Shown piece after piece: positions 1 to 64,000 of a stretch of DNA of 64,000 nt. Each line of letters starts with the position of its first letter. Position 1 is the stretch's first letter. A program made the position numbers and the translations under genes. The DNA comes from Polaribacter sp. (GTDB lineage: Bacteria > Bacteroidota > Bacteroidia > Flavobacteriales > Flavobacteriaceae). Under the pieces are notes generated by a model. It ran no database searches. It had not been told where the DNA came from and worked only from the letters and a program-made list of their open reading frames with translations. The stretch lies in the NCBI RefSeq assembly GCF_024639685.1, contig NZ_JAHEHX010000003.1:124001-188000 (forward strand). The letters run 5' to 3'.

Positions 1-134
1 CAAAACTCCTTAAGAAAAATCTAATTCAGTACGTAGGAGACATAAAGTTTAAAGATTGTGAAAACATGGGCGAAATTTTAGAAACTATTTTAGCTTTTGT
101 AAAACGTAATTATTTAGACATAAGTACCAAGTAA
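1..134 (+). CDS. C-terminal end of an unidentified protein (partial)
   Basis: An open frame enters from the left edge and stops with TAA at 132-134, giving a 43-residue, lysine-rich, mostly helical-looking tail. I do not recognise the family. It converges on the EamA permease gene with only four bases between the two stops. That close spacing and the lack of any stop before 132 support a real gene end, but the fragment is too short to assign a role. Confidence 0.5.
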   Translation, partial: KLLKKNLIQYVGDIKFKDCENMGEILETILAFVKRNYLDISTK

Positions 135-138
135 CATT

Positions 139-996
139 TTATTTTTTACTTCTTAAACTCTCTATTACAACTGTTATTAAGATTAAACTACCGCCCCAAA
201 AAGTATTTATAGAAGGTATTTCTTGTAGAAAAAGAAAAGCCAAAACAATACCAAAAAGAGGTTGTAAACTGCTAATAATGCTAGTGGTCGCTGCAGAAAA
301 ATGTTTTAAAGAATGCAGCAATAGACTATGTCCAACTGCGGTTGTTAAAAATGCGAGTAAAAACAAATATGGCAACTGACTTTGTAGATTAGAAACATCC
401 ATAAAGTACAAAGTTGGCAACAGTACTATTGTAACTATTACGGTTTGATAAAGCATTAGCATAGTTCCATTATACTTAGCCACATGTTGCTTTAGAATTA
501 AAATTCGTACAGCATAACAAAAGGCAGAAAGAACCCCAAATAAAATGCCTTTTACTTGTGAGCTTTCTAAGCTAAACTCAGGTGCTAAAATATACAAGCC
601 ACTTAAAACTAATACACCAAAAAGAATATAAATAGGGTCGAATTTTACCTTTACAAACAAAGGTTCTAATAAAGCAATAATAATAGGAAAAGTATATAAA
701 GATAAAATTCCTAAAGCAACGTTAGAGAACTTTAATGCGTAAAAATACGTAATCCAATGCGCAGCCATTAAAACACCACTTATTAAGAAGGTTTTATAAT
801 CTTTAGATGATTTTATGGCTAAATCTATTTTTTTATACTTGCAAAAAATAAATAGAAAAACCATAGCTAACACTGCTCTAAACCAAATTATAATTTCAGT
901 AGGTAGTGCAATATATTTTCCTAAAACACCAGAAGTACTTATAAAAAGTGTCGCCAAAAGTAACCCAGAAATATTTTTAATATAGTTATTTTGCAT
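139..996 (-). CDS. EamA/DMT family permease
   Basis: This is a 285-residue inner-membrane protein with about ten hydrophobic helices arranged as two EamA repeats (roughly residues 8-135 and 148-280), the usual length of drug/metabolite transporters. The family exports or imports amino acids, nucleosides or metabolites; the substrate cannot be read from the sequence. Its ATG (994-996) shares one base with the TAA stop of mfd (TAATG), so it is probably translationally coupled to mfd and lies in the same transcript. The second repeat carries the typical helix-rich run near residues 235-265. Confidence 0.9.
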   Translation of the reverse strand: MQNNYIKNISGLLLATLFISTSGVLGKYIALPTEIIIWFRAVLAMVFLFIFCKYKKIDLAIKSSKDYKTFLISGVLMAAHWITYFYALKFSNVALGILSLYTFPIIIALLEPLFVKVKFDPIYILFGVLVLSGLYILAPEFSLESSQVKGILFGVLSAFCYAVRILILKQHVAKYNGTMLMLYQTVIVTIVLLPTLYFMDVSNLQSQLPYLFLLAFLTTAVGHSLLLHSLKHFSAATTSIISSLQPLFGIVLAFLFLQEIPSINTFWGGSLILITVVIESLRSKK

Positions 997-3900
997 TAAA
1001 TTTTTTGAAACGTTTCTAAGGCTTTTTTTACAGAATCAATTTTAATAAAAGTAATGAGCAAACGCAGCCCATTTTTAGTTTGCTTTTCTTTCATTACACA
1101 ACTTTTTGGGTTTTGCTGTATATATTTTAAAGTTTTGCTAAATGCTTCTGTTTGATAAAAAGCACTTTGTTGGTCAGAAACAAAATAGCCTAACATTCGT
1201 TTTTGCTTTAAAATTACTTTTTCTAGGCCTAGTTCTTTTGCCAACCATTTTATTCTAACCGAATCTAATAAGTCTTCAACCTGAGTAGGTATTTCTCCAA
1301 ATCTGTCTATAATTTCAGTTTCAAAAGTTTGTAGTTCTTTTTCTTTTTCTAAAGTACCCAGTTTATTATACAAGGCCAACCTTTCTGTAATAGAATTGAT
1401 GTAATCATCAGGAAACAAAATTTCAAAATCAGTATCAATTTGTACTTCTTTTACAAAGGCTGTTGGTTTCGAAGTATCTGTTGGATACAAATCTGCAAAC
1501 TCATTTTCTTTCAATTCTTCGATAGCTTCTTTTAATATTTTTTGATAGGTATCAAATCCAATATCATTTATAAAACCACTTTGTTCACCACCCAATAAAT
1601 CTCCTGCTCCACGAATCTCTAAATCTTTCATGGCAATATTAATTCCACTTCCCAAATCAGAAAACAAAACCAAAGCTTCAATACGTTTTCTGGCATCATC
1701 TGTCATCATATGATAAGGTGGAGTTATAAAGTAGCAGAACGCTTTTTTGTTACTTCTACCAACTCTACCTCGCATTTGATGTAAATCAGACAAACCAAAA
1801 TTATTGGCATTATTGATGAATATTGTATTTGCATTAGGTACATCTAATCCGCTTTCAATTATCGTTGTAGATACGAGTACATCAAATTCACCATTCATAA
1901 AGCCCAACATTAATTCCTCTAGCTTTTTACCTTCCATTTGTCCATGACCAATACCAATTTTGGCTGATGGAACCAATCTTTGTAATAACCCTGCAACTTC
2001 TTTAATATTATCTATTCTATTATGAATAAAAAAGACCTGCCCACCTCTAGAAACTTCATAAGAAATTGCGTCTCTAATTGTTTCTTCAGAAAAACGAATT
2101 ACGTTACTTTCTATAGGGTGTCTGTTAGGAGGAGGCGTTTTTATTACTGATAAATCTCTTGCAGCCATTAAACTAAATTGCAAGGTTCTAGGAATTGGTG
2201 TTGCAGTTAAAGTTAATGTGTCTACATTTTCTTTTAAAGTTTTTAATTTGTCTTTAACAGCCACTCCGAATTTTTGCTCTTCATCAATAATTAATAAACC
2301 TAAATCTTTAAACTGAATTCGCTGACTTGTTAGTTGATGTGTGCCAATAATAATATCTACAGAACCATCATTAACACCACCAATAGCAGTAGTTTTTTGT
2401 TTGGCAGATCTAAATCTATTTAAATAATCTATCTTAATTGGAAAGTCTTTTAAACGTTCTGAGAACGTTTTGTAATGCTGAAAAGCTAAAATAGTGGTTG
2501 GTACTAAAATTGCGACCTGTTTTCCATTATCAACAGCTTTAAAAGCCGCTCTAACAGCAACTTCTGTTTTACCAAAACCCACATCACCACAAACCAACCT
2601 ATCCATAGGTTGATCTTTCTCCATATCTTGTTTTACATCTAGTGTAGCTGAATATTGATCTGGAGTATCTTCATACATAAAACTACCTTCTAATTCATGT
2701 TGAATATGTGTATCTGTGCCAAAAGCGTAGCCTTTTTGAAGCTTTCTTTTTGCATACAATTGAATTAAATTAAAAGCAATATGCTTAACTCTGGCTTTTG
2801 TTTTTTGTTTGATTTTTTTCCAAGCTCCAGAACCTAATTTGTAAATTTTTGGAGGCTTACCATCTTTACCATTAAACTTAGAAATTTTGTGTAGAGAGTG
2901 AATACTTACATACAAAATATCACGTTCTCCATAAATCAGTTTTATTGCCTCTTGCTTTTTACCTTGAACATCAATTTTTTGTAAACCACCAAATTTTCCA
3001 ATTCCATGATCCATGTGAGTTACATAGTCACCAATTTCTAATTTGTTTAATTCTTGAAGTGTAATAGCTTGCTTTTTAGCATAACCATTTTTCAATCTGA
3101 ATTTATGATAACGTTCAAAAATTTGATGATCTGTATAGCAAACCAACTTATTATCTACATCTATAAAACCATTGTATAGAGGAAAAACAATAGTTTCATA
3201 ATGTACTTTTTGATCTGCATCATCAAAAATATCATGAAATCGTTTTGCCTGTTGTTCATTAGCGCAAAAAATATAATTTGTAAACCCAGCTTTTTGATAC
3301 TCATTTAAATCATCAATTAATAAATTAAATTGTTTGTTAAAAGAGGGTTGAGGATTTGTAGAAAATTCGATTTCTTTACCTTCGTATTTAGATGTACTTC
3401 CAAAATGAACAGTAGTAAATTTATGAAGTTCATTTTTGATGAAATTACCATCACAAAATAATTCTGATGGTTCTAAGTGCTTTATTTCTTTAGATAAATC
3501 GTTAAAGGCATCTTCTGCTTTTTTGAAAAATTTATCTAATTTTTGAGACATTAGACCAACATTCTTAGAAAATACAACAGTATCTGAAGAGATATACTTT
3601 AAAAAACTTTGCCTGTTTTCTTGCAAAGTTTTATTCTCAACATTTGGCATTATAGAAACTTTTTTCAGTTTCTCTTTAGATAACTGAGTTTCTACATCAA
3701 AAGTTCTAATACTGTCTATATCATCACCAAAAAATTCAACTCTATAAGGTTCATCATTAGAGAAAGAAAATACATCTATAATTCCCCCTCTTACAGAAAA
3801 ATCTCCAGGTTCTGTAACAAAATCTACACGTTTAAATTTGTATTCAAAAAGAACTTCATTAACAAAGTCTAAAGATAATTCTTCACCAACAGCAATTTTT

Positions 3901-4328
3901 AAAGTGTTCTTTTCAAGTTCTTTTTTAGTTACCACTTTTTCGAAAAGTGCAGTTGGGTAGGTAACAATTATTGCAGGTTTTTTTCTAGAATTTATTCTAT
4001 TTAAAACTTCAGACCTTAAAAGAACATTGGCATTGTCTGTATCTTCAATTTGATATGGTCTTCTATAAGAACCAGGATAAAAAAGTACATTTTTATCACC
4101 CAAAATCTGTTCTAAATCATTTAAATAATAGGCCGCTTCTTCTTTATCATTAAATATTAAAAGGTAAGGTTTGTCTACTTTTTTAAAACTTTCTGAAATA
4201 ACAAAGGACAATGAAGAGCCGACCAAATTCGAAATCTGAAATTGATTTTTCTCTTGTATTAGTGCTGTTATTACCTGCGAAACTTTCGCAGACTTTTGGT
4301 ATTGATTAACAATGTTCTGCTTACTCAA
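996..4328 (-). CDS. mfd: Transcription-repair coupling factor Mfd
   Basis: Mfd frees RNA polymerase stalled at DNA lesions and recruits UvrA for nucleotide-excision repair. The protein has about 1,110 residues and shows the expected order: UvrB-like N-terminal region, CarD-like RNAP-interacting domain beginning near GDYVTHMDHGIGKFGG, a superfamily-2 helicase with GDVGFGKTEVA (Walker A) and DEEQKFGV (DEEQ motif II), then the C-terminal TRCF domain. The longest frame begins at GTG 4343, but that codon overlaps a TACATTTG -7 element on the minus strand (4343-4350), so transcription would start downstream of it. I therefore prefer TTG at 4328, which gives an N-terminus beginning MSKQN. It is followed by an EamA gene overlapping by one base. 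Confidence 0.93.
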   Translation of the reverse strand: MSKQNIVNQYQKSAKVSQVITALIQEKNQFQISNLVGSSLSFVISESFKKVDKPYLLIFNDKEEAAYYLNDLEQILGDKNVLFYPGSYRRPYQIEDTDNANVLLRSEVLNRINSRKKPAIIVTYPTALFEKVVTKKELEKNTLKIAVGEELSLDFVNEVLFEYKFKRVDFVTEPGDFSVRGGIIDVFSFSNDEPYRVEFFGDDIDSIRTFDVETQLSKEKLKKVSIMPNVENKTLQENRQSFLKYISSDTVVFSKNVGLMSQKLDKFFKKAEDAFNDLSKEIKHLEPSELFCDGNFIKNELHKFTTVHFGSTSKYEGKEIEFSTNPQPSFNKQFNLLIDDLNEYQKAGFTNYIFCANEQQAKRFHDIFDDADQKVHYETIVFPLYNGFIDVDNKLVCYTDHQIFERYHKFRLKNGYAKKQAITLQELNKLEIGDYVTHMDHGIGKFGGLQKIDVQGKKQEAIKLIYGERDILYVSIHSLHKISKFNGKDGKPPKIYKLGSGAWKKIKQKTKARVKHIAFNLIQLYAKRKLQKGYAFGTDTHIQHELEGSFMYEDTPDQYSATLDVKQDMEKDQPMDRLVCGDVGFGKTEVAVRAAFKAVDNGKQVAILVPTTILAFQHYKTFSERLKDFPIKIDYLNRFRSAKQKTTAIGGVNDGSVDIIIGTHQLTSQRIQFKDLGLLIIDEEQKFGVAVKDKLKTLKENVDTLTLTATPIPRTLQFSLMAARDLSVIKTPPPNRHPIESNVIRFSEETIRDAISYEVSRGGQVFFIHNRIDNIKEVAGLLQRLVPSAKIGIGHGQMEGKKLEELMLGFMNGEFDVLVSTTIIESGLDVPNANTIFINNANNFGLSDLHQMRGRVGRSNKKAFCYFITPPYHMMTDDARKRIEALVLFSDLGSGINIAMKDLEIRGAGDLLGGEQSGFINDIGFDTYQKILKEAIEELKENEFADLYPTDTSKPTAFVKEVQIDTDFEILFPDDYINSITERLALYNKLGTLEKEKELQTFETEIIDRFGEIPTQVEDLLDSVRIKWLAKELGLEKVILKQKRMLGYFVSDQQSAFYQTEAFSKTLKYIQQNPKSCVMKEKQTKNGLRLLITFIKIDSVKKALETFQKI

Positions 4329-4342
4329 CTGTAATTTTTTCA

Positions 4343-4350
4343 CAAATGTA
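4343..4350 (-). promoter_or_regulatory. -7 promoter element for mfd
   Basis: On the minus strand this reads TACATTTG, a match to the Bacteroidota TAnnTTTG element. The predicted transcription start, a few bases downstream, falls near 4336, inside the longest mfd frame. This favours the internal TTG start at 4328. No clear -33 TTTG was identified. Confidence 0.45.
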
Positions 4351-4404
4351 CTGTCTTAAATTATAAAAAGCCAAAAAACCAATTTCATTTCTCATAGAAA
4401 AGAA

Positions 4405-4412
4405 TATATTTG
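4405..4412 (+). promoter_or_regulatory. -7 promoter element of the decayed barrel gene
   Basis: TATATTTG lies 29 bases before the ATG of the disrupted outer-membrane gene at 4442. The promoter therefore appears intact although the reading frame is broken. Confidence 0.45.
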
Positions 4413-4441
4413 TTTGTCTAATGCACTTTAATAAACACTTT

Positions 4442-4988
4442 ATGTCCATAAAATCGTTTTTTTTTAGTTTTTTTTAGTTGGTGTTATAGCACAATCAATT
4501 GCACAAAATGAAAAAAGTAAATGGGTTGTAGGAACAAGTTTAGCATTAGCAAAATTTACTGACTTTCAAGGTACTATTTTAGGGGGATCTTTTATAAATC
4601 AATCTCCTAGAATAAATATTTCTAAATATTTGTTTAAAAGCTTTACGGCTGATGTTGGTTTTTCTACAGCTATTTTTGATACTCAAAAATACACCACATT
4701 TGATGCTGTTTTACGTTATGATTTTGGAACCTCTATGCATAATGTTGTGCCTTATGTTGTAATTGGAGGTAGTTTTGTAAGTGCTTTAGAAACAACCCCA
4801 ACTTTAAATTTAGGAGCAGGAAATACGTTTTGGGTTAAAAAAAATACGGAATTAATGTGCAGTTTTTGTACAAATATTCAGAAGATCGATTTAAGAGTCA
4901 ATATTCACATTTTTATCCATCAATTTGTTTAGTGTATAGTTTTAAACTTAGGAATTTAAATCCTAGATTGTGGGATATGTGTAATTAA
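4442..4988 (+). pseudogene. Outer-membrane beta-barrel protein, frameshifted twice
   Basis: Three frames together encode one protein of about 180 residues: a signal peptide (ATG 4442, MSIKSFFFSFF then LVGVIAQSIAQ), a barrel-like body with alternating hydrophobic strands in a second frame (about 4474-4856), and a C-terminal strand region in a third frame ending at TAA 4986-4988. Restoring one T in the T-run at 4468-4475, and one A in TTAATG near 4852-4856, rejoins the whole protein. The body resembles the small OmpA-like or opacity-type porin family. Only the middle 100 residues remain open. Lesion one truncates the product in its signal peptide, so no functional protein is expected unless both lesions are sequencing errors. 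Confidence 0.75.
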
Positions 4989-4996
4989 ATCGTTAA

Positions 4997-5470
4997 TTAT
5001 TTAAGATATTTGTCTAGGATAGAATTCATTTTTTTAGAATTCAAATACCCATCAAACAGCACATCAATTTCATAATCTGAGTTTAGAATTATGGTTGTTG
5101 GGTAACTAATTTTGTCTTCTGAAATGGTAAGTTGATTTGCCAATTCATGAATACCAGAATTACCTGAAGGTTTGTAAGAAAAGTTTCTTCCTAAAAAGGT
5201 AATATCGCTTTTTTCCTCTCCATTCAACATCACAAAATAATAATCTGAATTTAGTTTTTCAATTACTTTTGAATTTTGAAAAGTATTTTTTTTCATACCA
5301 TAACAAATCTTGCACCAATCTGTATACAAGAATATCACCATTGGTTTAGGAGCTATTTTTTGTAATTTTTCTACTTCAGGAAAGGTGTATTTTTTTAATC
5401 CAGTTGTTTTTTCTTGCGCACATAAATTAATACTTATTAATAGAATTAAAATGGAAAAACATTTTTTCAT
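4997..5470 (-). CDS. Periplasmic thioredoxin-fold protein (DUF255/thioredoxin_7 type)
   Basis: The product has a signal peptide (MKKCFSILILLISINLCAQ) and a thioredoxin fold with the active-site motif WCKIC near residue 55, followed by the usual cis-Pro region (SYPTTII). The longest frame starts ten codons upstream, but ATG 5470 places the signal peptide at the N-terminus and is preferred. It begins eight bases after the TonB receptor stop, so the two form an operon. Such proteins reduce or oxidise thiols in the periplasm; the partner here may be the receptor or its ligand, which is inference. An AT-only inverted repeat (4982-4999) covers its stop codon. Confidence 0.85.
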   Translation of the reverse strand: MKKCFSILILLISINLCAQEKTTGLKKYTFPEVEKLQKIAPKPMVIFLYTDWCKICYGMKKNTFQNSKVIEKLNSDYYFVMLNGEEKSDITFLGRNFSYKPSGNSGIHELANQLTISEDKISYPTTIILNSDYEIDVLFDGYLNSKKMNSILDKYLK

Positions 5471-5477
5471 AATGTTT

Positions 5478-7709
5478 CTAAAATAAAGTAAATCTAACAC
5501 CTAAAAAAGCCCTAATTCCTTGGTTGGACGCATATACATAACTTGGGTCAAAAGTCAATGCATCAGAATCATTTGGGTCTACTTGCTCATCAAAAGGATC
5601 AAATGCTCTAGAAATACTATTGGCTGCTGGTGTAAAGTTTAAAAGATTTTTTACACCACCATAAATTTCGCAAGAATTGGTGAATCTCTTACTCAATTGA
5701 ATATTTTGAATACTAAACCAAGGAGAGTATGCTGCTCTATCGTCTTTAGGTCCTAACAAAGGCAAACGCATTGGGCCATATAAGTTACCTGTATAATCTA
5801 CAGTAAAATTATTGTCAAATTTATATGAGATAGACCAAACACCACTAAAACTTTCTGTAAGTAATTGTCTCCTCTTAATATTGTTTTCAGTTACTGAAAC
5901 ATCCATTAAAGTTGCACCAGCATTTATTGCTAAACCTTTTGTAAATAAAATATCTGCGTTTAAAGAAACACCCTTAGAAACTGAAAAACCTTCTAGATTT
6001 GCATAGATAATTTTGTTAGGGTCTGTTTCATAATCAGGTAAAATTCTATTGTTAAAGTAGGTATAAAAAGCGCTTGCATCTAAAGTGATGAAAGAGTTTT
6101 CTGTATTAATTTTTTTGACGTAATTAATATTGGCATTCCATGAAGTTTCTGGTTCTAAATCGCCTTGAAACTCTACTTCTCTTGCACCTGTTAAAGCTGC
6201 ATGATCTTCTGTAAAAACATTGGCTACTCTAAAACCATTACCAACACTTACTCTAAAAATATTTGATTTATCTCTAGAGTTCCATTTGTAATTTATTCTT
6301 GGAGATAATATGCTTCCATGCACACTATTATAATCCCATCTTAAACCAAGTAATAATTTCTTTCTATCTGTTATACTTATTTCATCTTGTGCAAATATTC
6401 CAGGTAAATGTATTTTAGAAGGCTGATTAAAATTACCAGTTTCATCTAAAGTAGCAAAAGTATTATCATCATAATAGGTGTACCTGTAAGCCAAACCTAA
6501 AAGTAAATCTTGTTTGTCATTTATTTTGGTATCGTAAACCAATTGTCCAAAAGCTATTAATTGAGTGGCATCATAAGAATCTGTTCCGTAAAAAGAGTCT
6601 TGATAATGGCCATTTGCACTAAATTGGAAATTTATATTTTCTGTTGTAGGTAATTGATAAGTTCCAAAAGTCTCCCACCTATTGGTGTAAATACTTTCTC
6701 CATAGACAATGTTACTTCCTCTAAATTTACGTTTCCAATCCAATTCTCCTCCCCATCTATCTTCATAAACATATCTACCAGCAATTGTAAAAACTTTATT
6801 GCTTTTACGGTCGACATTAATTTTGTTAAAGATTGATATTCTGTTTTGTAGGGTTAAATCTGTAAAATTATCATTGTTATTATCTACTCTATTTTGAAAG
6901 TTAAAATAATTAATTCCCAATAAACCTTGTGCTTTTTCGGAAATTTGATAGCGTAAACCAATATCAGTATTTACTTCTCCCCAAGAACTTGCAAAAACAT
7001 CTGTAGATAATTTTGGTGCATTTGTAGGTTTTTTTGTAATGATATTAATAATTCCACCAACAGCTTCAGAACCATATAAAGTGGAAGCAGGGCCTTTTAC
7101 AACTTCAACTCTTTCAATTAAAGCTTGTGGAATTCCTGTTAAACCATAAACCGTAGATAAACCACTTACAATTGGCATTCCATCAATTAAAACAAATGTA
7201 TATGGGCCCTCTAAACCATTAATGTGAATATCTCCTGTATTACAAACATTACAGTTTAGTTGAGGTCTAATTCCGTTTACATTTTGCAAAGATTCAAATA
7301 CAGAAGGTGTAGGATTTTTTTTAAAAAAAGTTTTGCTGTATACTTCTACAGGAACAGGACTTGCTGTTTTAGAAACGGGTCTTAAAGAACCAGAAATTAC
7401 AATTTCATCTAGTGAATTATCGTCTTCTAAAACAATGTTTTTAATTCGATTGTTATCATCTAAAACTAGTTTAGACGTAAAGGTTTTAAACCCAATGCTA
7501 CTTACAACTAGTGTGTATTTCCCTTTTAACTTGTAATTCAATTCATAAGAACCATTATCTGTAGAATTGGTGCCTAATTTCGTGTTCTTCAGAAAAATAT
7601 TAGCAAAAGCTATGGCATCGCCATTTTTAGAAGTTATTTTTCCTTTTATACTTTTGCTAATTCCAACTTGTGTAATTAGCAATAAGATTAGAATAATATA
7701 ATTTTTCAA
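5478..7709 (-). CDS. TonB-dependent outer-membrane receptor with CxxC plug motif
   Basis: The order of domains is signal peptide (MKNYIILILLLITQ), carboxypeptidase-D regulatory-like beta-sandwich (about 20-105), TonB plug (about 115-225, with VEVVKGPASTLYGSEAVGGIINI), and a 22-strand barrel ending in FLGVRFTLF, a typical terminal aromatic strand. The plug carries a CNVCNTGD motif. The family imports metal chelates, haem or vitamins using ExbB/ExbD/TonB energy. No ATG is available at the 5' end; TTG at 7709 (or TTG 7715) is the likely start, close to a TATATTTG promoter at 7724-7731. It shares its upstream region and probably an operator with the dtxR-ZIP operon, suggesting metal-regulated uptake. 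The substrate is not known. Confidence 0.9.
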   Translation of the reverse strand: MKNYIILILLLITQVGISKSIKGKITSKNGDAIAFANIFLKNTKLGTNSTDNGSYELNYKLKGKYTLVVSSIGFKTFTSKLVLDDNNRIKNIVLEDDNSLDEIVISGSLRPVSKTASPVPVEVYSKTFFKKNPTPSVFESLQNVNGIRPQLNCNVCNTGDIHINGLEGPYTFVLIDGMPIVSGLSTVYGLTGIPQALIERVEVVKGPASTLYGSEAVGGIINIITKKPTNAPKLSTDVFASSWGEVNTDIGLRYQISEKAQGLLGINYFNFQNRVDNNNDNFTDLTLQNRISIFNKINVDRKSNKVFTIAGRYVYEDRWGGELDWKRKFRGSNIVYGESIYTNRWETFGTYQLPTTENINFQFSANGHYQDSFYGTDSYDATQLIAFGQLVYDTKINDKQDLLLGLAYRYTYYDDNTFATLDETGNFNQPSKIHLPGIFAQDEISITDRKKLLLGLRWDYNSVHGSILSPRINYKWNSRDKSNIFRVSVGNGFRVANVFTEDHAALTGAREVEFQGDLEPETSWNANINYVKKINTENSFITLDASAFYTYFNNRILPDYETDPNKIIYANLEGFSVSKGVSLNADILFTKGLAINAGATLMDVSVTENNIKRRQLLTESFSGVWSISYKFDNNFTVDYTGNLYGPMRLPLLGPKDDRAAYSPWFSIQNIQLSKRFTNSCEIYGGVKNLLNFTPAANSISRAFDPFDEQVDPNDSDALTFDPSYVYASNQGIRAFLGVRFTLF

Positions 7710-7723
7710 GATCAAAATTTATG

Positions 7724-7731
7724 CAAATATA
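7724..7731 (-). promoter_or_regulatory. -7 element of the TonB receptor operon
   Basis: The minus strand reads TATATTTG, a perfect TAnnTTTG match. The predicted start near 7717 gives a leader of only about 2-8 bases before the TTG codons. The operator-like palindrome begins eight bases upstream, over the -33 region. Confidence 0.55.
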
Positions 7732-7738
7732 AAATAAA

Positions 7739-7756
7739 TTTTAGACTTGTCTAAAA
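7739..7756. promoter_or_regulatory. Palindromic operator candidate for the DtxR regulator
   Basis: TTTTAGAC-TT-GTCTAAAA is a perfect inverted repeat with 8-base arms and a 2-base centre. It sits midway between the divergent -7 elements at 7724-7731 (minus) and 7780-7787 (plus), covering the -33 region of both. Length and position fit the interrupted palindromes bound by DtxR/MntR-type repressors. That the DtxR encoded next door binds it is inference. Confidence 0.65.
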
Positions 7757-7779
7757 AACATTTATAAAATTAAAAAGTA

Positions 7780-7787
7780 TATATTTG
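7780..7787 (+). promoter_or_regulatory. -7 element of the dtxR-ZIP operon
   Basis: TATATTTG matches the Bacteroidota consensus exactly and lies 17 bases before the dtxR ATG. The palindrome at 7739-7756 ends 24 bases upstream, where the -33 contact would lie. Confidence 0.55.
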
Positions 7788-7804
7788 TCACATATAAAAA
7801 TGAT

Positions 7805-8461
7805 ATGTTTTCACAAGCAGAAGAAAATTATTTAAAAGCCATTTATCATTTAGAATCAGATTCTAAAGAAGGTATTAGTACCAACGCTATTGCTAAAAGT
7901 TTAGCAACAAAAGCTTCTTCAGTTTCTGATATGATTAAAAAATTATCAGACAAAGAAGTAGTGCTTTATAAGAAATATAAAGGGGTTACTTTAACAGAAT
8001 TAGGTGAAAAAACAGCTACTAATATTGTAAGAAAGCACAGACTTTGGGAGGTTTTTTTAGTAGAAAAACTGAACTTTTCTTGGGATGAAGTGCATGATGT
8101 TGCAGAACAGTTAGAACATATAAAGTCTCAAAAATTAATAAATCAGTTAGATGCTTTATTAGGTTTTCCAACTCACGATCCTCATGGAGATCCAATACCT
8201 GATAAAGATGGATTTGTTAATGCTATAGACAAAAGTTTACTATCTACATTAAATGTTGATGAAGCAGGTGTTTGTGTGGGTGTTAATGATTCATCATCAG
8301 ACTTTTTACAGTTTTTAGATAAAAAAGGAATAACATTAGGTAAACGTATTAAGGTTACTGAAAAGGAAGATTTTGATGATTCTCTATCTATTTTAATCGA
8401 TGATAAAAAATTGTCAATCTCTAATAAAATTGCAAATAATTTATACATTAAAAAATCATGA
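7805..8461 (+). CDS. DtxR/MntR-family metal-dependent transcriptional regulator
   Basis: The 218-residue protein has the full DtxR layout: winged helix (about 1-65, with SSVSDMIKKL as recognition helix), dimerisation and metal-binding domain (about 66-140, including HRLWEVF and PHGDPIP), and a C-terminal FeoA-like SH3 domain (about 150-218). Members repress metal-uptake genes when loaded with Mn(II) or Fe(II). Its stop overlaps the ZIP transporter start by four bases (ATGA), so both are co-translated. An 18-bp palindrome 48 bases upstream suggests autoregulation. Which metal it senses cannot be told from the sequence; co-transcription with a ZIP carrier allows Mn, Fe or Zn. Confidence 0.93.
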   Translation: MFSQAEENYLKAIYHLESDSKEGISTNAIAKSLATKASSVSDMIKKLSDKEVVLYKKYKGVTLTELGEKTATNIVRKHRLWEVFLVEKLNFSWDEVHDVAEQLEHIKSQKLINQLDALLGFPTHDPHGDPIPDKDGFVNAIDKSLLSTLNVDEAGVCVGVNDSSSDFLQFLDKKGITLGKRIKVTEKEDFDDSLSILIDDKKLSISNKIANNLYIKKS

Positions 8462-9294
8462 GTACATTCGAACAATTAGTAGCTTTTGGTAAAGAACATC
8501 CAATTCAAGCTGCTTTATATGCTTCACTTTTTACATGGGGTTTAACAGCTTTAGGAGCTGCTTTAGTTTTCTTTTTTAAGAAAATGAACAGAGCAGTTTT
8601 AGATGGTATGTTAGGATTTACTGGAGGTGTAATGGTTGCAGCTAGTTTTTGGAGTCTATTAGCGCCAGCTATAGACAATAGTCCAGGAGAAGGTTTTATG
8701 AAAGTTTTACCATCAGCAATTGGTTTTGCATTAGGTGCTTTAGCTTTATTTGGGATGGATAAAATTTTACCTCATTTGCATATTAATTTTAAAGAAAATG
8801 AAGCTGAAGGTGTAAAAACAGAATGGCATAAAACTACTTTATTAGTGCTAGCAATTACTTTGCATAATATTCCTGAAGGGTTAGCAGTTGGTGTATTATT
8901 TGGTGGAGCTTCTACTTTAGTAGGTGTAGAGCAAACAGAAATGATAATTGCAGCAATTTCTTTAGCAATTGGTATTGGAATTCAGAATTTTCCTGAAGGT
9001 TTTGCAGTGGCAATGCCTTTAAGAAGACAAGGAGTTAGTAGGTTCAAGAGTTTTTGGTATGGACAATTATCTGCAATTGTAGAGCCTTTTGCAGCGGTTT
9101 TAGGAGCATTGGCAGTTTCGTTTTTTACACCAATTTTACCTTCTGCATTAGCATTTGCTGCAGGTGCAATGATTTTTGTTGTAGTAGAAGAGGTAATACC
9201 AGAAACACAAAGAGATAAATACACAGATATTGCTACATTAGGTTTTATAGCTGGTTTTATTGTAATGATGTCTTTAGATGTTGGTTTAGGATAG
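8458..9294 (+). CDS. ZIP family divalent metal transporter
   Basis: An inner-membrane protein of 278 residues with about eight helices. The signature metal-binding motifs of the ZIP family are visible: HNIPEG in helix 4 (about residues 139-144) and QNFPEG in helix 5 (about 173-178). A short hydrophilic loop with HLH lies before helix 4. The family carries Zn, Fe or Mn across the inner membrane. It is co-transcribed with the DtxR regulator (four-base overlap) and followed by a strong terminator, so the pair is a two-gene operon. Together with the divergent TonB receptor, metal could pass both membranes, which is inference. Confidence 0.93.
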   Translation: MSTFEQLVAFGKEHPIQAALYASLFTWGLTALGAALVFFFKKMNRAVLDGMLGFTGGVMVAASFWSLLAPAIDNSPGEGFMKVLPSAIGFALGALALFGMDKILPHLHINFKENEAEGVKTEWHKTTLLVLAITLHNIPEGLAVGVLFGGASTLVGVEQTEMIIAAISLAIGIGIQNFPEGFAVAMPLRRQGVSRFKSFWYGQLSAIVEPFAAVLGALAVSFFTPILPSALAFAAGAMIFVVVEEVIPETQRDKYTDIATLGFIAGFIVMMSLDVGLG

Positions 9295-9321
9295 AAAAAT
9301 TCTTCCAACTTCAATTCATAT

Positions 9322-9356
9322 AAGCAGAATTTCTACAATAGAAATTCTGCTTTTCT
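9322..9356 (+). terminator. Intrinsic terminator after the ZIP gene
   Basis: A perfect 14-bp stem (9322-9335 with 9339-9352) closes on a 3-base loop and is followed by a T-rich tail. It ends the dtxR-ZIP transcript before the helicase gene. Confidence 0.85.
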
Positions 9357-9399
9357 TTTGAAGTAAGCTTTGCTTTTGATTGCAAATAGATTAATTTGC

Positions 9400-12300
9400 A
9401 TGAAAAATTTAGCTGTGCAAAAACCTGCAATTTTCGAAGTTTATAATGCCTCTGCTGGAAGTGGAAAAACCTTTACACTTGTAAAAGAATACCTAAAAGT
9501 ATTATTAAGTGCAGACGATATTTTCACTTTTCAGAAAATATTAGCAATCACTTTTACGAATAAAGCTGCTGGGGAAATGAAAGAACGAGTACTTTCTAAT
9601 TTAGAAAGTTTTGCTGATGGTAAAGAAAATGATTTGTTTTTAATTATTAGTAGTGAAATTGCTGTTGATAAGGAAACCATTCAAATAAGAAGTAAGAAAA
9701 TTTTAGAGGTAATTCTGCAAAATTATTCAGCGTTTTCAATTACCACTATTGACAGCTTTACACATAAAATAATAAAAAGTTTTGCTTACGATTTAGGTTT
9801 ATCTTTAAATTTTGAAGTGGAAATGGATGCAGTTTCACTGTTAAATGAAGCTGTAGATGTTTTAATTTCTAAAATTGGAACGGATAAAAAACTAACAAAA
9901 TTACTCATAGATTATTCTTTAGACAAAATTGATGATGATAAATCTTGGGATATTTCTAGAGACTTAAATGAGTTTGCAAGAGTGCTTTTAAATGAAGATG
10001 ATATTCATCATTTTAGAGAATTATCAGAAAGAAAATTAGAAGAGTTTACAGATTTAAAATCTAAGTTATTTACGCATCAAAAAGAGTTAAAAGAATCTTT
10101 TTCTAAGGTTGGTGAAGCTTGTTCTCAACTAATAGCTGATAAGGGTTTGGAGCAAAAGGATTTTATGCGAGGCACAATCCCTAAATTTTTTAATGATATG
10201 AACGAAAAATCGGTTAATTTTAGTTTCTTAACAAGAGCAGAAACTATTCAAAAAGCGATTGATAATCAGCATTATTATTCCAAATCTACTAAAGATGCTA
10301 TTGCTCAAGATATAGAAAGTATTGTGCCACAAATTATAACACATTTCAATACTTCAAAAGAAATTTACAGTCAGTTTTTATTAAACAAATTGACTCTAAA
10401 AAACCTGATTCCTTTAGCAGTTTTAAATAACATCAATCAAGAATTAGAAAATATAAAAGAAGAAAGTAATATTAGGCTTAATGCAGAGTTTAATCAATTA
10501 ATTTCAGACAATATTAAAGAGCAGCCAGCACCTTTTATTTACGAAAGAATTGGGCAACGTTTTCAGCATTATTTTATTGATGAAATGCAAGACACTTCTG
10601 TTTTACAGTGGCAAAATTTAATTCCTTTAATTGATAATGCACTAGCACAAGAAAACAGTAATTTATTGTTGGTTGGTGATGGTAAACAAGCCATTTACAG
10701 ATGGAGAGGAGGAAAGGCTGAACAGTTTATTGAGTTAGGAGCATCAGCTCAAAATCCGTTTTCAATAACAAAAGAAATTAAAAATTTAGAAACCAATTTT
10801 AGAAGTTTTTCTGAGGTAATAAATTTTAATAATTTGTTTTTTCAGCATACAGCAAACTTTCTGCAAAATGATGCTTACAAGAATTTATTTTTAGAGGGTA
10901 ATACTCAATTCGAAAATTCAAAAAAAGGGGGGTATGTCTCTATTGATTTTTTAGAGAAAGAAGATGAAAAAGAAGAGGAACAGTTAAAATATCCAAAGAA
11001 AGTTTTGGAGCACATTTTAGGGTTGAAACCTGAATTTTCTTTAGTTGAAATTTGTGTGTTAACAAGAACTAAAAAAGACGGAGTTGCTATCGCAAATTAC
11101 TTGTCAGAAAATAATGTTCCAATTGTTTCATCAGAAACATTGTTGTTAAACACAAGTGCAAAAGTCAATTTTATAGTAGATGTTTTAAAGGTGCTGCAAA
11201 ATCCAAATGATGAAGAAGCTCGTTTTGAAATGTTGTATTTTTTACATCATCATTTAAATATTCCTTACGATAAAACAACATTTTTAAAAGAGTTCGTTGT
11301 TTTCGAAAATCAGCAGATATTTGAAGAATTGCAAAAGTTTAATATCACTTTTGATATCCATAGATTCAATCAATTTCCATTTTACGAAAAGATAGAAGAA
11401 ATTGTTAGGGGTTTTCAGCTGGTAGAAACTTCAGATGCTTATGTGCAATTTTTTTTAGATATTGTTTTAGAACAACAAAGAAAATCTACAGATGTAAATA
11501 CATTTTTAGATTTTTGGGAAAATAAGAAAGATAAACTCAGCATTGTTGCTCCAGAAAGCGAAAATGCGGTGCAAGTAATGACGATTCATAAATCTAAAGG
11601 TTTAGAATTTCCAGTAGTAATTTTTCCTTGTGATTTAGATATATATAGACAGATAAACCCGAAGGTTTGGCTTGGAGATTTACCAGAGAATTTTGGAGAT
11701 TTCAAAGAATTGCTTTTACCTTTTAATAAAGACTTAAGTCACGTTAATGCAAGAGGTTTAGAAATTTACAATCAACAAAGAGAGGAATTAGAACTAGATA
11801 ATTTTAATCTTTTATATGTGGCATTAACTAGAGCTGTTGAGCAATTGTATATTATTACAGAGAAGAAAATATCATCAAAAGGAATAGAGAATACGAATTT
11901 TTATTCAGGGGTTTTTATCACCTATTTAATGCAACAAAATCTTTGGAAAGATGATGTTCTAAATTACACTTTTGGTTCTAAAAATAGAGTAAGTATAGCT
12001 AAAAAAAAGGAGAGCGTTTCAGAAACGCATCAACAATTTATTTCTACTTCTTGGCAAGATCATAATGTTGTTTTACTTGCAAGTGCTTCTAAATTATGGA
12101 ATACAGCACAAGGTGAAGCCATTGATTATGGAAACTTGTTTCATGAAATATTATCTAAAATATATACAAAGAAAGATGTTCAGAAAGTAATTTATATTTA
12201 TCATCAACAAGGATTTATTAATGATGAGCAAAAGAACTATATGTTGCTTAGAATAGAAGAGCTCATTAAGCATCCAGAATTGAATAAATATTATGTAGAA

Positions 12301-12540
12301 GATGTCATTATATATAATGAGAGAGAAATTGTAGATGTAGACAATCAAATAGTTATTCCAGACAGATTAGTTTTTGCAGCAAATAAGGTTACTATTATTG
12401 ATTATAAAACAGGTGCAGTTTCTCAAGATCACAGACAACAACTATTAAAATACGAACGCGTTTTGCAATCAATGAATTTTAAGGTTGATGCGAAATTATT
12501 AGTCTATATTAATGATAATATAGACGTTGTTAAGGTGTAA
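9400..12540 (+). CDS. UvrD-type helicase with RecB-like nuclease domain (AddA/RecB-like)
   Basis: This 1,046-residue protein has superfamily-1 helicase motifs: ASAGSGKTFTL (Walker A, about residues 17-27), IDEMQDTS (motif II), VGDGKQAIYRWRGG (motif III), VMTIHKSKGLEFPVV (motif V), and LLYVALTRA (motif VI). At the C-terminus, IIDYKTG followed by a QL..Y element marks a PD-(D/E)XK nuclease core. It probably acts in double-strand break end resection. The first possible codon (TTG 9370) gives an ill-fitting extension; ATG 9400 is preferred. The AddB-like exonuclease partner often found beside it in Bacteroidota is absent from this window. Confidence 0.88.
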   Translation: MKNLAVQKPAIFEVYNASAGSGKTFTLVKEYLKVLLSADDIFTFQKILAITFTNKAAGEMKERVLSNLESFADGKENDLFLIISSEIAVDKETIQIRSKKILEVILQNYSAFSITTIDSFTHKIIKSFAYDLGLSLNFEVEMDAVSLLNEAVDVLISKIGTDKKLTKLLIDYSLDKIDDDKSWDISRDLNEFARVLLNEDDIHHFRELSERKLEEFTDLKSKLFTHQKELKESFSKVGEACSQLIADKGLEQKDFMRGTIPKFFNDMNEKSVNFSFLTRAETIQKAIDNQHYYSKSTKDAIAQDIESIVPQIITHFNTSKEIYSQFLLNKLTLKNLIPLAVLNNINQELENIKEESNIRLNAEFNQLISDNIKEQPAPFIYERIGQRFQHYFIDEMQDTSVLQWQNLIPLIDNALAQENSNLLLVGDGKQAIYRWRGGKAEQFIELGASAQNPFSITKEIKNLETNFRSFSEVINFNNLFFQHTANFLQNDAYKNLFLEGNTQFENSKKGGYVSIDFLEKEDEKEEEQLKYPKKVLEHILGLKPEFSLVEICVLTRTKKDGVAIANYLSENNVPIVSSETLLLNTSAKVNFIVDVLKVLQNPNDEEARFEMLYFLHHHLNIPYDKTTFLKEFVVFENQQIFEELQKFNITFDIHRFNQFPFYEKIEEIVRGFQLVETSDAYVQFFLDIVLEQQRKSTDVNTFLDFWENKKDKLSIVAPESENAVQVMTIHKSKGLEFPVVIFPCDLDIYRQINPKVWLGDLPENFGDFKELLLPFNKDLSHVNARGLEIYNQQREELELDNFNLLYVALTRAVEQLYIITEKKISSKGIENTNFYSGVFITYLMQQNLWKDDVLNYTFGSKNRVSIAKKKESVSETHQQFISTSWQDHNVVLLASASKLWNTAQGEAIDYGNLFHEILSKIYTKKDVQKVIYIYHQQGFINDEQKNYMLLRIEELIKHPELNKYYVEDVIIYNEREIVDVDNQIVIPDRLVFAANKVTIIDYKTGAVSQDHRQQLLKYERVLQSMNFKVDAKLLVYINDNIDVVKV

Positions 12541-12550
12541 ACAATTAAAA

Positions 12551-12566
12551 TAACTTTGTAAATTTG
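12551..12566 (+). promoter_or_regulatory. Tandem -7 elements before kbl
   Basis: TAACTTTG (12551-12558) and TAAATTTG (12559-12566) directly abut, so two alternative starts eight bases apart are possible. Both match TAnnTTTG. Confidence 0.45.
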
Positions 12567-12586
12567 CATTTCTAAATTCATAAAAA

Positions 12587-13780
12587 ATGTACGGTAAAAT
12601 TAAGGATACTTTAAAAAAAGAAATTCAGAACATAAAAGATGAAGGATTGTATAAATCTGAAAGAATTATTACTTCTTCTCAAGATGCAGTCATTACATTA
12701 TCTACTGGAGCTGAGGTGTTGAATTTCTGTGCAAATAATTATTTAGGATTATCAAATCATCCAGAAGTAATTCAGGCAGCAAAAGATGTGATGGATACTC
12801 ATGGATTTGGAATGAGTTCTGTGCGTTTTATTTGTGGCACACAAGATATTCATAAAGAATTAGAAAGTAAGATTGCTAATTTTTATCAAACAGATGATAC
12901 TATTTTATATGCAGCTTGTTTTGATGCAAATGGAGGTGTTTTTGAGCCTCTTTTAACAAAAGAAGATGCTATTATTTCAGACAGTTTAAATCATGCTTCT
13001 ATTATTGATGGCGTTCGTTTGTGTAAAGCTGCTCGTTATAGATATCAAAATAATGATATGGCTGCTTTAGAAGAGCAGTTAATTGAAGCCAATAAGCACA
13101 ATCATCGTTTTAAGATTATTGTAACAGATGGCGTTTTCTCTATGGATGGTATTGTAGCTAAATTAGATGAAATCTGCGATTTAGCAGACAAATACGATGC
13201 AATGGTTATGGTTGATGAATGTCATGCTACAGGTTTTATAGGTAAAAAAGGTAGAGGTACAGTAGAGTTAAAAAACGTAATGGATAGAGTAGATATTATT
13301 ACAGGAACTTTAGGAAAAGCTTTAGGAGGTGCAATGGGTGGTTATACGACCGGTAAAAAAGAAATTATAGAAATTTTACGACAACGTTCTAGGCCTTATT
13401 TATTTTCGAATTCTTTGGCACCATCTATAATCGGAGGTTCATTAAAAGTTTTTGATTTAATAGAGAGTGACACCACATTAAGAGACCAATTAGAGTGGAA
13501 TACCAATTACTTTAGAGCAGAAATGGAAAAAGCTGGTTTTGATTTGGTTGGTGCAGATGCTGCTATTGTTCCAGTAATGCTATATGATGCTAAACTTTCG
13601 CAAACCATGGCAGATAAATTGTTAGAAGAAGGAGTGTATGTAATAGGTTTCTTTTTTCCAGTGGTACCAAAGGGGAAGGCCAGAATACGAGTGCAATTAT
13701 CTGCTGCCCATAAAAAAGAACATTTAAATAAAACTATTGAAGCTTTTACCAAAGTAGGTAAGGAACTCGGCGTTATTTAA
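12587..13780 (+). CDS. kbl: Glycine C-acetyltransferase (2-amino-3-ketobutyrate CoA ligase)
   Basis: A 397-residue fold-type I PLP enzyme that cleaves 2-amino-3-ketobutyrate with CoA to glycine and acetyl-CoA in threonine breakdown. Visible features are FCANNYLGL near the N-terminus, the PLP-contacting DECHATGF loop (about residue 209), and GTLGKALGG containing the Schiff-base lysine (about residue 245). Length and motifs fit Kbl rather than serine palmitoyltransferase or KAPA synthase, which share the fold. The usual partner, threonine dehydrogenase, is not in the window. Two overlapping TAnnTTTG elements lie just upstream. Confidence 0.92.
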
Positions 13781-13820
13781 AACTATTTTAAAGAAGTATT
13801 TTTTTAACATTTTATTGAAT

Positions 13821-13828
13821 TATCTTTG
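13821..13828 (+). promoter_or_regulatory. -7 element of the OmpA-family gene
   Basis: TATCTTTG matches TAnnTTTG and lies 66 bases before the ATG at 13895, leaving a leader of about 60 bases. Confidence 0.45.
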
Positions 13829-13894
13829 TAAATAAGTTTTAAGAACTTACTTTTGTATATTATTATATTAAACTTTTAATTTAAAAACTTGATA

Positions 13895-15247
13895 ATGAAA
13901 CATTTAAAAATAGCTGTGATAGCTTTATTTGCTTTAGTTACTGTTAGTAATGTAAGCGCACAAGATGAAAACAATCCTTTTGTTGTAGGATTTGGTGTAA
14001 ACATAGTAGATTTTTATAATTCTGACGACTTTTCAACACAAATTAATGATGCGTTAGGAAATAAGGATTGGAACTTTTTACCATCAATTTCTAGAATTTC
14101 TGGAGAAAAATATTTAGACAAAGGATTTACCTTACAATTAGCAGGGGCTTTAAGTGAAATTACATTTCTAAATACTGAAGATGATGTAGATTTTTTATAC
14201 TACTCTATTGATGCTATCGTAAAATACGATTTAAACATGTTATTTGGAAACACAGGTTGGTTTGATCCTTATGTATATTTAGGAGGAGGATACGTTTCTG
14301 TTAATTCTAATGGAGAAGGTATGATTAACGCAGGTTTTGGTTTCAATACTTGGTTTAATGACAATTTAGGTTTAAATTTTCAAACAGGAACTAAAAAAGG
14401 TTTTTCAGACAAAGTTAAAGCTCACTACCAAAGTTCTTTAGGTATTGTTGTTAAATTTGGAGGAAAAGATACTGATGGAGATGGAGTATACGATAAATTT
14501 GATGCTTGTCCAGAAGTTGCTGGTTTGGCTGAATTTAATGGGTGTCCAGATGCTGACGGTGATGGGGTAAAAGATTCTGATGATGCATGTCCTAACACGC
14601 CAGGTTTAGCTGCTATGAATGGTTGTCCTGATGCTGATAGTGATGGTATTGCTGATAAAGATGATATGTGTCCTAATGAGAAAGGTACAAAAGCTAATAA
14701 AGGTTGTGCTGACACTGATGGAGATGGAGTAGTAGATAAAGATGATAAATGTGCATCTGTTGCTGGTCCAGCTGCAAACGCAGGTTGTCCTTGGCCAGAT
14801 ACTGACGGAGATGGTGTTTTAGATAAAGATGATAAATGTCCAAATGAAGCTGGTGTTGTATCAGAAGCAGGTTGTCCTGAAATTATAACTGAAGCTGCTA
14901 AAATGGGTGTTGATACTTTTGCAAAGTCAATTTTATTCAACTCAAACAGATCTAGCTTTAAATCAGGAGTTTCTGCTCAGTTAGATGGTATGATCGAGAT
15001 TATGAATAAGTTTCCAAAAGCAAACTTTATCATTAAAGGTTATACAGATAACACAGGTTCTGCTGCTTATAACTTAAAGTTATCAGAAAAAAGAGCTGCT
15101 GCTGTTATGAACTATTTAACTAAAAATGGTGTAGATGCTGCAAGATTAACTTCAAAAGGTTTTGGAGTGGAAGCGCCAATTGCTTCAAATTCAACCAGAG
15201 ATGGAAGAGCTCAAAACAGAAGAGTAGAAGTTAAAGTGACAAACTAG
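13895..15247 (+). CDS. OmpA-family protein with thrombospondin type-3-like repeats
   Basis: The 450-residue product has a signal peptide ending near NVSAQDEN, an N-terminal beta-barrel domain (about 25-190), five acidic DTDGDGVxDKxDxCP-type repeats (about 192-330, calcium-binding type), and a C-terminal OmpA peptidoglycan-binding domain (about 345-450, with GYTDNTGS and NRRVEV). It likely links outer membrane and peptidoglycan. TTG 13889 is available, but ATG 13895 starts the signal peptide directly. It is single-gene: its own promoter at 13821 and a strong terminator at 15268. Confidence 0.93.
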
Positions 15248-15267
15248 TCAGTTTAGTAAAAAATATC

Positions 15268-15299
15268 AAAAAGCCTCATCTATAAGATGAGGCTTTTTT
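15268..15299 (+). terminator. Intrinsic terminator after the OmpA gene
   Basis: A perfect 14-bp stem (15268-15281 with 15285-15298), GC-rich at its centre (GCCTCATCT), with a 3-base loop and a T-run. Confidence 0.9.
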
Positions 15300-15334
15300 A
15301 GTTAAAAAAGTTTTTTTATTTGTAATCAAAAAAT

Positions 15335-15342
15335 TACCTTTG
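15335..15342 (+). promoter_or_regulatory. -7 element of atpDC
   Basis: TACCTTTG matches TAnnTTTG, 59 bases before the atpD ATG. It implies that atpD-atpC are transcribed on their own, apart from the rest of the ATP synthase genes. Confidence 0.5.
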
Positions 15343-15389
15343 CATCTTGAAAAAGGGATAACATTCCTATTTAAAAAATAATAACTTAA

Positions 15390-16913
<1,524 letters not shown>

Positions 16914-16915
16914 AC

Positions 16916-16985
16916 AAGTTTTGAGTTTTAAGCTTTTAGTTATCTATGCATAATTAAAAACTATAACTAGAAACTAAAAACTTTT
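16916..16985. repeat. Imperfect inverted repeat between atpD and atpC
   Basis: The left arm AAGTTTTGAGTTT then TAGTTAT is mirrored by ATAACTA then AAACTAAAAACTT on the right, with one mismatch, a bulge and a loop of about 20 bases containing ATGCAT. The arms flank most of the intergenic gap. It may fold in the mRNA and set the ratio of AtpD to AtpC, or be a relic of a small dispersed repeat; both are inference. Confidence 0.5.
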
Positions 16986-16991
16986 AAAAAT

Positions 16992-17282
16992 ATGTTTTTA
17001 GAAATTGTAAGTCCAGAAGCTGTATTATTTTCTTCACAGGTTGATGTTATTTTAGTGCCAGGAGAGGATGGAGAGTTCCAAATGTTAAATAATCACGCAC
17101 CTATTGTTGCAAATTTAAAGGAAGGTTTAGTGAAAATTCACATTCATTCTCAGCAACTCAATAAAGAGGAGTTAAATAGTTTATTAGTACCACTTGAAAC
17201 TGATGATAAGATTTTAACCTTACAAATTAATTCAGGAACTTTAGAATTTAACGATAACAAAGCTATTATACTAGCAGATTAA
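16992..17282 (+). CDS. atpC: ATP synthase F1 subunit epsilon (short form)
   Basis: A 96-residue protein holding only the N-terminal beta-sandwich of the epsilon subunit (FLEIVSPEAVLF, PGEDGEFQMLNNHAPIV). The C-terminal helical hairpin that inhibits ATP hydrolysis in E. coli and Bacillus is absent, as in other Bacteroidota. It follows atpD in the same transcript and ends at a strong terminator (17298-17334). Confidence 0.95.
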   Translation: MFLEIVSPEAVLFSSQVDVILVPGEDGEFQMLNNHAPIVANLKEGLVKIHIHSQQLNKEELNSLLVPLETDDKILTLQINSGTLEFNDNKAIILAD

Positions 17283-17297
17283 TTTAGTAATCTGTTT

Positions 17298-17334
17298 AAA
17301 AAAATCTCAAAATTTTTTTTTGAGATTTTTTTTT
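17298..17334 (+). terminator. Intrinsic terminator after atpC
   Basis: A 15-bp stem (17298-17312 with 17318-17332) built around ATCTC/GAGAT and long A/T runs, with a T tail. Confidence 0.8.
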
Positions 17335-17611
17335 GTAGAAAACTTAGTATTTTAAATTTTTAAAAATTACTACCTCAGTAATTAATTAATTTATTTTTTG
17401 TTTGTTATAATAGTAATGGCTATGTAAGAAATGGCAAATAGCCTTTTAAAAACACTACTGAATAAATTATAACGAAATTATTTTTAGCCTTTAAAGTTAA
17501 AAAAGTAGAGGTCTACAGAATTTTCCTATTATACATGTGAAATGTTATATTTATAGTACATTTAGTAAAGTATGCAGTTAAAAATAAAATATACACTCTT
17601 TAAAAATATTG

Positions 17612-17619
17612 TAAATTTG
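17612..17619 (+). promoter_or_regulatory. -7 element abutting the rbfA start
   Basis: TAAATTTG ends four bases before the rbfA ATG. A start of transcription five to seven bases downstream would coincide with the ATG, predicting a leaderless mRNA. Confidence 0.5.
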
Positions 17620-17623
17620 TAGT

Positions 17624-18019
17624 ATGGAAGAAACTAACAGACAACGAAAAATTGCAGGAGTACTGCAAAAAGATTTAGTAGATGTGTTGCAAAAAGCAGC
17701 ACAAGATGGTATGAGGGGTGTAATTATTTCTGTTTCTAAAGTTCATGTTACTTCAGATTTAGGAGTGGCTAAGATTTATCTGAGTGTTTTTCCTTCTGAA
17801 AAAAGAGAAGAGTTAGTTAAAGGGGTTCAATCTAATACTGTTCTAATACGTCATGAAATGGCAAAAAGAACAAAAAACCAATTACGTAGAATGCCAGAAT
17901 TATTATTTTTTGGAGATGATACACTAGATTATTTAGAAGAAATAGACAAATCTTTAAATGGTAAAGATGAAGATCCTATAAAAAATCCAGAAGTACTTCC
18001 GCGCAGAAAAAAAATATAA
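17624..18019 (+). CDS. rbfA: 30S ribosome-binding factor A
   Basis: RbfA helps mature the 5' end of 16S rRNA on the 30S subunit, especially in the cold. The 131-residue protein has the KH-like fold with TSDLGVAKIYLSVF (about 45-58) and RRMPELLFFGDDTLDY near the end, matching the family motif for the C-terminal part. The promoter -7 element ends only four bases before the ATG. An FtsX-type permease follows after 11 bases, the usual order in Flavobacteriia. Confidence 0.95.
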   Translation: MEETNRQRKIAGVLQKDLVDVLQKAAQDGMRGVIISVSKVHVTSDLGVAKIYLSVFPSEKREELVKGVQSNTVLIRHEMAKRTKNQLRRMPELLFFGDDTLDYLEEIDKSLNGKDEDPIKNPEVLPRRKKI

Positions 18020-18030
18020 ATTCATAAAAA

Positions 18031-19233
18031 CTGAATTTTTCTTATTACATAGCTAAAAGGTATTTACTCTCAAAAACGAGCAATAATGCCATAAACATAA
18101 TTACTATTATAGCCTCTTTTGGTGTAATTGTAAGTTCGTTAGCATTATTTATTATTCTCTCGGGATTTTCTGGTTTAAGAACTTTTAGCTATACCTTATT
18201 AGACGCTTCAGATCCAGATTTAAAAATTACTGCTTTAAAAGGGAAGTCTTTTTTTGTTGACGATAATTTTCTGCAAATCCTAAATAATCAGCCAGATATA
18301 ATTACTTATGCAAAGGTCATTGAAGAACGTGTTTTTTTAGAGTACGGAGATAAAAATGAAATTGCTTTTCTAAAAGGAGTCGATGATAATTACACGAATA
18401 TTACAAAAATAGACAGTGCAATATATATAGGAGATTGGTTAGATACTTCTTATGTAAATACAGCAGTACTTGGCAGAGCAATTGCTATAAAACTATCCTT
18501 AGGTGTAAATAGTTACGGAAAACCATTAACTGTTATGGTTCCTAAGCCTGGTAAAGGATTTATAAACCCTACTAATTCATTCTACAAAACAGATGTGCAA
18601 GTTTTAGGGATATATACTGGTACAGAAGACTTTGAAAATAAATATGTTTTTGTAACTCTAGATCAAGCTAAAAACCTATTGCGTTTTAAAGATAATCAAG
18701 TAACTGCAATTGCTTTAAAAATATTAGATAAAGATGATGCTGATGATATTGCTACAACCTTGCAAAAAAAACTGGGAACTTCTTACAGTGTAAAAACAAA
18801 AGAGCAACTGAATGATGTTTTTTATAAAGTTATAAATACAGAAAACTTTGTGTCTTACCTTATTTTTACGCTCATTATTATAATTGCTTTATTTAATGTA
18901 ATAGGCGCAATAATTATGATGATAATTGACAAAAAACAGAACTTACAAACTTTAAACAATTTAGGAACCACTATACAAGAAATCAAAAATATTTTTGTGT
19001 ATCAAGGTTTCTTACTTACTTTTTTTGGAATGTTAGTTGGTTTAATATTAGGAATTATTTTAGTGTTTTTACAAGATACTTTTGGTTTATTTATGATTAC
19101 TGAAAGCTTGCCTTACCCTGTAGAATTTCAGTTTTATAATTTTATAATTGTTATATTTACAATAACAGTTTTAGGTTTTGTTGCAGCTAAAATAGCGAGT
19201 AGTAGAATCAACCAAAAATTCATTGAAAAATAG
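18031..19233 (+). CDS. FtsX/LolE-type ABC transporter permease, apparent CTG start
   Basis: An uninterrupted frame from 18028 to 19233 encodes a lipoprotein-release type permease. N-terminal helix near residues 22-45 (INIITIIASFG, ALFIILSGFSG), a periplasmic MacB-like core (about 50-265), then three helices (about 275-390) ending in KIASSRINQKFIEK. The first ATG in frame (18535) lies 168 codons inside the core and would delete helix one. The codon at the position where the family starts (MNF) is CTG (18031-18033), reading CTG-AAT-TTT; a stop TAA lies two codons upstream (18025). So either CTG is used or an ATG was mutated or misread. It likely works with an ATP-binding subunit encoded elsewhere. 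Confidence 0.8.
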   Translation: MNFSYYIAKRYLLSKTSNNAINIITIIASFGVIVSSLALFIILSGFSGLRTFSYTLLDASDPDLKITALKGKSFFVDDNFLQILNNQPDIITYAKVIEERVFLEYGDKNEIAFLKGVDDNYTNITKIDSAIYIGDWLDTSYVNTAVLGRAIAIKLSLGVNSYGKPLTVMVPKPGKGFINPTNSFYKTDVQVLGIYTGTEDFENKYVFVTLDQAKNLLRFKDNQVTAIALKILDKDDADDIATTLQKKLGTSYSVKTKEQLNDVFYKVINTENFVSYLIFTLIIIIALFNVIGAIIMMIIDKKQNLQTLNNLGTTIQEIKNIFVYQGFLLTFFGMLVGLILGIILVFLQDTFGLFMITESLPYPVEFQFYNFIIVIFTITVLGFVAAKIASSRINQKFIEK

Positions 19234-19234
19234 T

Positions 19235-19807
19235 ATGCTTAATTTTTTTAAATTGTTTTTTGTATTAGGTTTTTGAATACTACTCATAAATTGTGCAAGT
19301 ATAAAAGCAACAAGTTCTAATGGCTTGTGTTTAAAAGAAAAGATTATTACAACAGGTTTTTCAGAGATACAGAAAAACTACACTTTAAAAATACCGAGCA
19401 ATTGCGTCGTTTTTTTGATACGCATTGTGTGTTTTCTTATAAACCTAAAAAATCAGTAAAACAGAAACCTTATTTAGTAGTTTTTGTATTAGATGAAGCG
19501 CACTTATCTTTAGATGATAATATTCATAACTTAGAGGATTTTACCAATGATTTCGTTAAAAATATTTTAGCAAAAAATAGTGATCTTAAGTTAACTGTAA
19601 ATTATCAAGAGCATACTTTATATAAAAAATATTCTACTGTTAGTTATAAAACTTCTTTTTTAGGAAATACCTATACAAGTTTAAATGTCAGTTTTTTATT
19701 ACAATTTCAAACCTTATAGAATAACTTATTTTGCAGAGAAAGGTCAGTTTCCTAATTACCTAGATGACTTTACAAGTATGCTAGAAACTTTCAGAATTAC
19801 AGAATAA
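19235..19807 (+). pseudogene. Decayed lipoprotein gene, paralogue of the next gene
   Basis: Pieces in two frames line up with the downstream gene. Frame A (ATG 19235) has a lipoprotein signal with lipobox LINC but a TGA at 19274-19276, and runs to a frameshift near 19403 (one base lost; IPSNW then RRFFD). Frame B continues to about 19705, then one extra base returns to frame A (KPYRITYFAEKG through LETFRITE, TAA 19805-19807). Its stop overlaps the ATG of the paralogue (TAATG), showing the original operon. Shared features include NYT near the start, a W before the core, and a final helix ending in a (S/T)F(K/R)I motif. Three lesions make a functional product unlikely. Confidence 0.75.
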
Positions 19808-20397
19808 TGATTAAAAAGTTTTTATTTATTAGTTTATTAGCATCCATTTATTCTTGCTCGTCAGCCAAACGAGTTGAGAAAAGATGTAAGGATAATCCTT
19901 TTGAAGAATTGGATAGTTTGCTGAGCGCAAACCAGAAATTAAATTACACCATACATAAACCCAAAGACTGGAAAAAAGGAAAGACTAGTAATGGTGATTG
20001 GTATTTTTTAGAATATAAATATATTGATTCTCTAAACTATTATTCACGAAAAGTTGATGTTTATATTGGTTTAGATAAGCTTCGTAAAAAGTGTGTTACC
20101 CAATCATTCTCAATTGATGATTATTTACATTATTTTGTAAATTATAAGAGTAAATGGTTTCCAAAAGATAAATTCAAGTATTTGCTATTAAAAGGCAAAC
20201 ACAAAGTTTATGGTGATATGTATATTGTCAAATATTCAGAAAAAATAAACTCTGAAATAAGTTACACTAGAAGTTTTTTTCTCTTTTTTAAAGAAAATGA
20301 AGGGTATGTTATTCAATATGCAGCTAATCCTAAATATTATAACAACTATCTTCCTGTGGTAGAAAAGATGGTAAACTCTTTTAAAATTTTGAATTAA
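19807..20397 (+). CDS. Putative lipoprotein of unknown function
   Basis: A 196-residue protein with an N-terminal hydrophobic signal and lipobox-like IYSCSS (Cys at about 17), rich in Tyr and Lys. I do not recognise a named domain; the C-terminal half alternates strands, ending in a helix LPVVEKMVNSFKILN, reminiscent of PsbP/DUF1795-like folds. It overlaps by one base the stop of a decayed tandem paralogue, and both follow the rbfA-permease pair on the same strand. It is therefore the surviving copy of a duplication. Convergent with dusB. Confidence 0.75.
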   Translation: MIKKFLFISLLASIYSCSSAKRVEKRCKDNPFEELDSLLSANQKLNYTIHKPKDWKKGKTSNGDWYFLEYKYIDSLNYYSRKVDVYIGLDKLRKKCVTQSFSIDDYLHYFVNYKSKWFPKDKFKYLLLKGKHKVYGDMYIVKYSEKINSEISYTRSFFLFFKENEGYVIQYAANPKYYNNYLPVVEKMVNSFKILN

Positions 20398-20424
20398 AGA
20401 GAACACCTATTTTTAACGATGTAA

Positions 20425-21426
20425 TTATCGAATATCAGGAATTAGTGCATTACCAAATTTAGCTTCTACTTCATCAAAGGTTTTAAAAACATCTGCAGGA
20501 TCATCTGAAGTAACCATTTGTAAACGATAATCTTTAAAATGAGGTATCCCTTTAAAATAATTGGTATAGTGCCTTCTTGTTTCTACGACTCCTAAACGTT
20601 CGCCTTTCCAGTCTATAGCCATTTGCAAGTGTCTTCTTGCAACTTTGGTTCTCTCTGCAATAGAAGGTTTTGACAAATGTTCTCCAGTTTTAAAGAAGTG
20701 TTTTACTTCGTTAAAAAACCAAGGATATCCAATAGATGCTCTACCAATCATAGCGCCATCTAAACCATAATCATCTCTCATTTCCATAGCTCTTTCTGGA
20801 GTGGTTACATCTCCATTTCCAAAAACAGGAATATGCATTCTTTGGTTGTTTTTTACTGCAGCAATTAGTTTCCAATCGGCATTACCTTTATACATTTGAG
20901 CTCTAGTTCTTCCGTGTATAGAGATGGCTTTACAACCTACATCTTGTAAACGTTCTGCGACTTCTACAATTCGTATTGAATAATGATCCCAGCCTAAACG
21001 TGTTTTTACAGTAATAGGTAAATTTGTATGCTTAACCATTGCCTCTGTAAGAGAAACCATTAAATCGATGTCTTTTAAAATACCTGCACCTGCACCTTTA
21101 GATACTACTTTTTTAACTGGGCAGCCAAAGTTAATATCTATAATATCTGGATTCGATTTTTCTACAATTTCGATGGTTTTTAACATCGAATCTAAATTGG
21201 CACCAAAAATCTGAATTCCTACAGGTCTTTCTTTTTCGTAAATGTCTAATTTAATAACGCTTTTAGCAGCATCTCTAATTAAACCTTCTGATGATATAAA
21301 TTCTGTATATACAACATCTGCACCATTTTCTTTACATAAAGCTCTAAAAGGTGGGTCAGATACATCTTCCATTGGTGCTAATAATAATGGGAAATCGCCT
21401 AATTCTATGTTGTCTATTTTTGCCAA
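20425..21426 (-). CDS. dusB: tRNA-dihydrouridine synthase DusB
   Basis: An FMN-dependent TIM-barrel enzyme that reduces uridines in the D-loop of tRNA. In the 333-residue protein, LLAPMEDVSDPPFR starts strand one, INFGCPVKKVVSKGAGAG holds the catalytic Cys (about 102), and SIHGRTRAQMYKG plus GNGDVTTP bind FMN and substrate. Length and the NFGCP motif fit DusB. It is the last gene of a minus-strand run; the broken DUF4345-like gene stops seven bases upstream of its ATG. Confidence 0.95.
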   Translation of the reverse strand: MAKIDNIELGDFPLLLAPMEDVSDPPFRALCKENGADVVYTEFISSEGLIRDAAKSVIKLDIYEKERPVGIQIFGANLDSMLKTIEIVEKSNPDIIDINFGCPVKKVVSKGAGAGILKDIDLMVSLTEAMVKHTNLPITVKTRLGWDHYSIRIVEVAERLQDVGCKAISIHGRTRAQMYKGNADWKLIAAVKNNQRMHIPVFGNGDVTTPERAMEMRDDYGLDGAMIGRASIGYPWFFNEVKHFFKTGEHLSKPSIAERTKVARRHLQMAIDWKGERLGVVETRRHYTNYFKGIPHFKDYRLQMVTSDDPADVFKTFDEVEAKFGNALIPDIR

Positions 21427-21432
21427 AACAAA

Positions 21433-21834
21433 TTAATTTTTTGCAAAATTACTGTTTTTATATGTTAAAACCCAAAGACTATAAAGCCTCAAGCACAATT
21501 CACCAAACATTCCTACTATAAAAATAAATGAAGCTGTCCCATCTATAAAGTAACTACAAACTCTACCAAATCCTAAACCTAACATAAATATCACATTACT
21601 AAACAATGCTACATTTAGATAATTAGTCTTTAAAACGCCTATAACCCATAAAGCACTGAACCCCAAATACAAGCCCATAATTGCTTTTAAAAAGTTTTGT
21701 TAATCTAAAGTTTTTGGAGAAATATTAAAAATAGCATTCGGATAAAAACCATAAATAAACGAAATAGGAATTGTAATAGTTGCAGAAATTATTAAATGTA
21801 TTTTTTGTTTAAAATCAGAACTTGATAGCATCAT
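21433..21834 (-). pseudogene. DUF4345-like membrane protein with in-frame TAA
   Basis: From ATG 21834 the frame encodes a helix-rich protein (LIISATITIPISFIYGFYP and so on), hits TAA at 21700-21702 after 44 codons, and continues in the same frame (QNFLKAIMGLYLGFSALWVIG) to a stop at 21433. Joined, it would be about 133 residues with four helices, the length and pattern of DUF4345 proteins, where this position normally holds an ordinary codon before the conserved F-K-A-I-M-G-L-Y run. Only 81 residues from the internal ATG 21678 remain open. The start lies four bases after the stop of the DUF5777 gene, so it belonged to that operon. A single base change would restore it. Confidence 0.7.
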
Positions 21835-21837
21835 ATA

Positions 21838-22689
21838 TTAAAAAACTCTCACAATATTAAATCCAAAAACAACATCTCCTTCAGCATAAGAAATAAATGC
21901 AGGTTCATTGGTAGATTGCGCATTAGTAAATAATAATTGGAAAACATGTCCTCCTGTTTCAATATCTACACCAACTGCAAAAGCATCGGAAAAAGGAGAG
22001 TTCTCAGGTCTACTTAAATTATAAATATATTCTGCATTTAAGCTCATGCGTTTACTCATCTTTACGCGTCCACCAAAACCCATGGCAAATTGGTTATGGC
22101 GTGCCTCTGAAACTATATTTAAATTTTGTACGTTTTGTCTCACGTAACTGGGAGCAAGTTCAAAAGAAAAATTCTCAGAAAAACGCCTAGAAATAAGTAG
22201 TTGATTTGCATAGCTAAACCTATCTGATGATTTTAGTTCTGGAAAATTATTTTCATCTAATAATGTATTTATATTTATAGTACTATATCCTGCAATTGTT
22301 AACGGAAATTTATTGGACTGTTTCGCAAGTAAAAATTTAAGAGCACCTGCCAAAGTTCTATTATAAGATTCTCTACTAATACTTAACTGAATACCTTCCC
22401 AAAAACTATAAGCCAATTGTATTTTAGTATTTGCATTATCTAACCCAAAAAAAGTGTCAAATCCATCTTTTAGAGGACCAAATCTGTGGGAAACATATAA
22501 GTATAAATCTCCTTTTCCGCCTACTTTTGTAGATTGTAGATTGCCGATTTTCATGGCTTTAAAAGCTGGAAGGTTAAATGTTACTATTTTTTTGGTTTCT
22601 AGGTTTAGTTCCTCCATTAAATCATCTTGACCAAATATTGCTGACGAACAGATGAATAATAAGCTATAAAATAGCATCGTATTTCTCAT
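21838..22689 (-). CDS. DUF5777-family outer-membrane beta-barrel protein
   Basis: The 283-residue product has a signal peptide ending at IFGQ, then alternating strands of a barrel and a terminal strand finishing in VFGFNIVRVF, typical for BAM-dependent insertion. Motifs LYLYVSHRFGPLKDG and FFGLDNANTKIQL match what I recall of DUF5777. The function is not known. Its ATG overlaps the TGA of the OB-fold gene by four bases (ATGA), so it is in one operon with the haem lipoprotein, YceI and OB-fold proteins. Confidence 0.82.
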   Translation of the reverse strand: MRNTMLFYSLLFICSSAIFGQDDLMEELNLETKKIVTFNLPAFKAMKIGNLQSTKVGGKGDLYLYVSHRFGPLKDGFDTFFGLDNANTKIQLAYSFWEGIQLSISRESYNRTLAGALKFLLAKQSNKFPLTIAGYSTININTLLDENNFPELKSSDRFSYANQLLISRRFSENFSFELAPSYVRQNVQNLNIVSEARHNQFAMGFGGRVKMSKRMSLNAEYIYNLSRPENSPFSDAFAVGVDIETGGHVFQLLFTNAQSTNEPAFISYAEGDVVFGFNIVRVF

Positions 22690-23075
22690 AATGTGGGCTT
22701 AATTTTTATGCATTGGTCTAATTTTAATTCTTCTAATAAATCATCGTAACCGATAATGCGTCCTTTAAGGGTAATTGTTGTATTTGGTTGTAGGTTTTTA
22801 GTGTTTAAACCTTCTTTAAATTGGCAATAAATCTTACCGTCTAAAGTAATTCCCTTTTTACCAATAGCGGTTATTGCACCATTAATTTCTACAATTTTAG
22901 CATTCCAAAAAGTATCATTCTTTTCAACTTTTAACAGTAGGTCTTTTGCAGAGTAAGCGCTATAAATTTTTTTGGTTTCAATTCCTTCAGGTTCTTTAAT
23001 TAGTTTGTAAAATGGAAATAGCAAAATAATGCTAATTACAAGTACTATTAAAAACTTTATTCTATTCTTTTTCAT
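22686..23075 (-). CDS. Membrane-anchored OB-fold protein (tRNA_anti-like)
   Basis: A 129-residue protein with an N-terminal membrane helix (about 7-25), then a single OB-fold domain of the tRNA_anti-like type (about 40-125), seen in VEINGAITAIGKKGITLDGKIYCQF and NTTITLKGRIIGYD. These domains occur as small periplasmic proteins in Bacteroidota; the ligand is unknown. It overlaps yceI by 14 bases upstream and the DUF5777 gene by four bases downstream, so it is tightly coupled to both. Confidence 0.8.
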   Translation of the reverse strand: MKKNRIKFLIVLVISIILLFPFYKLIKEPEGIETKKIYSAYSAKDLLLKVEKNDTFWNAKIVEINGAITAIGKKGITLDGKIYCQFKEGLNTKNLQPNTTITLKGRIIGYDDLLEELKLDQCIKIKPTL

Positions 23076-23604
23076 TAAGGGTATAGTTTATAGAAACTTC
23101 AATATTTTCAGCTATTTTTTTCTCGACAATGGCAGGGATTTCAATTTTAAAATCTTTTGGTGATACAATAAATGTTGCTTTTAAAAATAACGTATTATTT
23201 TCTTTTTTTAAAAATGCAGTTGTTTTTATTTCTTTTGTAATTCCTCTAATTGTTAGTATTCCTGTAAGTGTATGCTTTTCTTTTTCATTGACTTTTAAAA
23301 GATTAAAGTTACTTAACTCTCCCTTAAATATAGCTTTTGGGTATTTGTAAGAATCCATATAATTTTCATTAAAATGCTCTTGCATTAGCGCTACTCTAAA
23401 CTGAAAAGCAGTCATGAAAAGTTGTGCGACTAGTGCTCCAGTTTCTGTGTTTAGAAGTACAGAAGTACTATTATTTGTAGCTTCAATAGGCTCAAAAACA
23501 GCTACGGAAGCTTTAAAATTAGTGTTTCCGGTTCTGGTAAAATATTTTTGAGAGAAAGAAGAATAGCTTAACGTTAACAATAAAATAAATAGTGCTTTTT
23601 TCAT
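23062..23604 (-). CDS. YceI-family periplasmic lipid-binding protein
   Basis: The 180-residue protein has a signal peptide (MKKALFILLLTLSYSSFSQ) and a lipocalin-like YceI barrel (about 30-178), with FNENYMDSYKYPKAIFKG and LTGILTIRGITKEI as family motifs. YceI proteins bind isoprenoid chains such as polyprenyl or quinone-like lipids. It begins six bases after the haem lipoprotein gene and overlaps the OB-fold gene. A link to electron transfer through the neighbouring CxxCH protein is inference. Confidence 0.88.
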   Translation of the reverse strand: MKKALFILLLTLSYSSFSQKYFTRTGNTNFKASVAVFEPIEATNNSTSVLLNTETGALVAQLFMTAFQFRVALMQEHFNENYMDSYKYPKAIFKGELSNFNLLKVNEKEKHTLTGILTIRGITKEIKTTAFLKKENNTLFLKATFIVSPKDFKIEIPAIVEKKIAENIEVSINYTLNEKE

Positions 23605-23610
23605 AGATAG

Positions 23611-23967
23611 TTAGTTTTCTAAAAAACCATCAGCTTTCCATTGATCAATAATAGCTAAAATACTTGCTGATAATTTTCCTGAAGATGGCATAGGGTTTGT
23701 ATTGCTGTTCATTCTACCTATTAGGCTACCAAATTCGGCAGAGTTACGAACTTGCGTATATGTGTTTAATGATAAAAAACTTGCAGATCCTCCTGCAATG
23801 TGACAGTTTGTACAATGTGATGTCATAATGGTTTTAACATCTTTTTCATAAGTAACTAACTCTAAGATTGGGGTTACTTCTTCTAAGGGAATTACTGTAG
23901 AAGTACAGCTGTTTGTTATTAGTAGAAGTAAACTAAATAGAAAAGTTTTATAAATAGTAATTTTCAT
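23611..23967 (-). CDS. Small c-type haem lipoprotein
   Basis: This 118-residue protein has a lipoprotein signal (SLLLLITNSC, acylated Cys at about 21) and a single CTNCH haem c-attachment motif near residue 52, followed by GGSASFLSLNTY and a distal Met candidate in NPMPSSGKL, as in small cytochrome c domains. It should be tethered to a membrane on the periplasmic side. It is the first gene of the minus-strand run leading to YceI, OB-fold, DUF5777, the DUF4345-like gene and dusB. No clear promoter consensus was found in the 229 bases between it and lepA. Confidence 0.82.
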   Translation of the reverse strand: MKITIYKTFLFSLLLLITNSCTSTVIPLEEVTPILELVTYEKDVKTIMTSHCTNCHIAGGSASFLSLNTYTQVRNSAEFGSLIGRMNSNTNPMPSSGKLSASILAIIDQWKADGFLEN

Positions 23968-24137
23968 TTTACAAACAATTATTTAATTTACTCCAATATA
24001 CATATTTAAAATCAATTATTTTTTAATTTAAAGCACACAATGCTTAATTTTTATAAAATTATTAGTCCATCATGCAAAAACATCTTAAGTATTGGTTTAA
24101 ATTGAGTGAAACTTGTTTTTTCAGGTTGTTTTTTTTG

Positions 24138-24168
24138 TTTGAGAAGGCTTGTAAATAGCCTATCTTTG
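24138..24168 (+). promoter_or_regulatory. Promoter of lepA (TTTG-N19-TATCTTTG)
   Basis: TTTG at 24138-24141 and TATCTTTG at 24161-24168 are spaced by 19 bases, fitting both Bacteroidota promoter elements. The leader to the ATG is about 22 bases. Confidence 0.65.
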
Positions 24169-24196
24169 TAGATTGAAAGTAGTTAGATAACGAAGT

Positions 24197-25993
24197 ATGA
24201 AAAATATTAGAAATTTTTGTATAATAGCACACATAGATCATGGTAAAAGTACTTTAGCAGATCGATTGTTAGATTATACTGGTTCTGTAACTGAACGTGA
24301 AAAACAAAATCAGTTATTAGATAATATGGATTTGGAGCGTGAACGTGGAATCACTATAAAATCGCATGCTATTCAAATGGATTTTGTTCATAATGGAGAA
24401 CCATATATTTTAAATTTAATAGATACACCAGGTCACGTAGATTTTTCATACGAAGTATCTAGATCTATTGCTGCCTGTGAAGGCGCCCTCTTAATCGTAG
24501 ATGCTGCACAAAGTATACAGGCGCAAACCATTTCTAATTTATATTTAGCGTTGGAAAATGATTTGGAAATTATCCCCGTTTTAAACAAAGTAGATTTACC
24601 TTCTGCAAATCCAGAAGAAGTAACAGATGATATTGTAGACTTGTTAGGTTGTGATCCTGACGAGGTAATTCATGCAAGTGGTAAAACAGGTTTTGGAGTT
24701 GATAATATTTTACAAGCAATTATAGACAGAGTTCCTGCTCCTAAAGGAGATCCGGAAGCACCACTTCAAGCATTAATTTTTGATTCAGTGTATAATTCCT
24801 ATCGTGGAATTGAAACCTATTTTAGGGTGATTAATGGAGAAATCAAAAAGGGACAAGAAATAAAGTTTATGGCCACAGGTAAAAATTATTTTGCCGATGA
24901 AATTGGAACCTTAAAGTTAGAGCAAGTCGTTAAGAAATCTGTAAAAACAGGAGATGTTGGCTATCTAATTACAGGTATAAAAACAGCAAAAGAAGTTAAA
25001 GTAGGAGATACAATAACGGATGCTCATAAACCAACAACCGAGATAATCGATGGCTTTGAAGATGTAAAACCCATGGTATTTGCAGGTATTTACCCGGTAG
25101 ACACAGAAGATTATGAGGAGTTACGTTATTCTATGGAAAAATTGCAACTAAATGATGCTTCTTTGGTATTTCAGCCTGAAAGTTCAGCGGCTTTAGGTTT
25201 CGGTTTTCGATGTGGATTTCTTGGTATGTTACACATGGAAATTATTCAGGAACGTTTAGAGCGTGAATTTAACATGACAGTAATAACAACTGTACCAAAC
25301 GTATCATACCATGCATTTACTAATAAAGAACCTAATGAAGTCTTAATCGTTAATAATCCTTCAGATTTACCAGAGCCTTCAAAGTTAAATAGGGTAGAAG
25401 AACCATTTATAAAAGCATCTATAGTTACAAAATCTGACTTTGTTGGTCAGGTAATGAGCTTATGTATCGAGAAAAGAGGTCAGATTGTGAATCAGACCTA
25501 TTTAACAACAGAAAGAGTTGAGTTAATTTTTGAAATGCCGTTGGCAGAGATTGTTTTTGATTTTTATGATCGTTTAAAAACAGTTTCTAAAGGATATGCA
25601 TCATTTGATTATCATCCAATAGGATTGAAAGAATCAAAGTTGGTTAGAGTAGATATACTTCTAAATGGAGATACTGTAGACGCACTTTCTGCATTGCTAC
25701 ATGCAGATAATGCATATACAATTGGTAAAAAGATTGTAGAAAAATTAAAAACACTTATTCCAAGACAGCAATTTGATATCCCTATTCAAGCTGCAATTGG
25801 AGCTAAAATTATTGCTAGAGAAACCACAAAGGCTCTTCGTAAAGATGTAACAGCAAAATGTTATGGTGGAGATATTTCTAGAAAACGTAAATTACTAGAA
25901 AAGCAAAAGAAAGGGAAGAAAAGAATGCGTCAAGTAGGTAACGTTGAAATACCTCAAGAAGCATTTATGGCTGTTTTAAAGCTAAATGACTAG
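24197..25993 (+). CDS. lepA: Elongation factor 4 (LepA)
   Basis: A translational GTPase that acts on stalled or mis-translocated ribosomes and in 30S assembly. The 598-residue protein starts [16 protein letters not shown] (G1), with [11 protein letters not shown] (G2), [12 protein letters not shown] (G3) and NKVDLPSA (G4). The unique C-terminal domain contains [18 protein letters not shown] and [25 protein letters not shown]. Full length, own promoter, and a terminator shared with the convergent metallopeptidase gene. Confidence 0.98.
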
Positions 25994-26012
25994 TACTTTT
26001 AAATAAAACTAA

Positions 26013-26053
26013 AAATGCCTTCTTGATATTTTCAAAAAGGCATTTATTTTTTT
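26013..26053. terminator. Bidirectional terminator between lepA and the metallopeptidase gene
   Basis: AAATGCCTT (26013-26021) pairs with AAGGCATTT (26037-26045), with further pairing inside the loop, and T-runs on both strands. It can end both convergent genes. Confidence 0.75.
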
Positions 26054-26065
26054 ATTAAGTTCATA

Positions 26066-26764
26066 TTAATCTCTTCCTCCAAGTACTTGTAACCCCCAAT
26101 ACAGAAGCATTGCTAAAGAACCAAGAGCAGCTACTAAGTATGTTCTTGCAGCCCATTTTAAAGCATCTTTAGAACCAGTATATTCTTCTCTAGAAAGCAT
26201 GTTTTTATTCTGTAACCATGCCAGGGCCCTATTACTAGCATCGTATTCTACTGGAAGTGTAATAAAACTAAAAAGTGTAGCAAACCCCATAAGTATAAGT
26301 CCTGTTACAGCTATATAAAATCCAAAATTAGCGGCACCAGAAGCAGCTCCTAAAATTAGCCCACCAATTACAAGCCATTGAGAAAAGTTAGATGATGCAC
26401 TTACTATAGGGACAAGTTTTGATCGCATTGTTAGCCAATCATAAGCAGTAGCATGTTGTACAGCATGACCTACTTCATGAGCAGCAACAGCAGCAGCAGC
26501 AGCAGTTCTTTGGTTGTAAACTGCTTCACTTAAATTTACCGTTTTATCTTTTGGGTTGTAATGATCTGTTAATCTTCCAGGAGTAGAAATAACTTTCACA
26601 GAAGTAATGCCGTGATCTGCAAGCATTTTTTTTGCAATTTCAGCACCACTCAATCCATTTCTTAAGCTAACATTACTATATTTTTTAAATTTATTTTTCA
26701 ATGTATTGCTAACTATCCAACTTCCTAAAGAAATAATACCTATAAGAATGTAAAATCCAATCAT
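26066..26764 (-). CDS. Zinc metallopeptidase, YugP/PF04298 type
   Basis: A membrane protein of 232 residues with an N-terminal helix, a HEVGH zinc motif (His 96 and 100) and following HATAYDWL, then helices at about 125-175 and 205-228. The family (Zn_peptidase_2) is widespread and its substrates are not well known. An alanine run (RTAAAAAVAAHE), encoded by a CAG-type trinucleotide tract near 26480-26505, directly precedes the zinc motif. Stop faces that of lepA across a shared terminator. Confidence 0.9.
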   Translation of the reverse strand: MIGFYILIGIISLGSWIVSNTLKNKFKKYSNVSLRNGLSGAEIAKKMLADHGITSVKVISTPGRLTDHYNPKDKTVNLSEAVYNQRTAAAAAVAAHEVGHAVQHATAYDWLTMRSKLVPIVSASSNFSQWLVIGGLILGAASGAANFGFYIAVTGLILMGFATLFSFITLPVEYDASNRALAWLQNKNMLSREEYTGSKDALKWAARTYLVAALGSLAMLLYWGLQVLGGRD

Positions 26765-26898
26765 AATTTATAATTTAAAGATTTGTATTTCATTTTTGTT
26801 TGATAAATTTACAACATAAATTATTCCATTCTTATTTTTTCATAAAATTTGATTCAATATTAACAAAAACAAGTCCTATTTATAGTCTTAATTTATTT

Positions 26899-27942
26899 AT
26901 GAATGACAAAATGACAAAAAAACCAAGTATTCTCCTCTTATATACAGGAGGTACAATTGGTATGATTAAAGATTATAAGACAAATGCTTTAAGGGCTTTT
27001 GACTTTACTCAAATCACGAAAAATATTCCAGAACTACATCAATTGAATTGCAAGATAGATAGTGTTTCATTTGACGAACCTATAGATTCATCAAATATGA
27101 ATATTTCTTCTTACCAAAGAATTATTGACATTATTGATTTAAATTATAAAAATTATGACGGTTTTGTTATACTTTCTGGATCAGATACAATGTCTTATGT
27201 CTCTTCTGCAATAAGTTTTATGTTAGAGAATCTTCAAAAACCAGTTATTTTCACTGGTTCTCAATTGCCTATCGGAGATTTAAGAACAGATGCTAAAGAA
27301 AATTTAATTACCTCTATAGAAATTGCATGTGCACGAAAAAATGGAAAGCCAGTTATAGCAGAGGTTTGCCTATATTTTGAATACAAGTTATATAGAGCAA
27401 ATAGAACCACAAAAATAAATGCAGAGCAATTTGAAGCATTTATCTCTATGAATTATCCGCCATTAGCAGAAAGTGGTGTTCATTTAAACTTCAATGACTT
27501 TTATTTACACACTCCGGATTTTACAAAAAAATTGGTAGTAAGAAAAAAATTGAACAACAATATAGCAATCTTAAAACTTTTCCCTGGGATAACTTTTAAA
27601 GTAGTGGAGAGTGTTTTAAATTCAGAAGAATTACAGGGTGTTGTTTTAGAGACCTATGGTGCTGGTAATGCACTAGATCAAAAGTGGTTTTTAAAAACTT
27701 TAGCACAGGCAATTCAAAGAAACATTAAAATTATAAATGTTACCCAATGTATTGGAGGATCAGTATCTCAAGGTCACTATGAAACCAGTGTGGCGCTAAA
27801 AGAAATAGGAGTTATAAGTGGGAAAGATATTACCACTGAGTCTGCCATTGCAAAATTAATGTATCTACTAGAGGAAAATCTAAATGTTAAAAATTTTACC
27901 CACTATTTTGAAAACCCATTACGAGGAGAGCTAACTCCGTAG
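26899..27942 (+). CDS. ansA: Type I L-asparaginase
   Basis: The enzyme hydrolyses asparagine to aspartate and ammonia in the cytoplasm. LLLYTGGTIGMI holds the first catalytic Thr, and LSGSDTMSYVSSA the second Thr/Asp pair. TGSQLPIGDLRTDAKENL is also characteristic, and no signal peptide is seen, fitting the cytoplasmic type. A longer frame opens at TTG 26800, but it reads as non-conserved sequence; ATG 26899 is preferred, with ATG 26911 (MTKKPS) a close alternative. About 347 residues. Confidence 0.92.
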   Translation: MNDKMTKKPSILLLYTGGTIGMIKDYKTNALRAFDFTQITKNIPELHQLNCKIDSVSFDEPIDSSNMNISSYQRIIDIIDLNYKNYDGFVILSGSDTMSYVSSAISFMLENLQKPVIFTGSQLPIGDLRTDAKENLITSIEIACARKNGKPVIAEVCLYFEYKLYRANRTTKINAEQFEAFISMNYPPLAESGVHLNFNDFYLHTPDFTKKLVVRKKLNNNIAILKLFPGITFKVVESVLNSEELQGVVLETYGAGNALDQKWFLKTLAQAIQRNIKIINVTQCIGGSVSQGHYETSVALKEIGVISGKDITTESAIAKLMYLLEENLNVKNFTHYFENPLRGELTP

Positions 27943-28006
27943 TGCATTTTTCATAAAAAAATAACAATGTTGTAAAATAATTAACAAATGTGTCTTTAAA
28001 ACTGAA

Positions 28007-28034
28007 ATGCATAAAAAAAAATTTTTTTATGCAT
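28007..28034. repeat. Near-perfect palindrome upstream of exbB
   Basis: ATGCATAAAAAAA (28007-28019) and TTTTTTTATGCAT (28022-28034) form a 13-bp inverted repeat with a 2-base centre. A third, partial copy TGCATAAAAAAAG lies at 28083-28095. The structure may end the asparaginase transcript or bind a protein controlling the exbB operon; neither is shown by the sequence. Confidence 0.55.
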
Positions 28035-28179
28035 AACATTTTTTGTTACTTGGCACTCTCTAAAATGAAAAGTTATGTTTTGTGCATAAAAAAAGATAAT
28101 GTGTTACATAATTTCTTTATTTGAGTCTAAAAATTTATATATTTAACCCGTTAACTATTAAAATTAATTTATAACTAAG

Positions 28180-28902
28180 ATGAAAAAAGTAGTAAATGTC
28201 TTATCTGTAACAGGATTTATGTTTTTTGGAGCTGTACAATCTACATTCGCTCAAGAATCAGCAACTGAATCTCAAACGTTTCACCAAGTATTAAAGCAAA
28301 ACTTTATTGACGGTGGACCAGGATTTATGGGAATTGTATTGGTAGCTTTAATTTTAGGTCTAGCCATTGCCATTGAAAGAATTATTTATTTAAACATGGC
28401 AACAACAAATACTAAAAAATTATTAACAAGTGTAGATGAGGCGTTAAGCTCTGGAGGAGTAGAAGCAGCTAAAGAAGTTTGTAGAAATACAAAAGGACCT
28501 GTAGCATCTATTTTTTATCAAGGTCTAGATAGAGTTGATGAAGGCATCGAAGAAGCTGAAAAAGCTGTTGTATCTTATGGAGGTGTTCAAATGGGACAAT
28601 TAGAAAAAAATGTTTCTTGGATTTCTTTATTTATCGCTTTAGCACCAATGCTTGGTTTTATGGGTACTGTAATCGGTATGATTGGAGCATTTAATGATAT
28701 TGCTGTTGCAAATGATATTTCTCCGGCAGTTGTTGCAGGGGGTATTAAGGTAGCCTTATTAACAACTGTATTTGGTTTAATTGTGGCTATTATTCTTCAA
28801 ATATTTTATAATTACATCGTTGCAAAAATTGATGGTATTGTAAATAATATGGAAGATGCATCTATCTCATTGGTAGATTTATTAGTAAAGTATAAAAAAT
28901 AA
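28180..28902 (+). CDS. exbB: MotA/TolQ/ExbB proton-channel protein
   Basis: A 240-residue inner-membrane protein with an N-terminal hydrophobic segment (about 5-24) that may be a cleaved signal (ends FAQE), then three helices at about 45-67, 145-168 and 185-212. LAPMLGFMGTVIGMIGAF and GGIKVALLTTVFGLIVAI are the conserved channel helices. It uses the proton gradient to energise TonB or a related system. First gene of a four-gene operon with two ExbD proteins. Confidence 0.92.
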   Translation: MKKVVNVLSVTGFMFFGAVQSTFAQESATESQTFHQVLKQNFIDGGPGFMGIVLVALILGLAIAIERIIYLNMATTNTKKLLTSVDEALSSGGVEAAKEVCRNTKGPVASIFYQGLDRVDEGIEEAEKAVVSYGGVQMGQLEKNVSWISLFIALAPMLGFMGTVIGMIGAFNDIAVANDISPAVVAGGIKVALLTTVFGLIVAIILQIFYNYIVAKIDGIVNNMEDASISLVDLLVKYKK

Positions 28903-28910
28903 AAATTAAA

Positions 28911-29375
28911 ATGAAAAGTAATAAAATTTTAAATATTGTTATTGCTGGGATAGCTCTTATCGGAGGTGTTCTTTTCATAAGAATTTTTATGGAAGATGCT
29001 CAAGATATAGAAGATAATATAAACGACTTACAGAATACTGTAGTTAGTCCTTTAATATCTTTTTCTACTTGGTTGTTTTATGCTGCAGTTGCAATAACTA
29101 TTGGTTTATCTTTAGTTAGCTTGGTAAGAAACCCAGATAATTTAAAGAAAACTCTAGGAGGTTTGGCAATTTTAGGCGTTCTTTTACTTGTTGCTTATTT
29201 CTTATCAGATAGCAATGTAGTATATAATGCCGCTGGTGAAATAGAAGCAGGAGGAGAAGAAGGTTCAGCAGTAAATAGATGGGTTGGAACAGGAATATGG
29301 TATAGCTTTATCTTAGGAGCAATCGCGAGTCTATTTTTTGTTTGGGACTTAGTAAAAGGACTAGTTAAATCATAA
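28911..29375 (+). CDS. Membrane protein of the ExbB-ExbD operon, unknown function
   Basis: A 154-residue protein with four predicted helices (about 5-25, 45-65, 75-95 and 125-150) and a loop with EAGGEEGSAVNRW. I know no named domain. It lies eight bases after exbB and three bases before exbD, so it is co-translated with the complex; this gene order is common in Flavobacteriia. It may be a fixed accessory subunit of the motor, which is inference. Confidence 0.75.
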   Translation: MKSNKILNIVIAGIALIGGVLFIRIFMEDAQDIEDNINDLQNTVVSPLISFSTWLFYAAVAITIGLSLVSLVRNPDNLKKTLGGLAILGVLLLVAYFLSDSNVVYNAAGEIEAGGEEGSAVNRWVGTGIWYSFILGAIASLFFVWDLVKGLVKS

Positions 29376-29378
29376 CAT

Positions 29379-30023
29379 ATGGCAAGAAGAGATAACCCAG
29401 AAATTAACGCAGGTTCTATGGCAGACATCGCTTTTCTGCTATTAATTTTCTTTTTAGTTACAACTACTATGAATGTAGATTCAGGTATCTCTAAAAAGTT
29501 ATCAGAAAAGCCACCTATTGATTATGTACCGCCTGTAATTAAGAAAAAGAACATATTTGAGGTGAACATTAACAGAAATAACGAACTACTTGTAGAAGGA
29601 GAACGTATGGATGTTAAGGACCTTAAAGATGAAGCTGTAAAGTTTATTGATAATGGTGGAGGTATAGGAAATCCAAGTGAGGATGGAACACCTGGAAAAG
29701 CATGTGACTACTGTAAAGGAGAGAAAAGTGATGCTTCTTCTGATCACCCTAGCAAAGCAATTATATCTGTTCAGAGTGACAGAGGTACTGATTATGGTAC
29801 TTATATCGTTGTGCAAAATGAGCTTTTAAAAGCTTATACAGAACTTAGAAATAGATTATCTAGAGAACGTTATGGGATGTCTTATGATGAGTTAGAGCAA
29901 GCTTTTATTGATGCTAAGAAAAGTGCAGACCTATCTAGTCAGGTAGATAAATTGAGAAAAAAAGTTGAAGATATTAAAACTTCATACCCTCAAATTATCT
30001 CTGATGCAGAGCCAACTTCATAA
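29379..30023 (+). CDS. exbD: ExbD/TolR-type protein with a CxxC insertion
   Basis: A 214-residue ExbD: short cytoplasmic stretch, one helix (about 15-34, ADIAFLLLIFFLVTTTMN, with the conserved Asp), and a periplasmic domain. Compared with the approximately 140 residues of E. coli ExbD it is enlarged by a Gly/Pro-rich insert carrying Cys109 and Cys112 (ACDYCKG) and by a C-terminal charged helix. Co-operonic with exbB. The insert could hold a disulfide or a metal. Confidence 0.9.
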   Translation: MARRDNPEINAGSMADIAFLLLIFFLVTTTMNVDSGISKKLSEKPPIDYVPPVIKKKNIFEVNINRNNELLVEGERMDVKDLKDEAVKFIDNGGGIGNPSEDGTPGKACDYCKGEKSDASSDHPSKAIISVQSDRGTDYGTYIVVQNELLKAYTELRNRLSRERYGMSYDELEQAFIDAKKSADLSSQVDKLRKKVEDIKTSYPQIISDAEPTS

Positions 30024-30047
30024 TTAATTTAAATTTATAACACACTT

Positions 30048-30515
30048 ATGTCTAAATTTAGAAAAAAGAAAAAAGGAATTCCAGCTGTAAATACAGCTGC
30101 CCTTCCAGATATCGTTTTTATGTTACTTTTTTTCTTTATGGTTACAACAACTATGAGAGAAACTAATTTAGTAATAGAAAATCCGCGATTACCTGGTGCA
30201 ACAGAAATTAAGAAGTTAGAAGATAAGAGTTTAGTAAGTACTATTTATATTGGGAAATCTAAAGACCCTAACAGAGATGGTGTTGGTTTCAATAAAATTC
30301 AGTTGAATGATAAAATTTCTTCTGCAGACCAAGTACCTGCTTTTATTTTCAGTAAAAGAGATAAGATAGCAGAAGCACTTCACCCTTTTATGACAACTTC
30401 TATTAAGGCAGATAAAGAATCTAACGTAGGAACAGTTATAGATGTAAGACTTAAGTTAAGAGATGTAAATGCTCTTAAAATAAATTACTCTACAACTGCT
30501 GCTGCAGATAATTAA
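30048..30515 (+). CDS. exbD: ExbD/TolR-type protein, second copy
   Basis: A 155-residue ExbD with a basic N-terminus (KFRKKKKGIP), the transmembrane helix LPDIVFMLLFFFMVTTTM with the proton-carrying Asp (about 21), and a periplasmic domain. It lacks the CxxC insert of the preceding copy, so the pair probably forms a heteromeric unit. Last gene of the operon; a terminator follows. Confidence 0.9.
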   Translation: MSKFRKKKKGIPAVNTAALPDIVFMLLFFFMVTTTMRETNLVIENPRLPGATEIKKLEDKSLVSTIYIGKSKDPNRDGVGFNKIQLNDKISSADQVPAFIFSKRDKIAEALHPFMTTSIKADKESNVGTVIDVRLKLRDVNALKINYSTTAAADN

Positions 30516-30544
30516 TAGCTTTAATATTTTAATACTATTTAAAA

Positions 30545-30577
30545 GGGCTAATTCTCACATGAATTAGCCTTTTTTTT
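30545..30577 (+). terminator. Intrinsic terminator of the exbB-exbD operon
   Basis: GGCTAATTC (30546-30554) pairs with GAATTAGCC (30561-30569) across a 6-base loop, followed by eight T. Confidence 0.85.
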
Positions 30578-30637
30578 GTTTTTACTTACTTATTTTTCTT
30601 TCTAAAACTTTATATTTAAAATCTCTAAAAGACAAGA

Positions 30638-31309
30638 ATGAAGTTTATTTTTTTTATATTTTTCTTTTTTATTGCTTTTTTCATACATGCGCAAAAAGAC
30701 TCATTGCAGTTAGGATCGCGTTATGCTGAAGATCAGATTTATGCTTCAGTTTCATATGCGCAATTAACTAATCAGCCTTCTGGTATTACAAAAAGTGGCT
30801 TTTCTTATGCTTTTTCTGTTGGGTTTATAAAAGATTTTACGCTGAATAGAAAAGGTACATTTGCACTTGCATTTGGTTTAGGATATGGTTATGATTTTTT
30901 TAATCACAAATTAAAAGTGCAAGAACTAGACAATAAAATTATTTTTGACTCTGGCGCTAATTTATCATCAAATACATTTTCTTACCATAATTTAGAAGTT
31001 CCTATAGAGTTCAGATGGCGGACGTCTACAGCTAATAAATATGATTTTTGGAGAATATACACAGGGGTTAAATTTCTGTATAATTTAAAAAATAATTTCA
31101 AGTATACAGAAAACAATACATTATTTACGTCTAACTCAATTTCTAACTTTAGAAAGCTACAATATGGTTTAACATTTTCTTTTGGTTTCGATGAATATAA
31201 TTTTAACTTATTCTACAGTCTATCACCACTATTCGAAAATGCTACTATACAAGGAGAAGGTATAAATACTTCTGTGCTTAAATTTGGTTTTATATTTTAT
31301 ATTTTATAA
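30638..31309 (+). CDS. PorT-like outer-membrane beta-barrel protein
   Basis: A 223-residue protein with a signal peptide (ends FIHAQ) and a barrel body of the PorT/outer_membrane_beta-barrel type. EVPIEFRWRTSTANKYDFWRI and a terminal strand FGFIFYIL are seen. The family contains type IX secretion protein PorT but also other small barrels; the copy beside ubiE at 56608 is the better PorT candidate. It follows the exbD operon and its last six bases overlap the convergent membrane-protein gene. Confidence 0.82.
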   Translation: MKFIFFIFFFFIAFFIHAQKDSLQLGSRYAEDQIYASVSYAQLTNQPSGITKSGFSYAFSVGFIKDFTLNRKGTFALAFGLGYGYDFFNHKLKVQELDNKIIFDSGANLSSNTFSYHNLEVPIEFRWRTSTANKYDFWRIYTGVKFLYNLKNNFKYTENNTLFTSNSISNFRKLQYGLTFSFGFDEYNFNLFYSLSPLFENATIQGEGINTSVLKFGFIFYIL

Positions 31310-31903
31310 AAGTAAATACATTCCCAAAATTGCACTTATTCCAATAAAAAAACCTAGGTATACTTCTTTTACAGTGTGTGCTTTTAAGTGTAGTCTTGAA
31401 CTTGCTAATAAACCAGCAATTAAAAAAAGAGTCATTATAATTAAAATATAAGATTCCCTTGACATGAGTGAACTAAACATAAAAAAGCCGCACGTTAATC
31501 CTATAGAAAGTAAGTGAATACTTGATTTTATTTTAATATTTAATAATAAATAGGTTATTAATAGACCTAGAGCAGTTGCATAAAATAACATTGATATTTC
31601 TTCTAATACTTTTACTCTATAAAATAAGTTTCCTAACATATAAAATAGAAATACCATGATAGCTAATGGTATTTTCCTTTCTTTTCTGGTTTTTAATTGA
31701 TAGCTATTAATAATTCCTGTCTTTTTTAAAGTAATTAATAGTAATAAAGGTATAACGTACGTACTTGCAAAAACAATACAAATTGTTATGAGTTTTTGGT
31801 ATTGCTCTATAGGTTTTGTAGTTGCTAAAAAATAGATTATAATACCGACTGTTGGTATTACAATGGGGTGGAATAGGGTCGATATTATTTTGTGAATACG
31901 CAC
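31304..31903 (-). CDS. Multi-pass membrane protein, possible PAP2 relative
   Basis: The 199-residue protein has about six helices. Only the end, LASSRLHLKAHTVKEVYLGF, recalls the last motif of PAP2 phosphatases; the earlier phosphatase motifs (KxxxxxxRP and PSGH) are not seen, so activity is doubtful. Its ATG shares one base with the rpoN stop, so it is co-transcribed with rpoN. It overlaps the convergent PorT-like gene by six bases at the stop. Confidence 0.75.
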   Translation of the reverse strand: MRIHKIISTLFHPIVIPTVGIIIYFLATTKPIEQYQKLITICIVFASTYVIPLLLLITLKKTGIINSYQLKTRKERKIPLAIMVFLFYMLGNLFYRVKVLEEISMLFYATALGLLITYLLLNIKIKSSIHLLSIGLTCGFFMFSSLMSRESYILIIMTLFLIAGLLASSRLHLKAHTVKEVYLGFFIGISAILGMYLLL

Positions 31904-33357
31904 TAAATTTCTTTTCTTAAACGAGCTACAGGTAAGTCCAATTGCTCTCTGTATTTAGCTATAGTTCTTCTTGCTATTGGGTAACCTTTATCCTTTAAAA
32001 TGGTCGATAATTTCTCGTCAGTTAGTGGTTTTTTCTTATCTTCTTCTGCAATTACATTCTCTAAGATTTTTTTGATTTCTTTTGTAGAAATATCTTCTCC
32101 TTGATCATTTTTCATAGATTCTGAAAAGAACTCTTTAATTCGCTTTGTCCCATAAGGAGTAGCTACATACTTACTATTTGCTACTCTAGATACTGTAGAT
32201 ACATCCATATTAATTTTATCTGCAATGTCTTTTAAAATCATTGGTTTTAACCTTCGTTCATCTCCAGTTAAAAAATAATCATATTGGTAATGCATTATAG
32301 TGTTCATAGTAACCAAAAGAGTTTGCTGTCTTTGTTTAATTGCATCAATAAACCATTTGGCAGCGTCAAGTTTTTGCTTTATGAAAAAAACAGCATCTTT
32401 TTGAGCCTTATTTTTTTTATTAGATTCCTGGTAGCCTTTTAACATATTGTTGTAAGTAGCAGAAATATGTAGCTCAGGAGCATTTCTAACGTTAAGGGTT
32501 AGGTCTAATTCTCCATCAATAATTTTAATTGAAAAGTCAGGAACTATTTGTTCTGCGATTTTATTATTGTCAGCATAAGAGCCTCCAGGTTTTGGATTTA
32601 ATTTTGAAATTTCGGTATTAATTTCTTTCAGTTCAGTTTCAGTAATATTAAATTTTTCTTGAAGTTTTTTGTAGTGTTTTTTTACAAAATGATCAAAGGC
32701 ATTTTCTAAGACATCAATTGCCAACTCTCTGTGTTTGTTTGTTTCTTTAGCTTTTAGTTGAATGATTAAGCATTCTTTTAAGTCTCTTGCTCCAACCCCA
32801 GTTGGATCTAAGTTGTGAATTACCTTTTTTAATACCTGTAATACTTTTTCTTCTGTTGTAAATACATTTGCCGTAAAAGCCAAATCATCAACTAAGTCTA
32901 TAATCTCTCTTCTTATGTATCCACTATCATCTATACTCCCTACTAAAAAATCAGCAATAGCTCTTTCTTCTTCGTTTAGATTAAACGTATTTAACTGGCT
33001 AACTAGTGATTGGTGAAATGATGTCCCTGCAGCATAGGGAATATTTTTCTCATCGTCGTCGGCAGTGTAGTTATTGGCTTGAGTTTTATAGTTAGGTACT
33101 TCATCATCACTTAAATACTCATCAATATTTATGTCCTCTGCTTCAATCTTTTCAGTTCCTGCATCTTCATATTCATTAGAAAAATCATCATCAGCATCAA
33201 AGTTTTCCTTACCTGTATCTAGAGCAGGGTTTTCTTCAATTTCTTGTTTTAACCTCTCTTCAAATGCTTGGGTTGGCAATTGAATGAGTTTCATCAGCTG
33301 AATTTGCTGAGGAGATAATTTCTGTAAGAGTTTATATTGTAAACTTTGTTTAAGCAT
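31903..33357 (-). CDS. rpoN: RNA polymerase sigma-54 factor
   Basis: Sigma-54 directs RNA polymerase to -24/-12 promoters with enhancer-binding activators. In about 484 residues: Q-rich region I (MLKQSLQYKLLQKLSPQQIQL), an acidic region II (about 45-105), the core-binding domain, and the RpoN box ARRTIAKYREQ at the C-terminus. The longest frame starts at GTG 33363, but ATG 33357 lies five bases after a TATATTTG element (33363-33370), so the mRNA is probably leaderless and this ATG is the start. No activator gene is in the window. Confidence 0.96.
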   Translation of the reverse strand: MLKQSLQYKLLQKLSPQQIQLMKLIQLPTQAFEERLKQEIEENPALDTGKENFDADDDFSNEYEDAGTEKIEAEDINIDEYLSDDEVPNYKTQANNYTADDDEKNIPYAAGTSFHQSLVSQLNTFNLNEEERAIADFLVGSIDDSGYIRREIIDLVDDLAFTANVFTTEEKVLQVLKKVIHNLDPTGVGARDLKECLIIQLKAKETNKHRELAIDVLENAFDHFVKKHYKKLQEKFNITETELKEINTEISKLNPKPGGSYADNNKIAEQIVPDFSIKIIDGELDLTLNVRNAPELHISATYNNMLKGYQESNKKNKAQKDAVFFIKQKLDAAKWFIDAIKQRQQTLLVTMNTIMHYQYDYFLTGDERRLKPMILKDIADKINMDVSTVSRVANSKYVATPYGTKRIKEFFSESMKNDQGEDISTKEIKKILENVIAEEDKKKPLTDEKLSTILKDKGYPIARRTIAKYREQLDLPVARLRKEI

Positions 33358-33362
33358 ATACA

Positions 33363-33370
33363 CAAATATA
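33363..33370 (-). promoter_or_regulatory. -7 element abutting the rpoN start
   Basis: The minus strand reads TATATTTG, then five bases, then ATG. Transcription would begin at or next to the start codon. Confidence 0.5.
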
Positions 33371-33387
33371 ACAAATCGATAAACATA

Positions 33388-33417
33388 AAATCGCCATTCT
33401 TTAGAGAATGACGATTT
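33388..33417 (-). terminator. Probable terminator after asnS
   Basis: A 12-bp stem with one G-U pair on the minus strand (33406-33417 with 33388-33399) and a short T-rich tail. It lies between asnS and the rpoN promoter. Confidence 0.55.
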
Positions 33418-33439
33418 AATACCTAGTAGTAATTATTAC

Positions 33440-34873
33440 TTAAAACTCTGCGTTCTGTGGTGTTCTAGGAAATGGAATTACATCTCTAATATTACTCATA
33501 CCTGTGGTAAATTGAACTAATCTTTCGAACCCTAATCCAAATCCAGAGTGAACAGCAGTCCCATATTTACGTAAGTCTAAATACCACCATAATTCTTTTT
33601 CTTCAATATCTAGGGCTTTCATTTTTTCTACTAAAACATCAAAGCGTTCCTCTCTTTGAGAACCACCTACAATTTCACCAATGCCTGGAAATAAGACATC
33701 CATAGCTCTTACAGTTTTACCATCATCATTTAATCGCATGTAAAATGCTTTAATATTTGCTGGATAATCGAATAAGATTACAGGACATTTAAAGTGTTTT
33801 TCTACTAAAAAACGTTCGTGTTCAGATTGTAAATCTGCCCCCCATTCATTGATAGGAAATTGGAATTTCTTCTTTTTGTTCGGTTTTGAGTTTCTTAGAA
33901 TATCTATAGCTTCTGTGTACGAAACACGTTTAAAATTATTATTGACCACAAACTTTAATTTTTCAATTAAACTCATTTCACTTCTTTGAGCTTGTGGTTT
34001 GCTTTTTTCTTCTTGCGCTAATCGTTGATCTAAAAATTCTAAATCGTCTTTACAGGTCTCTAAAACATCTTTTAAAACCGATTTTATAAAATCTTCAGCC
34101 AAATCCATATTACCATCTAAATCCATAAAGGCAACTTCTGGTTCAATCATCCAAAATTCTGCTAAATGACGTGTTGTATTAGAATTCTCTGCTCTAAATG
34201 TTGGGCCAAAAGTATAAGCTTTACCTAATGACATTGCAAATGTTTCAGCCTCTAACTGACCAGAAACTGTAAGATTGGTTTCTTTACCAAAAAAGTCTTT
34301 ACTATAATCTATTTTACCATCTTCTGTAACTGGTGCTTTGTTGTCTTCAAAGTTTGTAACTCTAAACATTTCACCTGCACCCTCTGCATCAGAACCAGTA
34401 ATTATTGGTGTATTTACATAGTTAAACCCATTTTCTTGAAAGTACTTGTGAACTGCAAATGATAATTTAGAACGTACACGCATAACTGCGCTAAACGTAT
34501 TGGTTCGCATACGTAAGTGTGCATTTTCTCTTAAAAATTCAAAGCTATGTTTTTTAGGTTGAATAGGATATTCATCAGGATTAGAGTCACCCAATATCTC
34601 AATACTAGAAACTTGTATTTCTATTCTCTGACCCCTTCCTTGGCTTTCTACAACAGTACCTTTTATAGCAATTGCAGCGCCTGTAGTAATTCTTTTTAGA
34701 GTTTCTTCTGCAGTATTTTCAAAATCGATAACACATTGTATATTTTTTATTGTAGAGCCGTCATTTAAAGCAATAAAACGATTGCTTCTAAATGTCCTAA
34801 CCCAACCTTTTATATGAATCTCTTGTAAAATTATACCTGAATCTAATAATTCTGCAACGTTACTCACTGTCAT
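33440..34873 (-). CDS. asnS: Asparaginyl-tRNA synthetase
   Basis: A class IIb synthetase that charges tRNA-Asn. The 477 residues comprise an N-terminal OB-fold anticodon domain (about 15-110) and the catalytic core with FRAENSNTTRHLAEFWMIEPE (motif 2) and GFGLGFERLVQF (motif 3). Full-length. The upstream -7 candidate reads TATCTTTA, one base off consensus. Presence means Asn-tRNA is made directly rather than only by the amidotransferase route. Confidence 0.97.
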   Translation of the reverse strand: MTVSNVAELLDSGIILQEIHIKGWVRTFRSNRFIALNDGSTIKNIQCVIDFENTAEETLKRITTGAAIAIKGTVVESQGRGQRIEIQVSSIEILGDSNPDEYPIQPKKHSFEFLRENAHLRMRTNTFSAVMRVRSKLSFAVHKYFQENGFNYVNTPIITGSDAEGAGEMFRVTNFEDNKAPVTEDGKIDYSKDFFGKETNLTVSGQLEAETFAMSLGKAYTFGPTFRAENSNTTRHLAEFWMIEPEVAFMDLDGNMDLAEDFIKSVLKDVLETCKDDLEFLDQRLAQEEKSKPQAQRSEMSLIEKLKFVVNNNFKRVSYTEAIDILRNSKPNKKKKFQFPINEWGADLQSEHERFLVEKHFKCPVILFDYPANIKAFYMRLNDDGKTVRAMDVLFPGIGEIVGGSQREERFDVLVEKMKALDIEEKELWWYLDLRKYGTAVHSGFGLGFERLVQFTTGMSNIRDVIPFPRTPQNAEF

Positions 34874-35074
34874 CTGTAGTTTTTCTTTAATTTATATACT
34901 ATAGTTTTCCTAAGCTGTAAAGATACTTTTTTGTGGTATAATGAGCAATTGAATAATTAGATTAATGTTTCTAATAGATTCATATAAAAGTAATTTTTAA
35001 GCATTTGTTAAAGAAATCTATTTATAAATTTAAGTAGCTCTAGATTTTATAGAATTAAAAAATAATCTTTAACG

Positions 35075-37447
35075 TTATTGTTCTTCTGATTCTTTAGGTG
35101 GTAAAATTTTCATAGCAGGTTCTCTAAATACTTTTTGATTTGCAATCTTTTTTTCGAACGTTAAAAGCAAAGAAGGTAATAGTAGTAAATTAGAAACCAT
35201 AGCAAGTAATAAAGTAACTGAAACTAAACCTCCTAAAGCTATTGTACCACCAAAGCTAGACAATGTAAAGACCAAAAAACCAAAAAACAATACGATAGAT
35301 GTATAAAACATACTTACCCCTGTTTCACGTAATGCGGCATAAACAGAAGGCTTAATTTTCCATTTATTTGCTATAAGTTCTTGCCTGTATTTGGCAAGAA
35401 AATGTATAGTATCGTCTACAGAAATTCCAAAAGCTATACTAAAAACTAGTATGGTAGACGGTTTTATAGGAATATCAAAAAAGCCCATTAATCCAGCTGT
35501 GATTAATAAGGGTAATATGTTAGGCAATAAGGATATAAGAATCATTTGAGGAGATCGAAACATCCATGCCATAAATAGTGCAATAAGTAAAATTGCCAGA
35601 GATAATGAAAATACTAAATTAGTTATTAAGTAATTGGTTCCTTTAATAAACACTAGAGCTTTTCCTGTAATCGATACAGAGAATTTATCATCAGGAAATT
35701 CTTTTTTAATAACAGCTTGTAATCGTTCTTGAATTATAGCCATTTTATCTGTTCCAATGTCTTTCATAAAGGTTGTTATTCTTGCATAACGTCCAGTAGT
35801 ATCTACAAAAGTATTTAACATACCAGCATCACTATTTGAGTTTTTCGTATAAGAAAAAATATAGTTTTGTTCTTGACTTGTTGGTAGTTGATAATACTTA
35901 GGATTACCTTTATAATAAGCTTGTTTTGAGTATTTAACAAGGTTTACTATAGAGATGGGTTTGGACAATTCTGGAAAAGTAGCAATAACATCATTCAACT
36001 TGTCCATCTTCTTAAGTGTAGACAATTTCATGACTCCCTTTTCTTTTTTAGTATCTATAAAAATCTCAAGTGGCATTATACCTCCAAATTCTTGTTCAAA
36101 GAACTTAATATCTTTGTAGAAGCTCATGCTTTTTGGCATATCTTCAATTAAGCTTCCTGACACTTTAATTTTATAAACTCCAATAATTCCTAAAATAATA
36201 ATAATTACTGTAGTAAAGTAAATGGAAATTCGCTGATTTTTTACTGCTTTTTCCATCCAATTTACAACGTTTTCAACCCATCTTCTTTCTAAATGACTTA
36301 AATGCTTCTTTTTTGGCGGAGGCATAAAGCTATAGATGATAGGTATTATTAAAAGTGCTAGAATAAAAATACTTACAATATTTACAGAGGCTAAAATTCC
36401 AAATTCACGTAAAAGAGAACTTTTTACAAATACAAAAGTTGCAAAACCAGATGCTGTTGTGATATTTGTCATTAAAGTAGCATTACCAATTTTAGAAATT
36501 ACACGTTGTAAAGCTTTTGCTTGTTGTCCATGTTTTTTAATTTCTTGTTGGTATTTGTTTATTAGAAAAACAGCATTCGGTACTCCAATAACAATAATTA
36601 AAGGAGGTATTAAGGCAGACAAAACTGTAATTTCAAAACGGAATAAACCAATAAAACCAAATGCCCAAGTAACACCAATCATAACCACTAAAAGCGTAAT
36701 AAAAGTAGCTCTATAAGATCTAAAAAAGAAGAAAAATATAATAGCAGTAATGAGCAAAGCACCTAAAACAAAGAGCATAATCTCATCTTGAATGTTTTGT
36801 GCATTTAATGTTCTTATATACGGCATTCCAGAAATGCGAACATCTAAATTATTATCTTTTTCAAATTTCTCAACAATTGGAATAAGTGTTTTAAAAATAA
36901 AATCTTTACGCTTAGGGGTGTTTATAATTTCTTTTTTAATATAGATAGCGGTTTGTAGAGAGCCTGTTTCTTTATTAAATAAAAGATTATCATAAAAAGG
37001 CAGTTTTTCAAAAAGTTGATCTTTTATTTCATTTACCTCTTTTTTTGTAGAAGGATTTTTATCATATAATTTTTCTAGAATAAATTTTCTTTTTTTTCTA
37101 TCTGCTTTCAGTTTTTGAACATCTGCAATAGAAAGTGAAAAGTCAATTTCCTCTAAATCATCAAATTGATTTACCAGATTATTCCAAGCATTAAATTTTT
37201 TTGGTGTAAATACTGTTGAATCTTTGATTCCTAGAATTACAAGGTTACCTTCTTCACCAAAAATATTTAGAAAGGCATTGTATTCTAAGTTAGCCTCATG
37301 ATTTTCAGGCAGTAAATTTGCTTCTGTATATGAGAATTTCATATACTTCATTTGTGATGCAAGTAATCCTGTTACAATTGCAATACCAATTAAAACCAAA
37401 TAACGGTTTCTTAGTATAATACTTGCTACTCTTGTCCAAAAATTCAT
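35075..37447 (-). CDS. RND-superfamily MMPL transporter
   Basis: A 790-residue inner-membrane protein with twelve helices in two MMPL halves, each with a large periplasmic loop after helix one (about 35-215 and 430-600). Helix-rich runs at about 220-385 and 605-765 fit the SSD/MMPL pattern, with AFGISVDDTIHFLAKYRQE holding the proton-relay Asp pair. It probably exports lipids or hydrophobic compounds; no membrane-fusion protein or outer channel sits nearby. Flanked by its own gap and the frr terminator. Confidence 0.88.
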   Translation of the reverse strand: MNFWTRVASIILRNRYLVLIGIAIVTGLLASQMKYMKFSYTEANLLPENHEANLEYNAFLNIFGEEGNLVILGIKDSTVFTPKKFNAWNNLVNQFDDLEEIDFSLSIADVQKLKADRKKRKFILEKLYDKNPSTKKEVNEIKDQLFEKLPFYDNLLFNKETGSLQTAIYIKKEIINTPKRKDFIFKTLIPIVEKFEKDNNLDVRISGMPYIRTLNAQNIQDEIMLFVLGALLITAIIFFFFFRSYRATFITLLVVMIGVTWAFGFIGLFRFEITVLSALIPPLIIVIGVPNAVFLINKYQQEIKKHGQQAKALQRVISKIGNATLMTNITTASGFATFVFVKSSLLREFGILASVNIVSIFILALLIIPIIYSFMPPPKKKHLSHLERRWVENVVNWMEKAVKNQRISIYFTTVIIIILGIIGVYKIKVSGSLIEDMPKSMSFYKDIKFFEQEFGGIMPLEIFIDTKKEKGVMKLSTLKKMDKLNDVIATFPELSKPISIVNLVKYSKQAYYKGNPKYYQLPTSQEQNYIFSYTKNSNSDAGMLNTFVDTTGRYARITTFMKDIGTDKMAIIQERLQAVIKKEFPDDKFSVSITGKALVFIKGTNYLITNLVFSLSLAILLIALFMAWMFRSPQMILISLLPNILPLLITAGLMGFFDIPIKPSTILVFSIAFGISVDDTIHFLAKYRQELIANKWKIKPSVYAALRETGVSMFYTSIVLFFGFLVFTLSSFGGTIALGGLVSVTLLLAMVSNLLLLPSLLLTFEKKIANQKVFREPAMKILPPKESEEQ

Positions 37448-37482
37448 TTACTACTTTTTTATGATAGAATAAAGTTAAAAAA

Positions 37483-37507
37483 AAAGAGTGTTTATAAAAC
37501 ACTCTTT
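37483..37507 (-). terminator. Intrinsic terminator after frr
   Basis: AAAGAGTGTTT (37483-37493) pairs with AAACACTCTTT (37497-37507) across a 3-base loop; on the minus strand a long T-run follows. Confidence 0.85.
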
Positions 37508-37525
37508 AATTTTACATTAGAACTA

Positions 37526-38080
37526 TTAGATTGTCATGATTTCCTTTTCTTTGACAGCTAATTTTTCGTCTATATTTTTTACGTAGGTATCTGTTAACTT
37601 TTGCACATCATCTTCAGCTATTTTCTTCATGTCATCAGAAATCTCTACTTTTTTAATGTCATTATTTGCGTCTTTTCTAGCATTTCTAACACCAACTTTT
37701 GCATGTTCAGCTTCCGCTTTTGCCTGTTTTGCTAGGCCTTTTCTACGCTCTTCAGTTAATGGTGGTACATTAATCATTATTAAATCTCCATTGTTCATTG
37801 GATTTAATCCTAGGTTTGCAATTTGAATTGCTTTTTCAATAGGTTGCAACATGTTTTTTTCCCAAGGTTGTATACTTAATGTTCTAGCATCTGGTGTGTT
37901 TACATTTGCAACTTGACTTAATGGGGTTTGAGAGCCATAATAATCAACCATTACTGTACTAAGCATTGCTGGGGTTGCCTTACCTGCTCTAATAGAAATT
38001 AACTCTTTTTCTAAATGCGTTATTGCATTTGCCATAGCTTCTTTGGCAGTATCTAATATAAATTCAATTTCTTCGTTCAT
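37526..38080 (-). CDS. frr: Ribosome recycling factor
   Basis: The 184-residue protein splits post-termination ribosomes with EF-G. It has the three-helix bundle pattern with ISIRAGKATPAML near 30-42 and PPLTEERRKGLAKQAKAEAE near 105-124. It begins 26 bases after pyrH, the classic pyrH-frr pair, and ends at a strong terminator. Confidence 0.97.
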   Translation of the reverse strand: MNEEIEFILDTAKEAMANAITHLEKELISIRAGKATPAMLSTVMVDYYGSQTPLSQVANVNTPDARTLSIQPWEKNMLQPIEKAIQIANLGLNPMNNGDLIMINVPPLTEERRKGLAKQAKAEAEHAKVGVRNARKDANNDIKKVEISDDMKKIAEDDVQKLTDTYVKNIDEKLAVKEKEIMTI

Positions 38081-38106
38081 CTTTTTAAAATTTAAAAAGT
38101 TAGATT

Positions 38107-38814
38107 TTAGTTCTCTACAATTGTACCAACCTTTTCACCAGAAACTAATTTATTTAAGTTTCCTTTTGTATTCATATCAAAAATAATGATTGGTAATTTA
38201 TTTTCTTCACTTAACGTAAAAGCTGTCATATCCATCACTTTTAAGCCTTTATTGATTACATCTTTAAATGTAATCGATTCGAACTTAACAGCATCTTTAA
38301 ACTTTTCAGGGTCTGCATCATATACTCCGTCAACTCTAGTTCCTTTTAAAATAGCATCTGCATGAATTTCAATTGCTCTTAAAACAGCTGCTGTATCTGT
38401 TGTAAAGTATGGATTTCCAGTACCTGCACCAAAAATAACAACTCTGCCTTTCTCTAAGTGACGAATTGCTTTTCTCTTAATGTAAGGTTCTGCTACTTCT
38501 TTAATTTCAAGAGCAGTTTGTAAACGAGTATGCACATCTTCATCTTCTAATGCGCTTTGTAATGCTAAACCATTTATACAGGTTGCTAACATACCCATGT
38601 GATCTCCTTGAACACGATCCATCCCATTTGCAGCACCAGCAAGACCTCTAAAGATGTTTCCACCCCCAATTACAATAGCAACTTCGATACCTTTTTCTAC
38701 AACCTCTTTAATTTCTTTTGCATATTCTGCAAGACGTTTAGGGTCTATTCCATATTGACGATCACCCATCAATGCTTCTCCACTTAATTTTAAAAGGACT
38801 CTTTTGTATTGCAT
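38107..38814 (-). CDS. pyrH: UMP kinase
   Basis: PyrH makes UDP from UMP for nucleotide and nucleic-acid synthesis. The product starts [17 protein letters not shown], with the kinase glycine motif [10 protein letters not shown] and [10 protein letters not shown]. The longest frame begins at 38868, but the promoter TAATTTTG (38866-38873, minus) puts the transcript start downstream of that, so ATG 38814 is the start; it gives 235 residues, the family length. Co-transcribed with frr. Confidence 0.97.
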
Positions 38815-38865
38815 TTTGTATTGCTGTTTGATATTCTTACAAAAAATAAGAAAATTTGAGTTGTG

Positions 38866-38873
38866 CAAAATTA
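38866..38873 (-). promoter_or_regulatory. -7 element of pyrH-frr
   Basis: TAATTTTG on the minus strand matches TAnnTTTG; leader of about 45 bases to the pyrH ATG at 38814. Confidence 0.5.
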
Positions 38874-38967
38874 CTATTTTTTTTTATTTATAATGAAATG
38901 TGTCTTATAGTTTTAGTTTTTAAATATTTAACTAAAACGAAATAACTGAAATTGAACTATTTAAACT

Positions 38968-38998
38968 TTTGTAGGCTTAATTAAATTGACTAATTTTG
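38968..38998 (+). promoter_or_regulatory. Promoter of tig (TTTG-N19-TAATTTTG)
   Basis: TTTG at 38968-38971 and TAATTTTG at 38991-38998, with 19 bases between, fit the two-part Bacteroidota promoter. Leader of about 30 bases. Confidence 0.65.
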
Positions 38999-39033
38999 CA
39001 CTCGATTTTTTAAGAACTAGAGATTAATAAGAA

Positions 39034-40356
39034 ATGAATATTACAAAAGAAAACGTAGATGCATTAAATGCAGTTGTAAAAGTTGATATTGTTGCAGATG
39101 ACTATCAAGCAAAAGTAACAGAAGTTTTAACAGATTATCGTAAAAAAGCAGACATTCCAGGTTTTAGAAAAGGACATGTGCCAATGGGAATGATTAAAAA
39201 GCAATATGGTAAATCTGTAATGATTGATGAAGTTAACAAACTTATACAAGATTCATTAAACAAATTTTTAACGGAAGAAAAGTTAGATATTTTAGGTAAC
39301 CCATTACCAAGAGTAAATGAAAACTTTAATTGGGATGCAGATACTTTTACATTTGAATTCGAATTAGGTTTAGCTCCAGAATTTGATATTGATTTATCAA
39401 CAAAAAATAAAATTAAGCAATACAATATCGTTGCAACTGATGAATTGATTGATGAAGAAGTAAAAAATATTCAGACTCGTTATGGAAAAATGAGTGCATT
39501 AGAAGAGGCAACTGAGAACGCTAATGTTACTGGTACTTTTGTAAATGAAGAAGCTGGGATTAATAAAAAATCTACTTTCTTAGTTAATGATCTAAAAGGT
39601 AAGAAAAACGAGAAAAAAGTAATTAGTGCTAAAATTGGCGATGTTATTGAGCTTGGTACTAAAAAACTTTTTGAAGACGATTTTAAAACAAAACAGATTT
39701 TAGGTTTAGCAAATGATGCTACTGATGGCTTAGATGTTACAGTTACCTTAACTGTTGAGGATATTACAAAAACAGAACCTGCAGATTTAGACAAAGAATT
39801 GTTTGATAAATTGTTTGCCGATGGAAGCGTTTCTACTGTAACTGAATTAAGAGAAAAAATTAAGGAAGATGCAGAAAAGCAATTTGAGCAACAAGGAGAT
39901 CAGCAATTATTAAACGCAGTTCAAGAGTATTTAATAGAAAATACAAAGTTTGATTTACCTGCAGATTTTCTTAAAAAATGGTTAGCAACAGCTGGTGAAA
40001 AAGAATTAACTGCTGAAGAAGCTGCTGCTGAGTATGAAAAATCTGAAAAAGGATTACGTTATCAATTAATCGAAAGTAAGATTATGAAAGATAATGACAT
40101 CAAATTAGATTATAAAGAATTGGTAGATTATGCTAAAGGATTTATTCGTCAGCAAATGGCCCAGTTTGGTAATATGAATCCAGAGGAGAAAGAGTTAGAT
40201 GATATTGCTGGTAGAATTTTACAAAATAAAGATGAAGCTCAAAAATTACAAGGGCAATTAATTAGCCAGAAACTATTAACTTTCTTTAAAGAAAACATCA
40301 ACTTCAAAACAAAAGAAGTTACCTACGAAGCGTTTATTAAAGAAGTTTATAAATAG
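39034..40356 (+). CDS. tig: Trigger factor, ribosome-associated chaperone
   Basis: A 440-residue protein that shields nascent chains at the ribosome tunnel exit. The N-terminal ribosome-binding domain contains IPGFRKGHVPMGMIKKQYG, the TF signature. The central FKBP-like domain is present but lacks clear catalytic prolyl-isomerase residues, as usual in Bacteroidota; the C-terminal arm domain is helical. It leads the tig-clpP-clpX order, but a terminator separates it from clpP. Confidence 0.96.
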   Translation: MNITKENVDALNAVVKVDIVADDYQAKVTEVLTDYRKKADIPGFRKGHVPMGMIKKQYGKSVMIDEVNKLIQDSLNKFLTEEKLDILGNPLPRVNENFNWDADTFTFEFELGLAPEFDIDLSTKNKIKQYNIVATDELIDEEVKNIQTRYGKMSALEEATENANVTGTFVNEEAGINKKSTFLVNDLKGKKNEKKVISAKIGDVIELGTKKLFEDDFKTKQILGLANDATDGLDVTVTLTVEDITKTEPADLDKELFDKLFADGSVSTVTELREKIKEDAEKQFEQQGDQQLLNAVQEYLIENTKFDLPADFLKKWLATAGEKELTAEEAAAEYEKSEKGLRYQLIESKIMKDNDIKLDYKELVDYAKGFIRQQMAQFGNMNPEEKELDDIAGRILQNKDEAQKLQGQLISQKLLTFFKENINFKTKEVTYEAFIKEVYK

Positions 40357-40402
40357 ATTGAATTAGCTTTCTAAAACTTGTTTTAGAAATCAATAAATAA
40401 GT

Positions 40403-40430
40403 AAAACCTGAGCTTTCAAGTTCAGGTTTT
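40403..40430 (+). terminator. Intrinsic terminator after tig
   Basis: A 13-bp stem with one G-U pair (40403-40415 with 40418-40430), a 2-base loop, and a T-run. It would separate tig from clpP transcription. Confidence 0.8.
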
Positions 40431-40506
40431 TCGTTTTAAAATCTAACACAATATTAAGAGAATAGTTCTTATCTTTACACAACCAATAATTTAAAGAGTT
40501 TAAGAC

Positions 40507-41166
40507 ATGAATTACGGAAAAGAGTTCGAAAAATACGCTACTAAACATCATGGAATTAGTAGTACTAGCTATACAAAAATTACAAGTAGTTTAACTCCAT
40601 ATATTATGGAAGAGCGCCAAATGAATATTACGCAGATGGATGTTTTTTCACGGTTAATGATGGACAGAATTATATTTCTTGGAACAGGAATTAATGATCA
40701 AGTAGCAAATATTATACAGGCACAATTATTGTTTTTAGAAAGTGTAGATGCTAATAAAGATATTTCTATTTATATCAATTCTCCAGGAGGAGGTGTTTAT
40801 GCAGGTTTAGGTATTTATGATACGATGCAATTTATAAAGCCAGATGTTGCTACAATTTGTACAGGTATGGCTGCTTCTATGGGAGCTGTTTTAATGTGTG
40901 CAGGAGAAAAAGGTAAGCGTTCAGCTTTGCCTCACTCAAGAATTATGATTCACCAACCTTTAGGAGGTGCTCAAGGTCAGGCTTCAGATATAGAAATTAC
41001 TGCTAGAGAAATCTTAAAGTTAAAAGATGAATTGTATGCTATTATAGCAAATCATTCAGGCCAATCTGTAGAAAAAGTTCATAATGATTCTGATAGAGAT
41101 TATTGGATGAAAGCCAATGAGGCCAAAGAATATGGTATGATTGATGAGGTTTTAGCAAGAAAATAA
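40507..41166 (+). CDS. clpP: ATP-dependent Clp protease proteolytic subunit
   Basis: The 219-residue serine protease forms the tetradecameric ClpP chamber. The catalytic triad is visible: Ser in [11 protein letters not shown], His in [10 protein letters not shown], and Asp in the RDYWM region. A short propeptide (about 20-25 residues) precedes TSYTKI. Its stop is 43 bases before clpX, forming an operon. Confidence 0.97.
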
Positions 41167-41209
41167 AGCTACAAGAGTCAATAAAAGCAAAAGTAAAAAG
41201 CAGATTATA

Positions 41210-42448
41210 ATGTCGAAAGAAGAAAACTTAGAATGTTCATTTTGTGGACGTAAAAAAGCAGAAACAGATTTACTGATTGCTGGTGTGGATGCTCATATTT
41301 GCGATAAATGTATAGAACAAGCGCATGGAATTGTAGAAGAAGAAATATCAGAAGCAAAAACATCTAGTTTATCTAAAGATTTAACGCTAAAAAAACCATT
41401 ACAGATAAAAGAGTTTTTAGACCAGTATATTATTGGTCAAAATGAAACTAAAAGAGCAATGGCTGTTGCAGTTTATAATCACTACAAAAGACTATTACAA
41501 GAAAAAAATTCAGATGAAGATGTAGAAATTGAAAAATCGAACATTGTTTTAGTGGGTGAAACAGGTACAGGAAAAACATTGGTGGCAAAAACGATTGCCA
41601 AGATGTTAAATGTACCTTTTTCAATAGTAGATGCAACAGTTTTAACACAGGCTGGTTATGTAGGAGAAGATGTAGAGAGTATTTTAAGTCGTTTATTACA
41701 AGTAGCAGATTACGATGTTGAAAAAGCTCAGAGAGGTATCATTTTTATTGATGAAATAGATAAAATTGCCAGAAAAGGTGATAACCCTTCCATTACAAGA
41801 GATGTTTCTGGAGAAGGGGTTCAGCAGGCATTATTAAAGTTATTAGAAGGCTCAGTGGTAAATGTTGCTCCAAAAGGTGGGAGAAAACATCCAGATCAAA
41901 AATTTATAGAAGTTAATACGAAAGATATTTTATTTATTGCAGGAGGTGCTTTTTCAGGAATTGAAAAAATTATAAGCAAACGTTTAAATAGACAAGCTGT
42001 TGGTTTTGGTGCATCTTTAGAGGAAGATATGCTAGATGAAGATAATTTATTACAATATATAACACCTTTAGATTTAAAATCCTTTGGTTTAATCCCTGAA
42101 ATTATTGGGCGTTTGCCTGTGCTAAGTTTCATGAATCCTTTAGATGCAAAAACACTTAGAGCTATTTTAACGACACCAAAAAATGCCATTATTAAACAGT
42201 ATACAAAACTATTTATTATGGATGATGTGAACTTTACAATAGAAGAAGATGCATTAAATTATATTGTAGAAAAAGCTGTTCATTACAAGTTAGGCGCAAG
42301 AGGTTTACGTTCTTTATGTGAAGCAATTTTTACTGATGCAATGTTTGATTTACCTAGTTCTGATCAGAAAGAGTTGAACGTTACAAAAGATTACGCTGAG
42401 GCAAAATTATCGAATACAACATTAAAAAAATTAAGGGCTGCATCTTAA
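41210..42448 (+). CDS. clpX: Clp protease ATP-binding subunit ClpX
   Basis: A 412-residue AAA+ unfoldase that feeds substrates into ClpP. The N-terminal zinc domain keeps all four cysteines (CSFCG and CDKC). Then come GETGTGKTLVAKT (Walker A), IIFIDEIDKIA (Walker B), and the IGF-like loop, here VGFGASL, for ClpP docking. Complete and in standard order after clpP; a hairpin terminator follows. Confidence 0.97.
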   Translation: MSKEENLECSFCGRKKAETDLLIAGVDAHICDKCIEQAHGIVEEEISEAKTSSLSKDLTLKKPLQIKEFLDQYIIGQNETKRAMAVAVYNHYKRLLQEKNSDEDVEIEKSNIVLVGETGTGKTLVAKTIAKMLNVPFSIVDATVLTQAGYVGEDVESILSRLLQVADYDVEKAQRGIIFIDEIDKIARKGDNPSITRDVSGEGVQQALLKLLEGSVVNVAPKGGRKHPDQKFIEVNTKDILFIAGGAFSGIEKIISKRLNRQAVGFGASLEEDMLDEDNLLQYITPLDLKSFGLIPEIIGRLPVLSFMNPLDAKTLRAILTTPKNAIIKQYTKLFIMDDVNFTIEEDALNYIVEKAVHYKLGARGLRSLCEAIFTDAMFDLPSSDQKELNVTKDYAEAKLSNTTLKKLRAAS

Positions 42449-42494
42449 GTAAGACTTAGTTTTAATTTATATAAAATCTCGTTAAACAAATTTT

Positions 42495-42530
42495 AGACCT
42501 CATAGACATTAAAACATATGAGGTCTTCTT
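42495..42530 (+). terminator. Terminator after clpX
   Basis: A 10-bp stem AGACCTCATA/TATGAGGTCT (42495-42504 with 42517-42526) with a 12-base loop and a modest T-rich tail that runs into the dnaG promoter. Confidence 0.65.
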
Positions 42531-42537
42531 ATATTTG
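42530..42537 (+). promoter_or_regulatory. -7 element of dnaG
   Basis: TATATTTG matches consensus, 21 bases before the dnaG ATG and just after the clpX terminator. Confidence 0.5.
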
Positions 42538-42558
42538 TTTTAGAATAAAATTACATTC

Positions 42559-44571
42559 ATGATTTCTAGAAGTACTATAGACCGAGTTTTTGAATCCGCT
42601 AGAGTAGAGGAGGTTATTGGTGAATTTGTACAGTTAAAAAAAGCAGGAAGTAATTTTAAAGGATTAAGTCCTTTTACAGATGAAAAATCTCCATCATTTA
42701 TGGTGTCTCCTGTAAAGCAAATTTGGAAAGATTTTTCTACAGGAAAAGGGGGTAATGCTATTTCATTCCTTATGGAACACGAACATTATTCGTATCCTGA
42801 AGCTATTAAATGGTTGGCAAAAAAATACAATATAGAAATAGAAGAAACAGAGCAAACGGATGAGCAAAAAGCGCAAATGAACGAGCGCGAAAGTATGTTT
42901 CTAGTTTCTAACTTTGCAAAAGATTATTTTCATGACTTAATGCTAAACACTAATAAAGGTAAAGCTATAGGGTTAAGTTATTTTAAAGAACGCGGTTTTA
43001 CAGATGAAACTATTAAAAAGTTTGATTTAGGATATTGTTTAGATGAATGGGCTAACTTTACAGATGCAGCATTAGCAAAAGGTTACGATTTAAAATATTT
43101 AGCTTCTACTGGTTTAACTATTGTAAAAGAAAACAAACAGTTTGATCGTTTTAAAGGCAGAGTAATGTTTCCTATACATTCCATGTCTGGAAGAATATTA
43201 GGATTCGGAGGTAGAATTTTGAAGGCGGATAAAAAAGCTGCGAAATATCTAAATTCACCAGAAAGTGATATTTACCATAAGAGCAAAATTTTATACGGAA
43301 TCTATCAGGCTAAAAAAGAAATAGCAAAACAAGATAATTGTTATTTAGTAGAAGGCTATACAGATGTTATTTCTTTTAACCAATCTAGTATAGAAAACGT
43401 AGTAGCTTCTTCAGGTACAGCTCTTACTGCGTATCAAATACGATTAGTAAATAGGTTAACAAAAAACATTACAGTACTTTTTGATGGAGATGCTGCAGGG
43501 ATTAGAGCTTCCATTCGCGGAATAGATTTAATCCTAGAACAAGGAATGAACGTAAAAGTAGTTCAGTTTCCAGATGGTGAAGATCCAGATAGTTTTGCAA
43601 AATCGCATTCAAACTCTGAACTTAAAGCATATTTAGAAGATGCTGCACAAGATTTTATCAATTTTAAAGTTTCACTTTTACTAAAAGATTCTAATAACGA
43701 TCCTATAAAAAAAGCTGGGGTAATTAGAGATATTGTAACGAGTATTTCAAAAATTCCAGATTCTATTCAACGTGAAGTTTACATTCAAGAATGCTCTAGA
43801 ATTATGGAAATTTCCGAGCGTGTTTTGTTTAGTGAGTTGGCACAACTTTTAAAGAAAGAAGTTTCTGCTAAAGTTAAGAAAAGTAACTCTCAAGCAGCTT
43901 CGAATCAAGACCCAAACCAAACACCTCCAGAATATTTTGCTGAACTAGAGCAAGCACAAATGGGTGTTGTAAAAGGTGGGGAAGTATCTTTTAAAAAAGT
44001 AGACGAGTTATCAATTTTAGAAAGAGAAATTATTCGAATTTTGCTACTTTTTGGTAATGAGCAAGTAGATTTTTTGGAAGAAATTATTAATGTAGATGAA
44101 GATGGTAAAGAGTCTATAACAACTAGAGAATACCAAAACTCGGTATCTGCAGAAATATATGTGCATTTACACGATGACGAAATTGAGTTTTCTAATGAAA
44201 ATTTTCAAGAGATTTATACAGAAATTATTCATCAAATCAATCAATCAGAAAAACTTAATATAGATAGCTTTGTAAATCATCCAAATACTTCTATAGCAAA
44301 TACAGTAATCTCTATTTTAATGGATGAAGAAAAACACCAATTAAGCAATTGGGAAGCTCAAAACATTTTTGTAACCAAAGCTACAGAAGTATTGTATAAA
44401 GCTGTTAATGATTCTGTATTTAACTTAAGGCGTGTTTTAATAGGTAAAAAGATAGAAGAGTTATTAAAAGAAGCTAAAGAAAGTAATTCTTTATCCTTAG
44501 ATTTAGAAATGATAAAAGATTATACGTCTTTAAAAATGAAATTATTTCAAAAGTTGAATCGTGTTGTTTAG
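42559..44571 (+). CDS. dnaG: DNA primase lacking zinc-ribbon ligands
   Basis: DnaG makes RNA primers at the replication fork. The 670 residues show the N-terminal region, the TOPRIM domain (YLVEGYTDVISF with catalytic Glu, LFDGDAAGIRA), and a helicase-binding C-terminal part. In E. coli DnaG the first domain binds zinc with Cys-His-Cys-Cys; here the matching sites read GLSPFTDEKSPSF and KDFSTGKGGNA, with Ser, Thr, Asp and Thr in place of the ligands. The fold motif is kept, so this is loss of zinc rather than truncation. From family knowledge it appears to be shared by other Flavobacteriia. Confidence 0.95.
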   Translation: MISRSTIDRVFESARVEEVIGEFVQLKKAGSNFKGLSPFTDEKSPSFMVSPVKQIWKDFSTGKGGNAISFLMEHEHYSYPEAIKWLAKKYNIEIEETEQTDEQKAQMNERESMFLVSNFAKDYFHDLMLNTNKGKAIGLSYFKERGFTDETIKKFDLGYCLDEWANFTDAALAKGYDLKYLASTGLTIVKENKQFDRFKGRVMFPIHSMSGRILGFGGRILKADKKAAKYLNSPESDIYHKSKILYGIYQAKKEIAKQDNCYLVEGYTDVISFNQSSIENVVASSGTALTAYQIRLVNRLTKNITVLFDGDAAGIRASIRGIDLILEQGMNVKVVQFPDGEDPDSFAKSHSNSELKAYLEDAAQDFINFKVSLLLKDSNNDPIKKAGVIRDIVTSISKIPDSIQREVYIQECSRIMEISERVLFSELAQLLKKEVSAKVKKSNSQAASNQDPNQTPPEYFAELEQAQMGVVKGGEVSFKKVDELSILEREIIRILLLFGNEQVDFLEEIINVDEDGKESITTREYQNSVSAEIYVHLHDDEIEFSNENFQEIYTEIIHQINQSEKLNIDSFVNHPNTSIANTVISILMDEEKHQLSNWEAQNIFVTKATEVLYKAVNDSVFNLRRVLIGKKIEELLKEAKESNSLSLDLEMIKDYTSLKMKLFQKLNRVV

Positions 44572-44776
44572 AAGCTCTATTGTTTAAATTACTATTTTCT
44601 ACATTCATAATTTAAATATTTTTACCAATTAAAATTTAGCAAAACATTTCCCTGTATATCGCTGCTTATATTTAAAAAAAACTATGAAAAGAAGGCTGCA
44701 AATATTTAAGAGCACTTAACCATTTATTTTTTGAGATCTCCAACGGTTTAAAAAGTAGTACATTTTTAAGTTATAA

Positions 44777-44799
44777 AAAAAATGCTGATTGCATTTTTT
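44777..44799 (+). terminator. Candidate terminator on the dnaG side
   Basis: AAAAAATGC/GCATTTTTT (44777-44785 with 44791-44799), 5-base loop. AT-rich and weak, but in the right place to end dnaG before the convergent nadE. Confidence 0.45.
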
Positions 44800-44826
44800 A
44801 TTATAAGACAAGTTATGCAAAAAAAA

Positions 44827-44848
44827 CACGCTAGTTTCCTCTAGCGTG
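44827..44848 (-). terminator. Intrinsic terminator after nadE
   Basis: CACGCTAG/CTAGCGTG (44827-44834 with 44841-44848), 6-base loop; on the minus strand eight T follow. Confidence 0.85.
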
Positions 44849-44866
44849 ATGTTTTGTCCTAACCTT

Positions 44867-45655
44867 TTATTTTAAATCTTTAGGAATCTCGCAAACAGGT
44901 ATTGGTTGCATTTTGTGTTGATTGATGTTGTTTAGTCTAGAATAAATTTTGAACACCTCAAGTTTTCGATCAGAAAAATCACTTTCAGTTTTTCCTTCAT
45001 CTTGCATTTTCATTGCCCATTCTAATTCATCATATGATGCACCTATTTGATCTTCATCAGTTCTACTATCACCAAACAAACCATCAGTTGGTTGCGCAAT
45101 TTGAATCGAATTTGGCACACCCAAATAGGCTGCTAATTCATAAACTTCAGATTTCATTAAGTCTGCAATTGAACTTAAATCTACCCCTCCATCTCCGTAT
45201 TTTGTGTAAAATCCAACCCCAAAATCCTCTACTTTATTTCCTGTACCAGCCACTAAAGAACTATTAATTCCAGCTAAATAATATAAAGTTGTCATTCTAA
45301 GTCTTGCTCTAGTATTTGCCAAAGATAAATCTACTTTATCAGTGTCTTCAATTGTAGAAACAGCACTTTTAAAATCTTCAAAAGTAGAGGTTAGGTCAAC
45401 TCTAACTTCACTAACATTATCAAAACGATTTTTTAACTGTACAATATGTTCTTCAGCTCTAGAAACCTGACTTGCTGCTTGGTGTATTGGCATTTCTACA
45501 CACAATGTTGGTAAGCCTGTTTTAGCACAAAGCGTAGAGGTTAGTGCAGAATCTATTCCTCCAGAAACACCTACTACAAAACCTTTTACACCAGCATTTG
45601 TAGCATAATCTTTTAACCAACTTATAATATATTCAGATACTTTTTCGGTATTCAT
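44867..45655 (-). CDS. nadE: NH3-dependent NAD+ synthetase
   Basis: The enzyme amidates nicotinic acid adenine dinucleotide to NAD+. It has 262 residues with the PP-loop GVSGGIDSALTSTL (about 29-42) and VEDFGVGFYTKYGDGGVDLSS. No N-terminal glutaminase domain is present, so free ammonia is used. Divergent from gldB, separated by 59 bases; that neighbour order is familiar from gliding flavobacteria. Confidence 0.95.
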   Translation of the reverse strand: MNTEKVSEYIISWLKDYATNAGVKGFVVGVSGGIDSALTSTLCAKTGLPTLCVEMPIHQAASQVSRAEEHIVQLKNRFDNVSEVRVDLTSTFEDFKSAVSTIEDTDKVDLSLANTRARLRMTTLYYLAGINSSLVAGTGNKVEDFGVGFYTKYGDGGVDLSSIADLMKSEVYELAAYLGVPNSIQIAQPTDGLFGDSRTDEDQIGASYDELEWAMKMQDEGKTESDFSDRKLEVFKIYSRLNNINQHKMQPIPVCEIPKDLK

Positions 45656-45714
45656 TAATAAACTATTTTAGTATTTTTATCGTTTTTAATTTCAATTACT
45701 AAGATACAAAGAAT

Positions 45715-46674
45715 ATGAGATTTTATTTTACGCTATTTGTGGTTTTGGTACTATTTTTTTCTTGTTCTAATAAAAATAAGTCTCAAATAGCTATTTCTGA
45801 CATAAAATTAGATTTTACCATTAAAAGGTTTGATGTGGATTTCTATTCGGCAAATGAGGAAACCTTGATAGACGTAAAAGATGAATATCCTTATTTTTTT
45901 CCAGAACAACTATCAGATAGTTTGGCATTGTCAAAAATAAATGATGAACAAGAAAGAGAGTTATTTACTGAAACTCAATTGTTGTATAACAGTCTCAACA
46001 ATTTAGAAAATGAGTTAACAGGTTTATTTAAGCATGTTAAATATTACTATCCAACCTTTAAAGTGCCAAAGGTAATTACAATGTTAAGTAATATTGATTA
46101 CGATAATAGAGTAATTTACGCAGATAGTTTACTATTGATTTCCTTAGATGCTTATTTGGGTAAAAATCACCGATTTTATAGTGATTATCCAAATTATATA
46201 AAGCAAACAAATACCGAAAATCATATTTCAGTTGATGTTGCAAATGCATTAATTGATACCCAGTTGCCAACCAAAATGCAAAGAAGATTTGTAGATAAAA
46301 TAATAAGTGAAGGTAAAAAAGCCTATTTAATAGATAGATATCTACCCAACGTTTCTGATGCTATAAAGATGGGGTATACACCAGAAAAATTAAATTGGGC
46401 AATAACAAATGAAGAACAAGTTTGGATGTATTTTATAGAGAACAATCTGTTATTTGATACCAATACTAAATTGAGCCAAAGATTTATAGACAATTCACCA
46501 TTTTCCAAATTTTATACAGCCGAAGATAAATCTACACCTGGTAGAATTGGAGTTTGGTTAGGTTGGCAAATTGTAGCTTCTTATATGCAACATAATGATG
46601 TATCTTTGCAAGAATTATTAAAAAAAGATACAGATGAGATCTTTAATAAATCAAAATACAAACCCAAAAAATAA
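45715..46674 (+). CDS. gldB: Gliding motility lipoprotein GldB
   Basis: GldB is a membrane lipoprotein needed for gliding in Flavobacterium johnsoniae. The 319-residue product has a lipoprotein signal (VLFFSCSNKNK, Cys about 17), then the family body with FDVDFYSANEE, EYPYFFPEQ, and TPGRIGVWLGWQIV near the end. Its stop overlaps the gldC ATG by one base (TAATG), confirming the gldB-gldC operon. The presence of the pair is good evidence for Bacteroidota gliding or type IX machinery. Confidence 0.94.
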   Translation: MRFYFTLFVVLVLFFSCSNKNKSQIAISDIKLDFTIKRFDVDFYSANEETLIDVKDEYPYFFPEQLSDSLALSKINDEQERELFTETQLLYNSLNNLENELTGLFKHVKYYYPTFKVPKVITMLSNIDYDNRVIYADSLLLISLDAYLGKNHRFYSDYPNYIKQTNTENHISVDVANALIDTQLPTKMQRRFVDKIISEGKKAYLIDRYLPNVSDAIKMGYTPEKLNWAITNEEQVWMYFIENNLLFDTNTKLSQRFIDNSPFSKFYTAEDKSTPGRIGVWLGWQIVASYMQHNDVSLQELLKKDTDEIFNKSKYKPKK

Positions 46675-47009
46675 TGGCTGTTTCACATAATTCTGAGGTA
46701 AAATTTAATATAGGTTTAGACGAAAATAAAGTTCCTGAAGAAATTTCTTGGACTGCAGAAGATGGAGGTATAGATGATGCTGCTTCTAAAGCAGTAATGA
46801 TTTCAGTTTGGGATCATCAGAAAAAAGATACGCTACGAATGGATTTATGGACGAAAGATATGCCTGTAGATGAAATGAAACAATTTTATCATCAAACATT
46901 AGTGTCTATGGCAGATACATTTGAAAGAGCTACAGACGATCAAAAAATGAGTGCTACAATGCGAGATTTTTGTGATTACTTTGCAGAAAAGTTAGAGCTT
47001 AAAAAATAA
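46674..47009 (+). CDS. gldC: Gliding motility protein GldC
   Basis: A 111-residue soluble protein with EISWTAEDGGIDDA and MRDFCDYFAEKLELKK at the end, diagnostic of GldC. It is translationally coupled to gldB by one base. GldC supports but is not essential for gliding in F. johnsoniae. Its stop is two bases from the stop of the convergent folK fusion gene. Confidence 0.93.
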   Translation: MAVSHNSEVKFNIGLDENKVPEEISWTAEDGGIDDAASKAVMISVWDHQKKDTLRMDLWTKDMPVDEMKQFYHQTLVSMADTFERATDDQKMSATMRDFCDYFAEKLELKK

Positions 47010-47011
47010 GT

Positions 47012-48136
47012 TTAACCCTTTTTAATTTGATTGATGATGTTTGTATAATCGTCAGGATTATTCACAAAATCAAGTTCAGAAACATCAATTACTAAGGTGT
47101 TTAAATTTTGTTGCGTACTTATAAAGCTTTTGTAACCGTCATGTATTTTCTGTAAATAAGAAGCTTCTATATTTTGCTCATAATCTCTACCACGTTTTTT
47201 TATGTTTTCTAAAAGACGCGTGGTGTTTTGGTAGAGATAAACATATAAATCTGGCTTTGTTATTTCTTTATACATTAAATCGAACATTTTACGATACAGC
47301 AAATATTCCTCTTTTTGTAAAGTAATTTGAGCAAAAATTAACGATTTAAAAATGTAGTAATCAGAAACTACAAAGTTTTTAAATAAGTCTAATTGTGCTA
47401 AATCATCTGATAATTGCTGATACCTATCAGCCAGAAAACTCATTTCTAATGGAAAGGCAAAGCGTTCTTTATCTTCGTAAAATTTTGGTAAAAAGGGATT
47501 GTCTGCAAATCGTTCTAAAACAATTTTTGCATTAAATTCATCAGACATCATTTTAGAAAGTGATGTTTTACCTGCACCAATATTACCTTCAATTGCAATG
47601 TAATTGTATTTTTCTGATATTGGAATTGGTCTCTTTAGTTTTTCATGTACCAAAGTTATTTCAGAATCATCACTACAATTTTGTAAACAGATCGTAATTT
47701 TTTGTTTTTCTATTGGATGAATAATTGATCCAGCAATTTCAGCTAAAGGAACCATCACAAATTTGCGTGCTAACATTTTTGAATGTGGTACAATAAGCAT
47801 TTTAGAAAAGATGATTTCATCATCAAACAACAACATATCTATATCTATGTTTCTGTCTGCGTAACCAGCTGTATCTTTACGTTCTCTACCTAAGTCGCTT
47901 TCGATATTTAGAAGAATTTGCATTAACTTTTCTGGTGGATGGTAGGTGGTTACTTTTATGCATATATTATAAAAATCATTACTATCAAACCCCCAAGATT
48001 CAGTTTTATAAATAGAAGAAATACCAAGAACAGCACCTACTTTATTTGCAATAAGATCTATTGCTCTTTGTAAGTTTTCTTTTTTATTTCCTTGGTTTGT
48101 GCCTAAAGATAGATAAGTGATTCTTTGAATTTTCAT
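47012..48136 (-). CDS. folK: HPPK (FolK) fused to a deoxynucleoside kinase
   Basis: One 374-residue chain holds two enzymes. Residues about 1-150 are 6-hydroxymethyl-7,8-dihydropterin pyrophosphokinase (SLGTNQGNK, YADRNIDIDML, PHSKMLARKFVMVPL), which primes pterin for folate synthesis. Residues about 175-374 are a dNK/dCK-type kinase (IAIEGNIGAGKTSLSKM P-loop, ERFADNPFLP, KKRGRDYEQ lid), which phosphorylates salvaged deoxynucleosides. The longest frame starts at 48163, but ATG 48136 fits the FolK N-terminus. I recall similar fusions in other Bacteroidota, where the enzymes both feed nucleotide metabolism. Confidence 0.92.
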   Translation of the reverse strand: MKIQRITYLSLGTNQGNKKENLQRAIDLIANKVGAVLGISSIYKTESWGFDSNDFYNICIKVTTYHPPEKLMQILLNIESDLGRERKDTAGYADRNIDIDMLLFDDEIIFSKMLIVPHSKMLARKFVMVPLAEIAGSIIHPIEKQKITICLQNCSDDSEITLVHEKLKRPIPISEKYNYIAIEGNIGAGKTSLSKMMSDEFNAKIVLERFADNPFLPKFYEDKERFAFPLEMSFLADRYQQLSDDLAQLDLFKNFVVSDYYIFKSLIFAQITLQKEEYLLYRKMFDLMYKEITKPDLYVYLYQNTTRLLENIKKRGRDYEQNIEASYLQKIHDGYKSFISTQQNLNTLVIDVSELDFVNNPDDYTNIINQIKKG

Positions 48137-48163
48137 AAGAAACACAAAGAAACAAAAAAGCAT

Positions 48164-48197
48164 AAAAAAATCGTCAATTTTAATTGGCGATTTTTTT
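48164..48197. terminator. Hairpin upstream of folK
   Basis: A 16-bp stem (48164-48179 with 48182-48197) with one G-U pair and A/T runs on both sides. It can act as a second terminator for pnp on the minus strand. Confidence 0.6.
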
Positions 48198-48263
48198 ATG
48201 AAATGATTCTAATGATATATTTGCCATAAATGATAAAACTAATGAAATAGTAAATAAGTGTAC

Positions 48264-48299
48264 AAAAAAAACCTATTAAGTTTTTACTTAACAGGTTTT
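48264..48299 (-). terminator. Intrinsic terminator after pnp
   Basis: On the minus strand AAAACCTGTTAAG pairs with CTTAATAGGTTTT (48287-48299 with 48268-48280), one G-U pair, 6-base loop, then eight T. Confidence 0.8.
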
Positions 48300-48325
48300 A
48301 TAGTATCATTTAAAAAAGAAATTAT

Positions 48326-50569
48326 TTACTCTTTTTTATCTTCTCTTGGTTTGCGATCATCACGTCTGTTATCACGTCCACGATTATCTCTTCCTCTATT
48401 ATCTCTACCTCCAGAGCGTTTATCATCTCTAGGTGGTCTTGCTACATAACCTTCTGGTTTTGGAAACAATGCTTTTCTAGATACTTTTTCTTTACGTGTT
48501 CTTGGGTCTATACCAAAGTATTTTACATCTAAAACATCACCTAAATTAACTACATCTGTTACATTATCTGTGCGTTCCCAAGCTAATTCACTAACGTGTA
48601 ATAAAACTTCATTTCCTGGAGCTTCTGTATATTCTACAACAGCACCAAAGTCTAACATTTTAATTACTTTAACTTCGTACACAGAACCTTTTTCTGGTTT
48701 GAATAACATTGATTCAATTTTAGCAATCACTGCATCCATTCCTTCAGGTTTAGTACCTAAAATTTCGATAATACCTTCTTCTGTTACTGGGTCTTCTGTA
48801 ATTACAATTGTAGTTTCAGTTTCTTTTTGTAACTCTTGAATGTGTTTACCTCCTGGACCAATAAACGCACCAATTAAATCATTTGGTATACGTCTAGTAA
48901 TCATTTTTGGAGCATGAGCTTTTACATCATTGTTAGGAGTGTTAATTGTGTCTGTTAACTTCCCTAAAATATGTAAACGACCATCTCTTGCTTGTTTTAG
49001 TGCATTAACTAAAATTTCGTAAGAAAGTCCTTTAACTTTAATATCCATTTGACAAGCTGTAATACCATCTGCTGTACCAGTTACTTTAAAGTCCATATCT
49101 CCTAAGTGATCTTCATCTCCTAAAATGTCAGATAAAACTGCATAGTTTTCACCATCAGAAATTAATCCCATAGCAATACCAGAAACTGGTTTCTTTAATT
49201 GTACACCAGCATCCATTAATGCCATAGTTCCAGAACAAACAGTGGCCATAGAAGAAGAACCATTAGATTCTAATACTTCAGACACTACTCTTACTGTATA
49301 TGGGCAATCAGCAGGAATCATTCCTTTTAATGCTCTTTGAGCTAAGTTTCCATGACCAACTTCTCTTCTAGATGTTCCTCTTATTGGACGCGCTTCACCA
49401 GTAGAAAAAGGAGGGAAGTTGTAGTGTAAATAGAAAGTCTCTTCACCTTCAAAAGAAGGCATATCTATTTGATTAGCTTCTCTACTTGTACCTAAAGTAA
49501 CTGTTGCTAAAGCTTGAGTTTCTCCACGTGTAAAGATTGATGAACCATGCGTTGACGGTAAGTAATCCACCTCACACCAAATTGGTCTAATATCTGTTGT
49601 TTTACGGCCATCTAAACGTAAACCTTCTTTTAATGTTAAATCGCGAATTGCATTTTTTTGAGCTTTAGAAACATATTTAGAAATTAAATTTCCATATTCA
49701 GCTTGCTCTTCTTCAGAAAATGAACTTTTTACTTCTTCTTTAATTGCGCTAAAAGCTGCACTTCTTTCATGTTTAGCAGAACCTGCTTTCGCAATTTCGT
49801 ATGTTTTATCATACACTAAATCATGAATTTTATTTTCTAAATCTTCATTTGTAGTTTCTGGTGTATATTCACGAGTTTCTTTTTTACCAAAAGCTTCTGC
49901 TAAGGCAACTTGTGCAGCACACTGTACTTTAATAGCTTCATGGGCAAACTTAATTGCTTCAGCCATCTCCTCTTCTGAACACTCATCCATTTCACCTTCT
50001 ACCATCATTACAGAGTCTGCAGAGGCACCAATCATCATATCAATATCAGCTTCTGCTAATTGTGCTCTTGTAGGGTTGATGATAAACTCTCCATTTACTC
50101 TACCAACTCTAACTTCAGAAATTGGGCATTCGAATGGTAAATCTGATAATTGAATAGCGGCAGAAGCAGCTAAACCAGCCATTGCATCTGGCATAACATC
50201 ATCATCATGAGACATCATCTGAATCATAACCTGAGTCTCTGAATGGTAATCTTTTGGAAATAATGGACGTAAAACACGGTCTACTAAACGCATTGTTAAT
50301 ACTTCACCATCACTTGGTCTTGCTTCTCTTTTAAAGAAACCTCCAGGATAACGTCCTGCAGCAGCAAACTTTTCTCTATAATCTACAGTTAAAGGTAAAA
50401 AATCTACATCTTTCTGTTCGTAGTTAGAAACTACAGTACACAATAACATACATTTACCTGACTGAACAACAACTGAACCATGGGCTTGTTTTGCAAGCTT
50501 ACCGGTTTCTAATGAGATGGTTCTTCCATCTCCAAGGTCTATAACCTCTCTAAATACTTTTGGAATCAT
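48326..50569 (-). CDS. pnp: Polyribonucleotide nucleotidyltransferase (PNPase) with RG-rich tail
   Basis: PNPase degrades RNA phosphorolytically from the 3' end. The 747 residues carry two RNase PH domains, KH ([19 protein letters not shown]) and S1 ([21 protein letters not shown]) domains. An added 40-residue tail with repeats of RDNRG (about 705-747) is Arg/Asp/Gly-rich, like RNA-binding tails elsewhere. It follows rpsO, the order also seen in E. coli, but rpsO has its own terminator. Confidence 0.97.
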
Positions 50570-50719
50570 AAATGAATTCTAAATTTAAATTACTAATTAC
50601 TTGTTGTTGTGTTGTAGTTGTTATGTGTTTTTTCCAATGGAAATACAAAAGGTTTGTTACTTCTTTTGATTTTTTTATAAAGTGTCTGTTTTCGTCAACA
50701 GAAATAATTACAATAAATA

Positions 50720-50750
50720 AAAAAGAGGCACGTTTATAGAGCCTCTTTTT
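50720..50750. terminator. Intrinsic terminator after rpsO
   Basis: AAAAAGAGGC/GCCTCTTTTT (50720-50729 with 50741-50750), 11-base loop, T-run on the minus strand. Confidence 0.85.
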
Positions 50751-50758
50751 AGTAAGAA

Positions 50759-51028
50759 TTATTTTCTAATTCCTAATTCTTTAATTATTGCACGGTATCT
50801 AGCAATATCAGTTTTCTTTAGATAATCTAATAAACTTCTACGCTTACCAACCATCATTACTAAAGAACGCTCAGTGTTAAAATCTTTTCGATTGTTTTTT
50901 AAGTGCTCTGTTAAATGGTTAATTCTGTGCGTAAATAACGCAATTTGACCTTCTGAAGAACCAGTATCGTTTTTTCCTTTACCGTGTTTTTCGAAGATTC
51001 CTTCTTTTACTTCTTTAGTTAAGTACAT
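50759..51028 (-). CDS. rpsO: 30S ribosomal protein S15
   Basis: An 89-residue primary 16S rRNA-binding protein with the family motifs TGSSEGQIALFTHRINHLTEHL and VGKRRSLLDYLKK. Its leader is about 49 bases, with TATATTTG at 51084-51091 and a 6-bp hairpin right at the predicted 5' end (51061-51077). Confidence 0.98.
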   Translation of the reverse strand: MYLTKEVKEGIFEKHGKGKNDTGSSEGQIALFTHRINHLTEHLKNNRKDFNTERSLVMMVGKRRSLLDYLKKTDIARYRAIIKELGIRK

Positions 51029-51060
51029 GCCAATATTATTTAAATGATTTTTATGTATAT

Positions 51061-51077
51061 CAATGATGTTTTCATTG
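51061..51077 (-). promoter_or_regulatory. Hairpin at the 5' end of the rpsO leader
   Basis: CAATGA/TCATTG stem with a 5-base loop, starting at the predicted transcript start. It could stabilise the mRNA or take part in S15 autoregulation; both are inference. Confidence 0.35.
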
Positions 51078-51083
51078 AAGTTG

Positions 51084-51091
51084 CAAATATA
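51084..51091 (-). promoter_or_regulatory. -7 element of rpsO
   Basis: TATATTTG on the minus strand, a perfect consensus match, about 56 bases before the ATG. Confidence 0.5.
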
Positions 51092-51133
51092 ATCTTATTT
51101 TTTAGAATAACTAATTGAATTAGAACCTTTTTA

Positions 51134-51991
51134 TTATGCTCTAACAGGTATATTCTGTATCAAATCAATGTATAGATTTACTTGTTTTTTTAAATTTTTA
51201 CGTTCATAAATGGCATCTAAAAATCCGTGTTCTAGTAAGAACTCCGATTTTTGAAAACCATCTGGTAAATCTTTTCCTGTGGTATCTTTTACGACTCTTG
51301 GGCCTGCAAACGCAATTAATGCATTAGGCTCTGCAATATTTATATCTCCTAACATAGCATAAGAAGCTGTTGTACCACCTGTTGTTGGATCTGTACATAA
51401 TGAAATATAAGGAATTTTAGCCTCTGCTAACTGTGCTAGTTTTGCAGATGTTTTTACCAATTGCATTAAAGAGAGTGATGCTTCCATCATTCTTGCTCCT
51501 CCAGATTTAGAAACCATCAAAAACGGAATTTTGTTTTCTATACTGTAATTGATTGCTCTTGCAATTTTTTCACCAACTACAGATCCCATAGACCCTCCAA
51601 TAAAGGCAAAATCCATGGCAGCAATAACTAAATCTTTACCTAAAGATTTACCAACTGCAGTTCTTACAGAATCTTTTAGTTTAGTTTTTTCTTGAGCAGC
51701 TTTTAATCTTTCTGGGTATTTTTTAGTATCCTCAAACTTTAAAGGATCTTTGGAGGTTAAAGATTCATTCAACTCCTCAAATTTATTATCATCAAAAAAT
51801 AACTCGAAATATTCTTTACTTCCAATTCTTACATGGTAACCATCTTCTGGACTGACGTAGAGGTTTTTCTTTAATTCTTCTGTATCTATAATTTTACCAC
51901 TAGGTGTCTTATACCAAAGACCTTTAGGAGTATCTTTTTTCTCTTCTGTTGGTGTTTGTATTCCTTTATCAGTTCTTTTAAACCAAGCCAT
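51134..51991 (-). CDS. accD: Acetyl-CoA carboxylase carboxyltransferase subunit beta, zinc cysteines absent
   Basis: AccD with AccA moves the carboxyl group from biotin to acetyl-CoA to make malonyl-CoA for fatty acids. The 285-residue protein has the crotonase-type core: [49 protein letters not shown]. The N-terminal zinc ribbon (two CxxC pairs in E. coli) is replaced by [13 protein letters not shown] and [13 protein letters not shown], with no cysteine. The fold framework remains. Promoter TTG-N18-TATATTTG ends 64 bases upstream. Confidence 0.95.
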
Positions 51992-52054
51992 ATAGTTTAC
52001 TTTTAATTAACTTTTTACAATTTAATCTTTCCTTTTCGTCCTAAAGCAAGTGTA

Positions 52055-52062
52055 CAAATATA
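52055..52062 (-). promoter_or_regulatory. -7 element of accD
   Basis: TATATTTG on the minus strand, with TTG 18 bases upstream as the -33 element. Confidence 0.55.
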
Positions 52063-52120
52063 ACAGTTTTTGTGAATTAACAATATTTCTTTAATTGATT
52101 ATTTTTAAGTGTTTTGTACA

Positions 52121-52156
52121 AAAAAAGCATTTTGAATTTTACCTCAAAATGCTTTT
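52121..52156 (-). terminator. Intrinsic terminator after fbaA
   Basis: AAAAGCATTTTGA/TCAAAATGCTTTT (52123-52135 with 52144-52156), 8-base loop, T-run on the minus strand. Confidence 0.85.
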
Positions 52157-52176
52157 CTTATTGTTGTTACTTGTGT

Positions 52177-53244
52177 TTACAAAGTATCTACATTATTTAA
52201 GTCTGCAAATGCTTGTTTTAAACGCGCTTTAAAAGTTTCTTCTCCTAAACGTAACCATTTTCTAGGATCGTAATATTTTTTATTTGGTTGATCTGCTCCA
52301 TCAGGATTACCAATTTGCGTTGCTAAATAAGGCGCATTATCTTGCATATAATCTCTAATCCCTTCTGTAAATGCAAATTGTAAATCTGTGTCTATATTCA
52401 TTTTAATAACACCATAACCAATAGCTTCTCTAATTTCTTCTACAGTAGAACCAGAACCACCATGAAAAACAAAATCGATATGATTTTCCTCAACTCCGTA
52501 TTTTTTTGTAATAAATTCTTGAGAGTTTTTAAGAATTTTTGGTGTTAATTTTACGTTTCCAGGCTTGTAAACACCATGTACATTTCCAAAAGCTGCAGCA
52601 ATCGTAAATTGAGGAGATACTTTTAATAACTCTTCGTAAGCGTAGGCAACTTCTTCTGGTTGTGTATACAACTTAGAGACATCTACATCAGAGTTATCTA
52701 CACCATCTTCTTCACCTCCAGTAATCCCTAATTCAATTTCTAAAGTCATACCCATTTTGCTCATTCTAGCTAAGTATTCTTTACAAATTTCTATATTTTC
52801 TTCAATTGGTTCTTCAGATAAATCTATCATATGAGAACTGTATAGAGGTTTACCTGTTTCTGCAAAATGTTTTTCTGAAGCATCTAACAAACCATCGATC
52901 CATGGTAATAATTTTTTTGCACAGTGGTCTGTATGTAAAATTACAGGCACACCATAAGCTTCTGCTAAAGTGTGTACATGCTTTGCACCTGCTATACCAC
53001 CTGCAATTGCTGATTGTTGATTTTCGTTAGATAAACCTTTACCTGCATTAAACTGAGCACCTCCATTAGAAAACTGAATAATTACTGGAGCATTAAGCTC
53101 TTTAGCAGTTTCTAAAACACCATTAATTGAGTTAGAACCAATAACATTCACTGCTGGTAGTGCAAACCCTTTTTTCTTTGCATAGTTAAAAATCTCTTGA
53201 ACTTCTTTTCCTGTTGCAACACCAGGATTTATATTGTTACTCAT
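52177..53244 (-). CDS. fbaA: Class II fructose-bisphosphate aldolase
   Basis: A zinc-dependent aldolase of glycolysis and gluconeogenesis, 355 residues. ILHTDHCAKKLLPW holds the zinc His and catalytic Asp, SHMIDLSEEP and ELGITGGEEDG further ligands, and FVFHGGSGST the phosphate loop. The FbaA/class IIA subtype fits the length. TATTTTTG (53271-53278) lies upstream; a strong terminator follows. Confidence 0.96.
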   Translation of the reverse strand: MSNNINPGVATGKEVQEIFNYAKKKGFALPAVNVIGSNSINGVLETAKELNAPVIIQFSNGGAQFNAGKGLSNENQQSAIAGGIAGAKHVHTLAEAYGVPVILHTDHCAKKLLPWIDGLLDASEKHFAETGKPLYSSHMIDLSEEPIEENIEICKEYLARMSKMGMTLEIELGITGGEEDGVDNSDVDVSKLYTQPEEVAYAYEELLKVSPQFTIAAAFGNVHGVYKPGNVKLTPKILKNSQEFITKKYGVEENHIDFVFHGGSGSTVEEIREAIGYGVIKMNIDTDLQFAFTEGIRDYMQDNAPYLATQIGNPDGADQPNKKYYDPRKWLRLGEETFKARLKQAFADLNNVDTL

Positions 53245-53270
53245 TATTATTAGTTTTATTTGATCTATGT

Positions 53271-53278
53271 CAAAAATA
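53271..53278 (-). promoter_or_regulatory. -7 element of fbaA
   Basis: TATTTTTG on the minus strand, matching TAnnTTTG, 26 bases before the ATG. Confidence 0.45.
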
Positions 53279-53336
53279 CTAAAATTAAGGAGTTAATTTT
53301 AAATGGATAAACATAAATCACGAAAACGTTACCTTT

Positions 53337-55808
53337 TTAAAAAGGATAGTTGATACCTATATTGTATACTGCATTACTAAAATTGTAGTTTCTAAACCAT
53401 TTTTGGTTTTGTAAATAGGGTTCATAAGTTTTAAAACCTACATCAAATCTTAGAATTAAAAAATTAAAATCTACTCTTGCTCCAAGACCAGAGCCAATAG
53501 CAATATTTTGAAGTGAAGAAAAATTAGTTAACTTCTCATTTTCGTTAACAAAACTAGATCCAGAAATGTCCCAAATATTCCCTGCATCTATAAATAAAGC
53601 TCCTTTTAATTTTCCAACTACATCAAAGCGATATTCTAAACTACTTAAAAACTTAAAACTACCAATATTAAATTCTAAACCATTATTTCTGGCTCCAGGA
53701 CCTAATTCATAAGTTTGCCATGCTCTAATATCATTAGATCCACCTGCAAAATAAGCTTTAACAAATGGAATGCTAGAATTGTCATAAGTAAATATGGCTC
53801 CTAAAAAAGTTCTAAATGCAATAACTGAATTGTTATTCATTTCCCAAAACTTCTTATATTCTATATCTGTTTTAAAGTATTGAGCTAAAGGAATATTTAA
53901 AAATGTCTTTTTGTTGTTTTCATTTCTCTCTGATGAAAAAAGTCCTAAAAAATTTCCTGAATTGGCAATTCTTGCTCTAAAAAAAGAAAAGTTATTGTCT
54001 TTAAAACTTGTTTGGTTATTAAAGGTGTATGAGTAGGCCAAAATAGGGATCAAGAAATCTGAAGTTATAATATTATAACGATTAAGAATATTTAAACTAG
54101 TGTTATACTCCTCTGGATTTGAAGCTCGGAAATTAGCATCATTAACTACAGTGTTCATAAAATTAGTAGCGCCATTAGGTAATGTTAAATCGTTACTTGT
54201 ATTGTTATACAATTTTGAAATGGAATTTAAAGTTTGGTATTCTGAATTGTAAATGTTAAAAAAACTACTGACGTTTAAGTTTTTTATGTACTGGGTGTTA
54301 AAAATTTCTAATTGTATAGTTTTAGTTGGCGAATATTGCCACTTGTAGTCGGTTAGGAATGTAAATGTTTGTCTGTCTAATCCTATATTTTTTTGAAAAC
54401 TAGACCCTAAAGAAAAGAGTGTTCTAGGAGACATTTGTTTAGGTACAAATTTGCTTAACCCAAAAGGAGCTACAAAACGAGGTATTTCTAAAGATAAATC
54501 TGATCCAATTTCCCAACCAGGTCCATTTTGAGAATTAAACCAAGAACCTAAAAAAGACATTTTTGCTAATTCTGCACCCTTAAAAGTGTTTCTATTAGTT
54601 AATGAAAACTTTCCTGAGACTCCTATATTTCTAATATTGGAATGTGTTAATTCTGTATCAAACCCTAAGGTGTATTTTTCAAATGGTGCTAAAAAAATAT
54701 CTGCAGTCAATTCGTCTTCAGCATTTCGTTCGTAAGAGAATTTTATAATAGTAGATTTAAAGTTGTTTAATAATTTTAAATTCCTTCTTGTTAAATTAGT
54801 TAGAGTATCTTTATAAATGCCATCTTTTTTTAAAAAAATATTTTCGTAAAGGTATTTTGGATTGTAAAGTATCTTGTTGTAAGCTAGAAACTGAACTCCT
54901 TTATAATTTAAAGTGTCTTTAAATTTTTGTAAACTATTGTTAAATGAATAATCGGTAATAACATTAATTTTTCTAATTGTATGCAATTTGTAGGGCCTCT
55001 CTATATATTTACCATTATTTTCTATTAACCTATTCGAAGAAACTAAAAAATCTACATTTGTTTTGTTATCTGTTCTGGTAGAATCTACATAAAATCCAAG
55101 AGCAGATTCTGTAAAATTATAAATACCATTGTTTCTAAATAGCTTAACCACTTCTTTGGCTTCGTTTCTAAATGTTTGATCTTTATATTGCTCTCCCTTT
55201 TTTAATAAACTTGTAATCCCAGAATTTTTGTAAATAGAATCTAAAATTGGTGATTGAATTTTAATTTGAATGCTATCAAAAACAGTTGGATTTCCTTTGT
55301 TAATTCGATAAGTAACTTTCGCTTTCTTTTTTAACGTGTCTATTTTAGCGCTTACTTTAGATTTAAAGAAACCCTGTGTTTTGTAATAAGCAGATAAGTT
55401 GTCTTGGGTTTTTTTTATTTTTTTTTCATTTAGCAATTCTGGAGCATCAAACTCTAAAAACCATTTATTTAGGTTAATAAAAGAGTTAGCGTAAGCAATA
55501 CTTTGCTTTTCAGAAAAAAATCTTTTGATAAATTGATAAGACTTAGGGTTTTTAATTGCCCATTCAGAGGCTTTTTTGGGTTTAGAGGTATCTCCAATAT
55601 TATAAAAATATACACCAAAAGGCATTCCTAAAAATCGAGAATTTGGTTTTTGAAGGATGTATTTTTGTAATTCTGTTCCACTAGTTTTTACACTATCTAT
55701 AACAATCGTGTTTTTTGTGAGGAGATATTTACCATCAATAACATGCTCTGTAGAATTACATGAGAATAAAAAGAAAATTAATAAAAAATAAATCGATAGT
55801 TTTTTCAT
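53337..55808 (-). CDS. tamL: TamL-type OMP85 outer-membrane lipoprotein
   Basis: An 823-residue BamA/TamA-like protein. ATG 55808 starts a lipoprotein signal with lipobox-like FLFSCNS (Cys about 17), POTRA-like domains follow (about 25-400), and the C-terminal OMP85 barrel (about 420-823) contains FAGGSNDIRAWQTYELGPG, the RGx-type loop region, and a final strand GINYPF. Lipidated TamA homologues are named TamL in Bacteroidota; they help insert outer-membrane proteins. Its TamB partner is not beside it here. The longest frame would start at 55874, upstream of the promoter candidate (55832-55839), so it is rejected. Confidence 0.88.
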   Translation of the reverse strand: MKKLSIYFLLIFFLFSCNSTEHVIDGKYLLTKNTIVIDSVKTSGTELQKYILQKPNSRFLGMPFGVYFYNIGDTSKPKKASEWAIKNPKSYQFIKRFFSEKQSIAYANSFINLNKWFLEFDAPELLNEKKIKKTQDNLSAYYKTQGFFKSKVSAKIDTLKKKAKVTYRINKGNPTVFDSIQIKIQSPILDSIYKNSGITSLLKKGEQYKDQTFRNEAKEVVKLFRNNGIYNFTESALGFYVDSTRTDNKTNVDFLVSSNRLIENNGKYIERPYKLHTIRKINVITDYSFNNSLQKFKDTLNYKGVQFLAYNKILYNPKYLYENIFLKKDGIYKDTLTNLTRRNLKLLNNFKSTIIKFSYERNAEDELTADIFLAPFEKYTLGFDTELTHSNIRNIGVSGKFSLTNRNTFKGAELAKMSFLGSWFNSQNGPGWEIGSDLSLEIPRFVAPFGLSKFVPKQMSPRTLFSLGSSFQKNIGLDRQTFTFLTDYKWQYSPTKTIQLEIFNTQYIKNLNVSSFFNIYNSEYQTLNSISKLYNNTSNDLTLPNGATNFMNTVVNDANFRASNPEEYNTSLNILNRYNIITSDFLIPILAYSYTFNNQTSFKDNNFSFFRARIANSGNFLGLFSSERNENNKKTFLNIPLAQYFKTDIEYKKFWEMNNNSVIAFRTFLGAIFTYDNSSIPFVKAYFAGGSNDIRAWQTYELGPGARNNGLEFNIGSFKFLSSLEYRFDVVGKLKGALFIDAGNIWDISGSSFVNENEKLTNFSSLQNIAIGSGLGARVDFNFLILRFDVGFKTYEPYLQNQKWFRNYNFSNAVYNIGINYPF

Positions 55809-55831
55809 TATTTTTGCAATCCAAAGAAATT

Positions 55832-55839
55832 CAAAAATA
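55832..55839 (-). promoter_or_regulatory. -7 element of tamL
   Basis: TATTTTTG on the minus strand; 23 bases between it and the ATG at 55808. It lies inside the longest upstream frame, which favours the shorter start. Confidence 0.45.
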
Positions 55840-55877
55840 GTATTTTCTTGTGGTTTATTTTTATTTAGAAGCAATTA

Positions 55878-56606
55878 ATGAGTGTCTCAAAAAATCAATT
55901 TAAGCTTATAAACAGTTTGTCTCAGAAAAAGTATCGAGAAAAACACGGTTTATTTGTTGCAGAGGGAGTAAAAGTTGTAGAAGAGTTGTTAAACTCTTCT
56001 CTAGAGCTTGCTTATTTATTTGCTTTGCCTTCTTTTGATTCTTCAAATTATAAAGAATGTGCTATTCAAATTTCTGAAAACGAATTAAAAAAGATGAGTA
56101 ATTTAAAGACACCTAATAATGTTTTGGCTGTTTTTAAAATTCCAAAAAAAATAGAACCCGAACAAACTGGTTTAAGTTTAGCACTAGATGCGGTTAACGA
56201 TCCTGGAAATCTGGGTACAATTATTCGTCTCTGCGATTGGTTTGGTATTCAACAATTAATATGTTCTACTACAACAGTAGATTGTTACAATCAAAAAGTA
56301 GTGCAAGCAAGTATGGGCTCTTTATCTCGAGTTTCCATTACATATCTTTCTTTACCCGATTTTTTAAGTAACACTAAACTTCCTACTTTTATTGCTGACA
56401 TGAATGGAGATAATGTTTATGATTCTTTGCTTCCTAAAGCGGGTGTTTTGGTAATGGGGAATGAGGCTAATGGTGTTTCTAACGAAATAAGATCTATAGT
56501 AAAACACAAGATTTCTATACCACAATTTGGTGAGACTCAGAAAACGGAAAGTTTAAATGTAGCTACTGCTACTGCTATATTATTGAGCGAGTTTAAACGA
56601 AAGTAG
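55878..56606 (+). CDS. TrmH/SpoU-family RNA 2'-O-methyltransferase
   Basis: A 242-residue enzyme with an N-terminal substrate-binding domain (about 1-90, REKHGLFVAEGVKVVEELL) and the knotted SPOUT domain, including ALDAVNDPGNLGTIIRLCDW (motif 1), VLVMGNEANGVS (motif 2), and SLNVATATAILLSEF (motif 3). It uses S-adenosylmethionine to methylate rRNA or tRNA; the target cannot be assigned. Divergent from tamL and convergent, one base apart, with porT. Confidence 0.92.
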   Translation: MSVSKNQFKLINSLSQKKYREKHGLFVAEGVKVVEELLNSSLELAYLFALPSFDSSNYKECAIQISENELKKMSNLKTPNNVLAVFKIPKKIEPEQTGLSLALDAVNDPGNLGTIIRLCDWFGIQQLICSTTTVDCYNQKVVQASMGSLSRVSITYLSLPDFLSNTKLPTFIADMNGDNVYDSLLPKAGVLVMGNEANGVSNEIRSIVKHKISIPQFGETQKTESLNVATATAILLSEFKRK

Positions 56607-56607
56607 C

Positions 56608-57306
56608 TTATTCGAAAGCAAAGTTTAGAAATATGCCACGCGTTCCCATAAAGTTTATAGGTGCTGTCCATTGACTGTTAGCGTCATTATCATATTTTAC
56701 TTCATTATTAATGGAAAAAGCGCCACGAATTGAAGGAGAAAATTTAAAGAAATTTAAATATATATCGATACCCATACCTACCTCGTACATAAAATTATGC
56801 GTTTGCATTCTAAATTGACCCGCTGAGTTATCGTCCTGATTTTTTTCATTACTAGAAAAGTTATAATCATAAGAAACTCCAGCTAAAACATAAGGTCTAA
56901 TATTTTTATATCGATCAGTACTAAATTTTAAAATTACTGGCACATGCAAATAGGTAGAGCCAATTTCTCTAACGCTATCTTGTGCTGTATCTATATGATT
57001 AAAATAAATGTTTTTAGAATTTGTTACTAGACCAGGTTCAAAACGTAGGTTTAAATTTTTATGTAACCTTAGATCTGCAATTAAACCTACATTAAATCCA
57101 GAAGAGGGTTCAACAATTATATTTGCATTACTAATATTGCTGTTTTTTATATTTAATTTAAAATCATTTTGGTTTATGCCTAAGTAAAAACCATAATGTA
57201 ATTTTCTTTTGTCGAAAGTTGGTAGGTTTTCTACACGATCTCTTTGTGCGAAGAATGTCGCAGAAATTAATAGACAAAAACTAAGAAAAAATACTTTTTT
57301 ACTCAT
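56608..57306 (-). CDS. porT: PorT-family outer-membrane protein (type IX secretion)
   Basis: A 232-residue signal-peptide protein (ends FFAQR) forming a small barrel. YGFYLGINQNDFKL, VEPSSGFNVGLIADLRL, FEPGLV and YLHVPVILKFST are typical for PorT/SprT. PorT is needed for the type IX secretion system that exports gliding and surface proteins in this phylum. It starts two bases after ubiE, the order usual for porT in Flavobacteriia, which supports the name. Confidence 0.88.
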   Translation of the reverse strand: MSKKVFFLSFCLLISATFFAQRDRVENLPTFDKRKLHYGFYLGINQNDFKLNIKNSNISNANIIVEPSSGFNVGLIADLRLHKNLNLRFEPGLVTNSKNIYFNHIDTAQDSVREIGSTYLHVPVILKFSTDRYKNIRPYVLAGVSYDYNFSSNEKNQDDNSAGQFRMQTHNFMYEVGMGIDIYLNFFKFSPSIRGAFSINNEVKYDNDANSQWTAPINFMGTRGIFLNFAFE

Positions 57307-57308
57307 AC

Positions 57309-58040
57309 TTATTTACTTGCAGTATAAATTGTTGCTACACCAAATGTAACTGGTTCTGCTTTTGTATGAGTAAACCCATTTTTTTGTAGAATATTGTTGA
57401 AAGCTTCTCCAAAAGGAAAAGAATTTGCAGATTCTGATAAATAAGAATAAGCACTTTTGTCTTTAGAAAATAATTTACCAACTGTTGGTAGAAATATATT
57501 AGTGTATAATTTGTACCCCTGTTTAAAAGGAAATTTTACAGGATTAGATGTTTCTAGAACAGCCAAAACGCCTGTTGGTTTTAAAACTCTAGCAATTTCT
57601 TTTAACCCTTTGTCTAAGTTTGCAAAATTACGAACACCAAAAGAAACAGTAATTGCATCAAAAGTAGCATCTTCAAAAGGCATTGCCTCAGAATCACCAA
57701 CAATCATTTCTATTTTATCTGATAAGTTTGCTTTTGCAATTTTATGCTTTCCAACTTCTAACATTCCTGCAGAAATATCTAAACCTACAATTCTATCAGG
57801 GTTTAAATCAGACATCATTAAGGCTAAATCTCCTGTACCTGTTGCGATGTCTAAAATTTGTTTTGGGTTGTTTTTGCTAACAATTTCTACAACTTTCTTA
57901 CGCCACTTAATGTCAATCCCTAAAGATATAACTCTGTTTAAACCATCATAGTTTTCAGAAATATTATCAAACATTTGAGCAACTTGTTCTTTCTTGCCTA
58001 ATTTTGAATCTTTATATGGATTAATTTTTTCTGCTGACAT
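57309..58040 (-). CDS. ubiE: Demethylmenaquinone methyltransferase (UbiE/MenG)
   Basis: The SAM-dependent enzyme carries out the final methylation of menaquinone, the respiratory quinone of the phylum. In 243 residues: [35 protein letters not shown] (SAM motif I), [23 protein letters not shown]. It lies ten bases after the NFU scaffold gene and two before porT, in one minus-strand operon. Confidence 0.94.
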
Positions 58041-58050
58041 GTTATCTTAA

Positions 58051-58956
58051 TTATCCGTTAATTGCTACAACTTCATTAATTTGATTTGGTAGCATCTCTT
58101 TTAAAAGAGATTCTATTCCGTTTTTTAGAGTAGCTGTAGAAGATGGGCAACCACTACAAGCTCCTTGTAAAATTACGCTTACTACTTTATTTTGTTCATC
58201 ATAAGATCGAAAAGCAATATTTCCTCCATCACCAGCTACTGCAGGTTTTATATATTCATCTAAAATGTCAGAAATTTGGGCAGAAGTACCCTCTAATTCT
58301 ATTACTGGGGCAACAACTTCTGGGGTTTTGCTGGTTTCTATTGTAGGTAAATCTTTAATAATGGTTTTACCATCAGCTAAATATTCGCGAATAAAAGTTC
58401 TAACTTCTGCAAAAACTTCATTCCATTCAACCATATCGTATTTCGTTACAGAAATATAGTTATCTGATATAAATACTTCTTTTACAAAAGGAAAATTAAA
58501 TATTTCTTTTGCTAAAGGCGATGATTTGCTGGCCTCTTCAATATTCTTAAACTCAACATTTGTTTGTGTTAATGCTTTATTTGTGCTAAACTTCATTACA
58601 ACAGGGTTTGGTGTTGCTTCTGCATAAACCTCTATTGCCTCTTTTTTTGTTCTTGAAGTTTCCTCGTTAACAACTACATTTCCATCAGAAATATAAGCTT
58701 CAATTTGTTCTGCAACTTCATTTTGTACATCAGTCCATTCTACAATATCAAAACGTTGAATCGCAATAAAATTTGCAGTTATAAAAACTTTTTTTACGAA
58801 TGGTAAATAAAATAATTGTTGCGCTAAAGGTGAGTTTTTAGCTTCGTCTATGTTCGAAAATTCATAACTACCTCCATTAATTAAAACTCTTGTACTGTTA
58901 AATTTTAATATGGTTTCATTGGTCGTTTCTTGAATGGTGATTTTTGTCTCTAGCAT
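58051..58956 (-). CDS. NFU iron-sulfur scaffold with duplicated N-terminal domain
   Basis: A 301-residue Fe-S carrier. Two Nfu_N domains in tandem (about 8-95 and 115-198) share the pattern NIDEAKNSPLAQQLFYLPFVKKVFI versus NIEEASKSSPLAKEIFNFPFVKEVFI with the same downstream V-EW segment; then a NifU C-terminal domain (about 225-295) with the cluster-binding CSGCPSS. The single CxxC dimerises to hold a [4Fe-4S] cluster for transfer. The double N-domain seems a lineage trait. First gene of the nfu-ubiE-porT operon; promoter TAATTTTG at 58974. Confidence 0.93.
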   Translation of the reverse strand: MLETKITIQETTNETILKFNSTRVLINGGSYEFSNIDEAKNSPLAQQLFYLPFVKKVFITANFIAIQRFDIVEWTDVQNEVAEQIEAYISDGNVVVNEETSRTKKEAIEVYAEATPNPVVMKFSTNKALTQTNVEFKNIEEASKSSPLAKEIFNFPFVKEVFISDNYISVTKYDMVEWNEVFAEVRTFIREYLADGKTIIKDLPTIETSKTPEVVAPVIELEGTSAQISDILDEYIKPAVAGDGGNIAFRSYDEQNKVVSVILQGACSGCPSSTATLKNGIESLLKEMLPNQINEVVAING

Positions 58957-58973
58957 ATACTTATTGTAAGTTG

Positions 58974-58981
58974 CAAAATTA
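58974..58981 (-). promoter_or_regulatory. -7 element of the nfu-ubiE-porT operon
   Basis: TAATTTTG on the minus strand, 17 bases before the ATG at 58956. Confidence 0.5.
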
Positions 58982-59002
58982 AGGTAAAAAACTCAATTTA
59001 AA

Positions 59003-59038
59003 TAAAAAAGACCTTGCATTTATTTAAAAACGCAAGGT
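59003..59038 (-). terminator. Intrinsic terminator after the FadL-like gene
   Basis: GACCTTGC/GCAAGGTC (59009-59016 with 59031-59038), 14-base loop, six T on the minus strand. Confidence 0.8.
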
Positions 59039-59058
59039 CAAATTTAGCGAGTTTTATT

Positions 59059-60441
59059 TTATAAACTAAGTGATACTGAAGTAGTGAGAATTTTATTGTT
59101 TATCGTTAAATTTGAAGCATTTACGTTAAAACCTGAATAAAAATTATAGGCAGCTGTTCTATTACTATCACTGTATGATAAATCTACTTTAAAGTTTCCA
59201 AAATTATAACCAGCCCCTAACGAATATCCTTTTAAATCATCTGTTTCCAAGGCATTTATATCTGGACTTTGTTCAAAACGATAACCTCCCCTAACACTTA
59301 GTCTTTTTATTCTCCATTCTGCACCCACATTAAAGTTATGTGTGTTTCTGTAATCATCTTGAAAAGATTTATTTTCCAAAGAAAAATCATCACCTGATAA
59401 TCTAATATTTTTAAAATTTTTATTGGTGTAATCAAAACTTAAAAGTCCGCTTTTACCAAATATTACAGCACCACTAGCTATTAATTTACTAGGTGTTATT
59501 AATCTGTAAACTAAAGCTTGACTTGGAAAATAACCGCCTGAAGTATTATCGTAAATAACACTATCATTACTTATAAAGATTTCTGTATCTCCGTAATAAC
59601 CCTCATTGTCTAAAATATTGCTTTCTTCAATAATTTCTGAAAACCAAGTAGGTGTTTGGTAAGATAAACCAAATCTAAAGTATTTATTTGCTTTGTAAAT
59701 AAAACCAAGGTTTGCAGAGAACCCCTCTCCAGATGTAAGATTTTCTTGATATAAATAGGCATCTAATTCGTTTCCATTTGCATCACTATTAAATTCTACT
59801 AATGTAGATTTTTGAATAAAGTTTAAATAATAAAAATTTAAACCTAAACCAACATGCAGTCTTTCTTCGTGTACTGAAGAAAAACCAATATTAAATTCAC
59901 TTAACTCACCTCCATAAGAATTTTCAAAAACTTGTTCATCAGCAATATCGTAATTTAATTTTGGGTCATTAGTATCTAAAGGAAATTCAGTAAATGTTGC
60001 AACACCACTATTACCTCTAGCACTAAAATTTTCTGAAAAATCTTTAGTAAGCCTATAGTTGAAGCCAACTGCAAACTTATTCCATCCAGAATCATTATTT
60101 TCTCTAAATACTAATATGGCTCCTGCTTGAGATAGGTTTATAAATTGATTGTTATCCATTAATGAATTACCATAATAATCAGTTGTAATTTGCGAATTTC
60201 TAGAGTTAAATGTCCCAGAAAAACTACTATTAGTAAAGACAGATAAGCCTGCTGGATTTATATTTAATGAAGATATATCTCCGCCTAAAGCTCCAAAAGT
60301 ACCACTCATTGCTGTAAATCTTGCTGAACCTACGTTATCATCTTGAGAGAATAAAATGCCTAAATCTTGATATCCTAAAGACTGAGCAAAAGATATAGTT
60401 GTAGTTGCGAATAAAATCACTAGTACTAATAATTTTTTCAT
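59059..60441 (-). CDS. OmpP1/FadL-type outer-membrane transport protein
   Basis: A 460-residue barrel protein with signal peptide (ends ISFAQ). MSGTFGALGGDISSLNINPAG matches the conserved N-terminal hatch of the FadL/toluene-transport family, followed by alternating strands and a terminal LTTSVSLSL. The family moves hydrophobic compounds such as fatty acids through the outer membrane. It lies 11 bases downstream of the Ser/Arg-rich lipoprotein gene, in one operon. No clear substrate. Confidence 0.88.
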   Translation of the reverse strand: MKKLLVLVILFATTTISFAQSLGYQDLGILFSQDDNVGSARFTAMSGTFGALGGDISSLNINPAGLSVFTNSSFSGTFNSRNSQITTDYYGNSLMDNNQFINLSQAGAILVFRENNDSGWNKFAVGFNYRLTKDFSENFSARGNSGVATFTEFPLDTNDPKLNYDIADEQVFENSYGGELSEFNIGFSSVHEERLHVGLGLNFYYLNFIQKSTLVEFNSDANGNELDAYLYQENLTSGEGFSANLGFIYKANKYFRFGLSYQTPTWFSEIIEESNILDNEGYYGDTEIFISNDSVIYDNTSGGYFPSQALVYRLITPSKLIASGAVIFGKSGLLSFDYTNKNFKNIRLSGDDFSLENKSFQDDYRNTHNFNVGAEWRIKRLSVRGGYRFEQSPDINALETDDLKGYSLGAGYNFGNFKVDLSYSDSNRTAAYNFYSGFNVNASNLTINNKILTTSVSLSL

Positions 60442-60452
60442 AATGATTTTTT

Positions 60453-61499
60453 TTAATTTCCTCTTTTAGATGACGAACCTCTACTAGAGGTACTTCTGCT
60501 TGAAGATGATGACCTTGATGAACTTCTTGATGTAGATGCTTTACTTGAACTTCTTGAAGAATTTCCTGAGGAAGATGCTCTACTGTTTCTACTATTAGAG
60601 TTAGATCTACCAATATTAGAGCTTCTTCTAGATGAAGTGCTTCCTTTTCTATTAATAGTAGTTCCTCTTCTATTAGTAGGTGTTACATTGCTTCTAGTTG
60701 TATTTGTGTTTCTCTTAATAGTGTTGGTGTTTCTTCTACCTGTTTTTTTAGTTACTCTTCCGTTTGAATTATTTCTATTTATAGTGTAGGTGTTGTTTCT
60801 TCTAGTATTATTTGCTATGACATTTCTTCTACCGTATCTAAAACCTCTATTGATATTATTGTATCTGTTATTTCTAAAACCAGTTATTCCAAAATTTGGT
60901 AAAAAAGGGTTTAAATATCCTCCATTCCAGAAGCTAGAATAAGGATCTACAAATCCCGAATTAGCATAGGTTCTACCCCAAGTGCTAAATCCCCAAGGTC
61001 TAATAAAGCCTCTTCTCCATCTCCAGTTATTGTAGCCCCATCCTATAGAGTTAAAAGCCCACCTATTATTAGCACCCCAGCCCCAACTGTTAAAACCACC
61101 TCCCCAAAAAGGATTATTCATTAAATTGATATTTACAACAACATTATTATCTTCATAGCCCCAAGGTTGAGCACCATTGTAACTCGAATTTTCATCAGAG
61201 AACTCTCCATTATTCAATCCATCATCATAATAATAGTCATCTACATCAGTAAATATTTCATTGTTGTCAATATTTTGTAGGTTTTCTAATTTTTTAGAAA
61301 AATAATTTTCTTCATAATCTTGGTATTCTTTTTCGTCTACAACAATAACTTTCTTTTCTTCATCTTTTGGTGTAGTATCTCCGTAAATGCCATCATCATT
61401 ATACACACTTTGATATGTACCACATGAAACTAAAAATAAATTTGCAGTTACAAATAGTACAAGTTGAGTAAGCTTTACGTTTTTATAATTTAGTTTCAT
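60453..61499 (-). CDS. Ser/Arg-rich lipoprotein of unknown function
   Basis: A 348-residue protein with lipobox FLVSCGTY (Cys about 26), an acidic Asp/Glu/Tyr-rich part (about 30-115), a Gly/Trp/Asn/Arg-rich middle (about 125-230: WGGGFNSWGWG, NNRWAF), and a C-terminal low-complexity tail of Ser and Arg (about 265-348). No enzyme motif is seen. The switch from acidic to basic composition suggests binding to a polyanion or a cell-surface role, which is inference. It is co-transcribed with the FadL-like barrel and divergent from proS. Confidence 0.78.
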   Translation of the reverse strand: MKLNYKNVKLTQLVLFVTANLFLVSCGTYQSVYNDDGIYGDTTPKDEEKKVIVVDEKEYQDYEENYFSKKLENLQNIDNNEIFTDVDDYYYDDGLNNGEFSDENSSYNGAQPWGYEDNNVVVNINLMNNPFWGGGFNSWGWGANNRWAFNSIGWGYNNWRWRRGFIRPWGFSTWGRTYANSGFVDPYSSFWNGGYLNPFLPNFGITGFRNNRYNNINRGFRYGRRNVIANNTRRNNTYTINRNNSNGRVTKKTGRRNTNTIKRNTNTTRSNVTPTNRRGTTINRKGSTSSRRSSNIGRSNSNSRNSRASSSGNSSRSSSKASTSRSSSRSSSSSRSTSSRGSSSKRGN

Positions 61500-61565
61500 A
61501 ATTATTTGTGTTTAAGTGTTCTACTTTATTTCTAAAAATCATTACTATAAACTGTTAAATTATAG

Positions 61566-61573
61566 TAATTTTG
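61566..61573 (+). promoter_or_regulatory. -7 element of proS
   Basis: TAATTTTG, 78 bases before the proS ATG, matching TAnnTTTG. Confidence 0.4.
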
Positions 61574-61651
61574 CTTCAGTAGTATTGAAGTGATTTTAAT
61601 AAATATTAATTTCACTTTAAAGATAACAATATTTGTGCCAAAGTTTTATTT

Positions 61652-63130
61652 ATGAGTAAGAAGTTAACAAAAAGAGCAGAAGATTATTCTAAATGGTATA
61701 ATGAATTAGTGGTTAAAGCAGATCTTGCAGAAAATTCTGCAGTGAGAGGTTGTATGGTTATTAAGCCCTATGGATTTGCAATTTGGGAAAAAATGCAGGC
61801 AAAATTAGATAGAATGTTTAAGGAGACGGGTCATGAAAATGCATACTTTCCATTATTTGTTCCTAAAAGTTTATTTGAGGCAGAAGAGAAAAATGCAGAA
61901 GGCTTTGCTAAAGAATGTGCCGTAGTTACTCATTACAGGTTACAAAATGATCCGGATAATGAAGGTAAATTAAGAGTAGATCCAGAAGCCAAGTTAGAGG
62001 AAGAATTGGTTGTTAGGCCAACTTCAGAGGCAATTATTTGGAATACCTATAAAGGATGGATACAATCTTACAGAGATTTGCCTTTATTAATTAATCAATG
62101 GGCAAATGTGGTTCGTTGGGAAATGAGAACACGTTTGTTTTTAAGAACAGCTGAGTTTTTATGGCAAGAAGGGCATACAGCACATGCCACTAAAAATGAG
62201 GCTGTAGCTGAAGCAAAACAAATGCAAAATGTATATGCAGAATTTGCTGAAAATTTTATGGCAATGCCAGTAATTAAAGGAGTAAAGTCAGACAGTGAAA
62301 GATTTGCAGGTGCTGAAGACACTTATACTATAGAAGCTTTAATGCAAGATGGAAAAGCATTACAAGCTGGTACATCACACTTTTTAGGTCAAAACTTTGC
62401 AAAAGCATTTGACGTTAAATACACATCTAAAGAAGGAAAACAAGAGCATGTTTGGGCTACCTCTTGGGGTGTTTCTACTCGTTTAATAGGAGGTTTAATA
62501 ATGACGCATTCAGATGACAATGGGTTGGTGTTACCACCAAAATTAGCTCCAATTCAAGTTGTGATTGTTCCTATATATAAGAATGATGAGCAATTAGAGG
62601 CGATTACTAAAAAAGTTAATACTATAACTAAAGATCTAAGGGGAAAAGAAATTTCTGTTAAGTTTGATAATAGAGATACTTTTAGACCAGGAGCAAAATT
62701 TGCAGAATACGAATTAAAAGGTGTTCCTGTAAGAATTGCATTGGGAAGTCGTGATTTAGAAAATGGCACTTTAGAAGTAGCTAGAAGAGATACATTTGTA
62801 AAAAAAACAATTAAAATTGATGACGCTGTAACTTACATTCAAGATTTATTGAATGATATTCAAAATAACTTATTTGATAAAGCAATTCATTTTAGAAAAG
62901 AGCATACAACTGAAGTAAATGATTTTAAAGAATTCAAGAAAGCTTTAAAAAATACCGGAGGTTTTATCTCTGCTCATTGGGATGGTACAGAAGAAACAGA
63001 AGATCGAATTAAAGAGTATACAAAAGCAACGATTAGATGTATTCCAAATGATGCTGATAATGAGCCTGGAATATGCGTTTTAACAGGGAAACCATCACTA
63101 AAAAGAGTTCTTTTTGCAAAGGCATATTAA
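61652..63130 (+). CDS. proS: Prolyl-tRNA synthetase, short (eukaryote/archaeal-like) type
   Basis: A class IIa synthetase of 492 residues without the editing insert of the bacterial long form. Motifs: [49 protein letters not shown] (motif 3), then the anticodon domain and a C-terminal part with [10 protein letters not shown]. Bacteroidota mostly use this short form. Divergent from the lipoprotein gene. Confidence 0.96.
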
Positions 63131-63156
63131 TTTTTTTAAAAAATAATAAAAAAAGG

Positions 63157-63186
63157 TTGCAGAGTTTTAAAAACGTTGTATATTTG
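63157..63186 (+). promoter_or_regulatory. Promoter of tRNA-Glu and rpsT (TTG-N19-TATATTTG)
   Basis: TTG at 63157-63159 and TATATTTG at 63179-63186 are separated by 19 bases, the best two-part consensus promoter in the window. It precedes the tRNA by 31 bases. Confidence 0.7.
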
Positions 63187-63217
63187 CATCCGCAATTGAG
63201 AGATAATTGATTGTTAT

Positions 63218-63289
63218 GGTCCGTTCGTCTAGGGGTTAGGACGCATGGTTTTCATCCATGTAACACGGGTTCGATTCCCGTACGGACTA
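63218..63289 (+). tRNA. tRNA-Glu (anticodon TTC)
   Basis: A full cloverleaf can be drawn: acceptor GGTCCGT/ACGGACT (G-U at the first pair), D arm with AGGGGTTAGG, anticodon stem ATGG/CCAT with loop TTTTCAT (anticodon TTC), T arm with GGTTCGATTCC. CCA is not encoded. It is in the leader region of rpsT and shares its strong promoter. Confidence 0.95.
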
Positions 63290-63323
63290 CAAAAGTTTTA
63301 AATAAAAACGATAAAACAGAGTT

Positions 63324-63575
63324 ATGGCAAATCACAAGTCAGCATTAAAAAGAATTAGAAGTAACGAATCTAAAAGATTACGTAACAAATATCAGCATAA
63401 AACAACTAGAAATGCTGTTAGAAACTTACGTGTTGTAGAAGACAAGAAAGAAGCTGAAGGGATGCTTACAAATGTAATTTCAATGTTAGATAAATTAGCT
63501 AAGAATAATATTATCCACAAAAATAAAGCAGCTAATTTAAAGTCTAAATTAACAAAGCACGTTGCAGCTCTTTAA
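63324..63575 (+). CDS. rpsT: 30S ribosomal protein S20
   Basis: An 83-residue basic helical protein ([38 protein letters not shown]) that binds 16S rRNA early in 30S assembly. It lies 34 bases after tRNA-Glu, so the two are probably processed from one transcript. Followed by a strong terminator. Confidence 0.97.
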
Positions 63576-63590
63576 TCATTAAGAAAAATT

Positions 63591-63622
63591 AAAAAAACTC
63601 TGAACTAATTCAGAGTTTTTTT
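63591..63622 (+). terminator. Intrinsic terminator after rpsT
   Basis: A 14-bp stem (63591-63604 with 63609-63622) around ACTCTGAA/TTCAGAGT, 4-base loop, T-run. Its A-run on the left also suits the convergent rodA. Confidence 0.85.
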
Positions 63623-63645
63623 TGCTTTAAATTAAATATTTCTTG

Positions 63646-64000
63646 TCAAAAATCATAATTTTTATGAGCATCTAGTCTAATAAAAATAAATAGTAAGGTT
63701 GTAAAGCCCCAAAGTGAAGATCCTCCATAACTAAAAAAGGGTAGGGGAATACCCACAGTAGGTAGTAGTCCTATAACCATGCCTATATTTACAATAACAT
63801 GAAAAAATAGAATAGAAGCTAGGCTGTAACCATAAATTCTTCCAAACTTATTAGGGTGTTTTTCTGCCTGATAGATAATTCTATACAATAAGGCCATAAA
63901 TAAAAGAATAACAAAACTACTTCCTAAAAAACCCCATTCTTCGCCAACTGTACTAAAAATATAGTCTGTATGTTGTTCAGGGACAAAGTCTCCTTGTGTT
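63646..64000 (-). CDS. rodA: Rod-shape protein RodA, C-terminal part (partial)
   Basis: The frame runs in from the right edge and stops at 63646. It encodes DFVPEQHTDYIFSTVGEEWGFLG and later LLPTVGIPLPFFSYGGSS, the conserved signature of SEDS-family glycosyltransferases, ending in a short basic tail. RodA polymerises peptidoglycan glycan strands during elongation with a class B PBP. About 118 residues are visible, including the last helices. FtsW is the paralogous alternative; the short tail after the final helix and the PLPFFSYGGSS wording favour RodA. Confidence 0.88.
   Translation of the reverse strand, partial: TQGDFVPEQHTDYIFSTVGEEWGFLGSSFVILLFMALLYRIIYQAEKHPNKFGRIYGYSLASILFFHVIVNIGMVIGLLPTVGIPLPFFSYGGSSLWGFTTLLFIFIRLDAHKNYDF

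Follow-up and report, generated by a model that had tools for sequence, protein, structure and literature searches.

A conserved palindrome as the predicted common operator of divergent dtxR-ZIP and TonB-dependent receptor operons in Polaribacter

Gene content of the divergent locus

The window, by which we mean the whole stretch of 64,000 nucleotides of Polaribacter DNA that was analyzed, contains two pairs of genes that point away from a common 89-bp intergenic region (Table 1). The first gene on the plus strand encodes a protein with the domains of the DtxR/MntR family, as indicated by Pfam matches above cut-off to PF01325 (4e-16), PF02742 (5.2e-32), and PF04023 (7.3e-13). Its best-scoring NCBIfam model is MntR (NF047407; 150.3 bits, below the cut-off of 350). 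The downstream ZIP transporter scores under the NCBIfam cut-off for the ZupT equivalog. On the opposite strand, a later start of the receptor gene (TTG at 7709) is also plausible. The 167-aa thioredoxin-like protein that follows carries a CKIC motif and stays slightly under the Pfam threshold (Thioredoxin_2, 26.3 bits vs cut-off 27; best E-value 1e-5).

Table 1 Coordinates of genes and regulatory features at the divergent locus of the window
Feature	Position	Strand	Description
Thioredoxin-like protein, WCKIC	4997..5500	-	Listed ORF overlaps the receptor gene
TonB-dependent receptor	5478..7715	-	Plug motif CNVC, aa 155-158; TTG at 7715 as listed start
-7 element TATATTTG of the TonB-receptor promoter	7724..7731	-	16 bp between its start and the operator centre
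Operator 22-mer AATTTTAGACTTGTCTAAAAAA (predicted)	7737..7758	none	Encloses the perfect palindrome 7739-7756
-7 element TATATTTG of the dtxR-ZIP promoter	7780..7787	+	32 bp between its start and the operator centre
DtxR/MntR-type regulator	7805..8461	+	Pfam; winged-helix, metal-binding/dimerisation, and FeoA domains; solved relatives
ZIP-family metal transporter	8458..9294	+	Pfam Zip 77 bits, cut-off 35.1; 4-bp overlap with the regulator gene

An intergenic palindrome between two promoters

A first-pass annotation of this DNA had described a perfect inverted repeat, TTTTAGAC-TT-GTCTAAAA, in the intergenic region, and re-reading the sequence confirmed the palindrome at that place. Taken alone and without regard to conservation, such a palindrome is not rare in the window: we counted 35 perfect inverted repeats (arms of at least 8, spacer 0-4), where 20 shuffles averaged 17.7; when at least two G/C per arm were demanded, the counts were 17 vs 6.0. 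When the 89-bp intergenic region was itself shuffled 5000 times, 344 of the shuffles held an inverted repeat of that length irrespective of composition and 13 held one with at least two G/C per arm. The palindrome by itself is thus hardly above chance, which makes its conservation the deciding evidence.

Both -7 elements were likewise found where they had been annotated, the one on the minus strand reading as the reverse complement CAAATATA on the plus strand at 7724-7731. Promoters of the primary sigma factor of Bacteroidota have the consensus TANNTTTG at -7 and TTG or TTTG at -33. The -7 consensus is matched on both strands, while inspection of the window sequence by eye revealed no clear TTG at the expected -33 spacing on either one. 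Measured from the operator centre, the minus -7 box starts at 16 bp in 71 of 81 sequences, among them the window, and the plus -7 box at 34-35 bp in 66 of the 81 (32 in the window). The palindrome had also been proposed to cover both -33 regions. With the Bacteroidota promoter spacing, this holds for the minus strand, where the -33 region falls inside the palindrome; the plus -33 region (~7757-7763) falls just past its edge and would be reached only by a footprint exceeding 18 bp.

This geometry bears on whether the palindrome is an operator at all. It could be a fortuitous repeat in AT-rich intergenic DNA or encode an RNA hairpin, for instance a terminator, as might be expected from the roughly twofold excess of repeats over shuffles and from the 344 shuffled regions mentioned above. 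Against this stand the orientation of the genes, which both point away, and the -7 boxes, which place the palindrome upstream of both transcripts. Together with the sequence-specific conservation reported below (95/99 regions vs 0/99 and 0/990 in controls), they leave this explanation a negligible probability.

Conservation of the site at orthologous dtxR loci

As a training set, 80 related loci were used, mostly from Polaribacter and Tenacibaculum; the nearest of the named loci kept among them belongs to an uncultured Polaribacter whose regulator is 90% identical. Within 200 bp upstream of dtxR, ATTTTTAGNCNNGNCTAAAAAT was matched with at most 5 mismatches of 18 in all 80 loci and with at most 2 in 69 of them. 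Among 61 distinct sites, the core TTTA and TAAA is invariant. A symmetrised matrix was built from the training sites and applied with a threshold of 14; the window operator scores 26.2, close to the training median of 26.6.

For the held-out test, 102 loci from other genomes were given, three of which (L165, L182, and L183) were dropped as duplicates. Of the remaining loci, G131 represents the genus of the window and all others come from other genera; none is a near-copy of a training locus (90% over 300 bp). A site scoring at least 14 was present in 95/99 dtxR upstream regions, compared with 0/99 of the same regions read backwards, 0/990 shuffled regions, and 0/1461 other 200-bp pieces of the training loci. 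The outcome depends little on the threshold (95/99 at 10 and 94/99 at 16, with 1/99 backwards regions at 10).

Each of the four misses is accompanied by a strong site at another place in the region. In L113 (G127), a site scoring 25.5 precedes mntH, which is followed by dtxR, and another precedes the receptor; in L236 (G191), the site heads the same-strand series TBDR-pTFP-dtxR. L122 (G174) has its site ~3.4 kb upstream beside a receptor and a weaker palindrome at dtxR, and the site of L117 (G125) lies 464 bp upstream, where no gene was identified. The first-pass annotation had made its reading depend on the palindrome being kept at orthologous loci, and it is kept in the 80 close and in the held-out loci alike.

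The exact core TTTTTAGNCNNGNCTAAAAA occurs in 21/199 genomes of the family (reversed control: 1/199), and 17 of these 21 places are at a listed dtxR gene. Outside the family, in a phylum-wide sample, scores of at least 14 were obtained for 8/10 loci with 51-57% identical regulators and for 3/21 loci with 41-50% identical ones (L353-L383).

In Actinobacteria and Firmicutes, the operators of DtxR/IdeR and MntR are palindromes on TTAG/CTAA half-sites. The Polaribacter site has such half-sites as well, and its core, TTTTTAG-N6-CTAAAAA with a variable centre, appears to differ. A conserved palindrome at the promoters of metal-transport genes, one of the marks of an operator of the DtxR/MntR type, is present here. 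It provides a testable operator for a metal-sensing regulator whose homologues, divergent paralogues included, occur in 178/199 Flavobacteriaceae genomes.

Association of the site with both operons

To relate the site to the receptor, 68 receptor rows were reduced to 55 distinct loci by removing 10 duplicates and the three rows with less than 46% identity (L172, L175, and L176, which have no such site before the receptor). A site scoring at least 12 is present at each of the 42 distinct receptor loci (at least 46% identity) that also contain a clade-I dtxR. The site is absent from all 11 loci with only a divergent DtxR; of the two loci without any DtxR, L160 (from the split genome G153) has it and L170 lacks it.

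In three genomes, the receptor and the clade-I dtxR are apart, and the site was found at the receptor in 3/3 and at dtxR in 2/3. The two genes lie on different contigs in G153 (scores of 26.3 at the receptor and 20.1 at dtxR) and kilobases apart in G084 (12.9 and 23.0, respectively). In G127, the site stands at the receptor (21.8) and also before mntH, dtxR itself being without one. Six further genomes, all of one genus, have the site ahead of mntH followed by dtxR; in four of them, a second site is located ahead of an opposite-strand receptor ~2 kb further up. At L347, a single site is common to the divergent receptor and mntH, and at L344 the site precedes mntH-dtxR, with no receptor found within the stretch fetched.

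Contrary cases were also observed. G030, G041, and G025 hold a clade-I dtxR elsewhere, while their receptor is next to a divergent DtxR and without this site. The receptor of G004, which is 37% identical and not among the 42, follows dtxR on the same strand and has no site of its own. Moreover, the site is present at 39 distinct loci where no adjacent receptor was detected, so that the two-operon layout is common and not universal.

The promoter geometry was compared between distinct site-bearing loci with and without an adjacent divergent receptor, absence meaning that none was detected by three receptor queries; four further loci were too short for either class. The minus -7 box is at its fixed distance in 103/133 loci with a receptor vs 7/39 without. 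The plus -7 box is likewise commoner with a receptor (129/133 vs 28/39), both comparisons being uncorrected for kinship.

These observations weigh against pure autoregulation, in which the site would control dtxR-ZIP only and the receptor promoter would merely lie nearby under other control. The 39 loci that keep the site with no receptor detected agree with it; separated receptors that retain their own site (G153, G127, and G084; L345, L346, L348, and L349), the site at 42/42 receptor loci with clade-I dtxR, and the minus -7 box that goes with receptor presence do not. We consider pure autoregulation quite improbable. The original proposal that one site serves both the receptor operon and the operon of dtxR itself thus gains support from conservation, the geometry of the -7 boxes, and the split loci.

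Variation of the operator with the regulator clade

More distant regulators are accompanied by other palindromes. Paralogues 33-37% identical to the window regulator have TTTAAG-4-CTTAAA in 9/9 loci (L145, L151, L154, L156, and L272-L276). At L145, L151, L154, and L156, dtxR stands immediately before a TonB receptor on the same strand. Regulators of 38-46% identity have GTTAG-6-CTAAC in 8/14 loci, and neither palindrome type was recognised in the remaining six (L137, L167-L169, L171, and L266).

In a tree of 37 regulators, from which these six were excluded, the three operator types need 3 changes, compared with a mean of 15.0 for shuffled labels and 0/200 shuffles as low. The labels had been assigned by operator beforehand, so that the test addresses clustering only. 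Residue 36 in the recognition helix is Lys in 183/184 clade-I regulators and Ser in 7/8 and 8/9 members of the other two groups. An operator type that varies with the regulator clade indicates the adjacent regulator as the binder. Such clade-specific operators amount to a natural experiment on DNA recognition in the DtxR family.

We regard the assignment of the site to the adjacent regulator and to both promoters as strong. The comparison of loci shows that the site exists and is conserved, that promoter elements flank it on both sides, that it persists where the genes have separated, and that its sequence is another one beside divergent regulators.

Plug cysteines of the receptor and a related module

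The CNVC of the receptor aligns just ahead of the SIRG strand of the colicin I receptor. Among 22 plug domains of the own genome, only that of the window receptor has a CxxC. The motif is present in 86/86 distinct receptors of at least 37% identity (CNVC in 67/86) and in 47/50 distinct, more distant ones (<37%; CQNC 26, CQTC 20, and CGVC 1); with duplicates, the tallies are 118/118 and 58/61. The three receptors without CxxC are L098, L119, and L266. L098 and L119 represent a further receptor type, divergent from dtxR and behind the operator, which indicates that the cysteine pair is dispensable for this position. At L016, L018, L032, L045, and others, receptors only 26-29% identical to that of the window occupy this divergent position at the same operator, which looks like the replacement of one type by another.

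In Stenotrophomonas maltophilia, a receptor with CQNC in its plug and a thioredoxin-fold partner (pTFP) are under a predicted MntR box, and this module is induced under joint shortage of Mn and Fe (PMC13217887). Common to both systems are a DtxR-family regulator gene nearby, a predicted palindromic box upstream of the receptor and its thioredoxin-fold or thioredoxin-like neighbour, and the cysteine pair in the plug. The upstream box has its counterpart in the predicted site at all 42 receptor loci with clade-I dtxR. The CNVC of the window receptor is aligned where the S. maltophilia type has CQNC, so that the CQNC motif itself is absent, and the receptor is roughly 26-34% identical to the CQNC/CQTC-type receptors examined. 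In S. maltophilia, one region is common to mntR and mntH, with a separate box for the receptor pair (PMC13217887), whereas in Polaribacter one box would serve two divergent operons, one of them comprising the regulator and a ZIP importer. The synteny reported there covers Lysobacterales, Sphingomonadales, and Opitutales, and the string 'Bacteroid' is absent from the main text (PMC13217887). By analogy, the receptor/thioredoxin-like pair of the window looks like the CQNC/pTFP module under an MntR box without being of the CQNC type by motif, and the thioredoxin-like neighbour is a candidate equivalent of pTFP. The locus would thereby connect TonB receptors of a type that has been little described with manganese/iron homeostasis in Flavobacteriaceae, for which our search of the open literature found no such receptor/metal system.

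Metal specificity of the regulator

The residues H78, E82, H97, E101, E104, H105, D125, and H127, which correspond to metal ligands of the family, are present in 184/184 clade-I rows (duplicates kept). Position 8 is N in 174/184 and D in 10/184 of these rows, and position 11 is K in 183/184. The window regulator has N8 and K11 and hence lacks the Asp8/Glu11 of the binuclear Mn site in Bacillus-type MntR; the five aligned solved relatives carry Asp at position 8. One segment, THDPHGDPIP, is common to the window regulator and to chain 8pvt, presumably the structure of DR2539.

DR2539 of Deinococcus radiodurans, a DtxR-type repressor of mntH, answers to Mn(II) and Fe(II) (PMC3327659). It shares with the window regulator a Lys at the position of MntR Glu11 and has His98 and an SH3-like domain; unlike in the window, no divergent receptor operon appears in the text consulted (PMC3327659). 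Within Bacteroidota, PgMntR of Porphyromonas gingivalis binds the promoter of its own operon, which includes the FeoB-type Mn transporter FB2, and its binding is strengthened by Mn and released by high Fe (PMC4805248). Both it and the window regulator are DtxR-family proteins of this phylum whose target, demonstrated or predicted, is the promoter of their own operon with a metal transporter. PgMntR differs in its twin FeoA domains, the bridging Cys108, and its binding of DNA also as the apo-protein; the terms 'palindrom', 'inverted repeat', and 'TonB' are absent from the main text of that paper (PMC4805248).

Downstream of dtxR, a ZIP gene was found within 1.5 kb in 72/110 loci (own genome counted once), a DtxR_C/FeoA protein with feoB in 8/110, and none of four queries in 30/110. 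In relatives, the site also stands before mntH in several genomes and before feoB in some. In G115 (L245 1500-1521), a site scoring 30.4 lies ahead of a second DtxR-dimerisation/FeoA protein, in which Pfam recognised no DNA-binding domain, followed by feoB. The feoB calls come from a Pfam scan for L166 and from reading the sequence for L245.

Based on mntH under the site, the ligand-type residues, DR2539, and PgMntR, Mn(II) is favoured as the effector, with Fe(II) possible; we hold this view with moderate confidence. The main rival differs in the metal only: an iron sensor of the IdeR/DtxR kind, a receptor importing an iron compound, and an iron box as its site. It draws on feoB downstream of dtxR in the 8 loci and on the strong site of G115, and it faces mntH under the site in several genomes, MntR as the best NCBIfam model (150 bits, again below cut-off), and E101 at a position where DtxR has a cysteine. 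Among characterized systems, DR2539, which also has Lys at position 11, answers to both metals and so speaks for iron (PMC3327659), while the CxxC-plug receptor of Stenotrophomonas is tied to an MntR box (PMC13217887). On balance, we regard the iron sensor as unlikely, though it deserves serious consideration.

Proposed regulation of the two operons

A repressor of the DtxR/MntR type that responds to Mn(II)/Fe(II), binds the common operator, and represses both divergent operons is, judged from these comparisons, very probably what the locus encodes. With enough Mn(II), perhaps Fe(II), in the cytosol, the regulator would be loaded with metal and bind ATTTTTAG-N6-CTAAAAAT. The receptor promoter would be blocked directly at its -33 region, the dtxR-ZIP promoter at its own via the edge of the footprint. 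Repression would thus be joint, covering the operon of regulator and ZIP importer and that of the outer-membrane receptor and thioredoxin-like protein. At low metal, both operons would be on, and the CxxC-plug outer-membrane receptor would be made together with the inner-membrane importer. We infer binding, repression, Mn as the effector, and the transport substrates, as well as the number of dimers; DtxR-family proteins often bind DNA as two dimers, so that the single dimer of the first-pass annotation is a tentative count.

In a broader and more tentative reading, which as a whole we consider possible but somewhat doubtful, the operator couples the receptor to whichever inner-membrane importer is present (ZIP, MntH, or a Feo system), and on two or more occasions its code has changed along with the regulator.

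Regulation of this kind is known in its logic. What we take to be new are the operator sequence, its sharing by a CxxC-plug receptor and a ZIP transporter, and its breadth in Flavobacteriaceae. The open literature on DtxR/MntR in Flavobacteria and Bacteroidetes yielded no recognisable account of the operator.

Further candidate sites

In the own genome, the strict pattern TTTAGACNNGTCTAAA has 1 exact match, and with at most 2 mismatches it occurs at 54 places vs 53 for the reversed control, so that the regulon cannot be read from this pattern. With TTTTAGNNNNNNCTAAAA and at most 1 mismatch, there were 132 places vs 79 in the control, among the matches listed. The eight other exact TTTTAGNNNNNNCTAAAA matches among those listed were weighed as operators by matrix score and rejected: L131 scores 14.8, just above the threshold of 14, but lies within an ORF; L128, L130, L132, and L133 score 7.3 to 9.4 and L129 scores 4.0; and for L126 and L127 the two best-scoring places do not include the palindrome. 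The window operator is the only strong intergenic site that the pattern searches found in the own genome, and scans of its mntH and feoB loci gave no site. An operator-like sequence scoring 16.0 at C13:34649-34670 (L003 1498-1519) is located in the 3' end of an ORF, ~190 bp before a SusC-like receptor gene.

In other genomes, operator-like sequences in G050 (L257 1500-1521; 30.4) and G018 (L262 1500-1521; 18.0) share the same neighbourhood; inspection by eye places them between genes that read as uvrB and Hsp20, and no gene start is obvious next to them. In G016 (L250 1500-1521), an operator-like site scoring 26.6 lies directly before a gene for a di-haem oxidoreductase/peroxidase (Pfam DHOR), which hints at a wider regulon.
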